Below are positions 1-64,000 of a stretch of 64,000 bases of DNA, piece by piece. Below the pieces are notes generated by a model. It saw only the letters and a list, made by a program, of their open reading frames with translations, did not search any database and had not been told where the DNA came from. Each line of letters begins with the position of its first letter. Position 1 is the first letter of the stretch. The DNA is from Dickeya fangzhongdai (GTDB lineage: Bacteria > Pseudomonadota > Gammaproteobacteria > Enterobacterales > Enterobacteriaceae): NCBI RefSeq assembly GCF_002812485.1, contig NZ_CP025003.1:3968001-4032000 (forward strand), in the 5' to 3' direction. A program made the translations under genes and the position numbers.

Positions 1-152
1 CCAATCTCTTTGGACATGGCGGAACCGGCGATGGAGATCGTGGCGCGGTCGCCATAGTTGAATGACGTGACGATAAACAGCATCACGACAATCCAGTAAC
101 GGGCGTTGGTTTTCTTTTGTAATACGCCTGCTGCTGTGCTGACGGTATTCAT
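1..152 (-). CDS. garP: GarP/GudP-type galactarate/glucarate MFS permease, N-terminal part
   Basis: Only the first 50 codons are inside the window; the gene runs off the left edge. The start is the ATG complementary to 150-152. The peptide reads MNTVSTAAGVLQKKTNARYW and continues with a first membrane segment and a FNYGDRAT motif, which is the N-terminus of the proton-coupled glucarate/galactarate permeases of the major facilitator superfamily. It faces garD across a long divergent spacer, as garP does in E. coli, so garP is preferred over the very similar gudP. The rest of an expected garPLRK operon would lie to the left and is not visible. Confidence 0.8.
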   Translation of the reverse strand, partial: MNTVSTAAGVLQKKTNARYWIVVMLFIVTSFNYGDRATISIAGSAMSKEI

Positions 153-684
153 GATGAACTCCTACTTTCAGATAGCGGTTAGCTCATTCATTCCGAATAA
201 CAACACAATGTAGGGTTGGGTTACCAGAATGAAATCAAGAGTCGGTAATGGTTTGAAACCTGAGCAAAGGAACAAACAGAACAGCAAAAATAAACCACGA
301 GACCTCTTCGACTTCTGGGGAGAATTATAAAGGGCGGCCCTGAGAGCCTCACTGGACAAGCGCCCAACAATTACCATCATCACCAACACGGATTCTTGCA
401 ATCGCCTAACGAATTGGGAGTCATTTCACGAAAACGCCGTTTTTTGTCGTTCTGGTCACAGGGCGCGACGGTATCGATAAGGCGGGAGAAGACAGGGGAA
501 CGGAATAATGTGACAAGTCTCACTGCATGTTGTTTCTTCGCCAGAGAAATTAAGCACAGCGCATCAGGATGTCAGTCAATTGCATAATGCCCGGATGAGG
601 AAAGCTCCCCTATACTGGTGCCGAGCAAAGTCATTATTAGCAGCAGTGAAAATAAACCGCGCGTTATAACTTTAACCAGCGTTA
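153..684. other. Long garP-garD intergenic spacer, left part
   Basis: No gene is supported here. Short open frames on both strands lack ribosome sites and family resemblance. The CRP-like site at 509-524 is the only motif I can name. Promoters for garP and probably garD should lie here, since the right half of the spacer is repeat DNA. No CdaR site could be assigned by eye. Confidence 0.5.
509..524. promoter_or_regulatory. Candidate CRP (cAMP receptor protein) site
   Basis: TGTGA, six bases, then TCACT: nine of ten matches to the palindromic CRP consensus TGTGA-N6-TCACA. It sits in the garP-garD divergent spacer, about 360 bp from garP and 615 bp from garD. Hexuronate/hexarate genes are commonly under catabolite control, so the site is plausible, but no promoter is placed and binding is inferred from the motif alone. 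Confidence 0.5.
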
Positions 685-918
685 TATACCCCAATAATTC
701 GGGTTGCAGGACAAAACGTTCGCGTTGGCCCTTCAGGGCAAGGCTCATAACGAGCCTTGTAACGCGGCGACCGAGTGAACTCCCAGGGAACTTATCGCAG
801 TCAGCGGCTGAGGTAAGTGACAAACCGGCGCGAGCCGATTTGAACTCGGTGGGCGGCAGGCCTGAGTACGGGCCGGTAGCGCCGCCGACATCCCGGCAAC
901 CTGATGCATGACGGGATA
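685..918. repeat. Degenerate ERIC-family repeat with hairpin insertions
   Basis: It begins with a taccccaataattcgggttg end and finishes with atgacgggata, the diverged terminal sequences of the ERIC family. The central part (about 772-830) keeps the gagtgaactcccagg and aggtaagtgac elements in diverged form. It is longer than the usual 127 bp of ERIC. The extra DNA contains self-complementary stretches, for example caaggctc and gagccttg around 728-750. It abuts the better-preserved copy that follows. Confidence 0.65.
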
Positions 919-1116
919 CCCTAAATAATTCGAGTTGCAGGAAGGCGGCGACGCAGCGAATCCCCAGGAGCTTACTCAAGTAAGTGACTGGGGTGAGCGA
1001 CAACTCTGCCGGGAGCAGAGTTGAACGCTGCTGGCAGCGGCCCCGCAGGGGCGAGGCCCAGGGATGGGCCGAGTAATAAAGCCAACGCACCTGCAACTTG
1101 AAGTATGACGGGTATA
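913..1116. repeat. ERIC element with a four-hairpin insertion
   Basis: Terminal inverted repeats are clear: gataccctaaataattcgag at the left, and the complement of cttgaagtatgacgggtata at the right. The core at 962-993 pairs CCCCAGGAGCTTAC with GTAAGTGACTGGGG, and the classic ERIC2 primer sequence is present without mismatch. The element is about 204 bp rather than 127 bp. The extra DNA at 1001-1070 is a run of four adjacent perfect hairpins (stems 1001-1009/1015-1023, 1026-1031/1034-1039, 1040-1044/1048-1052, 1055-1060/1065-1070). It ends 22 bp before the garD start codon. Confidence 0.85.
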
Positions 1117-1138
1117 TAACATAATAAAGGTTAGCACC

Positions 1139-2713
1139 ATGTCAGATAACACAAACAAGGGTGTGGCCAGTGAGCGGCCGCTTTATATCAAGGTCCATGA
1201 GTCTGACAATGTTGCCATTGTCGTTAACAATAACGGCCTGAAAGCCGGCACCCGATTCAGCTGCGGCCTGGAACTGAAAGAGCACGTACCACAGGGCCAC
1301 AAAGTGGCATTAAGCGATATCGCCCTCGGCGACTCCATCGTCCGTTATGGCGAAATCATCGGCTACGCCCTCAGAGACATCGCCCGCGGCAGTTGGATCG
1401 ATGAATCTCTGGTGGAATTGCCCAACGCCCCGGCGCTGGAAACCTTGCCGCTGGCGACCCGGGTTCCACCGTCGCTGCCGCCGCTGGAAGGTTATACCTT
1501 TGAAGGCTACCGTAACCCAGACGGCAGCGTCGGCACCAAAAACCTGCTTGGCATCACCACCAGCGTACACTGCGTCGCCGGCGTGGTGGATTATGTCGTC
1601 ACGCTGATCGAACGCGACCTGTTGCCCCGTTACCCCAACGTGGACGGCGTGGTAGCGCTGAACCATTTGTACGGCTGCGGCGTGGCGATCAATGCCCCGG
1701 CCGCGGTAGTGCCGATTCGCACCATCCATAACCTGGCGCTGAACCCAAATTTCGGCGGCGAAGTGCTGGTGGTCGGGCTGGGCTGCGAAAAACTCCAGCC
1801 GGAACGTCTGCTGCAGGGTACGCCGGATGTACAGGCCATTTCACTGGACGACACCAGTATCGTGCGGTTGCAGGATGAACATCATGTCGGTTTCAAATCT
1901 ATGGTGGACGACATCCTGAGCATGGCGGATAAACATCTGCAACAGCTCAACCGCCGTCAGCGCGAAACGGTGCCGGCTTCCGAACTGGTGGTCGGCATGC
2001 AGTGCGGCGGCAGCGACGCCTTTTCCGGCGTAACCGCTAACCCGGCGGTGGGATTCGCCTCCGATCTGCTGGTGCGCTGCGGCGCCACGGTGATGTTTTC
2101 CGAAGTCACCGAGGTCCGCGACGCCATCCATCTGCTCACGCCGCGCGCCATCAATGAAGAGGTGGGTAAACGCCTGCTGGAAGAGATGGCCTGGTATGAC
2201 GATTATCTGGACAGCGGCAAAACCGACCGCAGCGCCAACCCGTCTCCCGGCAACAAGAAAGGCGGCCTGGCCAACGTGGTGGAAAAAGCGCTGGGTTCAA
2301 TCGCCAAATCCGGCACCAGCGCGATTGTCGAAGTGCTGTCGCCGGGTCAGCGCCCGACCAAACGCGGCCTGATTTACGCGGCCACGCCCGCCAGCGACTT
2401 TGTGTGCGGTACCCAGCAACTGGCTTCCGGCATCACGGTACAGGTATTCACCACCGGACGCGGCACCCCTTACGGGTTGAAAGCCGTACCGGTTATCAAG
2501 ATGGCGACCCGCACGGCGCTGGCGGAACGCTGGCATGACCTGATGGATATCAACGCCGGCACCATCGCCACCGGCGAAGCCACTATTGAGGATGTGGGCT
2601 GGCAGTTGTTCCGCTTTATTCTGGATATCGCCAGCGGCAAGAAAAAAACCTGGTCCGATCAATGGGGTCTGCACAACGCCCTGTCGGTGTTCAACCCGGC
2701 GCCGGTGACCTGA
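1139..2713 (+). CDS. garD: Galactarate dehydratase
   Basis: The 524-residue protein aligns with E. coli GarD (523) over its whole length, including the [15 protein letters not shown] block, the [14 protein letters not shown] block and the C-terminal end FNPAPVT. GarD dehydrates D-galactarate (mucic acid) to 5-keto-4-deoxy-D-glucarate, the first cytosolic step of galactarate breakdown and useful to a bacterium living on pectin-derived acids. It has an N-terminal SAF-like domain (about 15-90) and the iron-dependent D-galactarate dehydratase/altronate hydrolase domain (about 110-520). The ATG is preceded by AAGG. It is divergent from garP. If its promoter lies near the CRP-like site, the mRNA leader would contain both ERIC elements. 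Confidence 0.97.
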
Positions 2714-2740
2714 TATACGCAGTTAGACGTAAATCGCCCT

Positions 2741-2780
2741 GTTCGCCGCCGGATGGTTCATCCGGCGGCGAACGTTTTAA
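2741..2780 (+). terminator. Rho-independent terminator of garD
   Basis: A perfect 15-bp stem, gttcgccgccggatg (2741-2755) with catccggcggcgaac (2759-2773), closes a 3-base loop and is followed by a short T run. It lies 27 bp after the garD stop codon. Confidence 0.85.
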
Positions 2781-3297
2781 AATATTTTCCGCCCGTCGCC
2801 TTTTAATCCGCCGACATTAATTAGAGATATCATCTACGTAAATTTATTTACGACAGAAAATAACCCGCCGTTCCTTTCATTGAGTCACCATTTAATTTCA
2901 CTTAATAATTCGCATTATTGCCTTTTATTTTTATAACGCACTTTTTCGTTATTGCTGTTAATAAAACGTTTTTATTGTGATCCTAAGTTTAAGAAAAAAT
3001 CGAACAATATTTAATAAACTCAAAGAAGGTAAAAAAAACGCTGCTCAAAAAATGATTTGATTGACAACACAAAGACGCAAAGCATAAATTCCCCCTTACA
3101 AAAAAATGGAACAACTTTACGCAGGGATGCTTTGAATTTTAAAGCGCCCTTTTTTTCGCATCTTTTAACTTTGCGTTAAAAAAATAAAAACGATTATTCA
3201 ACACACCTCTCAGCCCGTGTGATTAATCAGGCCGTGCTCACACGTCGGCCCTTCTATTCTCACGATATATTACTGATACACAGCATCGGGGTTTCCA
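2781..3297. other. A/T-rich intergenic region upstream of aer
   Basis: About 500 bp of clearly A/T-rich DNA with runs of A and T, unlike the GC-rich genes on both sides. No open frame is convincing. It presumably holds the aer promoter. I find no good FliA promoter (TAAA-N15-GCCGATAA) in it, although other motility genes in the window have one. The composition would suit binding by H-NS-type proteins, which is inference only. Confidence 0.5.
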
Positions 3298-4833
3298 ATG
3301 AGGGTTAATGCACCTATTACACAACAGGAATACCTGTTGGATGACAACACCACATTAATGTCGACCACGGATGTTAAAAGCCACATCACTTACGCCAATT
3401 CCGCCTTTATTCGCGTCAGCGGTTTTGATGAAGACGAATTGATGGGAACGGCGCACAATATCGTGCGTCATCCGGATATGCCCATCGAAGCCTTCGCCGA
3501 CATGTGGTACACGCTGCAGCAGGGAGACAGCTGGACCGGTCTGGTCAAAAACCGTCGCAAGAACGGCGATCATTACTGGGTACGCGCCAACGTCACGCCG
3601 GTTTATCACCACAATCAGCTCGCCGGTTATATTTCGGTGCGCAATACCCCCAAAGCGGAAGAAATTCAGGCTGCGGAACCCTTGTACGAAGCGGTACAGA
3701 ATAAGCAGGCCCGCCATATCCGGTTTTATAAAGGGCTGGTGGTCCGGACCGGTCTGTTCTCGGTTCTGTCCCTGTTCCAGCGGCTATCGGTGCGCTCGCG
3801 GTTACGGTTGGCCGTTCTGCTTGGCGGTCTGGTGCCGCTGGCGCTGATCTTACTGGGTTTCGGCGCCGCAACGTCGATGGTCGCCACCCTGCTATTGATG
3901 GTAGCGCTCGATCGATTTCTGCAACGGCAAATCGCGCATCCGCTGCGTTTGATTCTGCGCCAGGCGCAACAGGTGGTGTCCGGCCGTCGGGCGGACAGTA
4001 TCCATCTCAACCGGGTGGATGAAATCGGCCTGCTGCTGCGGGTGGTCAATCAGTTCGGGCTGAACCTGCATTCACTGGTGGACGACGTCGGCACGCAGGT
4101 CGCGGGCATCAACAGCGTCAGCCAGCAACTGGCCGACAGCAACGGCGATCTGAGCGCGCGTACCGAGGAAACCTCCGCCAATCTGCAACAGACAGCGGCA
4201 GCCATCGAGCAGATTACCGTCGCGGTTCAACAGAGCGCGGACACCGCCACGCAGGCGACCAATATGGCGCAAAACGCCAGCCTGTCCGCCGGTAAAGGCG
4301 GCGATATCATGGCTGAAGCGGTGGGTATGATGGAGGCGATTTCGAACGCCAGCCGCAAAATCGTCGATATCATCGGCGTCATCGACAGCATCGCGTTTCA
4401 GACCAACATTCTGGCGCTCAATGCCGCGGTGGAAGCGGCGCGGGCCGGTGTGGAAGGACGCGGCTTTGCCGTCGTGGCGGCGGAAGTACGCAGCCTGGCG
4501 CAACATTCCGCGTCTGCCGCCCGCGAAATCAAAACGCTGATCGACGCCAACATGACCAGCGTTGAAAACGGCAGCGCGCTGGTGGACAAAGCCGGTCAGC
4601 ATATTCAGGACATCGTCAACGACGTGCAACAGGTCGCGACCATGATCAGCGAGATCAGCAACGCCACCCGCGAACAAACCGCCGCGCTGTCGCTGATCAA
4701 CGACTCGATTGCCCAAATCGAGCAAATGACCGCCGGCAATACCGGCATGGTCGATCAGTCAGCCGAGTTCGCCACCTGCCTCAGCAGACAGGCTCTGCGG
4801 TTGACCGATGCGATTAATGTCTACGGGAAATAA
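3298..4833 (+). CDS. aer: Aer-type PAS-domain redox/energy taxis receptor
   Basis: The 511 residues match E. coli Aer in length and layout. A PAS domain covers about 20-115 and keeps the FAD-associated residues Arg57, His58, Asp60 and Trp70 at the same numbers as in E. coli (NIVRHPDMP...ADMW). A central hydrophobic hairpin at about 169-205 replaces a periplasmic domain, followed by a HAMP-like segment and the methyl-accepting signalling domain with the tip sequence [19 protein letters not shown]. Aer senses cellular redox state through FAD and signals to CheA/CheW. No C-terminal NWETF pentapeptide is present, as expected for Aer. The FlxA-like genes follow in the same direction. Soft-rot bacteria often carry several Aer-like receptors, so the exact paralogue is uncertain. 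Confidence 0.9.
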   Translation: MRVNAPITQQEYLLDDNTTLMSTTDVKSHITYANSAFIRVSGFDEDELMGTAHNIVRHPDMPIEAFADMWYTLQQGDSWTGLVKNRRKNGDHYWVRANVTPVYHHNQLAGYISVRNTPKAEEIQAAEPLYEAVQNKQARHIRFYKGLVVRTGLFSVLSLFQRLSVRSRLRLAVLLGGLVPLALILLGFGAATSMVATLLLMVALDRFLQRQIAHPLRLILRQAQQVVSGRRADSIHLNRVDEIGLLLRVVNQFGLNLHSLVDDVGTQVAGINSVSQQLADSNGDLSARTEETSANLQQTAAAIEQITVAVQQSADTATQATNMAQNASLSAGKGGDIMAEAVGMMEAISNASRKIVDIIGVIDSIAFQTNILALNAAVEAARAGVEGRGFAVVAAEVRSLAQHSASAAREIKTLIDANMTSVENGSALVDKAGQHIQDIVNDVQQVATMISEISNATREQTAALSLINDSIAQIEQMTAGNTGMVDQSAEFATCLSRQALRLTDAINVYGK

Positions 4834-4932
4834 TGGTTGGCGTAAAGATACAATTCTTTACGCCTCGCCCCGAACAAAGGGTAGATAGAATTCGCTTTTT
4901 GGTTAATAATCACTCATAAGATCGCGCCAGGT

Positions 4933-4940
4933 GCCGATAA
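4933..4940 (+). promoter_or_regulatory. Candidate FliA (sigma-28) -10 element for the first flxA-like gene
   Basis: GCCGATAA, a perfect sigma-28 -10 element, 52 bp before the start codon at 4992. The matching -35 is poor: the correctly spaced bases read TCAT, and a TAAG lies 12 rather than 15 bases upstream. Confidence 0.45.
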
Positions 4941-4991
4941 TAAAGATAGCAGGGACAGTCCCCTGCCCAGACGACATAATCAGGAGGATGT

Positions 4992-5324
4992 ATGCTGAGT
5001 CCAATTACCAGCTCTGCGTTTGCAGTGATGCCGGTGCCAGCATCCACCAGCGTCGAAACCAACACTGAACAGAAGGTTTCCGATCGCAATCTGCAAAACC
5101 TGAAAGCCGCCGAGACATCGGGCGAGAGCACTAAAAAGCAGCAGGAAACCACGATTAACGGACAGCAGCAGTCGATGCAGGCTCAGATTGTGGTGATGCA
5201 AGGCCAAATCGCACAGTTGCAGACTCAGCAAGTGCCGCCGCCGCAGGAAAGCAAACCGCTGGTCAAGCCGGTTGAAGGCGTCAATCGTCCGTCTGCCGAA
5301 CATGCGATCGATATTTACATTTGA
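4992..5324 (+). CDS. FlxA-like protein, copy 1
   Basis: A 110-residue protein rich in Gln, Ser and Thr, with a heptad-like Gln/Ile/Leu stretch (about 55-78) that predicts a coiled coil and a C-terminal end AIDIYI shared with the two genes downstream. FlxA in E. coli is a sigma-28-dependent protein of unknown role. There is no signal peptide or membrane segment. The start is supported by the strong ribosome site AGGAGG seven bases before ATG. It lies 158 bp after aer with a sigma-28-like -10 element between. The coiled-coil stretch is shorter than in copies 2 and 3, making it the most diverged of the three. Confidence 0.7.
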   Translation: MLSPITSSAFAVMPVPASTSVETNTEQKVSDRNLQNLKAAETSGESTKKQQETTINGQQQSMQAQIVVMQGQIAQLQTQQVPPPQESKPLVKPVEGVNRPSAEHAIDIYI

Positions 5325-5352
5325 TTGGTCAAGAGCGTGAAACCGAATAACC

Positions 5353-5387
5353 AAGCCCGCTGCCAGACAGCGGGTTTTGCTTTTTTA
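5353..5387 (+). terminator. Rho-independent terminator after the first flxA-like gene
   Basis: Stem aagcccgctg (5353-5362) with cagcgggttt (5368-5377), a 5-base loop, then tgctttttt. It separates copy 1 from copy 2, so the copies are independent transcription units. Confidence 0.85.
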
Positions 5388-5408
5388 GGGAAGCGGCACA
5401 AAGGACGC

Positions 5409-5436
5409 TAAAGTCACCAGAGAGCGGTGCCGATAG
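5409..5436 (+). promoter_or_regulatory. FliA (sigma-28) promoter for the second flxA-like gene
   Basis: TAAA (5409-5412) and GCCGATAG (5429-5436) are separated by 16 bases. The consensus is TAAA-N15-GCCGATAA, so only one -10 base and one base of spacing differ. The start codon is 64 bp downstream. Confidence 0.65.
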
Positions 5437-5500
5437 CCATATCGCAGGTGTGATCATTCTTAGGAAGTAGATTATTTCTCAGAAAGCAAAGGAGGTAGGT

Positions 5501-5863
5501 ATGGTAAGTTCCGTCGGTTCAGCAACATCAGCGGCCTCAGGATCAGCAGGTACCAGCACTGCAGGCATTGAGCAAAAGATCATGCAACTCACCAAACAGA
5601 TTCAGACCTTGACCAAAGATCTGAGTAAAACTGTGGCGAAAATGCTCGAAGCCAAGAGCGATGAAGAACGCCAATTGTTGCAGCAGCAACAAAAAATGGT
5701 CCAGGCGCAAATCCAGCAATTACAGCAGCAGATTCAGCAACTGCAGCAACAGAAAGCGCAGCAGCAATCACAATCAGCGACTGACGCTGTCTCTTCGCAG
5801 ACCGAGAAACAGGAAAAGACCAACCCGCTTTCATCCGATCGCACAATCGATACCTACATCTGA
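5501..5863 (+). CDS. FlxA-like protein, copy 2
   Basis: A 120-residue soluble protein: a Ser/Ala/Gly/Thr-rich head (MVSSVGSATSAA), a helical core from about residue 23 with an uninterrupted Gln-rich coiled coil at about 62-90 (repeats of IQQLQQQ), a polar linker and the ending TIDTYI. It is clearly paralogous to copy 3 (same head and tail). In E. coli flxA belongs to the FliA regulon but its function is unknown. The ribosome site AGGAGG precedes ATG by seven bases, and a FliA promoter lies upstream. Confidence 0.75.
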   Translation: MVSSVGSATSAASGSAGTSTAGIEQKIMQLTKQIQTLTKDLSKTVAKMLEAKSDEERQLLQQQQKMVQAQIQQLQQQIQQLQQQKAQQQSQSATDAVSSQTEKQEKTNPLSSDRTIDTYI

Positions 5864-5921
5864 CGGGATGTTATTATCCTGATGTATTTGTATGTTTATC
5901 GTCAGGAAAGCGAAAAGCCAG

Positions 5922-5949
5922 TAAGGATGCAGCTGGGCTATGTCGATAA
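5922..5949 (+). promoter_or_regulatory. FliA (sigma-28) promoter for the third flxA-like gene
   Basis: TAAG (5922-5925), 16 bases, then GTCGATAA (5942-5949), close to the sigma-28 consensus and with the same spacing as the promoter of copy 2. The start codon is 36 bp downstream. Confidence 0.6.
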
Positions 5950-5985
5950 CGGCATAGCCACTATGACTATTTTCAGGAGGAATTT

Positions 5986-6354
5986 ATGGCAAGCTCTATC
6001 GGCTCGGCAACATCGGCCGTCTCTGCATCCTCGGGCAGCAGCGGTACCAGCGTTGATCAGCAGATCGCCCAGCTCAATCAACAGATCCAAAAGTTGACTC
6101 AGCAGGCGACAAAACTGGCGACACAGCTGGCATCAACCCAGGATGCAAATCAGCAGGAAGTTTATAAACAACAGCAGGTACTGATTCAGGCGCAAATCCA
6201 GCAGTTGCAGGCACAGATTCAGCAGTTGCAGCAGCAGAAAACGCAGCAGTCTCAGTCCCAACAGTCTGATGTGTCGTCCTCAGTGCAATCGACCAAACCT
6301 CAGGAAGGCGTCAACGCGCCGACGGATGAGAACAGCATCAATATCTACATCTAA
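5986..6354 (+). CDS. FlxA-like protein, copy 3
   Basis: A 122-residue paralogue of the preceding gene, with the same Ser-rich head (SSIGSATSAVSAS), a coiled coil of Gln/Leu/Ile repeats at about 26-90, and the ending SINIYI. No membrane segment or signal peptide. The ribosome site AGGAGG lies six bases before ATG, and the gene has its own FliA-like promoter and terminator. The three copies look like successive duplications with copy 1 diverged furthest. Their position beside aer and their promoters suggest expression with late flagellar and chemotaxis genes; the molecular role is not known. Confidence 0.75.
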   Translation: MASSIGSATSAVSASSGSSGTSVDQQIAQLNQQIQKLTQQATKLATQLASTQDANQQEVYKQQQVLIQAQIQQLQAQIQQLQQQKTQQSQSQQSDVSSSVQSTKPQEGVNAPTDENSINIYI

Positions 6355-6388
6355 TCCTGTAGCTGACTGATTATTGTCTGGCATGAAC

Positions 6389-6427
6389 AAAGCATCATTA
6401 TCGAGAGGATTAATGGTGCTTTTTTAT
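6389..6427 (+). terminator. Rho-independent terminator after the third flxA-like gene
   Basis: aaagcatcatta (6389-6400) pairs with taatggtgcttt (6411-6422) with one G-T pair, followed by a T run. It closes the aer-flxA cluster. The remaining bases to 6591 show no gene. Confidence 0.75.
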
Positions 6428-6591
6428 TTCAGGGGACTCGATACGGCAGGCAGCGTGAATAATAGATATGCCAGAGAACAGCGAAGCGGTGAGATCATCG
6501 GCGGTGGACTCCTGCCATGACAACCTCAATCTGATAACAACCTGCCCAGAGGATAACGTTCCAGAGCACAACCCATTCGAACCACAATGTA

Positions 6592-6813
6592 TCAGGGCTG
6601 GGGACGGCGCAGCGGCTTAACCAGCCCCTGCAACCCTTCCATCTTGATCGCCAGCGTAATCTGCATCAGCTCCCCTAACCGCCCGGCCGGGAATTCGCCC
6701 TTGCGGGCGAACCAGAGGAGATACTCTTCCGGCAAGTCGATCAGCATCCGGCCTTTGTATTTGCCAAAAGGCATCGGCGTATTGGCTATCGCCAGCAGAT
6801 CCGCTTTTTCCAT
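6592..6813 (-). CDS. ypeB: DUF3820 family protein YpeB
   Basis: A 73-residue protein with the family signature MPFGKYKGR, DLPEEYLLWFARKGEFP and a basic end. DUF3820 proteins are small cytosolic proteins of unknown activity, sometimes annotated as putative quorum-sensing-regulated virulence factors. The ATG lies 7 bp after the ligA stop codon, with the ribosome site GAGGGG inside the end of ligA, so the two are probably cotranscribed. The ligA-ypeB order is the same in E. coli. Confidence 0.85.
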   Translation of the reverse strand: MEKADLLAIANTPMPFGKYKGRMLIDLPEEYLLWFARKGEFPAGRLGELMQITLAIKMEGLQGLVKPLRRPQP

Positions 6814-6820
6814 GTTCCCC

Positions 6821-10311
<3,491 letters not shown>

Positions 10312-10355
10312 TCCCTGGCTCCAAAAACAGGTTCATTTTTAACGCGCGCTATACT

Positions 10356-10397
10356 ATCACATTCAACTACCACACCATCACACTCAACTACCACACT
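10356..10397. repeat. 21-bp tandem direct repeat, two copies
   Basis: Two adjacent 21-base units (10356-10376 and 10377-10397) share the pattern atcaca-tcaactaccacac and differ at two positions. They lie in the glnE-hldE gap, within about 85 bp of the hldE start, where its promoter should be. Confidence 0.7.
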
Positions 10398-10444
10398 CAC
10401 CGGGTAGCCACAGCACCCTGGTGGGCCGTTTTGCGCGGCGCGTC

Positions 10445-13294
10445 TCACTCCAGCCACTTTTGCCAGCTCTGTTGCACCTGCCGCCGCTCGGCGCTGAAAC
10501 GATCCTGACCAACGCGGCCGGGCAGTTCCTGCAACGCCAGATGATGGATTTCATCGCGCAGGGTGATGTAAGCCAGCCGTAAAGCGTCAGCCTCTTCTTC
10601 CGCCATCACGCCGTGGCGGGCCAGCAGTTCCAGAATGCGCACGTTATCAGACCAGCGCGTCAACCGCGGCTCCTGCGCCGCGTAACGCAGCACCAGATAC
10701 TGGGCGATGAACTCAATATCGGTGATGCCGCCGGCGTCGGCCTTGATATCAAACCCCGGGTCTTTGCTGGCGTGGTGCTGACGCATTTTTTCCCGCATTT
10801 CCCGTACTTCGGTACGCAGCGCATCGCCATCGCGCTCACGGCACAGAATCCGCTGGCGAATCTGCTCAAACTGCTGCTGAATAGCGGGTTCGCCATACAC
10901 CACCCGGGCGCGCACCAGCGCCTGATGTTCCCAGGTCCAGGCTTCATTGCGCTGATAATCCTCGAACGCCGCCACGGTGCTCACCAGCATCCCCGCCGCT
11001 CCCGATGGCCTTAAACGGGCGTCGACCTCATACAAGATGCCGGACGAGGTGCGGGTGCTGAACAGGTGCATCACGCGCTGGGCCAGCCGCAAATAGAACT
11101 GACGGCCGTCGATGCTGCGTTCGCCATCGGTCGCCACGTTATCCGGGCAATCGATCAGGAACACCAGATCAAGGTCGGAACTGTAGCCCAACTCCCAGCC
11201 GCCCAGCTTGCCGTACCCCACCACGGCGAACCCGCGCCCGGAATGAGAGTGCAGGTGGGCAGGCTGGCCGTAACGCGCCACCATCTGGTTCCACGCCTGC
11301 TGTACCACGGCGGCGATGATCGCCTCCGCCAGATAAGTTAAGTGATCGCTCACTTTCATGACCGGCAGCGCGCCGACAATATCCGCCGCCGCGATGCGCA
11401 GATGCTGCGCCTGCTTGAACTGACGCAACGCTTCCAGTTGCTGCTCTTCGTCCTCTTCCGGCACGCGCATCAGGTATTGACGCAATTCGTCGGCGTACGC
11501 ATTCAGCGCGGTCGGTTGGTACAAGCTAGCCGGGTCCAGCAGTTCATCCAGCAACAACGGATAACGCGCCAGCTGGCTGGCTATCATCGGCGACACGGCG
11601 CACAGACGAATCAGCTGCGTCAGCGCCGGGCGCGACTCCAGCAACAGTTCCAGATAGGTGGTACGGGTGACGATACCCAGCAACAGCGGCGTCAGGCGCG
11701 CCACGATGACGTCGGCGTTGGCGTGACCGCAGGCCTGCGCCAGCAACGCCGGCATCAGTTGGTCAAGCACATCGCGACCGCGCGGCCCGATGGTACGGCG
11801 GGATAAATCAGCGCGAAAATCCGTCACCCGCGCCAACAGCCGTTCGCACACCTCCGGGGTCAGGTCAGGCGCCAACGTCGCCAGGTCGGTACTATCCAGG
11901 CCATCCTGCCACAGGCTGCTGTAATGGCTGTGTTCCGGGGTTTCGCTGCTGTCGGGCGCGTCATCGCCAATCAGCTCATGGAACACCGCACGCACCGCAT
12001 GCATCTGCTGATGTAAGCGTTCACTCAGTTGCAACCAGTCGTCGCAGCGCATCCCCCACGCCAGCCGCGCCTGATTAAGCGGGTCTTCCGGCAGGGTTTG
12101 CGTTTGTTCGTCGGCGATTGATTGCAACAGGTTTTCCAGCCGACGCAAAAACAGATAAGCCTCGCGCAGTTGAGCCGCCTGCGCCGGGGTCAACAGCCCC
12201 AGCTCGCCGACCTGCGTCAGCGTCGGCAGCAGAGAACGCCCCTGCAACGTGGGCTCGCGGCCGCCGCGAATCAGTTGAAACACCTGGGTGATGAACTCCA
12301 CTTCACGGATGCCGCCCGCTCCCAGCTTGATGTTGTTGCGCAGGTCTCGTCGCCGCACTTCGCGGGCGATCATGCTCTTCATGTTGCGCAGCGATTGAAT
12401 CACGCTGAAATCGATATAGCGGCGGAACACGAACGGCCGCAACATGCGGATCAACTCCTGGCTGTAATGGTCGTCATCGCCGCCCATCAGCCGGGCTTTG
12501 ACCATCGCATACCGCTCCCAGTCGCGCCCCTGTTCCTGATAGTAATCTTCCAGCGCGGCGAAGCTCATCACCAGCGGGCCGCTGTCGCCAAACGGCCGCA
12601 GGCGCATGTCCACCCGGTAAACGAAGCCGTCCACGGTCGGCTGGTCCAGCGCTTTGATCAGCCGCTGGCCGAGGCGGGTAAAGAACTGGGCGTTATCCAG
12701 CTCCCGGCGTCCGCCGCGGGTCTGGCCGTTTTCCGGATAGGCGAAAATCAGGTCGATATCCGAGGAAAAATTCAGCTCGCCGCCGCCGAGTTTGCCCATG
12801 CCCAGAATCAGCAATGGCTGGGGCTCGCCCGCCGCATTGCACGGCGTGCCCCACTCGCGGCAGCAGGCGTCATACAACCACTGGCGGGCGGCGACGATCA
12901 GCGCTTCCGCCAGGACGCTCAGTTGCTGCAATGTCTGCACGGTGGTGCTGAGCTGCAGCCATTGCCCCCAGGCGATGCGCGTCAGAATGCGGCGGCGGAA
13001 CAGGCGCAACGCCTGCATTAACGCCGCCTCATCGCTGACGCCGCTCAATGTCTGCGATAGCCAGTCCGCATACTGCCGCCACTCTTCCGGCTGGGGCGGC
13101 TGCCGCACCATCTCCTGCCGCCACTCCGGATAGCGCGCCAGCGCGTCGCTAACGAACTCGCTGCAAATCAGTACCGCCATCGCCTCATCGGCCAGCGGCG
13201 TCGGATCGGAAGTCAACAGACGTTCCGCCTCATGGCGCGCCTGTTCGGTCAGTGGTTCAGACAGCGGAAACAACGATGCGGGATGACAGGTCAT
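10445..13294 (-). CDS. glnE: Bifunctional glutamine synthetase adenylyltransferase/deadenylase
   Basis: 949 residues against 946 in E. coli. It has two homologous nucleotidyltransferase domains. The N-terminal, adenylyl-removing domain has [18 protein letters not shown] at 167-184 with Asp179/Asp181. The C-terminal, adenylylating domain has [18 protein letters not shown] around residue 700. It adds or removes AMP on glutamine synthetase in response to PII and glutamine, controlling nitrogen assimilation. The first 35 residues differ from E. coli but the ATG is the only good start. It lies between ygiF and hldE, the order found in E. coli. Confidence 0.96.
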
Positions 13295-13347
13295 GGCGAT
13301 ATCCTTGCACAGCTGCCCCGTCAGGCAGCTTCAATAAAATGTTGAAC

Positions 13348-13390
13348 CGGGGTTATCCGCCTTGCCGGTGCAGGAAAAGCGATAACCCCG
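13348..13390. repeat. Inverted repeat between ygiF and glnE
   Basis: cggggttatc (13348-13357) and gataaccccg (13381-13390) form a perfect 10-bp stem with a 23-base loop. There is no T run, so it is not a typical terminator; it may be a processing or REP-like hairpin. Confidence 0.45.
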
Positions 13391-13406
13391 AAGCGCGACA
13401 GGCGGA

Positions 13407-14738
13407 TTACTGGCCGCTGTGCAGCCAGAACGGCGGCTGTTCGAGCGCCTGCTTGCGGCAGTGCTCCAGTTCGCTGGGTATACTCTGGCCGGCGGACAGC
13501 GCTTCAATCAGTTGCATCAGCTCACGCCACGGCTGCAGATAGCGGTGGGCCTCCTCCGGCGGATAAGAGCCGCCCAGCAGCAAAAAGGCGTACACGCCTC
13601 GCTGCAAGCGCGGCAATTGCTGGGCGTAATGCAACGCATCCAGCGCATGGCTGAATACGGCTTTCAGTTCAGCCAGCCCGCGGCTCATCATGATATCGGC
13701 AAAGCGCTTCCAGGAACTCTGCAACCGCATCAGCTCACGGTTGTCCATGTAGCCGCGCCAGCCGTGTTTTACCAGCCACGAGGTCAGAATCAGTTTGCCC
13801 TTCAGGTAATCGGCGCTGTAGCAGAGCGTACCCGCCGTTTCCGTACGCTCGATCCCCTCTTCAAGATGGGTCAACGCCGCACGGAATTCCGAGGTTATCT
13901 TACGCGGCACCACGCCCCCGACCAGCACCAGCAGTTCCCGCATCATCGCACCGGCTTCCAGCAATGCCTGGCGCGCCGCACTATCGCCGCGCGCCCACAG
14001 TTCCTCATGGTATTGCCAGTGACTGAACGCATATTCCAGTCCGGCGGCAATGCCCTGATCGAGCGTCATTTTCGGCTCCACCGGCAGAAAACCCAGCTCG
14101 CTGCGCGGCAGGGCCGGATTGCCTTTCGCCAGATGATAGCCGCGGGCGGCTTTGCTCAGGCTCCCTTGCCGTAAGCCGCCGATGTCGGCCAGTTCGCTGG
14201 CGAACGCCAGCAAATCCGCGGTGCGACCGTTTTTCAGCTCCAGTTCCAGTTCGCACAGCGGTTCGACGAATTCGCCGGCGCTGACCTCGCCCTGATCAAT
14301 GGCGATCTCAATCAGGCTCTGATGGTGGGACACCACCCAGGCTTCCCGCTGAAAATCGGTGCTGAACAGCGGCTGCAACGCCAGAGCCAGCGCATCGATA
14401 TCGCAATCCTCCGGCCAAATCTCCGCAGGCAGCAGACGAATATCCAGTTGCGGCCCGGGCAGATCCACGTTGTATTCCGGATGTTGATGTAATCCGCCCA
14501 CCACTTTCCCCGCGGTCTTCACCGTCATCTCATAACGGCCGTTTTCACCGCGGATACGCAGCCCAATGCCATGCCGGCGCAGATAAGCGTCGGCGGTTTC
14601 GTAATAAATATTCGCCAGTTGACGGGTATGCAGATGGTTGCTGTGCCCCACGTCGCTCTGCCAGTTTTTCAGGCCCTGTTTGACCGTCTCCACCGCATCG
14701 GGGTGAATGATAAATTTTAACTCGATCTCTTCGCTCAT
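13407..14738 (-). CDS. ygiF: Inorganic triphosphatase YgiF (CYTH-CHAD)
   Basis: 443 residues. The CYTH domain begins at the very N-terminus with the diagnostic ExExK motif (Glu4, Glu6, Lys8 in EEIELKF) and runs to about 200. A His-rich helical CHAD domain (about 220-435) follows. CYTH tunnel enzymes hydrolyse tripolyphosphate with Mg or Mn; CHAD domains bind polyphosphate. It is upstream of glnE on the same strand with a 112-bp gap and probably shares its transcript. It is divergent from ygiM. Confidence 0.93.
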   Translation of the reverse strand: MSEEIELKFIIHPDAVETVKQGLKNWQSDVGHSNHLHTRQLANIYYETADAYLRRHGIGLRIRGENGRYEMTVKTAGKVVGGLHQHPEYNVDLPGPQLDIRLLPAEIWPEDCDIDALALALQPLFSTDFQREAWVVSHHQSLIEIAIDQGEVSAGEFVEPLCELELELKNGRTADLLAFASELADIGGLRQGSLSKAARGYHLAKGNPALPRSELGFLPVEPKMTLDQGIAAGLEYAFSHWQYHEELWARGDSAARQALLEAGAMMRELLVLVGGVVPRKITSEFRAALTHLEEGIERTETAGTLCYSADYLKGKLILTSWLVKHGWRGYMDNRELMRLQSSWKRFADIMMSRGLAELKAVFSHALDALHYAQQLPRLQRGVYAFLLLGGSYPPEEAHRYLQPWRELMQLIEALSAGQSIPSELEHCRKQALEQPPFWLHSGQ

Positions 14739-15042
14739 AGTCTTGCACTACCGGATATTGCGGAAATGTCGCCAGTAAATAACATTTTATCTCAGGTTGC
14801 CACTTTTGCGGCATGGCGTCGCAAACGCCCTGCGAGCGTTCTCACAAGGCGTATGCAACCGGTTTTCGCCATCGCCGAATTTTGGCTATGCTTGAGTCCT
14901 CATCACGAATTAACCAACGCACTGATTTACAAAACCAAGTTTACAAAACCAAGAGTAAGACTGTTCCCATTCAGGTTTGCCGGCGGCATCGTCAGACTGG
15001 GCGCGCTAACCGCAGAATCTCAATGAACTTAATATATTGAAT

Positions 15043-15666
15043 ATGATGAATAAATTACCCTTGTTCCTTGCCGCGATCCTGGGCCTGTCCACCACATTGG
15101 GCCTGCATGCGGAAGAAAAACGCTACATCTCCGATGAACTTGTCACCTACACCCGCAGCGGTCCGGGCAACCAGTATCGTATCGTCGGCACGTTGAATGC
15201 CGGTGAAGCCGTGACGCTCATCAGCGCCAACGACGGTGCCGGTTACGCACAGATTCGTGACGAAAAAGGCCGCACCAGTTGGATTCAACTTGACCAGCTC
15301 AGCCAGACGCCCAGCCTGAAAACCCGGGTGCCAGAACTGGAAAATCAGGTCAAAACCCTGACGGACAGACTTAACAGCGTCGATCAGGACTGGAACCAGC
15401 GCACCGTCGACCTGCGCCAGAAAGTCGCCGCCAGTGACGGTACCCTTTCCTCTTTGCAAAAAGAAAATCAGGCGCTGAAAACCCAGTTGGAAGTGGCGCA
15501 GAAAAAACTTGAGGTAGCCAACCTGCAATTGGACGACAAGCAGCGCACGCTGATCATGCAGTGGTTTATGTACGGCGGAGGCGTGGCGGGCGGTGGTTTG
15601 GTGTTGGGGCTGCTGTTGCCGCACCTGTTGCCCAGACGCAAAAAGAACGACCGTTGGATGGGGTAA
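15043..15666 (+). CDS. ygiM: YgiM, SH3-domain membrane protein
   Basis: About 207 residues. An N-terminal signal segment (KLPLFLAAILGLSTTLGLHA) is followed by a bacterial SH3 domain (about 25-90) with the RSGPGNQYRIVGTLNAGE signature, a coiled coil (about 100-165) and a C-terminal membrane helix with a basic end (KKNDRWMG). The layout equals E. coli YgiM (TIGR04211), an envelope protein of unclear role. A TTG at 15037 and ATGs at 15043 and 15046 are possible starts; I chose the first ATG, but no ribosome site stands out. It precedes cca as in E. coli. Confidence 0.88.
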   Translation: MMNKLPLFLAAILGLSTTLGLHAEEKRYISDELVTYTRSGPGNQYRIVGTLNAGEAVTLISANDGAGYAQIRDEKGRTSWIQLDQLSQTPSLKTRVPELENQVKTLTDRLNSVDQDWNQRTVDLRQKVAASDGTLSSLQKENQALKTQLEVAQKKLEVANLQLDDKQRTLIMQWFMYGGGVAGGGLVLGLLLPHLLPRRKKNDRWMG

Positions 15667-15817
15667 CACCTGAACACCGGCTCGCCAGCCGCACGGACGC
15701 CCCGTTGTGTTCGAGAGGATGTTAATCAACAATAACCGAAATTATCGTTAACTATCATTTCGGTTACGGTTGGTTATTATTTCAATTATCGACACAGCCT
15801 AACATCGGGAGCCGGGT

Positions 15818-17065
15818 TTGAAGATTTACCTTGTAGGGGGCGCAGTGCGCGATGGCCTGTTGGGCAGGCCGGTCACCGAACGCGATTGGGTAGTGGTCGG
15901 CGCTACGCCGGAAATGCTGTTGCAGCAAGGCTACCAGCAGGTCGGGCGGGATTTTCCGGTTTTCCTGCACCCGGAGAGCAAAGAGGAGTATGCGCTGGCG
16001 CGTACCGAGCGCAAATCCGGCAATGGGTATACCGGGTTTACCTGCCAGGCCACGCCGGACATCACGCTGGAAGAGGATCTGCAACGGCGCGATCTGACCA
16101 TCAACGCCATCGCGCAGGATGAAGACGGGCGGTTGATTGACCCTTACGACGGTCAGCGTGATTTGCAAAATCGGCTCCTGCGCCATGTATCCGGCGCCTT
16201 CAGCGAAGATCCGCTGCGGGTGCTGCGGGTCGCGCGCTTCGCCGCCCGTTATGCCCACCTCGGTTTTCTGATTGCCGAAGAAACCCTGAACCTGATGCAG
16301 ACGATGACCCGCAACGGCGAGCTGGATTTCCTGACGCCGGAACGGGTGTGGAAAGAAACGGAAAAAGCCCTCGCCACTCAGGATCCGCAGGTCTATTTTC
16401 AGGTGCTGCGCGACTGCGGCGCGCTGGCGGTGCTGTTCCCCGAAGTCGACAGTCTTTACGGCGTGCCGGCTCCCGCCCAATGGCATCCGGAAATCGACAC
16501 CGGCATCCACGTGATGATGAGTCTGGCGATGGCCGCCCGCCTCAGCCCGGCGCTTGATATCCGCTTCGCCACCCTGTGTCACGATCTCGGTAAAGGATTG
16601 ACGCCGCCGGAACTGTGGCCGCGCCATCATGGTCACGGCCCGGCCGGCGTGCCGCTGGTGGAGGCCTTGTGCCAGCGATTGCGGGTGCCTAACGCGCTGC
16701 GCGATCTGGCCTGTCTGGTGGCCGAATACCATGATGTGGTCCACACCGTGCAGATACTGCAGCCCAAAACCCTGCTGAAGCTGTTTGATGCCATCGATGT
16801 CTGGCGCAAACCCCAGCGTCTGGAACAGTTGCTCCTCGCCAGCGAGGCGGACGCACGCGGGCGGGCCGGACTGGAGCAACAGCCCTATCCGCAGGGAGAC
16901 TATCTGCGTGAAGCCTTTGCTGCCGCCAGCAGTATAACCAGCGCGGAAGTGGTGGCGGCCGGATTCCAGCATGCCGCGATCAGGGAAGAGCTGCAGCGCC
17001 GTCGCTGCGCCGCGTTGGAACAATGGAAAGCCCGGCGCGCCGAAGCTGCCGGGCCGTCATCATAA
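15818..17065 (+). CDS. cca: Multifunctional CCA-adding enzyme
   Basis: 415 residues, collinear with E. coli Cca. The class II nucleotidyltransferase head starts at residue 1 ([16 protein letters not shown]), with [11 protein letters not shown] nearby, and an HD domain ([10 protein letters not shown]) follows in the C-terminal half. It builds and repairs the 3' CCA of tRNAs; the HD part has phosphatase and phosphodiesterase activities in E. coli. The start is an uncommon TTG, supported by the ribosome site GGGAG six bases upstream and by exact alignment of the family N-terminus. Confidence 0.95.
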
Positions 17066-17117
17066 GCACATAACCATTATCGTCATCGTCGGGATGCATC
17101 GGCGCATCCCGGCGGCA

Positions 17118-17939
17118 TCACATCAGCACCAGCCACACCACTGCCGCCACGATGAAGCGATAAATGGCGAACGGCACGAAAGAGATGCGCTTAATCAACT
17201 GCAGGAAAGTCTTAATGGCGATCATCGCCACCACAAACGCGGTCAAGAAACCGGTAGCGAACATCGGCAGGTCGGACAGCGACAGGAAATGCCAGCTTTT
17301 ATACAAATCCAGCCCGCTCGCGCCCAGCATAATCGGCACCGCAAGAATAAAGGAGAATTCGGACGCCGCGTAGCGATTGACCCCGACCAACATCCCGCCG
17401 GAAATGGTCGCGCCGGAACGCGAGAACCCCGGCCACAGCGCCAGACACTGAAAACAGCCAATCAGGAACGCCTGAAGATAGCTGATGTCATCCAGCCCTT
17501 CCGCCTTCGCTTTTTTCGGTTTAAACCACTCCGCCAGCAGCAACAGCACGCCCCCGACCACCAGCGCGTAAGTCACGGTAACCGGATTGAACAGCGACTT
17601 GATGAAGTCATGCAACACCAGCCCCAATACCACGGCGGGGATCATCGCCAGCACGATGTGCGCCAGCGTCAGATGGCCTTTGCCGCGCCCTTCATGCTGC
17701 GGCGGTTGCCCGAAATGAATGCCGATCAAACCGAACATTCTCCGCCAGAACACCACTACCACCGCCAGGATCGACCCCAACTGGATGATGACTTCAAAGG
17801 TCTTGGCGGTGTCGCCCTCGAACCCCAGCCAGTGACCGACAATGATCATATGCCCGGTGGATGACACCGGCAGAAATTCGGTGAGCCCTTCCACCACCCC
17901 AAGAATGAACGCCACCAGCAACGAATGCAGATCCGCCAT
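17118..17939 (-). CDS. uppP: Undecaprenyl-diphosphatase
   Basis: 273 residues with about eight membrane segments. The BacA/UppP active-site motifs are present: [14 protein letters not shown] near residue 17 and [13 protein letters not shown] near residue 170. It dephosphorylates undecaprenyl diphosphate at the periplasmic face, recycling the lipid carrier for peptidoglycan and other envelope polymers, and confers bacitracin tolerance. It is convergent with cca and downstream of folB, as in E. coli. A strong terminator-like hairpin lies 28 bp before its start codon. Confidence 0.96.
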
Positions 17940-17960
17940 CGACCGTTAACTCCCTACCTG

Positions 17961-17996
17961 CCACATAAAAAAGCGGCCTTGCCGTCAGCAAGCCGC
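17961..17996 (-). terminator. Terminator hairpin between folB and uppP
   Basis: Read on the minus strand, gcggcttgc and gcaaggccgc form a nearly perfect stem (one bulge), followed by six T residues. It sits 118 bp after folB and only 28 bp before the uppP start. It may simply end folB transcription, or act as an attenuator in a uppP leader. Confidence 0.7.
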
Positions 17997-18114
17997 AACG
18001 TATAAAGCACATCGAAGATGTCCCACGCTTTGGGGACCAACTTAAAATAGAGATATTATCTTTTGATTACCTTAAGAAGGGTCTGTGTTTGCGCCGAAAT
18101 GATCGCCAACCGAT

Positions 18115-18480
18115 TCATGCTGACGGACGGACGCCGCGTTCAATCACCACGCCCACGCTGCGCGCCTGCGCTACCGCGCCGGGCTTGCTGACCTTCAGCC
18201 GCAGCCAGGGAATGCCGAAGCGCTGCATCAGTGTGGCCGCCACCTCTTCAGCCACCCGCTCCACCAGCGCAAATCGCCCGCCGGCGACCAGTTCAATCAC
18301 CGCCTCGCTGACATCGGCATAGCTCAGGCAATCGGCTACGTCGTCGCTGGCGGCGGCCGGGCGGTTATCCCAGGCCATTTCGATATCGAACATCAACTTC
18401 TGCTGGATGGTCTGTTCCCAGTCATAAACACCGATGGTGGTGATTACGCTCAGTTCTTCAATAAACACGATATCCATCAC
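18115..18480 (-). CDS. folB: Dihydroneopterin aldolase
   Basis: 121 residues, the usual FolB length. It starts [21 protein letters not shown], the canonical N-terminus, has the catalytic-site region [11 protein letters not shown] and the end [10 protein letters not shown]. It cleaves 7,8-dihydroneopterin to 6-hydroxymethyl-dihydropterin and glycolaldehyde in folate synthesis. A second ATG directly follows the first, so the start is uncertain by one codon. It is divergent from plsY with about 100 bp between start codons. Confidence 0.95.
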
Positions 18481-18584
18481 GTCATCCCCTGTTTTTGCCG
18501 CCGCCGGATACCACTTCCGGCAGAAAGTGCGTATTATCCACAGATGCTGAACTTAAAACGACCTTTATTGGACGGAAGCCGTTT

Positions 18585-19226
18585 ATGAGTGTTATCGCGC
18601 CCGGAATGATTATCGTCGCGTATCTGTGTGGCTCGATCTCCAGTGCGATTCTGATTTGTCGCATCGCCGGTTTGCCCGATCCGCGCGAACACGGTTCCGG
18701 CAACCCTGGCGCCACCAATGTGCTACGCATCGGCGGTAAAACCGCTGCCGCCGCCGTACTGGTTTTTGACGTTCTTAAAGGCATGCTGCCGGTGTGGGGC
18801 GCTTACGCGCTGGGCAGTTCGCCGCTGTATCTCGGCCTGACGGCCATCGCCGCCTGTCTGGGCCATATTTACCCGATTTTTTTTCGCTTCCACGGCGGCA
18901 AAGGGGTCGCTACCGCGTTTGGCGCCATCGCGCCTATCGGTTGGGATCTGACCGGCCTGATGACCGGCACCTGGCTCCTGACCGTGCTGCTGAGCGGCTA
19001 TTCCTCGCTGGGGGCGATTATCAGTGCGCTGATCGCGCCGTTCTACGTCTGGTGGTTCAAGCCCCAGTTCACCTTTCCGGTAGCCATGCTCTCCTGCCTG
19101 ATCCTGATGCGGCATCACGATAACATCCAGCGGCTGTGGCGCGGTCAGGAAAGCAAGATCTGGAAAAAGCTGCGTCGCAAACACCATTCGGCGGACGATA
19201 CGCCAGATAAACACGACGAATCCTGA
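18585..19226 (+). CDS. plsY: Glycerol-3-phosphate acyltransferase PlsY
   Basis: 213 residues and about five membrane segments. The PlsY motifs [11 protein letters not shown] and [18 protein letters not shown] match E. coli PlsY (YgiH). It transfers the acyl group of acyl-phosphate to glycerol 3-phosphate, the first step of phospholipid synthesis. The reading frame stays open 30 codons further upstream, but the ATG at 18585 (MSVIAPGM) aligns with the family N-terminus and has GGACGGAAG before it. A bidirectional terminator follows. Confidence 0.95.
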
Positions 19227-19230
19227 GCGT

Positions 19231-19267
19231 AAAAAAAGCGGCCTTAATTGGCCGCTTCGTTTTTTAT
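19231..19267. terminator. Bidirectional terminator between plsY and the chemoreceptor gene
   Basis: aagcggcc and ggccgctt form a perfect 8-bp stem with a 6-base loop, flanked by an A run on the left and a T run on the right, so it can end both convergent transcripts. Confidence 0.85.
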
Positions 19268-19296
19268 CAGGTTAGAGGTAGTCTTCCCGGTTTTAA

Positions 19297-20883
19297 TCAG
19301 TAACGTCCTAACGCTGCCAGAGCTTGCTGTTCCAGCCGGAACTGAGCCATGCTGGCCGCCAGTTCGCGCGCCTGCTCTTCCAGCGAGCGGGTCGCCGCCG
19401 CCGACTCTTCTACCAGCGATGCGTTCTGCTGCGCCACCGAATCCATCTGCGACACCGCCAGGTTTACCTGCTCAATGCCATTGCTCTGTTCACGGGTCGC
19501 GGTGGAAATTTCACGCATCAGGGTGGTCACCTGCGACACCGACGACGCCACGTCACTCATGGTTTCGCCGGCGACGCGGGCGATTTCGGCGCCTTCGTTG
19601 ACCTGCGTTTGCGAATCCTGCATCAGCACCTTGATCTCTCTGGCCGACTGAGCGCTGCGCTGCGCCAGACTACGCACCTCGCCCGCCACCACGGCGAAAC
19701 CGCGGCCCTGCTCGCCGGCGCGCGCCGCTTCCACCGCCGCATTCAGCGCCAGAATATTGGTCTGGAAAGCGATGCCGTCGATCATCGTCAGAATGTCGGC
19801 CACCCGTGCCGCCGTAGCGGAGATCAGCTGCATTTTGTCCAGCATCTGATCAACGGCCTGGCTGCCTTTCGTGGCGGTATCGGATACCCGCTGCGCCAGC
19901 AGATAAGCCTGATCGGCGCTATCGGCGTTCAGCTTCACGGTGGAAGCCAGCTGTTCCATGCTGGCGGCGGTTTGTTCCAGCGACGCGGCGGACTCTTCGG
20001 TACGCTCCGCCAGATGACTGTTGCCGGACGCCAGCTCGCTGGTGCCGATATCAATCTGACTGCCGGCGTCGCGCACGCGCCCCACCGCCACGGCGAGGGA
20101 GTGCTGCATGGATTTCATCGCCCGGATCAGCCGGCCGATTTCGTTGTTGCCGCCGTCTTCAATGGTGCGCGACAAATCGCCTTGCGCAATCACTTCAAGC
20201 TGCCGTACCGCGCCGTCCAGCGGGCGCAAAACCACCTGACGGATCGCCCACCATGCCAGCACCGCCAGCAACAGCGCCACCGCAAATACCACCCCCATCG
20301 ACCACAGGCGGCCATAAGCCAGTTCGTCCGCCTGCTGCAACATAGTTTCTCCCACCTGCAGCGCAAAATCGCGGAAATCGGCAATAGAAGTATCCATGCC
20401 GATGCTGAGCGCCGGCAGGGTATCCTGCATCAGAGAATAATAGTCATCCAGATTGTCTTTCTTCAGCGCGGCGATCATCGGCGTCATGCCCTGACGATCG
20501 TAGGCTTCATACGCGACTTTGACATGCTCGGCCATTTCGGCGCCGCGTTTGGTCACGGTGCCATACGCCAGAAACCGCGCCATCTCCCGGCGCGACGCCT
20601 CGGCATAATTTTCCACGCGCCCCACGGTTTCCTTCGCCTTGTCGATCAAACCGATTTCATACAGCCTGACTGCCTGAGCCGCAGCGGTGCGGGCACGCAA
20701 CGTGGCGGTATAGCTTGACGACAGCGCACTCAGTTCTTTCCCCTGAATTTTATCGATAGACAGTAGCGAGCGGTTCCCCTGGCTGATCGCGCTGGTGCCG
20801 ATTCCAACGACAATCGCCAGCAGCACCAGCATGATGCCCACCAGCGCCAGCAGGCCATGCTTGACCGTAATGTTCTTTAGCAT
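19297..20883 (-). CDS. Methyl-accepting chemotaxis protein (four-helix-bundle sensor)
   Basis: 528 residues. A first membrane helix (about 10-30), a periplasmic helical sensor of about 160 residues, a second membrane helix (about 190-212), HAMP (about 213-265) and the signalling domain with the tip [19 protein letters not shown]. The sensor is of the Tar/Tsr-like four-helix type, but I cannot predict the ligand. The frame is open 41 codons further upstream, but the ATG at 20883 is preceded by GGGAGAG and starts a normal membrane anchor. The end (ALAALGRY) lacks the NWETF tether for CheR/CheB. It is paralogous to the receptor at 46977-48563 along its whole length, and a FliA promoter lies upstream. 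Confidence 0.92.
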
Positions 20884-21008
20884 CCGTACTCTCCCTTGTG
20901 ATTCAAAATAATAAAAAGCAGCAAATAAATAAGATGGCGTAGTCCAGTACGACGCACCATGCCGGTGCATCGCGGAACACGCCGGGTGACACGATTCAGG
21001 ATCCACGT

Positions 21009-21035
21009 TTATCGGAATCCTGCCGTTGTTCTTTA
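21009..21035 (-). promoter_or_regulatory. FliA (sigma-28) promoter of the chemoreceptor gene
   Basis: On the minus strand TAAAGAAC, 11 bases, then TCCGATAA; the consensus is TAAAGTTT-N11-GCCGATAA, so spacing is exact and 13 of 16 bases match. It lies about 125 bp before the start codon. Confidence 0.8.
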
Positions 21036-21150
21036 ATTAGATTAATTATTTAATTTCCATTGATTAGGCTTATGGGAATCCGATACGGCAACCGGCAAAC
21101 AGACGCAATGCGCCCAGCCTAAAAAATCACGACTTTCGCCATCAGTTGGC

Positions 21151-21156
21151 TATAAT
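21151..21156 (+). promoter_or_regulatory. Candidate ppa promoter -10 element
   Basis: A perfect TATAAT, 42 bp before the ppa start codon. No convincing -35 hexamer is visible at the right spacing. Together with the FliA promoter on the other strand it accounts for the 314-bp divergent spacer. Confidence 0.5.
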
Positions 21157-21197
21157 GAGCGCCACTCCATTCTGGTTTGAAGAAGAAGGAAACCGAC

Positions 21198-21728
21198 ATG
21201 AGTTTGAATACGGTACCGGCGGGCAAAGACCTTCCGGAAGATATCTATGTAGTGATCGAAATCCCTGCCAACTCTGATCCGATCAAGTACGAAGTGGACA
21301 AGGAAACCGGCGCCCTGTTCGTAGACCGCTTTATGTCTACCGCCATGTTCTATCCGTGCAACTACGGCTACGTCAACAACACGCTGTCTCTGGACGGCGA
21401 CCCGGTTGACGTTCTGGTGCCGACCCCGTATCCGCTGCAGCCGGGTTCAGTGATCCGCTGCCGTCCGGTTGGCGTACTGAAAATGACCGACGAATCCGGC
21501 GAAGACGCTAAAGTGGTGGCGGTACCGCACACCAAACTGAGCAAAGAGTACGATCACATCAAAGACGTGAACGACCTGCCGGAGCTGCTGCGCGCCCAGA
21601 TCGGCCATTTCTTCGAGCACTATAAAGACCTGGAAAAAGGCAAGTGGGTGAAAGTGGACGGCTGGGCCGACGCCGCCGCCGCGAAAGCTGAAATCCTGAC
21701 GTCTTTCGAACGCGCCAAAAATAAATAA
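21198..21728 (+). CDS. ppa: Inorganic pyrophosphatase
   Basis: 176 residues, identical in length and very close in sequence to E. coli Ppa. The metal-binding signature is in [10 protein letters not shown], and [10 protein letters not shown] and the end SFERAKNK are conserved. It hydrolyses pyrophosphate to drive biosynthetic reactions. An ATG at 21177 is also in frame, but the ATG at 21198 fits the family start and has AAGGAA eight bases before it. Confidence 0.97.
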
Positions 21729-21775
21729 GGCTATTCTGCCGGTTGCAGCACGCGCGAACCGGCAATGCCAGAAAC

Positions 21776-21804
21776 AAAAACACCGCCGAGGCGGTGTTTT
21801 TTTT
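21776..21804. terminator. Bidirectional terminator between ppa and ytfP
   Basis: aaaaacaccgc pairs with gcggtgttttt around a 4-base loop, giving a T run on either strand. ppa and ytfP converge here. Confidence 0.9.
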
Positions 21805-22150
21805 ACTGCTCTTCGTTACGCTTCAACCAGTCGCCGCTGGCGATGCGGCGCAGACCGGTAACCGGGCGCTGATACAGGTAGATCCAGGCGCTGCCGAAAG
21901 GCGTGGCGATAAGCTCACGCTGGTAAACGCCGTCTCCCCGCTTCAGTTCATCCAATTCGGTCAGAATAGACGAACTGATGCGGTACACTTCGCAGTAAAT
22001 CTCTCCTTTGCCTGCAACCGCCGCCGGGTAGTGTCCCAGATCGTACAGCTCATACCCTTCAAGCTGATGATCCCCTAACCACTGAGCGTTGGTCATCCAA
22101 TGACTGTTTCCCTGTTTGCGCCGTAAACTGCCGTAGACAATAATTCGCAT
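21803..22150 (-). CDS. ytfP: Gamma-glutamylcyclotransferase-fold protein YtfP
   Basis: 115 residues with the AIG2/GGCT fold signature: VYGSLRRKQGNSHWM at the N-terminus, then DLGHYPAA and YRISSSILTELDELKRG. E. coli YtfP has the same length; its substrate is unknown. The start codon lies two bases after the tamB stop, so it is the last gene of a tamA-tamB-ytfP operon, as in E. coli. Confidence 0.92.
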   Translation of the reverse strand: MRIIVYGSLRRKQGNSHWMTNAQWLGDHQLEGYELYDLGHYPAAVAGKGEIYCEVYRISSSILTELDELKRGDGVYQRELIATPFGSAWIYLYQRPVTGLRRIASGDWLKRNEEQ

Positions 22151-22152
22151 TG

Positions 22153-25100
22153 CTAAAACTCGAACTGATAGAGCACATCAAGCGCCTGATTCACACCAGA
22201 CACCGCTTCCAGATATAGTTTTGGCATTAAACGGTAACGTAAGGTTAACGTTGCCAATGAATCGAACAGGCCGACACCATACTTGACCTGTAGGCCCGGA
22301 AGGACGTAACCGCTGACAACCACCTGCGATTTGTCGCCAACCCCCTGTGTATCCAGAGCTAAATTGCTTACGCCAAAGGCCTCGCCGATTTTACCCACAA
22401 CTTGACCACTTTGTGCAACCCCCAAACCGATCAGGGCCGATGTCATCATCGAACTATCCGTTCCGCTGCTGTTCAGTCCCTGGCCGCGCAACAGGTAGGA
22501 CAAGGCCTCTTCCTGAGATAAGGTCGGGTCGGAGAACACTTCCAGCTTAGGCGCGGTGGCCGTGCCAGTTACCCGCACGCCAACCGTCACGCTGTCTGCG
22601 GTATTGTCCGGATTGCGGATCGCCTCGATATTCAGCACCGGCAGCGTCGGCGGGCCGGAGAACAGCAACTGTCCCTTGCGCACCTGCAGATCCTGACCAT
22701 ACGCCTTGAAACGCCCTTCCGGCATCGAAATCTGGCCGTTCAGGCCCAGCCCCTGCGTGTCCTGCGTGACTTTCAAATCGCCGCTCAGCCGGGCGCGCAG
22801 GCCATAGGCGTCGAGCCAGACATCATCGCCCACCCGCACGATCAGGTTGCTGGCAATCGGAATCGAACTGGCGGCGGTCGGCATCGGGCGTCGCCGTTCA
22901 TCCAGAATAACCTCATCCGACGACACATCCACCGCGCTGGCCGGCATGTCATGCACTACGATTCGCGCCCAGGGGATCGTCACCGTGCCGTTGAGCGTCA
23001 GCAACTGCGGCGTCGCCTCGAACACAATATCCGGCGACACATCCAGTCGCGCCATCGGCGGCACCGTCACCCGCATGCGGTCGCCGTTGACGGCGATGCG
23101 CGCCCGCCAGGCTTCAGGCACCGACCAGTCGGCGTTCCCCGCCAAATTAATCTGCCCTTGCGTGGTGCGAAATACGCCCTGCAACGTCGACGACATGCCG
23201 TTGAACAACAGCGCCAGCCGCCCGCTGGTCAAATCCACCGGCATCCAACTGCCGTCCACGTCAAGATTATCCAGCGTCATCTGCCCGAACACCTGCGGGC
23301 GTTGCAGGTCGCCCCCCAGCCGCAGATCGGCATTAACGACCCCGGCCGCCTTCTCGTTCTGGCGCAGAATCGGCCGCAGCAGATCGAGCGACAACGCGTT
23401 TAACGTCACCGTACCGCTCAGGCTACGGCGTCGCTGCGGGTCGGCAATCTGTACGTCGCCCCGAAAACGGCCATTGCCCTGAATCCCCATCAGCCATGCC
23501 AGCCGCGCCTGCCCTCGCTGCAACCCGGCCTCCAGCGTCAGCGTATCAAAGACCACCGGCAGCGTACCGCCCTGCACCTGCTGACGCACGGTTACGCCAT
23601 TGCCGGCCAGCGCGACGTGGGCTTCCGGCAGACCGCCGTTTGCCTGCCAGCTAACCTGAGCGTTGCCGGTAATCGTGCCGTTGACCGCCGTCTGCTGGCC
23701 GATAAAGGGTTTCAGCATCGCCAGATTAAACCGGTTCAGATTGACGCTCGCCTTGCCGCTGGCGCCCGCCTCGATCGGCTGCGGCACACACAGTTCGGCA
23801 TCCGGGTTACGCCAGCAATGCGCTCCTACCGTGACTTTCTGCGCCGCCGCCTGATAAACCAGCGACATCGCCGGCGCCAGCCGCCACTCGCCGACCGGGG
23901 TTTCAAAGCGCGTATCGCTGAGTTCCCCCTGCCAGCGCTGCTGCGCACGGTCGAAATGACCGCTCAACAACAACTGACCGCCTATCGGCTCACCGTTCAT
24001 GGTCAACCGCAACTGGTGTTGGTTTTCGTCGCCGGTAGCGCGCACATTCAGGGACGCCAGACGCAGGTCGCCCTGCGCCAGTTGCTGTAGCTGCAATGTC
24101 AGCGTGCCGTGCACCTGTTTATCCGACTGCACATCGCCATTGAGTGTCAGTTTGCCAAGGCTTAGTTCCTGCCAGCGCAGCGCCGTGGCATTGATTTCCG
24201 TCTGCAACTGCGGCGCGTCGCGTTTGCCGCTCAGTCGCAATTTCCCCATCACCTGCCCGCCCAGACCCGGCAGAATCCCGTTGAGCGACGGCGCGTTGAT
24301 ATCGCCGTTCAGCCGCCACTGGTCGCTTAGCTCACCCTGCAGCGTCAGTTGGTTACGCCCCAACGCCAGCGTCACGCCTGGAATCGACCACTGGCCGCCG
24401 GCGTTGCCGCTCAGCGCCCCTTTGACCATCACCTTGTTCTGCCGTACCTGCCCGTCCAGCGCCAGCTGCGGCACGTCCAGTTGCCACGTCTCGCCCGCCA
24501 GACTGCCGCGGGTGGTCAACGATCCTTCCAGCCGCGCCGGCCACTCCGGCCATTGCTGTGCGGTATTGATGCCTTTCAGGGTCAGGTTGCTGTTCCAGCT
24601 GATTGCATCGCGCCAGTCCAACTGACCGGTGATATCCGCCGTGCCCTGCAACGCGGCCAGCCGCAATCGCGTCAGCGCGAACTGCTGCTCACTGCCGTTG
24701 CCCTCCAGCGTCAACGTGCCGGGCGGTAACTCGCGGCCGCGAATATCGCCCCGCAGGGCCAACGAGTAATCGGTGGCTTTGCCGCCGATGCTCAGTTGTA
24801 CGTCGTTGAACTGATATAGGGCGTCGCCGGTCAGCGGCCAGCGCAGTTGCGGGCTGTGCAGGCTGATATTCAAAGGCAGTCCCGGCTCGGCCAGCGCGGT
24901 TTGGATATCCAGTTGCGCCCGCTGCGGGCCGGACAAGTTCATCGCCAGCCGCAACTGCTGGCGCAGGCTGCCTTCGGCCGTCAGTCGCAGCCGTTCGCCT
25001 TTGAGCGGGTCGCGGTTCAGAATGCCGTTAACGTTGAGCGTTACCGGCCAGTCGCCGGCCAGCCGGGCCTCGCCGTGGGCGTACAGCGCGCCTTGCGGCG

Positions 25101-25908
25101 ACTGTACCGTCAGCTGTTGCAACGTCAGTGTTTGCTGCCGGGTGGCGGCCTGCAACTGAAAACGGGAAAGGGTCACCGGCTGGCCGCCCAGAATCTGCCA
25201 CGACTCGCCGCGCAAATCGGCGATGGTGATATCCAGCGGCAGCGTAAATTCAGGCATCGCCGGCAACAGCGGTGCGGCAAACAGGGTGCGCAGCGTCTCG
25301 CCCAGCGGTTGCGGTTTACCCGCAGTCGCCGGCGGCGTGGTCGGCGTTTTCGGGGCGGCAGGCAGCGCCACGGTGAGGCCCGATACCTGCGTCGGCAGCA
25401 GCGTCAGCGACCGCCCCTGCCAGTTCAGTCCGGTTTGCAGCAACGACAGCGACACATCGGCGCCATCGACAATAATACGGCTGTTGCTCAGGTTTACACG
25501 GCGCAGCAGCACTGCCACCGGCGCGCTGATTTCGGTCACCGGCGCCGCCTGCGTCACCGGCTCGGGTTCAGCAGGCGGCATATCGCTGGTATTGATCGCC
25601 ACCGTCAGATTTTGCAACGACAGGTCGTCCAGACACAGTTGGCTGCGCCACAGGCAATCCGGCGCCAGCGCCAGATGCAAATTGTCCGTCTGCACGGTCA
25701 CGCCGGGCATTTGATAGCGTACCGCTTTCAGCGTCAAATCGCGCCAGCCGCCCTCGACCTGCCCTATCTCCAGCCCCGGCACCCAGCGCACGGCGGCGCT
25801 GAGTAACAGATGCAACCCCGGCGTCGTGGTCACCAGCAACACCACCGCCAGCAACAACGCCAGTACGCCAGCCATCAGGCCAATTCCGGCTTTTTTCATC
25901 CTGCTCAT
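22153..25908 (-). CDS. tamB: Translocation and assembly module subunit TamB
   Basis: A 1251-residue AsmA-like protein. It has an N-terminal membrane anchor (about 7-30), a very long repetitive beta-rich periplasmic body, and the conserved C-terminal TamB (DUF490) domain in roughly the last 350 residues, ending with a Phe (YQFEF) as outer-membrane partner proteins do. With TamA it spans the envelope, and recent work implicates such proteins in phospholipid transport to the outer membrane. Its ATG overlaps the tamA stop codon (ATGA). Confidence 0.95.
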
Positions 25909-27689
25909 AGCTCCGGCCCCAGCCCGATATAAAACTGCAATCCGTGTTTGTCGTCATCCCCAATCGGCCGGGCGATATCGAATTTGATCGGCCCCACCGG
26001 CGACGCCCAACGCACGCCGATGCCGGCACCGGTCTTGAGGTTGGTGCGCGCCAGATCGTTGACGGCCTCGCCGCTGTCCACAAAGACCGCGCCCCACCAT
26101 TTCCCGGTGACGTTGTACTGGTATTCCAGCGAACCGGTTGCCAGTTTTGAGGCCCCGGTGAGTTTGCCGTCGCTGTCGCGCGGAGAAACGGACTTGTATT
26201 TATAGCCGCGAATGCTGCGATCGCCGCCGGCGAAGAAACGCAGCGACGGCGGTACGCGGGAGAAGCTGCCGGTTTCAATCCAGCCCAGATTGGCGCGCGC
26301 CACGAAGCGGTGTTTTTCCGCCAGCGATCGGATCCAGACGTTCTGGGCCTGAAACACCGCAAAATCGATATCCGAGCCCCACAGGGTATTGGAGACATCC
26401 ACCGAATAGCGCTGGGTATCGCCCCAGTCGGGCATCAGCCCGCCCCGCTGCCGGGTACGGTTAAAGCTGAGACCGGGGTATATCAGCATGGTGGTATTGG
26501 TGACGTTGGCCTGGGTAAAGTGATCCAGCGTCCAGCGCAGGTTGACCGCCCGCTGCCAGCCGCTGGACAGCTCCCAGTAACGCGCCAGGTTGAGCGACGT
26601 CGAGTCGGACTGGGTGTCATTGAGATCTTCGCGCTTGAAACCGCCCTGCATCAGATAGTATTGCTCCAGCGGACTTTTCAGCAGCGGAATCTTGTAGCTC
26701 AGATCCAGTTGCTGCTCCGGCGCGGACAAACTCAGGCTGCTTTCCAGGCTGTGGCCGTAAGAATTGACCCAGGGTCTTTTCCAGGTGGTTTTCAGCCGCG
26801 GCCCGACATCGGTGGCGTAGCCGACACCGGTTTCCACGCTGTTGCGGGTGCGCGGCGTCAGCACCGCATCCAGCGGCAGCACTTTACTCTGGCGGCCCTG
26901 TTCGAAATCGGGCGCCACCACCACCGAATTGAACCAGCCGGTAGCGGACAGACGTCGGTTAAACTCCCCCAACTGTTCCGCAGAGTAAACATCGCCCTCC
27001 TGAAACGGCACCAGATTGTGCAGATAAGCCGACTGGATCTGGGAACCGCGAAAGTTGACCTTGCCGAAGCGATAACGCGTGCCGCTGTCGTAGTCAATAT
27101 CCCACCAGGCCTGATGGGTGGACGGCATCACGCCCAGTTGGCTTTTATTGAAGCGGCCGTCAAAGTACCCCTTTCGCATCGACAGGGTGCCGAGTTCGCT
27201 TTTGAAATCATCGTAAGCGCCGTGATTGAGGATACTGCCTTCGGCGGGACGATGCTGTCTCACCAGTTTTTGATAGTCTTCATCACTCTGCGCGCCGCCG
27301 CGAATGGCAATGCTGGAGCCGGCGATTTTCACCGGTTCCCCCGGCTTGACGGTCACCTTCAGCACCGGACGGCCGCGCCCCTGCGCCGGGATAAACTCAA
27401 AGCGGATCTCAGGGTCGTAGTAACCCAGCGCGCGCAACCCTTTGCGGATCGCTTCATCGACCCGGGCGCGGAAACGGCCATCGGCGTTGACTTCATCTGG
27501 CGTGATGGTGGAAAGACGGGCACGTACATTTTTCTGCAGTTCGCCCTCCAGCCCGGTGAGCTGCAGGCGCACGTTCGATGCGGCAAGCGCCGGCGCCGCC
27601 ATCAGCAGCAGACTTCCGAGTCCCAACATGCGGCAGAACATGACGCCGCGACGGCAAAATTTGTTTTTTGTCCTGATAAAAATTGTCAC
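25905..27689 (-). CDS. tamA: Outer-membrane assembly factor TamA
   Basis: 594 residues. A signal peptide (cleavage near APALAAS), three POTRA domains (about 40-280) and an Omp85/BamA-type barrel ending GLGPEL, as in E. coli TamA; the [16 protein letters not shown] motif of the Omp85 barrel is present. The frame starts with GTG at 27689, with GGGAAG four bases upstream. An ATG at 27641 would still give a complete signal peptide, so the start is uncertain by 16 codons. It is the first gene of tamA-tamB-ytfP and divergent from msrA. Confidence 0.95.
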
Positions 27690-28022
27690 TTAACTTCCCG
27701 GCAGTGTCAGCAGAATCGACGTATTTTCTGATTAACCACAGACAAGTATGCCTGTAACGGTGCTGTTAACTATAGATAGTCGTCGCCATGCAGACAACGC
27801 TATCGCCCTGAAAACCCCCATCGCTGATGTCGGACATCGCCAGTCGACGGGCAGGTCTGACGGTCTCCGGATGCTGACCATACGTGCGCCTATCGTTGCA
27901 ACGCGCCGCCCGACGCCAGCATCGCTGTCATATTGCCGTGCTATTTCGCCATAAAGACAGAGCGCATTAACTCGGTTATGCTCTGAAAGTATGAAACACA
28001 GGGTGATAATCAGGAGCCAAAC
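27690..28022. other. tamA-msrA divergent spacer
   Basis: 333 bp without a supported gene. It should contain the promoters of both genes; no recognisable operator or repeat was found. Confidence 0.5.
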
Positions 28023-28664
28023 GTGATAGCGAATTTTGATAAGACACAGCTGATCGGCCAGTCGGACGCCCTGCCGGGCCGCACCACACCGATGCCGGTC
28101 GCCCGTCTGCATGTGGTGAATCAGCATTCCATGACCCATGTGCCGGATCACATGGAGGTGGCGATCTTCGCCATGGGCTGCTTCTGGGGCGTGGAACGGC
28201 TGTTCTGGCAACAGTCCGGGGTGTACAGCACTGCGTCCGGGTATTGCGGCGGCTATACCCCCAACCCCACTTATCGGGAAGTGTGCACCGGCAAAACCGG
28301 CCACGCGGAAGCCGTGCGGGTGGTGTTTGATCCTGCGGTGGTGAGTTACCCGCAGTTACTGCAACTGTTTTGGGAAAATCATAACCCGGCGCAAGGCATG
28401 CGACAGGGCAACGACATCGGTACGCAGTATCGTTCCGCTCTCTATACGTTAACCCCGGAGCAGGAAACCGCGGCGAAAGAGAGCTACCAGCGCTTCCAGC
28501 AGGCCATGCGCGATGCGGGCGAGAACCGCGACATCACCACGGAAATCCAGCCCGCCGGGCCGTTTTACTACGCCGAAGACGAGCACCAGCAATACCTGCA
28601 CAAGAACCCGAACGGCTATTGTGGGCTGGGCGGCATCGGGGTTTGCCTGCCCCCGCAGGGGTGA
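28023..28664 (+). CDS. msrA: Peptide methionine (S)-S-oxide reductase MsrA
   Basis: 213 residues, close to E. coli MsrA (212). The catalytic Cys53 is in MGCFWG. Recycling cysteines lie near the C-terminus in [13 protein letters not shown], and the [13 protein letters not shown] block is intact. It repairs oxidised methionine in proteins and free methionine. The start is GTG at 28023, aligning with the E. coli start, with CAGGAG upstream. Confidence 0.95.
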
Positions 28665-28801
28665 AACTGGCGGCGATTTAACCTCGCCTGCTATACTGGG
28701 CGACCACGGGCCGGCTTCCGGCCCCTGTTGCGGCGATGCCGCACCCATAATGTTATTCCCTTTCAGAGGTTCGCCGTCCGTGACGACTGTGCGAAAAAAC
28801 T

Positions 28802-30118
28802 ATGTTAAACAGTCTGTTAATTATTTTATGTCTTATCGCCATCAGTGCGTTTTTCTCTTTGTCTGAAATATCGCTGGCCGCTTCACGCAAGATCAAACTG
28901 AAGCTGATGGCCGACGAAGGAGACCTGAACGCCGCCCTGGTACTGAAATTTCAGGAAACGCCGGGCATTTTCTTCACCGTGATTCAGATCGGCCTCAACG
29001 CGGTCGCCATCCTGGCCGGTATCATCGGCGACGCCGCCTTCTCGCCCTATTTCGAAATGCTGTTTGCCAGCTTTCTGCCGCAGGACATGGTCGCCCGCGC
29101 CAGTTTTATCTGCTCGTTTGTGCTGGTTACCAGCCTGTTCATCCTGTTTGGCGACCTGACGCCGAAACGCATTGGTATGATTGCCCCGGAAGCGATAGCC
29201 ATTCGGATCATCAACCCCATGCGCTTCTGTCTGCTGGTGTTCCGCCCGCTGGTCTGGCTGTTCAACGGTCTGGCTAACCTGATTTTCCGGCTGTTCAAGC
29301 TGCCGATGGTGCGTAAAGAAGACATCACTCCCGACGATATCTATGCGGTGGTGGAAGCCGGCGCGCTGGCCGGCGTACTGCGTAAACAGGAACATGAGCT
29401 GATCGAAAACGTGTTCGAACTGGAGTCGCGCACCGTGCCCTCTTCAATGACCTCGCGCGAAAGCGTGGTCTATTTCGACCTGCATGAAGATGAAACGCAG
29501 ATCAAAGAGAAAATCGCGCACCAGCCGCATTCCAAGTTTCTGGTGTGCAACGGCACCATCGATCAGATTGTCGGCTATGTGGATTCCAAGGATCTGCTGA
29601 ACCGGGTGCTGGGCAATCAGAGTCTGGAACTGACCAGCGGCGTACAGATTCGCCCGGCGCTGATCGTGCCGGACACGCTGACGCTGTCGGAAGCGCTGGA
29701 AAGTTTCAAAACCGCCGGCGAAGACTTCGCGGTGATCCTCAACGAGTACGCGCTGGTGGTGGGAATTATCACCCTTAACGACGTGATGACCACGCTGATG
29801 GGCGACCTGGTTGGGCAGGGGCTGGAAGAGCAGATCGTCGCCCGTGACGAGAACTCCTGGCTTGTCGATGGCGGTACGCCGATAGAAGATGTCATGCGTG
29901 CACTCAGCATCGATGAGTTCCCCCACTCCGACAATTACGAAACCATCGGCGGGTTCATGATGTACACGCTGCGTAAAATCCCCAAACGCACCGATTTTGT
30001 TCGCTACGCCGGGTATAAGTTCGAAGTGGTGGATATCGACAGCTACAAGATCGACCAGCTGCTGGTCACACGGCTGGAAGAAAAAACGGCGCTCAACGCT
30101 GAAACGCATCCGGCATAA
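28802..30118 (+). CDS. paeA: CNNM/CBS-domain membrane protein PaeA (YtfL)
   Basis: 438 residues. An N-terminal CNNM (DUF21) domain with about four membrane segments (1-180) contains FFSLSEISLAASRKIKLK. A pair of CBS domains (about 200-330) and a C-terminal CorC_HlyC domain follow. The E. coli/Salmonella orthologue YtfL was renamed PaeA for its role in exporting cadaverine and putrescine. Older annotations call the family hemolysin-like, which is misleading. It follows msrA as in E. coli, with its own terminator. Confidence 0.92.
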   Translation: MLNSLLIILCLIAISAFFSLSEISLAASRKIKLKLMADEGDLNAALVLKFQETPGIFFTVIQIGLNAVAILAGIIGDAAFSPYFEMLFASFLPQDMVARASFICSFVLVTSLFILFGDLTPKRIGMIAPEAIAIRIINPMRFCLLVFRPLVWLFNGLANLIFRLFKLPMVRKEDITPDDIYAVVEAGALAGVLRKQEHELIENVFELESRTVPSSMTSRESVVYFDLHEDETQIKEKIAHQPHSKFLVCNGTIDQIVGYVDSKDLLNRVLGNQSLELTSGVQIRPALIVPDTLTLSEALESFKTAGEDFAVILNEYALVVGIITLNDVMTTLMGDLVGQGLEEQIVARDENSWLVDGGTPIEDVMRALSIDEFPHSDNYETIGGFMMYTLRKIPKRTDFVRYAGYKFEVVDIDSYKIDQLLVTRLEEKTALNAETHPA

Positions 30119-30167
30119 GCCGCTTCGCGCACTAACTTCAACAAAGAGTACAACCCCAACAAATAAC

Positions 30168-30192
30168 AACGGCCCGTTAACGGGCCGTTTTC
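30168..30192 (+). terminator. Terminator of paeA
   Basis: aacggcccg and cgggccgtt form a perfect 9-bp stem with a TTAA loop followed by TTTCC, 50 bp after the stop codon. Confidence 0.75.
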
Positions 30193-30214
30193 CTGTCGCA
30201 GGGGGCGAGTTCCT

Positions 30215-30421
30215 TCAACCCAATTCAGCCTGCAACTTCAGTACCTGACGGTTGACTTCGGACATCACCACCAGATGCTGTTTATCCTGCGTTTTGGGCA
30301 ACAGAATGCGGCCCTGATCAAATTCAAAAGCGCCAATCCCTTTAATGTAGAGTCTTCCACGAAACAGGATTTTCACATACTTGGCGACCTTCAGGGGGTT
30401 GTAACGTTCGAAGATCCTCAT
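30215..30421 (-). CDS. ytfK: DUF1107 family protein YtfK
   Basis: 68 residues, the same length as E. coli Ytf[21 protein letters not shown], then [14 protein letters not shown] and [13 protein letters not shown]. coli YtfK promotes (p)ppGpp accumulation by acting on SpoT under phosphate and fatty-acid stress; the same role here is inferred from similarity. The open frame extends 16 codons further upstream, but the ATG at 30421 fits the family and has GAGAGGAAG before it. Confidence 0.9.
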
Positions 30422-30838
30422 CGTCTTCCTCTCCTCCCGTTTTTTTTCCACCGCGCTACCCGTTCCCAATTAGGGTCGGATGATGTTCAGCACGGCAATC
30501 ACGTACAACTGGTTAGTGTCCTTATCCTGCGGTTAGTTCCCGCAATGACAGAATTATTTACGGCGTTTACATATTTTTACCGAATAGACTAATGCCATAC
30601 TTTTTAAATCAGTATAAACCTTCAAGTTATTGCCGTATGTGCGATATGCCGCAAACTCACATACGCGACGGTAAACGCATCAACGGCCGCCAATCTACCG
30701 TGAAAATATGACCAAAAAACGACAGTGCGCCGCCAGCGGCATAAAGATAAAAACGGGAAGGCGGGAAGAGCACGGCAGGCCTATCGCCTGCCGTGGCTAT
30801 CATCAGGAAAAATCCGGCCGGAGCGACCGGAAAAGGCA
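30422..30838. other. ytfK-cysQ intergenic region with two inverted repeats
   Basis: About 400 bp with no supported gene. It contains the imperfectly A/T-rich ytfK promoter region, an inverted repeat cgtatgtg/cacatacg at 30634-30665 and a 10-bp perfect hairpin at 30771-30795 (see separate entry). Confidence 0.5.
30771..30795 (-). terminator. Hairpin downstream of cysQ, possible terminator
   Basis: cacggcaggc and gcctgccgtg form a perfect 10-bp stem with a 5-base loop, 44 bp after the cysQ stop on the minus strand. There is no T run, so it may stabilise the mRNA end rather than terminate alone. Confidence 0.45.
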
Positions 30839-31579
30839 TCAGAACAGTGAAACGCGAAAGCCCGGATTCAGGAAGGATTCGCGCGGCAGATAAGAGAGCG
30901 AGCGCCCTTGCCAGTCATGCACCTGCGCGCCGGCGGCCAGCGCCACCGCGTGCCCGGCGGCGGTATCCCAGATATTGGTCGGCCCAAAACGCGGATAAAG
31001 CTGGGCCTTGCCCTCCGCCACCAGACAGAACTTCAGCGACGAGCCAATGGACACGGTCTGGTGTTCGCCCAACTGTCGCAGATAATCGTCCAGCTCTGCA
31101 TCGGCGTGAGAGCGGCTCACCACGACCAGCGGCGGTCTGGCGTCTTTTACCTGAATGGCGCGGCGTTTCCCACCCTCTTCCTTCCAGGCCTTGCCGTCCG
31201 CCGCGGCGTACATCACCCCGGTCACCGGCACGTATACGACGCCCAGCACCGGTTTGCCGTTATCGATCAGCGCGATATTGACGGTGAACTCGCCGTTGCG
31301 ATTGAGAAATTCTTTGGTGCCGTCCAGCGGATCCACCAGCCAGTAACGCTGCCAGTGCTGACGTTCGGACCACGCCTGCGGGTCCTCCTCCGACAGCATC
31401 GGAGTCTCGGGGTAGTGTTCGGCCAATCCACGCGCAATCACCTGATGCGCCGCCAGGTCGGCGGCCGTCACCGGCGAGTCGTCTTTCTTTAGCGCCACGT
31501 TCAGCGGCTGCTGACCGTTATAAACCTGCATGATGGCGTCTCCCGCCTCACGCGCCAGTTGGCAGATCTGTTCTAACAT
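30839..31579 (-). CDS. cysQ: 3'(2'),5'-bisphosphate nucleotidase CysQ
   Basis: 246 residues of the inositol-monophosphatase superfamily. Metal-binding motifs are LSEED (near 65), DPLDGTKEF (near 85) and IWDTAAGHA (near 203). It removes the 3'-phosphate from PAP/PAPS, preventing build-up of PAP during sulfate assimilation. It is divergent from cpdB, the same arrangement as in E. coli. Confidence 0.94.
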
Positions 31580-31813
31580 CGTTTCACCTCATTATACGTA
31601 CAGGCCATGTGTCAGGTGCCGCGACAGCGCACGCACCGGGCCATTTTTATGTCTGCCCCGGAATTCTATGTCATGCTTCACAATTCAGGCTGATATTTAA
31701 CACGATATTCATCAAAATCTGCGATACACATTCTGGCCGCGCCGCCATTGTCGGACAACCGTCCGACTGCGCAGGCGCCGCCATGTTGATACCTCGTCAC
31801 AGGAGCGACCTTT

Positions 31814-33763
31814 ATGAAGCATAAGCTGGTGCTGAGCCTGCTCGCGATAGCCATCGCTAACGCCACTCAGGCAGCCACCGTCGATTTACGGGTGCTGGAA
31901 ACCACCGATCTTCACAGCAATATGATGGACTATGACTACTATAAAGACAGTCCAACGGATAAATTCGGACTGGTCCGTACCGCCAGCCTGATTCAAGCCG
32001 CCCGTCAGCAAGCCGTCAACAGCGTGCTGGTGGACAACGGCGACATTATTCAGGGCAGCCCGCTGGGCGACTACGCCGCCGCCAAAGGGTTGCAGAAAGG
32101 CGACGTGCACCCGGTCTATCTGGCGATGAACACGCTGGATTATGCGGTCGGCAATATCGGTAACCACGAATTCAACTACGGGCTGGACTACCTGCACAAC
32201 GCGCTGGCCGGCGCCCATTTCCCGTATATCAACGCCAACGTGCTGGACGCGAAAACCGGCAAACCGCTGTTTACCCCTTACCTGATCGAAAAGAAAACGG
32301 TGAAAGACCGCGACGGCAAATCCCACGAGCTGCGCATTGGTTATATCGGCTTCGTGCCGCCGCAAATCATGGTGTGGGACAAAGCTAACCTAAGCGGCAA
32401 AGTTACGGTAGCGGACATTACCGAAACCGCGAAAAAATGGGTGCCGGAACTGCGCAAACAGGGGGCGGACGTGGTGGTTGCCATACCGCATTCCGGCCTG
32501 TCGGCGGAGCCGTACAAAACGATGGCGGAAAACTCGGTCTACTACTTAAGCCACATCCCCGGTATTGACGCCATTATGTTCGGCCACGCCCACGCGGTAT
32601 TCCCGAGCAAGGATTTCGCCAGCATCAAAGGCGCCGATATCGCAAAAGGCACGCTGAACGGCGTTCCCGCCGTGATGCCCGGCCAGTGGGGCGACCATCT
32701 CGGCGTGGTGGATCTGGTACTGAACAACGACAGCGGCCAGTGGAAAGTGACCGAAGGTAAGGCGGAAGCCCGCCCGATCTACGACAAAGCGCAGAAGAAA
32801 TCGCTGGCGGCGGAAGACCCGCAACTGGTCAACGTGCTGTCGGACGCCCATCAGAAAACCCGCGAGTTCGTCAGTAAGCCGATCGGCAAAGCTTCCGACA
32901 ATATGTACAGCTACCTGTCGCTGATTCAGGACGACCCGACGGTGCAGATTGTCAACAACGCGCAGACCGCGTACGTCGAGCACTTTATTCAGGGCGACCC
33001 GGATTTAGCCGAACTGCCGGTGCTGTCGGCGGCGGCGCCGTTCAAAGCGGGCGGCCGCAAGAACGACCCGGCCAGCTACGTGGAAGTGGAAAAAGGCCAG
33101 TTGACCTTCCGTAACGCCGCCGACCTCTATCTCTACCCCAACACGCTGGTAGTGGTAAAAGTTAAAGGCGAGCAGGTACGGGAATGGCTGGAATGCTCCG
33201 CCGGTCAGTTCAACCAGATTGACGCGCACAAACGCGAGCCGCAGTCGCTCATCAACTGGGAAGGCTTTCGCACCTACAACTTTGACGTTATTGACGGCGT
33301 GAATTATCAGATCGACGTCACCCAGCCCGCCCGCTACGACGGCGAGTGCCAGTTGATCAACGGCAATGCGCATCGCATCAAGGATCTGACCTTCAAAGGC
33401 AAACCCATCGATCCGCAGGCCACGTTCCTGATCGCCACCAACAACTACCGCGCCTACGGCGAGAAATTCGCCGGCACCGGCGAAAAACAGGTCGCGTTCG
33501 CCTCGCCGGATGAAAACCGCGCGGTGCTGGCCGCCTATATCAGCGCCGAAACGAAAAAAACCGGCGAGGTAAAACCGGCCGCGGACAACAACTGGCGTCT
33601 GGCAAAAATTGTCAGTGATACCCCGCTGGATATCCGGGTGGAAACATCGCCGTCGCCGAAAGCGGCTGCCTTCATCAAGGAAAAATCGCAGTACCCGCTA
33701 ACGCTGGTAGGTAACGACGACATCGGCTTTGCCGTCTACCGTCTGGACCTGCAAAAACAGTAA
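31814..33763 (+). CDS. cpdB: Periplasmic 2',3'-cyclic-nucleotide 2'-phosphodiesterase/3'-nucleotidase
   Basis: 649 residues with a cleavable signal peptide (about 1-20, ending ANATQA). The metallophosphoesterase domain contains [17 protein letters not shown] and GNHEFNYG (about 22-330), followed by a 5'-nucleotidase C-terminal domain (about 360-580). It hydrolyses 2',3'-cyclic nucleotides and 3'-nucleotides in the periplasm, allowing use of external RNA fragments. The length equals that of E. coli CpdB within two residues. Confidence 0.96.
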
Positions 33764-33770
33764 CCCTATC

Positions 33771-33800
33771 AAACCGCGCTCCCACGGCGCGGTTTTTTTT
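33771..33800 (+). terminator. Terminator of cpdB
   Basis: aaaccgcgc pairs with gcgcggttt around a 7-base loop, followed by five more T residues, 8 bp after the stop codon. Confidence 0.9.
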
Positions 33801-33852
33801 CGTCTCCCCCGCATTCGCCATCGTAATCCTTTTTAGGGATAGCTAATTTTAA

Positions 33853-33875
33853 AAGATGCATTTAAAATACATTTT
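33853..33875. promoter_or_regulatory. NsrR operator upstream of ytfE
   Basis: Two 11-base half-sites, AAGATGCATTT and AAATACATTTT, are separated by one base. This matches the NsrR consensus of two inverted copies of AAGATGCATTT with two mismatches in the right half. It lies 30 bp before the ytfE start codon, and nsrR itself is at 46192-46617 in this window. Confidence 0.85.
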
Positions 33876-33904
33876 ATAAATTACACCGTTCAGGGGTACC
33901 CATC

Positions 33905-34570
33905 ATGCATTACCGCGACCAATCATTAGGCGAACTGGCCATCACCATCCCTCGCGCCACCGCGCTGTTTCGTGAATTCAACCTCGATTTCTGCTGTGGC
34001 GGCAAACAGACGCTGCTGCGCGCCGCCAGCAAACAGGCGTTGGATATCGAGATACTGGAATCGCGTCTGGCCGATCTGGCGGCGCAGCCGTCAACGGAAA
34101 AAGACTGGCAGCAGGCCTCGTTGAGCGAGATGATCCAACACATCATCAGCCGTTTCCACGATCGTCACCGTGAGCAGTTGCCGGAACTGATCCACATGGC
34201 CGAAAAAGTGGAACGCGTGCACCACGACAAACCGGCCTGCCCGCACGGACTGACCAATCAACTGATGCTGATTCACGACGATCTGGCGCAACACATGATG
34301 AAAGAAGAACGGATCCTGTTCCCGATGATTCAGTCCGGTATGGGCGCGCAAGCCGGCGGACCGATTTCGATGATGGAACACGAACATGATGACGCCGGTC
34401 AGCAACTGGAAGTGGTCAAAACGATCACCAACAACGTTACGCCGCCCGCTAATGCCTGCACCACCTGGCGGGCGCTGTATACCGGCATCAACGAGTTTAT
34501 CGACGACCTGATGGAGCACATCCATCTGGAAAATAACCAGCTGTTCCCACGGGCACTGCGGGGCGAGTAA
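33905..34570 (+). CDS. ytfE: Iron-sulfur cluster repair di-iron protein YtfE
   Basis: 221 residues, the E. coli YtfE/RIC length. The N-terminal ScdA-type domain (about 1-60) carries [10 protein letters not shown]. The C-terminal hemerythrin-like domain supplies the di-iron ligands from HDRHREQL, the CPHG region, [19 protein letters not shown] and [11 protein letters not shown]. The protein repairs iron-sulfur clusters damaged by nitric oxide and other stress. An NsrR operator directly upstream predicts NO-dependent derepression. Confidence 0.95.
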
Positions 34571-34618
34571 TTGGCGTTATCCGTCAGCGCCTATCCATCA
34601 CACCGCGCCCGCCGCCAT

Positions 34619-34650
34619 AAAAAAACCGCGCCGTTTTAGCGCGGTTTTTG
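34619..34650. terminator. Bidirectional terminator between ytfE and the DUF2502 gene
   Basis: aaaaaccgcgc (34621-34631) and gcgcggttttt (34639-34649) form a perfect 11-bp stem with A and T runs on either side. The flanking genes converge. Confidence 0.9.
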
Positions 34651-34674
34651 TCTTTTCGTTATCGGCCGCCCGGC

Positions 34675-35031
34675 TTACCAGCGCGGGCCGCCGCCATGAT
34701 GGCCCCAGCCGCCCCACCCCGGGCCAGGCCCCGGACCGCGTGGTCCGGCAGGGACAACGTAAACCGGTTGCGGGCGTTCAATCACCACAACGCGTGGCGG
34801 GGGTGGCGGTGCGTAGTAATAAACCTGGCGGGCATGATGGTGCCGACGCTCATACCAGCTGTCGGGATCGCACCAACGATTGCCGTCCCAGTAATAGCCA
34901 CGATCGTCACGATCGCCGATGTGAAGATACACACCCGGCAGCGCCAGACTCAGGCTGTCGGCCTGTGCGGCGGGCATCGCCGACAACAGTACACCCGTCA
35001 TAATGGCACCTAATAAAAGTGGCTTAATCAT
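34675..35031 (-). CDS. DUF2502 (YpeC-like) secreted small protein
   Basis: 118 residues. A signal peptide (about 1-24, cleaved after AQA) is followed by LPGVYLHIGDRDDRGYYWDG, the core of the DUF2502/YpeC family, then a His/Tyr segment and a Pro/Gly-rich tail (about 75-118). Function unknown; the composition suggests an extended periplasmic protein. An upstream start is open 14 codons further, but the ATG at 35031 has AGAGG before it and begins the signal peptide cleanly. Confidence 0.8.
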   Translation of the reverse strand: MIKPLLLGAIMTGVLLSAMPAAQADSLSLALPGVYLHIGDRDDRGYYWDGNRWCDPDSWYERRHHHARQVYYYAPPPPPRVVVIERPQPVYVVPAGPRGPGPGPGWGGWGHHGGGPRW

Positions 35032-35285
35032 AATGCTAACCTCTGCTTCACCGCGATGCGGCGGATGACTCACTTATACGGCGCGCCGCCATGAGCCGCT
35101 ATCAGAAAATGGCTAAATATTAATACCTTCAGGAAAGCAATTCAGGTTTGGCGCCGCTTATCGACGTCAGCATAACGAGGCAATCGTCAGGCCGCCTTTA
35201 CGAGGTGTATCGACGGGTTACACGACACGGAATCAGCAGGGATGAAAGCAATGAGGCCGCTGCGGCTAACGCCATGATAGGTCAG

Positions 35286-35320
35286 AGAAAAGCATGCCGG
35301 GTCGCGACGTCCCCGGCAGA
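35286..35320 (-). terminator. Terminator of fklB
   Basis: On the minus strand tgccggg and cccggca form the stem, with a loop containing the palindrome gtcgcgac, followed by tgcttttctc. It begins 8 bp after the fklB stop codon. Confidence 0.6.
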
Positions 35321-35325
35321 GAAAC

Positions 35326-35946
35326 TTACAGGATTTCCAGCAGTTCCACTTCAAAAATCAGCGTGCTGAACGGCGGGATGGACGCACCCGCGCCACGTTC
35401 GCCATACGCCAGATTCTGAGGAATATAGAGTTCCCACTTCGAACCGACCGGCATCAGCGTCAACGCTTCGATCCAGCCAGGAATCACGCCGCTAACCGGG
35501 AATTCCGCCGGCTGGCCGCGCTGCACCGAGCTGTCGAACACGGTGCCGTCAATCAGGCGGCCGGTGTAGTGAACCCGCACCCGATCCTGACGCGCCGGGA
35601 TAGCGCCTTCGCCCTGCGTCAGTACACGGAACTGCAGGCCGGTCTCGGTGCTGCTGACGCCGTCTTTGCCAGCGTTGGCTTCCAGAAAGCGCTGGCCTTC
35701 CGCCGCCTGCTCACGCTGACGCTCACGACGCACCGCATCCGCCCGCTCATGCACTTCACGCAACGCGCGATGTACCACATCAACCGGCACCACAGGCGCT
35801 TTTCCTTCCAGCGCATCGCACAGACCCGCTACCAGCGCATCGGGGATCAACCCCTCCAGACCAGATTCCTGCAGTTGTTGACCAATCTGCAGGCCAATGC
35901 CGTAGCTTGCCTGCGCTTCGACGCTGTCATAAGAAGGCGTTGTCAT
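35326..35946 (-). CDS. fklB: FKBP-type peptidyl-prolyl cis-trans isomerase FklB
   Basis: 206 residues, equal to E. coli FklB (FKBP22). A helical dimerisation domain (about 1-95) begins [19 protein letters not shown]. The FKBP domain (about 110-206) contains [27 protein letters not shown] and [21 protein letters not shown]. It catalyses proline isomerisation during protein folding. The frame is open 13 codons upstream, but the ATG at 35946 matches the family start. Confidence 0.96.
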
Positions 35947-36171
35947 GAATGTTCCTTTAATCTGTAAAATACGAAAGCGCAGCATAGCAGCGAGTCGGTT
36001 GAGGGTAAAACGTTCTGTCGCGATCTCGCCGTGTTGCCGGCCGGCACAGCGTCAAACCGCTCATGTTTGCGGCGTCGGAACCCAATGACGATGACCTTAA
36101 CTGGTTATCTGTCCTTGATTACCGATATAATTAAGCTGTTTCACCTTTATACGGTTCTAAGAGAGGTCACC

Positions 36172-36879
36172 ATGGGCAGAATCGCGCCCAGGAGAAAGCA
36201 ATCCACCTGGAATCACCTGACGCTATGGCAATCCTGCCAGAATTGGCTGGCCCAATGGCGTCGACGCAAGGAAATTCCCGGTGAACCGGAAGAAAGCGCA
36301 GACGAGACGGAGACGGTTACCCCGGACCCCGCTCCACGCCGCAGACATCGCAGACAGCAACCCTGGCTGCGAACGCTTTGGCATCTGCCGGATGATTTCA
36401 GCTGGATGGAACCGCTGCCCTATTTTCACCGTCGTTGTATTTTGATTTTGCTGTGTTTGCTGTTGCTGGTGCTGCTGTGGCCGGTGTCCCCCCCAGCCCC
36501 CGCGCCTTCCCGTCAGGTGGACGTGCCGCTCAGCTCGCAGACCGCGCCTATACAGGCGCAATTGGTGGCTCCTGCAGCCACCGCCAGCCAGACGCCGCGC
36601 CCGGCGACGTCTGGCGCCACCTGGCAATCCTATCAGATCGCGTCCGGCCAGACGCTGGCCCAGCTGTTTCGCGACAACAACCTTCCCGTCAACGATGTCT
36701 TCGCCATGGCGCAGGTGGAGGGGCAAAGCAAGCCGCTCAGCAATCTGCGGACCGGGCAGAAAGTCCAGCTGCAGCTCAATACGCAAGGAATGGTGAGCCA
36801 GCTTGAGATCGACACCCCGGACGGTCAGCAGGTGCAGTTCGTTCGCCAGCAGGACGGTTCCTTCATTCGCGTTCGCTAA
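36172..36879 (+). CDS. ytfB: OapA-family cell division/envelope protein YtfB
   Basis: 235 residues. A basic cytoplasmic N-terminus (about 1-88, with an RRRHRRQQP cluster), one membrane helix (about 90-110), a Pro/Gln-rich periplasmic linker and a C-terminal LysM-like opacity-associated-protein domain (about 148-235: WQSYQIASGQTLAQLFRDN, DVFAMAQVEGQSKPLSNL). E. coli YtfB localises to the septum and binds glycans. The cytoplasmic part is longer than in E. coli (212 residues in total). A C7 run at 36488-36494 in the linker is a potential slippage site. The ATG follows GAGAGG. Its 3' end overlaps the convergent DUF488 gene by 17 bp. Confidence 0.88.
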   Translation: MGRIAPRRKQSTWNHLTLWQSCQNWLAQWRRRKEIPGEPEESADETETVTPDPAPRRRHRRQQPWLRTLWHLPDDFSWMEPLPYFHRRCILILLCLLLLVLLWPVSPPAPAPSRQVDVPLSSQTAPIQAQLVAPAATASQTPRPATSGATWQSYQIASGQTLAQLFRDNNLPVNDVFAMAQVEGQSKPLSNLRTGQKVQLQLNTQGMVSQLEIDTPDGQQVQFVRQQDGSFIRVR

Positions 36880-37237
36880 GCGCAGCCTGTTCTATCAAAA
36901 AATCACGCAACACCACCGCATGATTCCGTTCCGTATCCCGGCTGCCATACAGCAGGGTTATCGGCTGCGACTGACGCAATAACGCCGCCAGCGGCTGCCA
37001 CGCAGTGTGCTGACTCAGCTCCGCGCGGTACATCCCGACGAATGTTTCCCACTCTACTGGGTTAGCATGATACCAGCGGCGCAATTCATGACTGGGTGCG
37101 ACGTCTTTAAGCCAGACGACGTCGGGTAGACGGATTTTGGCGATGCCGCGCGGCCACAGCCGATCGACCAGAAACGTGGGGGAAGAAAAAGGAGGCTGCG
37201 CATCATAGACACGCATCAATTGGACCAGCTCGCTCAT
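36863..37237 (-). CDS. DUF488 (YeaO-like) family protein
   Basis: 124 residues with the DUF488 signature: VDRLWPRGIAK, WLKDVAPSHELRRWYHA, the TLLYGSRDTERNHAVVL segment and a C-terminal helix. The family is small, cytosolic and of unknown activity, sometimes called uroporphyrin-III methyltransferase-like without proof. It is convergent with ytfB and overlaps it by 17 bp, so no separate terminator lies between them. Confidence 0.85.
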   Translation of the reverse strand: MSELVQLMRVYDAQPPFSSPTFLVDRLWPRGIAKIRLPDVVWLKDVAPSHELRRWYHANPVEWETFVGMYRAELSQHTAWQPLAALLRQSQPITLLYGSRDTERNHAVVLRDFLIEQAALSERE

Positions 37238-37299
37238 CTCGTATGTCGTTCAGTGATACACACGTTGATGATAGGCCGCTTTGACCGACTTACCAATGC

Positions 37300-37327
37300 A
37301 AAACGCTGGCACAAGGCCAGCGTTTTA
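37300..37327 (-). terminator. Terminator of the rpsF-priB-rpsR-rplI operon
   Basis: aaaacgctggc (37300-37310) and gccagcgtttt (37316-37326) form a perfect 11-bp stem with a 5-base loop, 27 bp after the rplI stop on the minus strand. Confidence 0.85.
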
Positions 37328-37353
37328 CCTGTTGTGGTCAACCGAAGTAAAAA

Positions 37354-37815
<462 letters not shown>

Positions 37816-37844
37816 TCAAAGTCTCGTTAATGGACAGTGGCCGA

Positions 37845-38397
<553 letters not shown>

Positions 38398-38402
38398 AAC
38401 AA

Positions 38403-38813
<411 letters not shown>

Positions 38814-38816
38814 TTA

Positions 38817-38882
38817 TTCAGCCTCCTGTCAGGGTCAGCCGCGGCCCATGGAAGCAAGGAACGTGTTGTGTGTACGGCTGAA
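38817..38882 (-). ncRNA. Candidate S6:S18 autoregulatory mRNA leader
   Basis: In the rpsF 5' leader, TTCAGCC and GGCTGAA (38876-38882 and 38817-38823) can form a closing 7-bp stem around a GC-rich inner region with CCG. The S6:S18 complex is known to bind a structured leader of this operon in many bacteria. The assignment rests on position and the closing stem only. Confidence 0.45.
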
Positions 38883-38895
38883 AAAATGACGCGCA

Positions 38896-38924
38896 ATTGT
38901 ACTGACTGCCACGCGGGAAAACAA
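38896..38924 (-). promoter_or_regulatory. Promoter of the rpsF operon
   Basis: On the minus strand TTGTTT, 17 bases, then TACAAT: each hexamer has two or fewer mismatches to the sigma-70 consensus and spacing is optimal. It is about 100 bp before rpsF. Confidence 0.7.
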
Positions 38925-39002
38925 GCCATATCGCTGATTTCCATCATGAGGGGGCTGGGTCAGGAGAAATAGCCCGCCGCTGGCGGGCCATAGACGGGTA
39001 AA

Positions 39003-39752
39003 TCAAAGCGAGCGCGAGAAGAAATCCGCGCCGGCCTGCAGGGCGGTCGGGGTGATCTTGTGGCCGATGCCGGCCTCGGTCAGGTAAGTCAGATGCTGGT
39101 GGGACTGGCGAGCGGTTAACTCCCGGTACAGCCGTTCGCTCTCCTGCGCCGGCACCAGCTCATCCGCCAGACCGTGCCAGAGCAGCAGCGGCCGGTCGGA
39201 AACCTTGTCCAGTTGATGACGCACATCAAAGGGCGCGACGCGATCAGCCAGCGCCTGCAACTGCGCCTGCGCGCCCGGCTCTTCCGGCGCGACCGGCGGA
39301 AACAGCGTCTGCGACAGCGATGAAAAGTATCCGGAGCCCATAAAACAGGCCACAGCCCGCAGCCAGGGATATTGCGTCATCGCAGCCAGCGCGGTCATTC
39401 CCCCCATTGATGCGCCGCAAATCCCGACCCGATCCCCGTCAATCAGCCCCTGCTCCCGACACCAGTCCAGATGGAGCGGCAATTCACTGACATTATTCAG
39501 GAAAATATCCCAGAAACAGCGCCAGCGACGCGCTTCATCGCCGTCAAACCGCGCGCCATGCATCAACGCATCCGGCGCGATGACGCGGAACCCGGCCTTC
39601 GCCAGCGCGTAGGCAAAATACGCGTAGACTTCCTTCGACGAGGTATAGCCATGAAAGAAGAAAATGGTTGGCAACGGCCGCGTTCGGCTGCCGGATGGAA
39701 AGGCATGCAACACCTCTATCCCTGAAACATTCTCACTTCCCATTTCTACCAT
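39003..39752 (-). CDS. yjfP: Alpha/beta-hydrolase esterase YjfP
   Basis: 249 residues, the length of E. coli YjfP. An alpha/beta-hydrolase with the HGYTSS oxyanion segment near the N-terminus, the nucleophile Ser in GASMGGMTAL (near residue 118), the acid in LLLWHGLADELVP and the His in GIGHKITP. E. coli YjfP has carboxylesterase activity on short esters. The natural substrate is unknown. I chose the ATG at 39752 (GGAGG five bases upstream) over 39764, whose ribosome site would be too close. Confidence 0.88.
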   Translation of the reverse strand: MVEMGSENVSGIEVLHAFPSGSRTRPLPTIFFFHGYTSSKEVYAYFAYALAKAGFRVIAPDALMHGARFDGDEARRWRCFWDIFLNNVSELPLHLDWCREQGLIDGDRVGICGASMGGMTALAAMTQYPWLRAVACFMGSGYFSSLSQTLFPPVAPEEPGAQAQLQALADRVAPFDVRHQLDKVSDRPLLLWHGLADELVPAQESERLYRELTARQSHQHLTYLTEAGIGHKITPTALQAGADFFSRSL

Positions 39753-39865
39753 CCTTGCCTCCATTCCTTCGTTGATTGACAGGTAAAACCGTAAAAAACG
39801 CCTACAATTATTCTGTATATCATTTAACCATCAACAACAATCGACACATAGAAAAATAGATCGCA

Positions 39866-39879
39866 ATGATCTTGATCAA
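39866..39879. promoter_or_regulatory. Candidate FNR box
   Basis: ATGAT, four bases, ATCAA: nine of ten matches to TTGAT-N4-ATCAA. It is 27 bp upstream of the FliA -35 element of the following chemoreceptor gene and about 115 bp from the yjfP start. Confidence 0.4.
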
Positions 39880-39905
39880 ATTAGTTACAAAAGCACCAGT
39901 TAGTG

Positions 39906-39932
39906 TAAAATTTCGCACTTTTTTGCCGTTAA
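39906..39932 (+). promoter_or_regulatory. FliA (sigma-28) promoter of the Cache-domain chemoreceptor
   Basis: TAAAATTT, 11 bases, then GCCGTTAA: 14 of 16 consensus bases with exact spacing. It lies 46 bp before the start codon at 39979. Confidence 0.8.
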
Positions 39933-39978
39933 CGGCATTAACCACCCCTAATAACGTCTCACAATAAAGAGAATTATC

Positions 39979-41919
39979 ATGCAGCTTGCTTTTAGACGCT
40001 GGAGCCTCGGTGTCAAACTTTCAGTTATCGCCTCCCTGAGTGTGGCCGTGCTGTTTATCGCATTCAGCCTCAGCCTGACACGTTCGGCCGGTGAAAAACT
40101 GGAATCATTGACAATGCATGACATGGAAAGTCAGGTTACGGGTATTACAGATATGATAGCCATGTACGACACCAGCCTGCAGGCCAGCGTCGACAGCTAT
40201 ACCAATCTGTTTGCCAGCTTTCTTCCTTCTCGTTTTACCGTGGACAATCAGGCGCGTCTGCCCATCAGCGGCACGACCGCGCCGACCCTGAAATCCGGCG
40301 ATACCGTCCTCAACATGAACACCGCCGTCACCGACGACTTTCTCAACCGTACCGGCGCTATTTCCACCATTTTCGTGCGCGACGGCGACGACTTCGTGCG
40401 TATCACCACCTCGCTGAAAAAGGAAGACGGCTCGCGCGCCATCGGCACCAAACTGGATCGCGCCAGCCCGGCATTCGCGCCCGTCTCCGGCAACAAGTCC
40501 TTCAGCGGCCTGGCGGTACTGTTCGGCAAGCAATATATCACCCAGTACAAACCGGTCACCGACGCCAGCGGCAGCGTGATCGCCATTTTGTTCGTGGGGA
40601 TTGATATCAGCAAAGAATTTGCCCAGATGCAAAAACGCATTCTGGATAAGCGTATCGGCGATACCGGCCACTTTATCGTGCTCAGCAAGGCAGGCGCGAC
40701 GGCCGGCACCTATCTGGTGCACCCGTCGCTGGCCGGGCAAAAACCGGACTGGTCTGGCGATGCTCTGCAGCAGGTGCTGAAAAACGACGGCGGCAGGCTG
40801 GAATACGCTGATAACAGCCTGAGCGGCGATGACCGTACCCAGGTGATGGTATATCGCAGCGTGCCGCAGTGGAAATGGGTCGTCATCGGCACCATCAGCA
40901 AGGCCAGCCTGCTGGCGGAAATCAACACGATCCGCAATCTGTTTCTGGGCGGCGGCATCGCGCTGGTGGTGCTGTTCGCCGTGTTCTTTGTCTACCTTAC
41001 CCGTCGCTGGCTGAGCCGGCCGCTGGAGGAAGTGGTTAAAGTGGCGGAGCAGTTCGCGGCCGGTAACCTGCAGGCGACGCTGACCACCGACAGCCAGGAT
41101 GAAGTCGGCCGTCTGGTGGACGCCATCAACGGTATGGGCCACGGCCTGACCCGCCTGGTGTCTCAGGTGCGCGACGCCGCGGAAGAGATCGCCGCCGGTA
41201 CTGACGCGCTGGCCGAAGACAGCGGCAACATCAGCGAGCAGATTTCCCGTCAGGCCAGCAGCGTGGAAGAAACCTCGGCCACGATGGAACAGTTGTCCTC
41301 GACGGTGAAACAGAATGCCGACAACGTCTCCGCCGCTAAAGGGCTGGCGGCGGAAAGCGCCAGCGCCGCGCAGAACGGCAGCATCACGGTGACGGACTCG
41401 GTGGAAACCATGAGCGAAATCAAACGCTCGTCGCAGAAGATCGCCGACATTACCACCACCATCCAGTCGATCGCCTTCCAGACCAATATTCTGGCGCTCA
41501 ACGCGGCGGTGGAAGCCTCACGCGCCGGCGAGCACGGCAAGGGCTTCGCCGTGGTTGCCGCCGAAGTGCGTTCGCTGGCCCAACGCAGCTCTTCAGCGGT
41601 GAAGGAAATCGAAGCGCTGATTGCCGAATCGCTGCATCAAATCGAAACCGGCTACCGTTTCTCGGAAAAAACCCGTTCGGTGATGGACGATCTGCTGCAT
41701 CGCATCCAGCAGGTCAGCACTATCGTCAACGACATTGATATCGCCTCGCGCGAGCAGTCGCTGGGCATTGAACAGGTTAACGTGGCCATCAACCAGATTG
41801 GGCAGGCCATCAACCAGAACGCTTCGCTGGTGCAGAATTCGGAAAGCACCGCGCAGGGACTACGCGAAAAAGGCCATCATCTGAGCGATGTGGTCAGCGT
41901 GTTCCGCATCCACTCCTGA
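39979..41919 (+). CDS. Methyl-accepting chemotaxis protein with Cache sensor
   Basis: 646 residues. First membrane helix (about 14-34), a periplasmic Cache3/Cache2-type sensor (about 35-310) with the family signature [30 protein letters not shown] and [13 protein letters not shown], a second membrane helix (about 315-335), HAMP (about 336-390) and the signalling domain with [20 protein letters not shown]. Such sensors bind small metabolites, often organic acids; the ligand here cannot be read from the sequence. The end (SVFRIHS) has no NWETF tether. The start follows a GAGAA ribosome site. Expression with flagella is predicted from the FliA promoter. Confidence 0.93.
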
Positions 41920-41930
41920 TCGCTTCATTA

Positions 41931-41953
41931 CCTCTGCCGGCTACCGGCAGAGG
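41931..41953 (+). terminator. Hairpin after the Cache-domain chemoreceptor
   Basis: cctctgccgg and ccggcagagg form a perfect 10-bp stem around CTA, 12 bp after the stop codon. The T run is missing, so termination strength is uncertain. Confidence 0.5.
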
Positions 41954-42057
41954 TCCGCTTAGGCGGGTTATCCTCCGTTACACGCCGGCGGTATCCCTGT
42001 CTGCCTCAAGGGGTTACACTATATCCACCCAGTACCGGACTGACCGGAACACCACCA

Positions 42058-42423
42058 ATGACACGCCCATCATGGCTATTCAGCGTTACGCCGTTGAACC
42101 GAGTGTTGCTGAGCACCCTGTTGTCGATGCTGATCAGCGGTTGCACGTTGCTGGCCGGTAAGCCGGTCCCGCCGCCGCCGCCCGCGGAACAGGCGGCCGA
42201 AATATCCAGAGAACAGAGCTATCTGCTGGAAAAAACCGGTTCAGTTTCGGTCGATGTACGCGGCAGTCTGGATGATGCGGTACGGGAAATACAGCGTCAG
42301 GCCAACGCTCGCGGCATGCCTTACTACCGGGTGGTCAGCCTGACGGAAAACGAACATGTGCGACGGGATAGCTGGCACGGCTATGCAATCTTCTACCGCC
42401 CGCCTGCCGCCGCCCGCCCCTGA
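42058..42423 (+). CDS. bsmA: BsmA (YjfO) biofilm peroxide-resistance lipoprotein
   Basis: 121 residues. A lipoprotein signal with lipobox LISGC (Cys near 29), a Pro-rich stretch and a DUF1471 domain (about 50-118: TGSVSVDVRGSLDDAVREIQ, MPYYRVVSL). In E. coli BsmA contributes to biofilm peroxide tolerance. It lies between yjfP and rlmB, near its E. coli neighbourhood. Confidence 0.85.
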   Translation: MTRPSWLFSVTPLNRVLLSTLLSMLISGCTLLAGKPVPPPPPAEQAAEISREQSYLLEKTGSVSVDVRGSLDDAVREIQRQANARGMPYYRVVSLTENEHVRRDSWHGYAIFYRPPAAARP

Positions 42424-42468
42424 ACCAACCAGGCCAATCAGCGCCCCAAAAAGATTGAGAGGATAAGG

Positions 42469-42744
42469 ATGAAAACAAAGATTGCCGCCATCGCCCTGTT
42501 ACTGCTGACAACCGGCGTTAGCGGCGTGGCTGCGGCCTCGGAATACCCGTGCCGCAGCCCGGAATGGAATGTCTGGGTTGAAATGCAGGTGAATACCCGC
42601 GGACAGTTGGGCGATGTGGAAGTCGGTTCGCTGGTGTGGCAGCAGGCGGTAGAAAGCCGACTGCCTGCGACCTCCTGGCCATCGCGCAATTCCGTGCTGT
42701 GGTGCGCGGCCGTAGAACAGAAACTCGCCAGCCTGAAAAAATAA
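42469..42744 (+). CDS. Small secreted protein of unknown function
   Basis: 91 residues. A clear signal peptide (KTKIAAIALLLLTTGVSGVAAA) is followed by a short mature domain of about 68 residues with two cysteines (PCRSPEWN and LWCAAV) that could form a disulfide. The segment EMQVNTRGQLGDVEV recalls the beta-hairpin of TonB C-terminal domains, but the length is too short to claim the family. It follows bsmA by 45 bp and its ATG is preceded by GAGAGGATAAGG, so a bsmA transcript probably includes it. Confidence 0.65.
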   Translation: MKTKIAAIALLLLTTGVSGVAAASEYPCRSPEWNVWVEMQVNTRGQLGDVEVGSLVWQQAVESRLPATSWPSRNSVLWCAAVEQKLASLKK

Positions 42745-42768
42745 CGCCCATCCTGAAGTGGATAGCAA

Positions 42769-42794
42769 CAGGGCAACCTATCGCGGTTGCCCTG
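42769..42794. repeat. Inverted repeat between the small secreted gene and rlmB
   Basis: cagggcaacc and ggttgccctg form a perfect 10-bp stem with a 6-base loop in the convergent gap. Neither side has a T run, so it is a possible weak bidirectional terminator only. Confidence 0.5.
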
Positions 42795-42848
42795 CCTGTC
42801 GGGAATCTTGTCTGACGCCCGTTCTCTTTTAGCGCGCCTGCGCCATGA

Positions 42849-43583
42849 TTACGCCGAGCGCTGACGTACCGCCTCAAACAGGCAGATTCCGGTGGCGACC
42901 GACACGTTCAGCGACGACACGCTGCCCGCCATTGGAATGCTGATCAGTTCATCGCAGTGTTCGCGGGTCAGGCGACGCATCCCTTCCCCTTCCGCACCCA
43001 TCACCAGCGCCAGCGGGCCGGTAAGTTTGCTCTGATACAGGGTGTGGTCCGCTTCGCCCGCCGTACCAACGATCCAGACGTTCTGCTCCTGCAGGAAACG
43101 CAGCGTGCGCGCCAGATTGGTCACACGAATCAGCGGTACGGTTTCCGCCGCGCCGCAGGCGACCTTTTTCGCGGTAGCGTTGAGTTGGGCAGACCGATCG
43201 CGCGGCACAATCACCGCGTGAACGCCCGCCGCATCGGCGCTGCGCAGGCAGGCTCCCAGGTTGTGCGGGTCGGTTACGCCATCCAATACCAGCAGGAACG
43301 GGGTATCCAGCGACGCCAGCAGCCCCGGCAGGTCGTTTTCCTGATACTGACGCCCCTCTTTCACCCGGGCGACAATGCCCTGATGCACCGCGCCTTCCAC
43401 TTTGTCGTCCAGCCACTGGCGGTTAGCGACCTGTACCGTGATGCCGCTGGCTTCCAGCTCGGCGATCAACGGCTGCAGGCGGCGATCCTCACGCCCTTTA
43501 AGGGTGAACACTTCCAGAAAACGTTGGGGGTCTTGCTCCAGCAGCGCTTTCACCGCATGGATGCCGTAAATAATTTCGCTCAT
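42849..43583 (-). CDS. rlmB: 23S rRNA (guanosine-2251-2'-O)-methyltransferase
   Basis: 244 residues. A substrate-binding N-terminal domain (about 1-75) is followed by a SPOUT methyltransferase with motifs [25 protein letters not shown] and the knot [18 protein letters not shown]. It methylates G2251 in the P-loop of 23S rRNA. It lies 90 bp downstream of rnr on the same strand, as in E. coli. Confidence 0.96.
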
Positions 43584-43673
43584 TACAACTCTTCAATAGT
43601 ACGCTTCAAACAGGTTAACGGGGCAGCCGGCCCGGCTGCCCATGATACAGGTGCGATGGTCAGCCGACTTCCG

Positions 43674-46151
43674 TTATTCCGCCGGCGCCTTCTTTTTGCT
43701 GGCGCGTTTGGCGCGAGTGGCGGCAGCAATTTTACGCGTTTTTTCAGCGTTCTTTTGCGATTTAGCCGTCTTCTTCCTGCCGCCGGTTTTCGCTTTATCT
43801 TTATCCTTGCCCTTGCCGGCAGGCTGACGCTTGCCGTCACCGTCGCTGCGGAATGCGCTATCCGGCTCAAAGTTGGCGCGCTGCCCGGTACGACGACGAC
43901 GCGGCGGTTTTGCGTCCGCTTCGCCGCCTTTCTTCGCCCGATCGCGCGCGGTTTTGCCTTCGCCGCGCACCTTACGGGTGGAAGACACCAGTGCGAAATC
44001 GATCTTGCGTTCATCCATATGCACGGCTTCAACGCGGATCTGCACTTCATCCCCCAGTCGGTACGTCTGACCACGGGATTCGCCGATCAAGCGCTGGCCG
44101 ACATTGTCATAACGATAGTAGTCGTTATCCAGCGTGGAAACGTGAACCAGACCGTCGATAAACAGGTCGTTGAGGCGCACAAAGAAACCGAAACCGGTGA
44201 CGCTGGAGATAATGCCGGTGAAGGCTTCACCGACATGATCCTGCATGAAGTCGCACTTCAGCCAGTCAGCCACGTCGCGCGTGGCTTCATCGGCCCGGCG
44301 TTCGGTCATCGAACAGTGTTCGCCCAGTTGCAGCATCTCGTTGAAATCCGAGTGCCAGCCGCCGCTGTGAGTCCAGCGCGCCTTACGGTCGCTGAGCAGG
44401 TACTTGATGGCGCGATGCAGCGACAGATCCGGGTAACGCCGAATCGGCGAGGTGAAATGCGCGTACGAAGTCAGCGCCAGGCCAAAGTGGCCGCGGTTTT
44501 CCGGGTCATACACCGCCTGTTTCATCGAACGCAGCAGCATGGTTTGCAGCATTTCGTGGTCCGGCCTGTCGGCGATGGAATCCATCAGTTCGGCGTAATC
44601 TTTCGGCTGCGGCTTCATGCCGCCTTTCAGCGTCAGCCCCAGTTCGCCAAGCACGCTGCGCAGCGCCAGCACGTGATCCTCGCTGGGTTGGTCATGCACG
44701 CGGAACAGCGCCGGCTCTTCGCTCTTCTCGACAAACTTCGCCGCCGAGATGTTGGCCAGAATCATGCACTCTTCAATCAGCTTGTGCGCGTCGTTGCGCA
44801 CCACCGCTTCCACCCGCTCAATGCGGCGTTCGGCGTTAAAAATGAATTTGGCTTCTTCGGTTTCGAAAGCGATGCCGCCGCGCACCTCGCGGGCATGCTC
44901 CAGCACCTTGTACATCCGGTGCAGCTCTTCCAGCGGCGCCACCAGCGGCTGGTAATGCTCACGCAATGCCTCGTCGCCCTGCAGGATGCTCCACACCTTG
45001 GTATAAGTGAGACGGGCGTGAGAACTCATCACCGCCTCATAGAATTTATAGCCGGACAGTTTCCCCTGGGTGGAAACCGTCATTTCGCACACCATACACA
45101 GGCGGTCCACCTGCGGGTTGAGCGAACACAGCCCATTGGAAAGAACTTCCGGCAGCATCGGCACCACCTGCGACGGGAAGTAAACCGAAGTGCCGCGCGC
45201 ACGGGCTTCATGGTCCAACGCCGTGCCGGGGCGTACGTAGTAGCTGACGTCGGCGATCGCCACCCACAGCCGCCAGCCGCCGCCGCGTTTCTTCTCGCAG
45301 TACACCGCATCGTCAAAATCGCGCGCGTCTTCGCCGTCGATGGTCACCAGCGGCAGGGAACGCAGATCCACCCGGCCTTTCTTGGCGTTTTCCGGCACCT
45401 CGTCCGTCAGGTCGCCCACCTGCTCTTCCACCTTGGGCGGCCAGCTGTGCGGAATTTCATGGGTACGCAGCGCGATATCCACCGCCAGCCCGGTGCCCAT
45501 GTTGTCGCCGAGGATTTCCACGATCTTGCCGATAGCCTTGGTACGGCGAGTGGCGCGCTGGGTCAGTTCCACCACCACCACGGAGCCCATGCGGGCGCCG
45601 GCGATAAATTCCGGCGGGATCAGGATGTCGAAGCTCAGCCGGCTGTCGTCCGGCACCACGAAGCCGGTACCGGCCTCGGTGAAGTAACGTCCGACGATCT
45701 GGCTGGTGCGGGGCTCCAGAATACGCACGATGCGCCCTTCGCGGCGCCCTCTGCGGTCTTCGCCCAACGGCTGGGCCAGCACCACATCGCCGTGGATCAC
45801 CGTCTTCATCTGTTCGGCGGAGAGGTAAAGATCGTCTTTGCGCCCTTCCACCCGCAGGAAGCCGTAGCCATCGCGGTGGCCGAGCACCGTGCCGCGCAGC
45901 AGATCCAGTTTTTCCGGCAGCGCGTAGCACTGGCGGCGGGTGAACACCAGTTGACCGTCGCGCTCCATAGCGCGCAGCCGGCGACGCAACGCTTCCAGTT
46001 GTTCATCATTGGTCAGTTGCAGGTCGGCGGCCAGTTCCTCACGGCTGATGGGGGTGTCCCGTTTTGCCAGATGCTCAAGAATGTACTCGCGGCTGGGGAT
46101 GGGGAATTCGTATTTTTCTGCTTCACGTTCCAGAAACGGATCTTGTGACAT
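43674..46151 (-). CDS. rnr: Ribonuclease R
   Basis: 825 residues. An N-terminal helix-turn-helix (about 20-85), two cold-shock domains, the RNB catalytic domain with [12 protein letters not shown] (near 278), an S1 domain (about 640-725) and a long Lys-rich tail. This 3'-to-5' exoribonuclease degrades structured RNA and takes part in rRNA quality control and trans-translation. The frame is open 16 codons upstream, but the ATG at 46151 matches the E. coli start (MSQDPF) and has GGAGGAA before it. Confidence 0.97.
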
Positions 46152-46191
46152 TGCGGTTCCTCCGTTGTCATCAGCAGGCGGCTGAACAGGC

Positions 46192-46617
46192 TTATTCAAC
46201 CAGAAGTAATTTATAGAGGGGCGGGTTTTCTTCCACCATATCGGCGAGCGTGTAATTATCCAGTTCTTTCAGGAAATTCTGTACAGCCTGCTGCAGCACC
46301 TGCTTCAGGCGGCAGGCGGAGGTGATATGACAAAATTCCTTGCTGCAGTTAACCAGCGACAACGGTTCCAGCTCTCGCACCACATCTCCGATGCGAATCG
46401 TGGACGCATCGCGGCCCAGCCGGATGCCGCCGTTTTTGCCACGCACTGCCATGACCAGCCCGGCGCGGCTCAGCTGATTAATGATCTTCACCATATGGTT
46501 ACGTGAAACGCCATACACTTCAGTTACTTCTGAGATGCTGGTCATTTTGCCCTCCGGCAATGACGCCATATAAATCAGCGCCCTCAAACCATAATCTGTA
46601 AAACTTGTTAACTGCAC
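46192..46617 (-). CDS. nsrR: Nitric-oxide-sensing repressor NsrR
   Basis: 141 residues of the Rrf2 family. A winged helix-turn-helix (about 1-70) precedes the three cysteines Cys91, Cys96 and Cys102 ([12 protein letters not shown]) that bind a [2Fe-2S] or [4Fe-4S] cluster, at the same spacing as in E. coli. NO destroys the cluster and derepresses targets such as ytfE and hmp. It is upstream of rnr-rlmB with a 40-bp gap, as in E. coli. An NsrR operator is present before ytfE in this window. Confidence 0.95.
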
Positions 46618-46976
46618 AGAGACCTCTGGGTACCTTGCCGGACAGTCAGGCGACCGCCCCGAAAAACGCGGGCTGGAACCGGGATGGCGCTCGTTAGCCC
46701 TGGTTCGTGCCCGTCATGTTCATTTTTTATCAGCAGATGATAAACCAGTGATCAACGCCGGGCGAATTTATTTAGCGCTAACCGATCCTTTCCAAAGTGG
46801 AATTCCCCGAGTCCATGCATTTCCATTCACAAAAGATAAGAGAATCGTGCTTCCTAACATGCTGTTTCATCTGTTATGTTCTGAACAAAAATAACCCTAC
46901 AACACCTTAACGTACGGCGAGCCCGGAATAGGCTCTGTCAGTGGTTTTTTGCTCTGCACACACTAGGAAATGAACC
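46618..46976. other. Divergent spacer between nsrR and a chemoreceptor gene
   Basis: 359 bp with no supported gene. It must hold the nsrR promoter and the chemoreceptor promoter. I found no convincing FliA site here, in contrast to the receptors at 20883 and 39979. In E. coli this side of nsrR is occupied by purA, so conserved gene order ends here. Confidence 0.5.
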
Positions 46977-48563
46977 ATGCGTTTGAAAAATCTCTCCATC
47001 CGCACCGGTCTGCTGACATTGCTGGCCGTCATCACCCTGTTGTTGCTGCTGGTCAGCGGTATGGGGATTCAGGCCATCAACAAGAGCCGCGCCTCCCTGA
47101 CGGCGCTCAATCAGATTCAGGGAGAACAACTGGGCGCGTTGATGAATGGTTATAACCTGACGCTACGAGCCAGAGCCTCCGCCACGCTGGCGGTGCGCAA
47201 AATCGAAATCGGTTTGCTGGACGTCGGGGCCAAGGAAACCGAAAAGCTGGAAGGTTATGTACAACAATCGGAAAAAGAGATTCGCCAGTTCAGCAGCGTG
47301 GGAACCAATGGCGAACAGGAGCAGAAACTGGCGCAGCAGGTGTTAAAAAGTTATCAGGACTACCTGAATCAGGGACTAAAACCGATGTTGGACTCCCTGA
47401 AAAAGCAGTACACCGACGAATATTACACCTTGCTGGAAAACAACCTGACGCCCCTGAGCGACGCATTTGATAAATCCATCCAGAACTTCCGTAGCTACTC
47501 CCAGCAACTCTCCGAACAACATATCCAACAGGCCAATAACAACGAACGGATAATGCTGATGCTGATCGCGTTCGCCTGCCTGCTGTCGCTGCTGCTGGTA
47601 CTGCTGGGTTGGCTGGCGCTGCGCCACATGCTGCTCAAACCGCTGGATCACGCCATTGAACAGCTGGAACACGTGGCCTCCGGCGATTTGACCCGCCGCA
47701 TTACTCAGGGGGGCAACAATGAACTGGGCCGGCTGAGCGACGCCATCGAGCGCATGCAGCTGGCGCTGCTGGATTCGGTCAGTCAGGTGCGTGACGCCAG
47801 TCATCAGATCGATCAAGGCAGCCGCGAGTTGTTCAGCGGCAACCGCAATCTGGCGGAACGGACCGAAGAGTCGGTCGCGGCGCTGGAACAGACCGCCGCC
47901 AGCCTGGAAGAACTGAGCGCGACGGTTAAACGCAACGCCGACAACGCCGAGCTGGCGCATCAGTTGACCAATCAGGTTTCCGACACCACCGATCGCGGCA
48001 ACGAATCCGTTAACTACGTGGTGGAAAAAATGCGTGAAATCGCCGCCAGCGCCAAACGAATCAGCGATATTCTCGGCGTTATCGACGGCATTGCCTTCCA
48101 GACCAATATTCTGGCCCTGAACGCGGCGGTGGAAGCGGCCCGCGCCGGCGAGCAAGGTAAAGGCTTCGCGGTGGTGGCAGGCGAAGTGCGGAGTCTGGCG
48201 CAGCACAGCGCTCAGGCGGCCAAAGAGATCCGCACCCTGATCCTGGATTCTCAGTCCCATGTGTCGGAAGGGTTGGACCTGGCTGCCAAAGCCGGTACCA
48301 CCATGGACGACGTGGCGGAAGAGATCAACCGTATCACCAGCCTGATGAAAGAGATCTCCTACGCCTCTCAGGAACAGCATCGCGGCATCGAACAGGTGAA
48401 TATCGCCTTCACCCAGATAGACAAAGTGGCCCAGCAAAACGCCTCGCTGGTCAAGGCTTCCGCCGACACCACCCAATCGCTGGAAGAGCAGTCTCGCCAG
48501 TTGGTGCAGGCGATGGCCATGTTCCGTATCGAAGACCACACCGCGCTGCTGCAGGCGCGCTGA
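46977..48563 (+). CDS. Methyl-accepting chemotaxis protein (four-helix-bundle sensor)
   Basis: 528 residues. Membrane helices at about 10-32 and 193-215 bracket a helical periplasmic sensor, followed by HAMP and the signalling domain with [24 protein letters not shown]. It is paralogous to the receptor at 19297-20883: same length, and conserved sensor phrases such as IQG-Q/E-L and TLRARA. Ligand unknown. The end (FRIEDHTALLQAR) has no NWETF tether. The ATG follows AGGA. A 10-bp hairpin follows the gene. Confidence 0.92.
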   Translation: MRLKNLSIRTGLLTLLAVITLLLLLVSGMGIQAINKSRASLTALNQIQGEQLGALMNGYNLTLRARASATLAVRKIEIGLLDVGAKETEKLEGYVQQSEKEIRQFSSVGTNGEQEQKLAQQVLKSYQDYLNQGLKPMLDSLKKQYTDEYYTLLENNLTPLSDAFDKSIQNFRSYSQQLSEQHIQQANNNERIMLMLIAFACLLSLLLVLLGWLALRHMLLKPLDHAIEQLEHVASGDLTRRITQGGNNELGRLSDAIERMQLALLDSVSQVRDASHQIDQGSRELFSGNRNLAERTEESVAALEQTAASLEELSATVKRNADNAELAHQLTNQVSDTTDRGNESVNYVVEKMREIAASAKRISDILGVIDGIAFQTNILALNAAVEAARAGEQGKGFAVVAGEVRSLAQHSAQAAKEIRTLILDSQSHVSEGLDLAAKAGTTMDDVAEEINRITSLMKEISYASQEQHRGIEQVNIAFTQIDKVAQQNASLVKASADTTQSLEEQSRQLVQAMAMFRIEDHTALLQAR

Positions 48564-48579
48564 TTCTCATCCCCGCTTC

Positions 48580-48612
48580 GGCAGTGACCGGCCATCGGTC
48601 ACTGCCTTTCCC
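48580..48612 (+). terminator. Terminator-like hairpin after the chemoreceptor
   Basis: gcagtgaccg (48581-48590) and cggtcactgc (48596-48605) form a perfect 10-bp stem with loop gccat, followed by the pyrimidine tract ctttccc. The rest of the gap to 48869 shows no gene. Confidence 0.6.
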
Positions 48613-48869
48613 GTCTAACCGAACGCTCAGCCTTTCCCAGCCCGGCAGATTCACGCTTTCAGTGCATAACACAGCATGACGCACAACAAACGGGCGCAGT
48701 ATGCCTGTTTTCAGCGCCAAACCATGCAACCTGCACAGTGAGCCACGCCCTCGCCGCCCGGCTGCCGCTAACCGAAAAACCGGCACGCTCCTTGCTGTAA
48801 CTCCAAGGACGTCATTCCACGGACATTGATTGCTGTTCCCCATGTCGGGGCAAAACCAGAGGGACCATC

Positions 48870-49781
48870 ATGCCGGTATTTCATCACAGGAACCTGCCTC
48901 ATCATCATACCGAAAGTGAGCAGGACAGGTGGCGAAGCGACTTTCTGCTCCAGTTGTTGACCTGCGATCATCCGGATCTGCCTCTCCTCCATCAGCGCGC
49001 CGCCAGGCTGCAATTGCCGCTGGACAGGCCCCATCGGGTAACGGCGTGGCGTCTGTCCGGTATGCCGACGCTGTTTTCCCCGTCTTATGCCGGCTGCCCG
49101 GAAGCGCAACTGCACGGAGCACGCCAGCAGTTGCAACAACAGCTACAGGAACTCATGTCGGAATACCTGCCGCCGGTCATGCTGGGCGACCTCTGTCTGC
49201 TGGCGCTGCCGGCCGACAGCCCGCTGCTGCGCCGCGGACATCAGGACTTCACCGCATTCCGTCAGGCTATCAACGCCGATATCGCGCCGCTGACGCTGTT
49301 TGGCGGGATTTCCGGCCCGATCAACGCGGCCGAGCACTATCGGCGCGGGCTGAGCGAAGCGCGGCAGGCGCTTAACGCAGCAGAAAGCATGCGCCCGGAA
49401 AAAGGCCTGTGCGACTACACTGATCTGGGGGTGTTGCAATTGCTGACTTCCGTCAGCGACCCGACATTGCTTACCCGCTTTATGCACGACGCGCTGGGTA
49501 ATCTGGTGGAGAATAACCGCAAATCGCCCAATTTGCTGATTGAAACGCTGGATGCGGTATTGCAGGAAAACGGCAATCTGATCAAAGCCGCTGAGCGGCT
49601 GACAATCCATCGCAATACGCTGCATCAGCGCCTGCAACGTATTGAACAGCTGTCGGGCGGCGCGTTGAACGATCCGCTGTTTCGCCTCAACGCTTCCGTC
49701 GCGCTATTAGTCTGGCGCCTGTCTGGTTCACAGACGCAGGGAACCGCCATACCGTCGTTCAAGACAACCTCACAGGAGTGA
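48870..49781 (+). CDS. Short PucR/CdaR-type transcriptional regulator
   Basis: 303 residues. The C-terminal end is a PucR-type helix-turn-helix (about 232-285): NLIKAAERLTIHRNTLHQRL and then LNDPLFRLNASVALLVW. The central part (about 22-190) resembles the GGDEF-like CdaR domain of the same regulators. The N-terminal ligand domain of full-length PucR proteins is missing, and the ATG has GAGGGA before it, so this looks like a complete short form. It is followed two bases later by the cytosine-deaminase gene and is probably its regulator. PucR-family members often control purine or pyrimidine catabolism. Confidence 0.8.
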   Translation: MPVFHHRNLPHHHTESEQDRWRSDFLLQLLTCDHPDLPLLHQRAARLQLPLDRPHRVTAWRLSGMPTLFSPSYAGCPEAQLHGARQQLQQQLQELMSEYLPPVMLGDLCLLALPADSPLLRRGHQDFTAFRQAINADIAPLTLFGGISGPINAAEHYRRGLSEARQALNAAESMRPEKGLCDYTDLGVLQLLTSVSDPTLLTRFMHDALGNLVENNRKSPNLLIETLDAVLQENGNLIKAAERLTIHRNTLHQRLQRIEQLSGGALNDPLFRLNASVALLVWRLSGSQTQGTAIPSFKTTSQE

Positions 49782-49783
49782 TT

Positions 49784-51034
49784 ATGAAGATTATCAACGC
49801 CGCCCTGCGCCATCAGGCCGGGCTTCACACGCTGCAACTGCAGGACGGCCTGATTGCCGCGATGGTCCCCCAGCCCGCCATGCTGCCCGCCACGCCGGAT
49901 ACCATCGACGCCGCCGGGCAACTAGCGCTCCCGCCGCTGGTGGAACCGCATATTCACCTTGATGCCGTCCTGACCGCCGGCGAACCGGAATGGAACATGA
50001 GCGGCACGCTGTTTGAAGGCATTGAACGCTGGAGCCAGCGCAAGGCCGTCATCACCCACGAAGACACCAAGCGCCGGGCGCATACCGCCATCGGCATGTT
50101 GCGCGACCACGGCATCCAGCATGTGCGTACCCACGTCGATGTCACCGACCCGTCGCTGGCGGCGCTGGAAGCCATGCTGGAAGTTAAAGAAGAAGCGAAG
50201 GAGCTGATCGACCTGCAAATCGTCGCCTTCCCGCAGGAAGGCATCGAGTCGTACCCGGCAGGTCGCCAGTTGATGGAACGCGCCATCGCACTGGGCGCCG
50301 ACGTAGTTGGCGGGATTCCCCATTTTGAGAACACCCGTGAACAGGGCGTCAGCTCGGTGAAATTCCTGATGGATCTGGCGGAACGCACCGGTTGTCTGGT
50401 GGACGTGCATTGCGACGAAACCGACGATCCGAACTCGCGTTTTCTGGAAGTGCTGGCGGAAGAAACGCGGGTGCGGAACATGGGTGCCCGCGTCACCGCC
50501 AGCCACACCGTGGCGATGGGTTCCTATGACAACGCCTACTGCTCAAAACTGTTCCGTCTGCTGCGCCGCTCGGGCATCAACTTCGTTTCCTGCCCGACCG
50601 AAAGCATCCACCTGCAAGGGCGCTTCGACACCTTTCCCAAACGTCGCGGCGTCACCCGGGTAGCCGAACTGGACCGTGCCGGCATGAACGTCTGCTTCGG
50701 GCAGGATTCGATCAAGGATCCCTGGTACCCGCTCGGCAACGGCAACATTCTGCGCATTCTCGACGCCGGGCTGCATATCTGCCACATGATGGGGTATCAG
50801 GATCTGCAGCGTTGTCTCGATTTCGTGACCGACAACAGCGCCAAAGCGCTGCATCTGGGCGATGGCTACGGCCTCGCCGTCGGCCGCCCGGCCAACCTGC
50901 TGATTCTGGATGCGGAAAACGACTACGAAGCGGTGCGGCGTCAGGCCAAGGCGCGCCTGTCGATACGCCACGGCAAGGTCATCATGCAGCGTGAACCGGA
51001 GCTGATTCGGTATCCGAACCGCCAACCTGATTAA
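49784..51034 (+). CDS. codA: Cytosine deaminase homologue, predicted 5-methylcytosine deaminase
   Basis: 416 residues of the amidohydrolase family, collinear with E. coli CodA from LPPLVEPHIH onwards. Iron ligands His56, His58, His209 and Asp308, and catalytic Gln151, Glu212 and His241 are all present at a constant offset of five from E. coli numbering. The residue after the metal-binding Asp is Ser309 (GQDSIKDPW), where E. coli has Asp314 (GHDDVFDPW). Published work showed that CodA homologues lacking Asp314 deaminate 5-methylcytosine to thymine, and also 5-fluorocytosine. The start at 49784 has AGGAG at ideal distance; a GTG at 49778 overlapping the pucR-type stop is an alternative. No codB permease gene is adjacent. 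Confidence 0.88.
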   Translation: MKIINAALRHQAGLHTLQLQDGLIAAMVPQPAMLPATPDTIDAAGQLALPPLVEPHIHLDAVLTAGEPEWNMSGTLFEGIERWSQRKAVITHEDTKRRAHTAIGMLRDHGIQHVRTHVDVTDPSLAALEAMLEVKEEAKELIDLQIVAFPQEGIESYPAGRQLMERAIALGADVVGGIPHFENTREQGVSSVKFLMDLAERTGCLVDVHCDETDDPNSRFLEVLAEETRVRNMGARVTASHTVAMGSYDNAYCSKLFRLLRRSGINFVSCPTESIHLQGRFDTFPKRRGVTRVAELDRAGMNVCFGQDSIKDPWYPLGNGNILRILDAGLHICHMMGYQDLQRCLDFVTDNSAKALHLGDGYGLAVGRPANLLILDAENDYEAVRRQAKARLSIRHGKVIMQREPELIRYPNRQPD

Positions 51035-51055
51035 CGTCATCCACAATAAGCGTGA

Positions 51056-51083
51056 CGAAGAGCTTATTGAAACAGGCTCTTCG
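51056..51083 (+). terminator. Hairpin downstream of the cytosine-deaminase gene
   Basis: cgaagagc and gctcttcg form a perfect 8-bp stem with a 12-base loop, 22 bp after the stop codon. It has no T run, so it is at best a weak terminator. Confidence 0.45.
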
Positions 51084-51099
51084 CTGCGCCCGCACAGGA

Positions 51100-51198
51100 A
51101 TGAGCTCATTCAATGCTATCATCAACCGTATTAGCTCACACCTGAACTGGTACGCTTACGGCACAGAGGTTGACCTAAGCTGGCAGGCAGCGTTGTGA
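51100..51198 (+). CDS. Possible 32-residue peptide
   Basis: An ATG frame starting MSSFNAIINRISSH and ending EVDLSWQAAL. An AGGA lies directly against the ATG, which is too close to be a good ribosome site. Its TGA overlaps a GTG that opens the next frame. It may equally be the remnant of a longer gene. No family is recognised. Confidence 0.25.
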   Translation: MSSFNAIINRISSHLNWYAYGTEVDLSWQAAL

Positions 51199-51212
51199 TA
51201 GGAGGGGACGTT

Positions 51213-51491
51213 ATGAGCATCACGCAAGTTTTTCAAAAGGGCTCAGACCACACGAATATAATTCGTGGATTATCGCCAAACAAATGGAGAAAGAAATTGA
51301 TACTAGAAAAATCTAAAGTGGAGACTAGTTTTATTCTACCATATATGGACGCACTGGGTGATGTAAGTGCTGATTCGATGCGGTTTGTGACCACATATCC
51401 GGCGGCCAAAACCTGCCGAAGCGGGTTATGCAATAACTTTTATTCAGGGAATGAAACCAATTCTCAGGCACGTACCGCGGGATATGATTAG
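51213..51491 (+). CDS. Unassigned small protein
   Basis: 92 residues from an ATG with a strong ribosome site (AGGAGG, seven bases upstream). It reads MSITQVFQKGSDHTN, then a basic segment (SPNKWRKKLILEKSK) and a Cys/Asn-containing end. No signal peptide, membrane segment or known family. Base composition is lower in GC than the neighbouring core genes. Its last 48 bp overlap, on the opposite strand, the end of the 247-codon gene, so at least one of the two ends has probably been altered by rearrangement. Confidence 0.4.
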   Translation: MSITQVFQKGSDHTNIIRGLSPNKWRKKLILEKSKVETSFILPYMDALGDVSADSMRFVTTYPAAKTCRSGLCNNFYSGNETNSQARTAGYD

Positions 51492-52187
51492 CACAATGAA
51501 TTTTTGCACCATGGCCTGAAGTTTATTTGGCTCCCAAGAGGAAATGTCAAACAGACGGCCTTTATTCCACGGTAAGAAACCGGTGTGTCTGCCAATCCCT
51601 TTCTCACCGAGAACGTCTTCAAACAATTTGCCCTTCTCGTTGTAGATCCGCACCTCACCAGCACGAACCATCGGGCCAGCCCAAATGCGCGCGCCAGGTA
51701 TAGTCTGCATATCATCACAAACCAAATGCTCATACCAGTTAAGCAAGAACAGGTAAGTCCTGCTCATGATGCCCTTGTGATGATTTGTGGGCTGAATGTA
51801 TGCCCCTGCAACTTGGAAACAGCCTACGGGCTGGCCACCCTCGACAAAGCTGTAGTTTCGAAGTCCAACCCGACCGACGGTGACATTCTGGGTCTGATCA
51901 ATGATCCCTGAGCGAAAAAGCTCCTGAATAATGCCTTGCTCATCCAAACCATCGTCTTCATGGTCGAAAATGAGGTTGCTCAGCTCAGCGTCACTGATAT
52001 GTGCGCCTACACACTCAATAAGAATGTACCGAACAATGTCATCTTCGGGATCGAGGATTTCATGCTCTGACACTTTGAAAAGAGATCTGGAGGCAAGAAG
52101 GAAACCAGAACGAACAAAAAGAGTGGCTCCGGTATGAGGCCACTCTCTTAAATCTTTGATGTAGGATTCTATCAGTGTAGGTGCCAT
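51444..52187 (-). CDS. Unassigned protein, second gene of a two-gene cassette
   Basis: 247 residues, no signal peptide or clear membrane helix. The N-terminal part has a beta-rich stretch (ATLFVRSGFLLASRS), an acidic DPEDDIV, then two helices (HISDAELSNLIF and DEQGIIQELFRSGII), a winged-helix-like pattern. The C-terminal half is rich in aromatic residues and Gly (MSRTYLFLLNWYEHLV, RIWAGPMVRAGEVRIYNEKG, GRHTGFLPWNKGRLFDI). I do not recognise the family. The last 15 or so residues (FIVLIISRGTCLRIGFIP) run into the overlap with the plus-strand frame and may not be original. Its ATG overlaps the end of the upstream gene by 16 bp, so the two are translated together. Confidence 0.6.
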   Translation of the reverse strand: MAPTLIESYIKDLREWPHTGATLFVRSGFLLASRSLFKVSEHEILDPEDDIVRYILIECVGAHISDAELSNLIFDHEDDGLDEQGIIQELFRSGIIDQTQNVTVGRVGLRNYSFVEGGQPVGCFQVAGAYIQPTNHHKGIMSRTYLFLLNWYEHLVCDDMQTIPGARIWAGPMVRAGEVRIYNEKGKLFEDVLGEKGIGRHTGFLPWNKGRLFDISSWEPNKLQAMVQKFIVLIISRGTCLRIGFIP

Positions 52188-52567
52188 TTCTCAGCAGAAC
52201 CATTAGCTTTTCTGGTGCTTATAATTCTACCATTAGTATCGAAAAAACGACGAATAGAATGTTCAATAACCTCAACGAAGCCAGCTATTGCTTTAGCCAG
52301 CTCAGGGTATTGTTTTGCAGGTTTAACGATGAAACGAACACGATCACCGAGCAGGACTGCTTCGGCCAACGGCTTAACCGTAGCATCAGCGTTGTCCACA
52401 TCATCCTTGAAGGTGATAATAAAGTGAAAGTCTTCAGGCGCGACCATACCTTCATTGTCGAGAGTGCGCACCTGGAGCAAATGCTGATTGAAGGTATGCG
52501 TGGCAATGATGCTGGTATGATCACGAATAGTCTGAATTGAACGCTTTTCGTTCAGTACATCATGCAT
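52172..52567 (-). CDS. Unassigned protein, first gene of a two-gene cassette
   Basis: 131 residues. A mixed alpha/beta domain: LLQVRTLDNEGMVAPEDF, FHFIITFKDDVDNADATV and AVLLGDRVRFIVKPAKQ, then an amphipathic helix (YPELAKAIAGFVEVIEHSIRRFF) and a polar end. No known family is recognised. The ATG follows AAGGTGG. On this strand a TTGACG lies about 170 bp upstream, a possible -35 element. The gene overlaps the next by 16 bp. Both are richer in A/T than the flanking core genes, suggesting acquisition. Confidence 0.6.
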   Translation of the reverse strand: MHDVLNEKRSIQTIRDHTSIIATHTFNQHLLQVRTLDNEGMVAPEDFHFIITFKDDVDNADATVKPLAEAVLLGDRVRFIVKPAKQYPELAKAIAGFVEVIEHSIRRFFDTNGRIISTRKANGSAEKWHLH

Positions 52568-53026
52568 GTGTCCACCTTAGCTGTGGGCGCTTTGGCCTCT
52601 ACAGCGAAAACCGCGAGCGTTTCAGATGCTGCGGCCAACTAAACCGTGGGTGTAATCCACCTCTCCGGCGTTCTCCTGCAAGGGAGAAAAGGCTACGAGT
52701 ATGCGTAGAACTTCATTTACTACTGACAGATTCGTCAACAGTTGGCTAAATTTACGTCATTAATCAAAAATGATCAAGCCACTGGTAAGTGTTTTATCCA
52801 GCAAACAAAGGGGATTTACTGGGTTGGCAATGCTAATCGTAGAGTTCTTCAGTCAGTGTATCTTTGGACTGACCCCACACCGGTAGACGATCCTGCCCTA
52901 TAATAAGATTCATGAATCGCAGCAGCTTCGGAAGTCATTTTTGATAACAACTTCCGCTCCTCACTCAAAGCCGACTGTCAAATTTAACTGTTCGCTGCCA
53001 GAGAAAACTATCAGCCCAAGTTTGAG
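52568..53026. other. Degraded A/T-rich DNA with gene remnants
   Basis: No complete gene. An open frame without a start codon runs from 52727 to 52903 on the plus strand (58 codons, including GKCFIQQTKGIYWVGNANRR) and looks like the end of a lost gene. A small inverted repeat (ttctcc/ggagaa) is near 52670-52690. The promoter of the minus-strand cassette should lie in 52568-52750. Confidence 0.45.
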
Positions 53027-53232
53027 CTAATACACGATATAATGTTTTCAACAGTGAAGGGCAGTACGCACAAGGCTCGGAAGATCTGGTGCTGAAAAAC
53101 AGGCTCGGTATTACCACCCCTGATGACATTGACGGTGCCGAATTAGTACTACTGGAAAAACTGTATCATTTCGTCTTTGAAGATCACTTTCCCGCCAACC
53201 AGCCACTCAGTCTCGACCTGATCAGGGCATGA
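53027..53232 (+). pseudogene. Remnant of a Fic-family (AMP-transferase) gene
   Basis: A start-less frame, stop at 53230-53232, encoding YNVFNSEGQYAQGSEDLVLK, then NRLGITTPDDIDGAELVLLEKL and ending QPLSLDLIRA. This matches the conserved N-terminal region of Fic proteins (PGS-VLKN-LGIT, then an acidic helix leading to the Fic core). The frame is closed by stops on both sides: upstream there is no start codon and downstream the catalytic HPFxxGN motif is absent. It is therefore a broken gene, originally perhaps part of a Fic toxin-antitoxin module. Confidence 0.6.
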
Positions 53233-53266
53233 AACGCGCTTTGGTGCCGATGACATACTGGGTTAA

Positions 53267-53458
53267 TCAAGCACTAACGGGTGGGTGAACAGCCAAACTC
53301 AGGTAAGCGAACTTATCCCGCTGCTCGTCCAGTGAAGAAGCAATCATGCTGGAAGACTGGCCGGTTTCAATGGCTGTCGATGTCGCCACAGTACGGATGA
53401 TTTGTTCGCGAGAAGGCATAACATACTGCTCATTCCGGTGCTTTTGGTTGACAGCCAT
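53267..53458 (-). CDS. Small unassigned protein beside the Fic remnant
   Basis: 63 residues with a very strong ribosome site (GGGGAGGA, four to five bases before ATG). It reads MAVNQKHRNEQYVMPSREQI, then IRTVATSTAIETGQSSSMI and an Ala/Val end. The segment STAIET is reminiscent of the (S/T)xxxE(G/N) inhibitory motif of Fic antitoxins but lacks the final Gly/Asn, so the link is weak and suggested mainly by its neighbour. The orientation, convergent with the Fic remnant, is not that of a normal antitoxin-toxin pair. Confidence 0.4.
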   Translation of the reverse strand: MAVNQKHRNEQYVMPSREQIIRTVATSTAIETGQSSSMIASSLDEQRDKFAYLSLAVHPPVSA

Positions 53459-53605
53459 ATCGTCCTCCCCATGTTGGTCTGTTTATTATACATGCAACCT
53501 GGCATGAAGTAATCCTGTGCTGAAAGCAAAAGGAAACCCTCCCGATCTGTTTAGGCACATTGCCGCCCCGGCAACACACCATGACCTTCACTGGCATCCA
53601 GATTA

Positions 53606-54619
53606 TTAACCGGCATTCATTTCAGGCCGCAGCCTCCCCTCCCGGCATCGCTGCTGGTAACTCTGTTCAAAGGTCTGCATGCCGACCTGGCCGCCGGTTT
53701 GCAGCAGGCTCGGCAACTGGTGGGTTTTACCTTCGCGGATCAGGTTGCTGACCGCCGGGGTGGCGAGCAGTACTTCAAACAGCGCCACGCGCCCGCCTTG
53801 CGCGCCCGGCAACAGTTTCTGCGCCACCACCGCCTGCAGACTGGCGGCCAGTTGCGTGCGAACAAACGCTTTCTCCTCGGCGGGAAAGACATCCACCAGC
53901 CGGTCCACCGACTGCACCGCCCGCCGGGTATGCAGCGTCGCCAGCACCAGATGACCGGTTTCCGCCGCCGTAAGCGCCAGCCGAATCGTCTCGCTGTCGC
54001 GCAACTCGCCGAGCAGCAGCACGTCCGGGTCTTCGCGCAGCGCCGCCCGCAGCGCACTGGCGAACGCATCGCTATGACGGCCAATCTCCCGCTGTTGAAT
54101 CAGACAGCGTTGGCTGACATGCAGGAACTCAATCGGGTCTTCCAGCGTAATAATGTGGCGCGCACGGCGTTGATTGAGCGAGGCGATCATCGCCGCCAGC
54201 GTGGTGGATTTACCGCTGCCGGTCGCGCCGGTCACCAGAATCAGACCATCGGGACGATCGGCCAGCTCCGCTACCATCGGCGGCGCGCCCAGCGCCTGTA
54301 GATCCGGCTGATGTGACGGGATCAGGCGCAGCGCCGCCGACAGGCCGTGGCGCTGCATAAACAGATTGGCCCGTAACCGCTGACCCTCCGGCAGCGTCAG
54401 CGCGCAGTCGGTCTGCCCGCTTTGCCGCAGTTGCTGCTCGCAGGCTGGTTCCAGCCAGCTGCCGCACCACTGCTCCAGCTCGTCGTTGTGCAACGGCGGC
54501 TGCGCAGCATCCGCCACCAGTTGCCCGTCGATACGCCAAACCGGCGGATGACCGCTGCACAGGTGCAGATCGGACACATTCTGTTTTACACTAGACCGCA
54601 CCCATTCACTCACATCCAT
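53606..54619 (-). CDS. yggR: PilT-family ATPase YggR
   Basis: 337 residues, a type II/IV secretion ATPase of the twitching-motility PilT type: N-terminal PAS-like domain (SDLHLCSGHPPVWRIDGQL), Walker A GATGSGKST (131-139), Asp-box ITLEDPIEF, Walker B VLLLGELRD and His-box GHLVLATLHT. In pili it powers retraction, but YggR is an orphan in many enterobacteria and no pilus genes are adjacent. The start at 54619 has AGGAGG upstream; the frame is open 15 codons further. Only 21 bp separate it from the divergent yggS start. Confidence 0.9.
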   Translation of the reverse strand: MDVSEWVRSSVKQNVSDLHLCSGHPPVWRIDGQLVADAAQPPLHNDELEQWCGSWLEPACEQQLRQSGQTDCALTLPEGQRLRANLFMQRHGLSAALRLIPSHQPDLQALGAPPMVAELADRPDGLILVTGATGSGKSTTLAAMIASLNQRRARHIITLEDPIEFLHVSQRCLIQQREIGRHSDAFASALRAALREDPDVLLLGELRDSETIRLALTAAETGHLVLATLHTRRAVQSVDRLVDVFPAEEKAFVRTQLAASLQAVVAQKLLPGAQGGRVALFEVLLATPAVSNLIREGKTHQLPSLLQTGGQVGMQTFEQSYQQRCREGRLRPEMNAG

Positions 54620-54640
54620 TGATTGGCCTCCTGAACCATT

Positions 54641-55360
54641 ATGACGATATCGACAGTCCAGCAAAATCTACAGGACGTCCGGCAGAGAATCTCGGCGGCG
54701 GCGGAACGTTGCGGGCGTGCGCCAGAAGAAATTACGCTGCTTGCCGTCAGCAAAACCAAACCTGTGAGCGCGATCGAAGCAGCCATTGCGGCCGGGCAGC
54801 GGGCATTTGGCGAAAACTATGTGCAGGAAGGGGTCGACAAGATTCGCCATTTTCAGACACATCGGCCGGATACGGCGCTGGAATGGCACTTTATCGGACC
54901 GTTGCAGTCGAATAAGAGCCGCCCGGTAGCGGAGCACTTCGACTGGTGCCACACCATCGATCGGCTGCGTATCGCCCAACGCCTGAGCGAACAGCGCCCG
55001 GCACATCTGCCGCCGCTCAACGTGCTGTTGCAGGTCAATATCAGCCAGGAAGAGAGCAAATCCGGCATTCTGGCCGGCGACCTGCCGGAACTGGCGGCCA
55101 GCGTGGCCCAGTTGCCGAACCTGCGGCTGCGCGGGCTGATGGCGATCCCCGCGCCGGAAACGGATCATGACCGTCAATTGGCGGTATTTCGCCAGATGAC
55201 CGAACTTTTTCTGCAACTAAAAGCGGATTATGGCACTTTGGATACCCTGTCGATGGGCATGACCGACGACATGGCCGCCGCCATTGAGGCCGGCAGCACG
55301 CTGGTGCGGATCGGCACCGCGATTTTTGGCGCACGTGATTACCGTTCACCGGCCAGTTAA
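54641..55360 (+). CDS. yggS: PLP-homeostasis protein YggS
   Basis: 239 residues, a fold-type III PLP-binding protein. The PLP lysine is in LLAVSKTKP (near residue 37); FGENYVQEG, WHFIGPLQSNKSR and SMGMTDDM complete the YggS/PROSC signature. It binds PLP without known catalysis and balances vitamin B6 and amino acids. There is no visible ribosome site and only 21 bp to yggR, so its promoter must lie inside yggR. proC follows by 33 bp. Confidence 0.95.
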   Translation: MTISTVQQNLQDVRQRISAAAERCGRAPEEITLLAVSKTKPVSAIEAAIAAGQRAFGENYVQEGVDKIRHFQTHRPDTALEWHFIGPLQSNKSRPVAEHFDWCHTIDRLRIAQRLSEQRPAHLPPLNVLLQVNISQEESKSGILAGDLPELAASVAQLPNLRLRGLMAIPAPETDHDRQLAVFRQMTELFLQLKADYGTLDTLSMGMTDDMAAAIEAGSTLVRIGTAIFGARDYRSPAS

Positions 55361-55393
55361 CCTTAACGGACAGATGAGAACAGCGAGAATCTG

Positions 55394-56215
55394 ATGGAAC
55401 ACCGTAAAATAGCCTTTATCGGCGCGGGCAATATGGCGCAGGCGATCATCGCCGGTCTGATGGCGGGCGGCTATCCGGCCAGCCAGGTCAGCGTCAGCGC
55501 GCCGTCCGCCACAAACCGGGACGTACTGGCCGCCCGTTATGGCGTTGCCAGCCTGAGCGACAATATCGCCAGCGCCCGCGATGCCGACGTTGTGGTGTTG
55601 GCGGTCAAACCGCAATTGATGGCGGACGTCTGCCAAACGCTGGCGCAGCAGGTGGATTTCAGCGGCAAACTGGTGTTGTCGATCGCCGCCGGCGTCAGCG
55701 TCGCCCGTTTCCGTCAGTTACTGGGCGATTCGCTCAACATCGTACGCATCATGCCCAACACCCCATCGCTGGTGGGCCAGGGCATGAGCGGGCTGTACGC
55801 GCCGGCGAACGTCGGCGAAGCCGATCGGGCGTTTGCCGCCGACCTGATGAAGAGCGTCGGTAAGCTGTGCTGGGTCGCCGACGAAGCGCAGATTAACGGC
55901 GTGATTGCCGCCGCCGGCAGCGCTCCCGCTTATTTCTTCCTGTTCATGGAAGCCATGCAGCAGGAAGCGATTCGTCAGGGCTTCGACGCCGACACCGCCC
56001 GGTTGCTGGTACAGCAGGCAGCCAGCGGCGCGGCGGCGCTGGTGGACGCCAGCCCGGACATCCCGCTGTCGACACTGCGGGAAAATGTGACCTCCAAAGG
56101 CGGCACCACCGCTGAAGCGCTGCGCGTGTTCAACGAGCGCCAGTTGGGCCAGATTGTCGCCGATGCTATGCAAGCCGCCGTACACCGTGCGAAGGAAATG
56201 GAATCGCTGTTCTGA
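55394..56215 (+). CDS. proC: Pyrroline-5-carboxylate reductase
   Basis: 273 residues. N-terminal Rossmann dinucleotide site IGAGNMAQAII, then MPNTPSLVGQGM and the C-terminal dimer/active-site segment VTSKGGTTAEAL. It makes proline from pyrroline-5-carboxylate with NADPH. It stands between yggS and yggT, unlike in E. coli, where proC is elsewhere; this yggS-proC-yggT order occurs in other gamma-proteobacteria. Confidence 0.96.
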   Translation: MEHRKIAFIGAGNMAQAIIAGLMAGGYPASQVSVSAPSATNRDVLAARYGVASLSDNIASARDADVVVLAVKPQLMADVCQTLAQQVDFSGKLVLSIAAGVSVARFRQLLGDSLNIVRIMPNTPSLVGQGMSGLYAPANVGEADRAFAADLMKSVGKLCWVADEAQINGVIAAAGSAPAYFFLFMEAMQQEAIRQGFDADTARLLVQQAASGAAALVDASPDIPLSTLRENVTSKGGTTAEALRVFNERQLGQIVADAMQAAVHRAKEMESLF

Positions 56216-56258
56216 TTGCCGTCTGAAACATGATTTTTAATGAAGGAATAACCGTCTC

Positions 56259-56813
56259 ATGCTGACCCTGACTTTTCTGGTCAAGACCCTGATTGACCTG
56301 TACGTGATGGTGTTATTGCTGCGCATCTGGATGCAGTGGGCGCGCAGTGATTTTTACAACCCGCTGGCGCAATTCGTGGTGAAGCTCACCCAGCCGATCA
56401 TCGGGCCGCTACGCCGCATCATCCCGTCGCTGGGGCCGATCGACAGCGCCTCGCTGCTGCTGGCGTTTCTGCTCACCACGCTCAAGTATCCGTTACTGTT
56501 GCTGATTCAGGTCGGCTCGCTGTCGCTCAGCCCGATCAACCTGCTGGTGGGGCTGCTGGCGCTGGTCAAATCCGCCGGTTATCTGGTGTTCTGGGTGGTG
56601 ATTATCCGTTCGTTGATGAGCTGGATAAGCCAAGGCCGCAGCCCGGTGGACTACATGCTGCATCAGTTGACTGAACCGCTGATGGGGCCGGTGCGCCGCA
56701 TTCTGCCGTCGGCCGGCGGGCTGGATTTTTCGCCGATGGTGGTGATTCTGGTGCTGTACCTGTTGAACTATCTCGGCATGGATTTTTTCCCGGGGCTGTG
56801 GTTCCTGTTGTGA
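56259..56813 (+). CDS. yggT: YggT family membrane protein
   Basis: 184 residues with two YGGT repeats, each a pair of membrane helices followed by a conserved turn: [22 protein letters not shown] with PLRRIIPS, and [11 protein letters not shown]...[12 protein letters not shown]. An inner-membrane protein linked by E. coli studies to osmotic/potassium tolerance; mechanism unknown. The stop overlaps the GTG start of yggU. Confidence 0.93.
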
Positions 56814-57100
56814 GTGCCGTCAGTCGTTGCGAAGACGGGCTGGTGATTCGGCTGTATATTCAGCCGAAAGCCAGCCGGGATCAGATTGTCGGGCTGCATG
56901 GCGACGAGCTTAAAGTCGCCATCACCGCACCGCCGGTGGACGGTCAGGCCAACGCTCACCTCATCAAATTTCTTGCCAAACAGTTTCGCGTCGCCAAAGG
57001 CATGGTGACCATCGAAAAGGGCGAGCTTGGGCGTCACAAACAGATTAGAATCGTCAACCCGCAAGCCATCCCGACCGATGTCGCGGAACTCATCTCCTGA
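56810..57100 (+). CDS. yggU: DUF167 family protein YggU
   Basis: 96 residues. [25 protein letters not shown] (interrupted here only by variable positions) and [12 protein letters not shown] are the DUF167 signature. Function unknown. The GTG at 56810 overlaps the yggT stop (GTGA) and aligns with the E. coli start (MSAV); a GTG four codons upstream is possible. A tandem repeat follows the gene. Confidence 0.92.
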
Positions 57101-57105
57101 AGTTA

Positions 57106-57192
57106 TTCTTTGAACGGAATTTATTCTCTGAACAGAAGTGATTCCCTGAACGGAAGTGATTCCCTGAACAAATACCCTGAACAGATTGCAGG
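57106..57192. repeat. Tandem 18-bp repeat between yggU and rdgB
   Basis: Three 18-base units (57106-57123, 57124-57141, 57142-57159), each ttc-ctgaac-gaa-t-a in pattern, followed by a 15-base partial unit (57160-57174) and a further ccctgaacag copy. The second and third differ by two bases. The array ends about 10 bp before the rdgB start and may include its ribosome site region. Confidence 0.8.
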
Positions 57193-57200
57193 AACAACAG

Positions 57201-57794
57201 ATGCAAAACGTGGTTTTAGCCACCGGCAACGCCGGTAAAGTGCGTGAACTCGCCGGTCTGCTGGCGGATTTCGGCCTCGACGTGGTAGCGCAAACCACGC
57301 TGGGGGTCGAATCCGCCGAGGAAACCGGTTTAACCTTTATCGAAAACGCCATTCTGAAAGCGCGCCACGCCGCGCGTGAAACCGGTCTGCCGGCCATCGC
57401 CGACGATTCAGGCCTGGCGGTGGACGCGCTGGGCGGCGCGCCGGGGATTTACTCCGCCCGCTACGCCGGGGAAGACGCCAGCGATCGGCAGAATCTGGAC
57501 AAACTGCTGGCGGCGCTGGACAACGTGCCGGACGAGCAGCGTCGGGCCAGCTTCCACTGCGTGCTGGTGTATCTGCGCCACGCCGACGACCCGACGCCGC
57601 TGGTGTGCCACGGCAGCTGGCAGGGCGTCATCGCCCGCGCGCCGGTCGGCGAAGGCGGCTTCGGCTACGACCCGGTGTTTTTTGTGCCGTCAATCGGCAA
57701 AACCGCCGCCGAGCTGAGCTGCGAAGAGAAAAACGCCCTTTCCCACCGCGGTCAGGCGTTGCGTCAGCTGCTGGATGCCCTGCGACATGCTTAA
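57201..57794 (+). CDS. rdgB: dITP/XTP pyrophosphatase RdgB
   Basis: 197 residues, the E. coli length. [10 protein letters not shown] at the N-terminus, [20 protein letters not shown], the GFGYDPVF motif and the SHRGQAL motif near the end. It removes inosine and xanthosine triphosphates to keep them out of DNA. The frame is open five codons upstream, but the ATG at 57201 fits the family and follows AGGAAC. It overlaps hemW by 8 bp. Confidence 0.96.
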
Positions 57795-58926
57795 TCTGCC
57801 GCCGCTCAGCCTGTACATCCACATTCCCTGGTGCGTGCAGAAGTGCCCCTATTGCGACTTCAACTCCCACGCGCTGAAAGGCGAGGTGCCGCACGACGAC
57901 TACGTGGCGCACCTGCTGGCGGATCTGGATGCCGACCTGCCGCTGGCGGGCGGACGCCCTCTGCACAGTATCTTTATCGGCGGCGGCACGCCGAGCCTGC
58001 TCAGCGCCGACGCGATGCAACAGTTGCTGGATGGCGTGCGCTCAAGGCTGTCCTTGCCGGCCGAGGCGGAAATCACTATGGAAGGCAATCCCGGTACGGT
58101 GGAAGCCGACCGCTTCAGCGGCTACCAGCGGGCAGGCATCAACCGGATTTCCATCGGCGTGCAGAGTTTCAGCCCGGATAAACTGACGCGGCTGGGCCGC
58201 ATCCACGGTCCACAAGAGGCCAAACGCGCCGCCCGGCTGGCCGCCGGTCTGGGGCTGCGCAGTTTTAATCTCGACCTGATGCACGGGCTGCCGGAGCAAT
58301 CGCTGGACGAAGCGCTGGACGATCTGCGTCAGGCCATCGCGCTCAATCCGCCGCACTTGTCCTGGTATCAGTTAACCATTGAGCCCAACACCCTGTTCGG
58401 TTCGCGCCCGCCGGTGCTGCCGGACGACGATGCGCTGTGGGACATTTTCGAGCAGGGTCACCGTTTGTTGAGCGACGCCGGGTATCAGCAGTATGAAACC
58501 TCGGCCTACGCCAAACCGGGTTACCAGTGCCAGCACAACCTCAATTACTGGCGTTTCGGCGATTATCTGGGCATCGGCTGCGGCGCTCACGGCAAAATCA
58601 CCTTCGCCGACGGCAGTATTGTGCGCACGGTGAAAACCCGCCACCCACGCGGCTACATGCAGGGCAATTACCTGCAGCAACGCAGCGAGGTGGCGATGGC
58701 CGACCGGCCGTTCGAGTTCTTCATGAACCGTTTCCGGTTGCTGGAACCGGCGCCGCGCGCTGATTTCACCGCCTACACCGGACTGCCGGAAAGCGCCATC
58801 CGTCCGTACATCGACGCGGCGCTGGCGCAAGGCTACCTGACCGAAACCGGGCAGCACTGGCAGGTGACCGAACACGGCAAGCTGTTTCTCAACTCGTTGC
58901 TGGAGCTGTTTCTGGCGGAAGAATGA
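57787..58926 (+). CDS. hemW: Heme chaperone HemW (radical SAM)
   Basis: 379 residues. The radical-SAM cysteines are in [13 protein letters not shown] (CxxxCxxC), with GGGTPS and the HemW C-terminal domain. Formerly called oxygen-independent coproporphyrinogen oxidase-like; HemW is now known as a heme-binding chaperone acting on respiratory enzymes, not a CPO. The ATG at 57787 lies within the end of rdgB; an ATG four codons upstream is less likely by alignment. Confidence 0.94.
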
Positions 58927-59057
58927 GTAGCTAAGAGACACGGTCGCAGCACAAAAATCCGGCTTAACCGACTGACGACACGTTGAATTCCGGCACGGGA
59001 TTATGACAAAGTGAAGGCGGGATTTGCCCCGTTATACGCTATAAAAGGTAAACCACC

Positions 59058-59186
59058 ATGAAAACGATCACCCTACTGGTTGCCACGCTATTTATGGCGA
59101 CCGCATTGACCGGCTGCAACACCGCTCGCGGATTCGGTCAGGACGTTCAGAAACTCGGCAGTTCCATTTCCCATACCGCCAGTTGA
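59058..59186 (+). CDS. ecnA: Entericidin A-like lipoprotein
   Basis: 42 residues. A lipoprotein signal peptide with lipobox LTGC (Cys20), then NTARGFGQDVQKLGSSIS, which closely matches E. coli EcnA (TGCNTARGFGEDI...LGNSIS). Entericidins are small amphipathic membrane lipoproteins; in E. coli EcnA was proposed as antidote to the bacteriolytic EcnB. No ecnB-like gene is next to it. An AAGG precedes the ATG, and a TATAAA-like element lies just upstream. Confidence 0.85.
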   Translation: MKTITLLVATLFMATALTGCNTARGFGQDVQKLGSSISHTAS

Positions 59187-59238
59187 TCGGCGCCCCGCCT
59201 GCCGCACAGGCAGGCGGGTCACCTTTACAGAACCGTCA

Positions 59239-59694
59239 TTACCCCGCCGTTCGCATCGGCACGTGGGGAATCCCATCCTCGTCGTAACCGTCGCCACAGA
59301 CGGCAAAACCGAACTGTTGATAAAAATGCTGCAGGTGCGCCTGCGCGGACAAGTATTGCGCCCGCCCCGGCCAGTGTCGGGCACAGGCGGCCTGTGAATG
59401 CATCAACAACTGATGCCCCAACTGCTGACCGCGCGCGTCGGGCGCGACGACCACCCGGCCGATGGTTACGGCGTCCTGCCCGTCATGGGGCGCCAGCAAT
59501 CGCGCGCAGGCGATCAACCTGCCGTTTTGCCAGGCGGTCACATGGCGGTTGCCGTCCACCAGATCCAGACCGTCCGGGTCCTGATAGGCGCACTGCTGCT
59601 CCACCACAAAGACCTGACTGCGCAGGCGCAAAATGTCGTATAGCGCATAAGGGTTCAGGTCTTTCACGCCCCAGTCATGCCAAATCAGACTCAT
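59239..59694 (-). CDS. elaA: GNAT acetyltransferase ElaA
   Basis: 151 residues. The ElaA signature is present: LYDILRLRSQVFVVEQQC, YQDPDGLDLV, the acetyl-CoA loop VVVAPDARGQQLGHQLL and the C-terminal FYQQFGFAVCGDGYDEDGIP. A GNAT-fold acetyltransferase of unknown substrate. It lies 9 bp downstream of lplT on the same strand, so it may be read with aas-lplT. Confidence 0.9.
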   Translation of the reverse strand: MSLIWHDWGVKDLNPYALYDILRLRSQVFVVEQQCAYQDPDGLDLVDGNRHVTAWQNGRLIACARLLAPHDGQDAVTIGRVVVAPDARGQQLGHQLLMHSQAACARHWPGRAQYLSAQAHLQHFYQQFGFAVCGDGYDEDGIPHVPMRTAG

Positions 59695-59703
59695 CGCCGC
59701 TCC

Positions 59704-60951
59704 TTATTCGCCGTCAGCCGAATGGGTCGTTGCCGCCGGTTCAGGCCGACGCCGCCACTGGGTGACCTGTACCCAGACCCACAAACCGGCAATGGCCAGC
59801 GCAAACAGCACGCCGAAGCCGACGCCGATCGCCAGTACCGGCACGCCGACCTTCACCGCCAGCGAGTAGAGCGCCAGCATCAACAACATGGCGCCGTTTT
59901 CGCCCAGGTTCTGCACCGCAATGGCGTTGCCCGCCCCCACGCTTTCCCGGCCGCGTTCCTGCAACAGCGCATTGAGCGGCACGATGAAGAAGCCGCCCAG
60001 CGCCCCCAGCACCAGCAGGCAGGCGTAAGCGCTAATCAGGCTGTGTTGCAGGGTGAACACCACCACCATCACGCCGATCAATACCCCGGCGGGCAGGCAG
60101 CGTCGCACGGTTTTCAGCGTGACCAGCTTACCGGCCGCCGTCGCACCGACCACAATCCCCACCGCCACCATGGCGTTGAGCAGCGTCGGCGTCGAATTGT
60201 CGTTGATGCCCAGCGCCAGCGGCACCCACAGCACCAGCAGGAAACGCAGCGTCACGCCCGCCCCCCAGAACATGCCGGTGCCGACCAGTGAAAAACGGGT
60301 TTCGCCGTTGCGCCACAGCACGCGGCAGGCGTCAAAGAACGAGCGGGTCATGCGCGCCGGGCGCCAGGACGCGCCGGGGCGCGCCGCCGCCAGTTTCGGA
60401 ATCAACAGGTTGGCGGCCAGCGCGATGCCATAAGCCAGCGCACACACCGCCAGCGCGCCGTAGATATGCCAGTCGGCCAGCACGCCGCCCACCACCGATC
60501 CGGTGAGAATGGCGGCGATGGTGGACGCTTCCATCAGGCCGTTGGCTTTCACCAGCTGATCGCCGCGGGTGATTTCGCCCAGAATGCCGTACTTGGCCGG
60601 GGAATAGGCCGCCGCGCCCAACCCCACCAGCGTGTAGCCCAGAAACGGATTGCCGCCCAGGCAGATCAGCAACGCGCCGGCCAGCTTCAGGGCGTTGGCG
60701 AACATCATCACCCGCCCTTTGGCGAAACTGTCGGCGAACTGGCCGACAAACGGCGCCAGCACGATATAGGCGGCGACAAACCCCATCTGCAGGAAAGGCT
60801 GGCTCCAGTCGGGGTAAGCCAACGATTTCACCAGCGCCAGCGTAGCGAACAGCAGCGCGTTATCGCCGAAGGCGGAGAAAAACTGCGCCACCATCACCGC
60901 GTTCATGCCGCGGGAAAACAGCGATGACGAGGGAGAAATCTGATTACTCAT
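59704..60951 (-). CDS. lplT: Lysophospholipid transporter LplT
   Basis: 415 residues and about twelve membrane segments of the major facilitator superfamily; it starts near [19 protein letters not shown] and contains [10 protein letters not shown] as in E. coli LplT. It flips lysophosphatidylethanolamine across the inner membrane to the re-acylating enzyme Aas. Its ATG overlaps the aas stop codon, reflecting their joint function. Confidence 0.94.
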
Positions 60952-63146
60952 GCATCATGCTCCGGTTGTTCCCCGGTTTCCTCCGCCGCCTCACCGACGG
61001 GCTGTTCCGCCAGTTGGCGCAGCGTGACGAAGTCCGGTTTGCCGCTGCCCAGCAACGGCAGCTCTTTCAGGTAACGGATATCGCGCGGCACCGCCAGTTC
61101 CGGCATGCCGCTCTGGCGCGCCTGCGTCAGCAAGCTGTCGCGGGTAAGACCGGCATCGGTGGTAAACAGCACCAGCGCCTCCCCTTTGCTGCTGTCGCTG
61201 CGGGCGCTGGCGGCGTGCTGCGCCTGCGACGATACCTGATTCGCCAGTTGCTCCACGCTCTCCAGCGACACCATTTCCCCGGCCAGCTTGGCGAAGCGCT
61301 TAACGCGGCCGACGATGGTGCAGAAGCCCTGTTCATCCAGATCGACGATGTCGCCGGTGTCGTACCAGTTCGCTTCACGCTGCCCCAGCGCGTTTTCCGC
61401 CGCGGGCAACTCCAGCTCGCCGGGATTTTCCACCCGCAGATAGCCTTTCATCACGTTCGGCCCGCGCAGTTGCAGACGGCCGCCGTGATGGATGCCCGGC
61501 ACCGGAATCAACCGCGACTCGATGCCCGGCAACAGCCGGCCGACGGAATGCAGTTTGCAAGCCATCGGCACGTTGATCGCCACCACCGGCGCGCACTCGG
61601 TCACGCCGTAGCCTTCCAGAATGCGGATGCCGAATTTGTCCTGCCATACGGTCCGCACCCGTTCGGACAGTTTTTCCGCCCCGGCAACCACGTAGCGCAG
61701 GCGGGCGAAATCGTACGGATGGGCGAAGCGCGCATAGTGCCCGAGGAAGGTGGAGGTGCCGAACAGCACCGTGCAGTTGCGGTCATACACCAGCTCCGGC
61801 ACGATGCGGTAATGCAACGGACTCGGGTAGAGGAACACCCGCGCGCCGGTCATCAGCGGCGTCAGCAGCCCCACCGTCAGCCCGAAGGCGTGGAACAGCG
61901 GCAGAGCCGACATAAAACGGTCGCGCGGCGTGAAATCGGCCACGGTGCGGATCTGCTCCACGTTGGCCGTCAGGCTGTTGTGGGTATGCACCACCCCTTT
62001 CGGGTTGCCTTCCGAGCCGGAGGTAAACAGGATGATCGCCGCGTCGTCCGACTGTTGCGGGCGCATGGCGCGCGTCGGGAACAGCAGGTGGAACAGGATC
62101 CACAGTTTGTCCGACAGCGTAACGGTATCCTTCAAATCTTCCAGATAGACCCAGTTAGCCTCTTTCACCTGCTGCGGCAGGTAGGTCAACTTGCCTTTCT
62201 CCAGAAACTGCCGCGAGGTGACGATGGTTTTAATCCGCGCCGCGGTCATCGCGCTCTGAATCCCTTTCGCCCCGGAAGTATAGTTGAGCATTGCCGGCAC
62301 CCGGCTGCCGAGCGACGCGCCGAGGATCGCGGCGGCGGTAACGGTGGCGTTGGGCAGCAGCAACCCGACATGTTCGCGCTCGCCGGTAAAGCGCTGCAAA
62401 ATGCGCGACACCCCGAGCGATTTTTTCAGCAATCCGTGGTAGCTGTCTTCCTTCAGGTTGATGTCTTCAATGCACGGCGAGTGGTAGCCGTAACGGGCGC
62501 AGGCAGCCAGAAAGGCTTCATATAACGTATGGTGCGGGCGCACCGCCATGCGTGCGTCCATCATGATGCGATGCAACGCTTCTCCCGCCAGCTCGCGGCG
62601 TTCGCGCGCCGAAGACGCCACCGGCATCGGCAGCTGGGCCGGCGGTAAAAAATGGAGGGAAATCTGTGGAAACAGACGGCGACGCAACACGCCGCCCAGG
62701 CGGCCGAAATGGGTGAACTCCGGTCCTTCGATACGCACCGGCACCACCGTTGCGCCAGCGCGGGCGGCCACAAACGCCGCGCCGCTGTAAATCTTCATCA
62801 GTGAACCGGTGACGGAGATACGCCCCTCCGGGAACACCACCACCGGGCGACCCTGCTCCACCAACCGGATCAACTGTTTAATCGCCAGCGGTTTGGTCGG
62901 GTCCAGCGGCAAAAAATCAATATACGGTTTCAGCCAGCGCATGAACCAGCGGTCGGTGATGCTGGAATAGACGGCGAACACCGGTTTGCTTTGCACCGGC
63001 AGAAACAGCGCCATCAACATGCCATCAAGGAATGAAACGTGGTTTGGGGTAATCAATATCTTTGACTGCCGGAAACTGCTTTCATCACCCGTGATCTGAA
63101 TGCGGTACAGATGCTTCAGCACCCAGCGTAAAAAGGTATAAATCAT
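60948..63146 (-). CDS. aas: Bifunctional 2-acyl-GPE acyltransferase / acyl-ACP synthetase
   Basis: 732 residues. The N-terminal acyltransferase has the HX4D motif (His36 to Asp41, NHVSFLDG) and the FPEGR motif near 115. The C-terminal acyl-activating domain has [19 protein letters not shown] and later GYGVTE and [14 protein letters not shown]. It re-acylates lysophosphatidylethanolamine brought in by LplT, using acyl-ACP formed by its own synthetase domain. It is the first gene of aas-lplT(-elaA). A C9 run lies about 135 bp upstream. Confidence 0.95.
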
Positions 63147-63278
63147 CCCACCTCCCTATGTGTAAACAGTAACCCAGTCCGGTTTGGACCCACATACCGC
63201 CGATGGTTCATGGTCGCTCGCTCCCATCGATTGTTCACTTTCGCCGTCGGCATAACCGCGACGTCGGGATAGCGCGCG

Positions 63279-63287
63279 CCCCCCCCC
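63279..63287. repeat. C9 homopolymer tract upstream of aas
   Basis: Nine consecutive C bases in the gap between the glucosidase gene and aas. Such tracts are prone to length change. Whether it affects aas expression is unknown; the rest of the 63147-63439 gap shows no gene. Confidence 0.6.
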
Positions 63288-63439
63288 ATCAACGGGTTCA
63301 CCATACCATAAACCGCACCAACATTAGCGATGAAAACACCGCCGGAATCAGCGGCAATAGGGAGTAAAAAAACGGCCGAAAATCATCAGACTGCGGCGGG
63401 GAAAGATCGGGCGGGTGCGGCCCGCCCAGGGGAAAGGGG

Positions 63440-64000
<561 letters not shown>

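Follow-up and report, generated by a model that had tools for sequence, protein, structure and literature searches.

Kpn00632 of Klebsiella is described in the available excerpt of PMC6186785 as a 5-methylcytosine deaminase with Ser at the site of residue 314 of CodA, the E. coli cytosine deaminase. According to the same excerpt, which cites Hitchcock 2014, an Asp-to-Ala change made CodA active on 5-methylcytosine. As for regulation, sigma54 control is reported for the broad group COG0402, 42% of which are cytosine deaminases (excerpt of PMC12316311), which means that such control has already been published, in general terms, for some cytosine deaminases. A search by title in a limited literature collection returned none on this operon, nor on the deaminase gene in Dickeya. 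Judged from the sequence comparisons below, the features that look new are the trimming of the operon and the conserved sigma54-type promoter in front of it.

The window, which is the whole stretch of 64,000 nucleotides of Dickeya fangzhongdai DNA that was analysed, contains the following deaminase gene and translation signal:

49784..51034, + strand: predicted 5-methylcytosine/cytosine deaminase, 416 aa, orthologue of Kpn00632 (from the ORF, the alignment and the tree)
49774..49778, + strand: ribosome-binding site AGGAG (direct reading), adjoining the pucR stop codon at 49779-49781

The ORF starts at the ATG at 49784 and ends with the stop codon at 51032-51034. Aligned with E. coli K-12 CodA, its residues 56, 58, 151, 209, 212, 241 and 308 correspond to CodA His61, His63, Gln156, His214, Glu217, His246 and Asp313 (literature numbering, one below the position in the NC_000913 protein). 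The original prediction had given these ORF limits, all of these metal and catalytic residues and a Ser in place of Asp314; the alignment recovers each of them and places the Ser at residue 309, encoded by the TCG codon at 50708-50710. The protein has the features of the Kpn00632 type, namely a CodA-family amidohydrolase with the seven metal and catalytic residues and with Asp314 replaced by Ser, and does not carry the E. coli-type CodA signature (Asp314, L-V-N at 277-279, His312).

The alignment comprised 108 sequences: the window deaminase, Kpn00632, E. coli CodA and those of 105 loci. One gene split over two frames (L094, L110) and two distant sequences less than 30% identical (L108, L109) were left out. 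The CodA-314 position is occupied by Ser in 93 sequences, by Asp in 14 and by Cys in one (L107). T-E-S at 277-279, Gln312 and Ile315 are found in 93 of the 94 non-Asp sequences, the exception being L107, while all 14 Asp sequences have L-V-N at 277-279, His312 and Val315. Because these residues covary with a non-Asp residue at 314, Ser at this position reads as a fixed feature of the clade and not as chance. L107 itself, from genome G052, is a distant homologue (45% identical) with CodA-like Leu277, Asn279 and His312 beside its Cys, and possibly has another specificity.

The window deaminase is 80.3% identical to Kpn00632 over 412 residues and 56.6% identical to E. coli CodA over 415. Its best match among solved structures is 4r7w/4r85/4r88 (E 8.5e-224), labelled cytosine deaminase; we take PDB entries 4R85, 4R88 and 4R7W to be Kpn00632 of K. 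pneumoniae. At the active-site and nearby positions the window enzyme agrees with Kpn00632 in 25 of 27 cases, differing at 311 and 316. A quick maximum-likelihood tree was built from 82 of the 108 aligned rows, 26 having been dropped by hand for thinning. The Ser clade, which holds the window deaminase and Kpn00632, stands apart from the 14 Asp rows with an SH-aLRT support of 100, and the Asp rows hold together at 77; support is SH-aLRT only, with no bootstrap, and the outgroup L107 drew a tool warning as a long branch. The phylogenetic check proposed with the original prediction therefore groups the window sequence with Kpn00632 and not with E. coli CodA. Given this grouping and the 25 matched positions, 5-methylcytosine deamination is the expected activity, and the prediction of a 5-methylcytosine deaminase stands in that form. 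The enzyme appears to be of a known type, a close relative of the Klebsiella enzyme reported to convert 5-methylcytosine to thymine. Its nearest named relatives are from Dickeya species (88-95% identity), and members of the clade are also found in Klebsiella, Pseudomonas and Burkholderia. In Dickeya, Lonsdalea, Brenneria and Burkholderia, proteins publicly annotated as "cytosine deaminase" fall in a group that has a 5-methylcytosine-type active site, as far as residues were read in loci of these genera.

Upstream of the deaminase, a regulator gene and a conserved block were delineated:

48870..49781, + strand: truncated PucR-type regulator, 303 aa, with GGDEF_2 and HTH_30 and without the N-terminal PF07905 (domain search)
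48662..48685, + strand: conserved block GTGCA...GCACA, found upstream of codB in Prodigiosinella and Lonsdalea and of the truncated pucR in Dickeya-type genomes

The pucR stop codon lies 2 bp ahead of the deaminase ATG. Five PucR proteins were tested: those of Prodigiosinella L007, Lonsdalea L006 and K. oxytoca L052 have 411 aa and contain PF07905, GGDEF_2 and HTH_30, and PF07905 was not found in those of the window and of D. oryzae L003. Of 567 confirmed stretches, the best 80 were used to compare neighbourhoods, and 78 have at least 2.6 kb upstream. In 30 of these 78 loci, K. oxytoca L052 included, the deaminase follows a PucR-type regulator and a CodB-like permease of approximately full length. 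The permease occurs without a full PucR in six (L011 has a short PucR fragment) and is reduced to its first 50 codons and a short tail match in two, Lonsdalea L006 and L009. PucR or a fragment of it stands alone in three (Dickeya L002 and L003, Brenneria alni L008), and neither gene is nearby in 37. This graded loss of permease and sensor domain within one family forms a natural series for the trimming of a salvage operon.

The 306 bp before the window pucR resemble the DNA upstream of codB in Prodigiosinella L007, whose permease is CodB-like (PF02133), with 83% identity over 30 bp (E 2.5e-4) and a second match of 80% over 25 bp (E 0.13). Ten upstream regions of this kind align in several blocks. 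Since this DNA matches the codB-upstream DNA of relatives, codB and about 134 codons of pucR are missing between the old promoter and the present pucR; the lineage of the window has lost codB and the first third of pucR. In the alignment, a short PucR without codB is found in seven of nine same-genus genomes; in G001 and G006 pucR is gone as well, and a chemoreceptor gene adjoins the deaminase. The DNA read upstream of the deaminase, 6 kb in three of the nine and 1.5 kb in six, contained no codB in any of them. The best candidate for a codB remnant between the chemoreceptor gene and the window pucR (E 0.18) was not convincing and was rejected. The original prediction had named a short PucR regulator, rather than codB, as the neighbour. 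The short PucR is indeed adjacent, but the contrast misleads, as the order codB-pucR-deaminase occurs in 30 of the 78 loci among the best 80 of 567 and codB has been lost here.

The chemoreceptor gene (window 46977-48563), of the TarH type, keeps its position ahead of the operon in loci of Dickeya, Lonsdalea and Prodigiosinella. Where pucR is gone, namely in Brenneria L010 and L012 and in G001 and G006, it is the immediate neighbour of the deaminase gene. Between the deaminase and a pilT-like gene, window positions 51100-53500 are poor in GC (mostly 0.44-0.50, with about 0.6 in the surroundings), possibly through a recent insertion. This stretch contains two minus-strand ORFs, 51444-52187 and 52172-52567, which match no Pfam family and gave one weak PADLOC match (E 0.0088).

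The DNA ahead of the regulator gene contains two candidate control elements:

48781..48796, + strand: sigma54-type promoter CGGCACGCTCCTTGCT, 11 of 12 scored positions, placed likewise before the operon in other lineages
48681..48695, + strand: NtrC-like match GCACAACAAACGGGC, weakly supported, agreeing with GCAC-N7-GTGC at 7 of 8 positions and lying some 100 bp ahead of the promoter

Matches of a first scan for GGCAC-N5-T[TC]GC fell in the codB coding sequence of Klebsiella, Pantoea, Pseudomonas and others, where they reflect a conserved G-T-M-F-A, and were discarded; the scan was restricted to DNA ahead of the operon start. Among the best 80 of 567 stretches, a sigma54-type element scoring at least 9 of 12 lies 52-81 nt before codB in 36 of the 38 loci where a codB start is present; the two exceptions, Burkholderia L050 and L058, score 6 and lack the site despite having codB. 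In all seven Dickeya-type regions, an element scoring 10 or 11 lies 70-122 nt before the short pucR. After removal of near copies, 24 of 28 upstream regions score at least 10 and 26 at least 9. By comparison, none of 117 control starts of non-overlapping ORFs reached 10 and six reached 9; among the 79 of these controls that are mostly intergenic, three reached 9. An earlier control of 332 stretches before ATGs, much of it coding because internal ATGs were counted, gave 0.6% at 10 or more. The scores of the 28 regions sum to 283, against 88.6 +/- 20.4 upon first-order Markov resampling (largest of 2000: 161). Near-consensus -24 GG and -12 GC elements at a position conserved across lineages, with scores reaching 9, were found in 13 of 14 hand-picked lineages, which include Burkholderia L050, without site (shuffled mean 0.92, largest 4).

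Taken one at a time, the sites are less telling: for each of the 36 positive loci, a score as high is reached by 1% to 20% of random 200-bp stretches drawn from the same locus, and an exact match like that of the window, present in 36 of 100 shuffles, carries no significance by itself. Modest for single loci, the promoter score becomes striking when the loci are taken together. The scan demanded GG and GC, which makes their fixity uninformative; it did not demand the C after GG or the T before GC, and both are invariant in the 26 regions scoring at least 9, while most flanking columns hold less than 0.6 bit. The 200 bp upstream of E. coli codB reach at best 7 of 12, and in a small control of three further CodA-type codB upstreams one scored 8 and two had no site. 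In ten loci without intact codB and pucR, the highest score within 200 bp upstream of the deaminase is 9, reached in L010 and L012 by a site within the chemoreceptor gene; sigma54-type control is therefore not general in the Ser clade. For NtrC-like sites the enrichment is weak (94, compared with 85.1 +/- 2.1 and at most 91 in 500 shuffles), and the NtrC gene is present in the window genome. The sigma54-type promoter suggests nitrogen scavenging, which gives the deaminase a testable role.

Orthology with Kpn00632, the residue set, clade membership, the losses of codB and of the N-terminal part of PucR and the conservation of the promoter sequence are established by this analysis. The explanation that, taken whole, we hold to be probable is that of a Kpn00632-type deaminase orthologue under sigma54 control in nitrogen limitation, which scavenges nitrogen or pyrimidine from a trimmed operon. 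From these data we infer catalytic activity, sigma54 transcription under nitrogen limitation, and nitrogen or pyrimidine scavenging as the purpose of the deaminase. The enzyme would work as a metal-dependent amidohydrolase in which Ser in place of CodA Asp314 leaves room for the 5-methyl group. It would hydrolyse 5-methylcytosine to thymine and ammonia and probably accept cytosine too. The operon would be transcribed by sigma54, with NtrC as the likely activator because the truncated PucR shows no AAA+ domain. In the genus of the window, the old operon promoter now stands ahead of the truncated pucR and the deaminase, which leaves the substrate to enter by another transporter or to arise inside the cell.

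The window genome was searched for genes that bear on this scheme. No match to the PF00145 cytosine methylase was found in it, so 5-methylcytosine would come from outside the cell; the congeners G003 and G007 have C5-methylases. Thymidine phosphorylase is present. The RutA and D-hydantoinase/dihydropyrimidinase models gave no match over cut-off in this genome; by these two routes the ring would not be opened, and the cell could use the amino nitrogen and recover the base. Uptake could be served by permeases encoded elsewhere in the genome, where two NCS1 and four NCS2 matches were found. The idea that the two NCS1 permeases are the operon's own, moved, was rejected, as both are far away and in other contexts. 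The first shows no match to operon permeases at E 1e-8; the second, which matches them at 24-27%, stands beside a LuxR-type regulator (our own reading of the translation). The first belongs to an allantoin/hydantoin-like cluster (G000 C1:3881000-3896000, L113), where our own reading of the translations finds amidase-like genes with it. Recycling of the cell's own 5-methylcytosine was also rejected as a purpose, because the window genome gave no PF00145 match and methylases do not track the Ser type: a C5-methylase (E 1e-30 or better) is found in 17 of 24 Ser-type and 56 of 75 CodA-only genomes (p 0.79).

This lack of tracking is also what one would expect of a general cytosine deaminase, in which Ser at 314 broadens the substrate range but the enzyme would act in vivo mainly on cytosine released by RNA and DNA turnover, activity on 5-methylcytosine being incidental. 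We take this to be a serious possibility, if one that falls somewhat short of persuading us. The window deaminase is the only CodA homologue found in its genome, and the related L007 operon has a CodB-like permease. Among 217 family genomes, 24 have the Ser type and 79 the CodA type, and the two coincide in four against 8.7 expected (Fisher p 0.04), as if they replaced each other; this count ignores kinship and assigns types by best-hit score (Ser type at least 720 bits, CodA type at most 523 bits), not by residues, and four genomes do keep both. Moreover, 93 of 94 non-Asp sequences share the changes at 277-279, 312 and 315 along with the one at 314, a pattern suggestive of selection on something different from the substrate of CodA. 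Dedicated salvage of 5-methylcytosine from the host plant, the ecological reading of the original prediction, seems unlikely to us. Dickeya are plant bacteria and provide the nearest named relatives, and the outside source needed by the window genome is of mild help to this reading. However, the gene has no adjacent permease, codB being absent from the upstream DNA read in all nine same-genus genomes, congeners do have C5-methylases, and the clade extends to Klebsiella, Pseudomonas and Burkholderia, many of which are not known to be tied to plants.

A decaying locus, stripped of permease and regulator parts and with the deaminase as a remnant due to be lost in turn, would account for the graded losses, including the internally cut codB of Lonsdalea L006 and L009, the loss of codB and of the PucR N-terminal part in seven of nine same-genus genomes and the further loss of PucR in G001 and G006. 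The deaminase match of G004 (C1:825152-826407; L094, L110) is also split over two frames, by a frameshift or a sequencing error. We nevertheless regard decay as improbable in view of the substitution rates. Of 18 pairs tried, four gave no deaminase value and L007-L089 had no usable dS. In all seven same-genus pairs, which share members, the deaminase has a dN/dS of 0.05-0.12 and the truncated PucR one of 0.17-0.32. Both genes look constrained, and the trimmed locus is thus probably still in use; its sigma54-type promoter is kept as well. A faster decay of the truncated PucR was considered and rejected: the ratio of PucR dN to deaminase dN is 2.5-4.0 in the seven same-genus pairs, much like that of the seven other pairs with both values (2.5-6.6 in six, 0.58 in one).

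The preferred reading, a Kpn00632-type deaminase in a trimmed operon under nitrogen control, can be widened, though we put this forward only tentatively. The Kpn00632-type operon may belong directly to the sigma54/NtrC nitrogen regulon in several proteobacterial lineages, unlike E. coli codBA. A deletion in the genus Dickeya may then have joined its promoter to a sensor-less PucR and the deaminase, turning substrate-inducible uptake and deamination into a response to nitrogen status alone, for methylated bases that the cell does not make itself.

Compared with known systems, the predicted window promoter shares with sigma54/NtrC nitrogen-control promoters the -24/-12 consensus, the GG-N10-GC spacing and a steady distance from the operon start, whereas its NtrC sites are only weakly matched. 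The regulator shares GGDEF_2 and HTH_30 with PucR-type regulators (PF07905, GGDEF_2 and HTH_30) and lacks PF07905. With E. coli CodA the deaminase has the family and the metal and catalytic residues in common at 57% identity, but CodA has Asp314; in E. coli codBA, codB directly precedes codA with no PucR between, whereas the window locus has PucR and no adjacent codB. Beside the Kpn00632-type system, the window locus has no adjacent codB and its regulator is truncated. The enzyme itself, unlike Kpn00632, has Gly for Ala at CodA 311 and Lys for Gln at 316, and shares with it, at 80% identity over 412 residues, Ser at CodA 314, T-E-S, Gln312, Ile315 and the clade.
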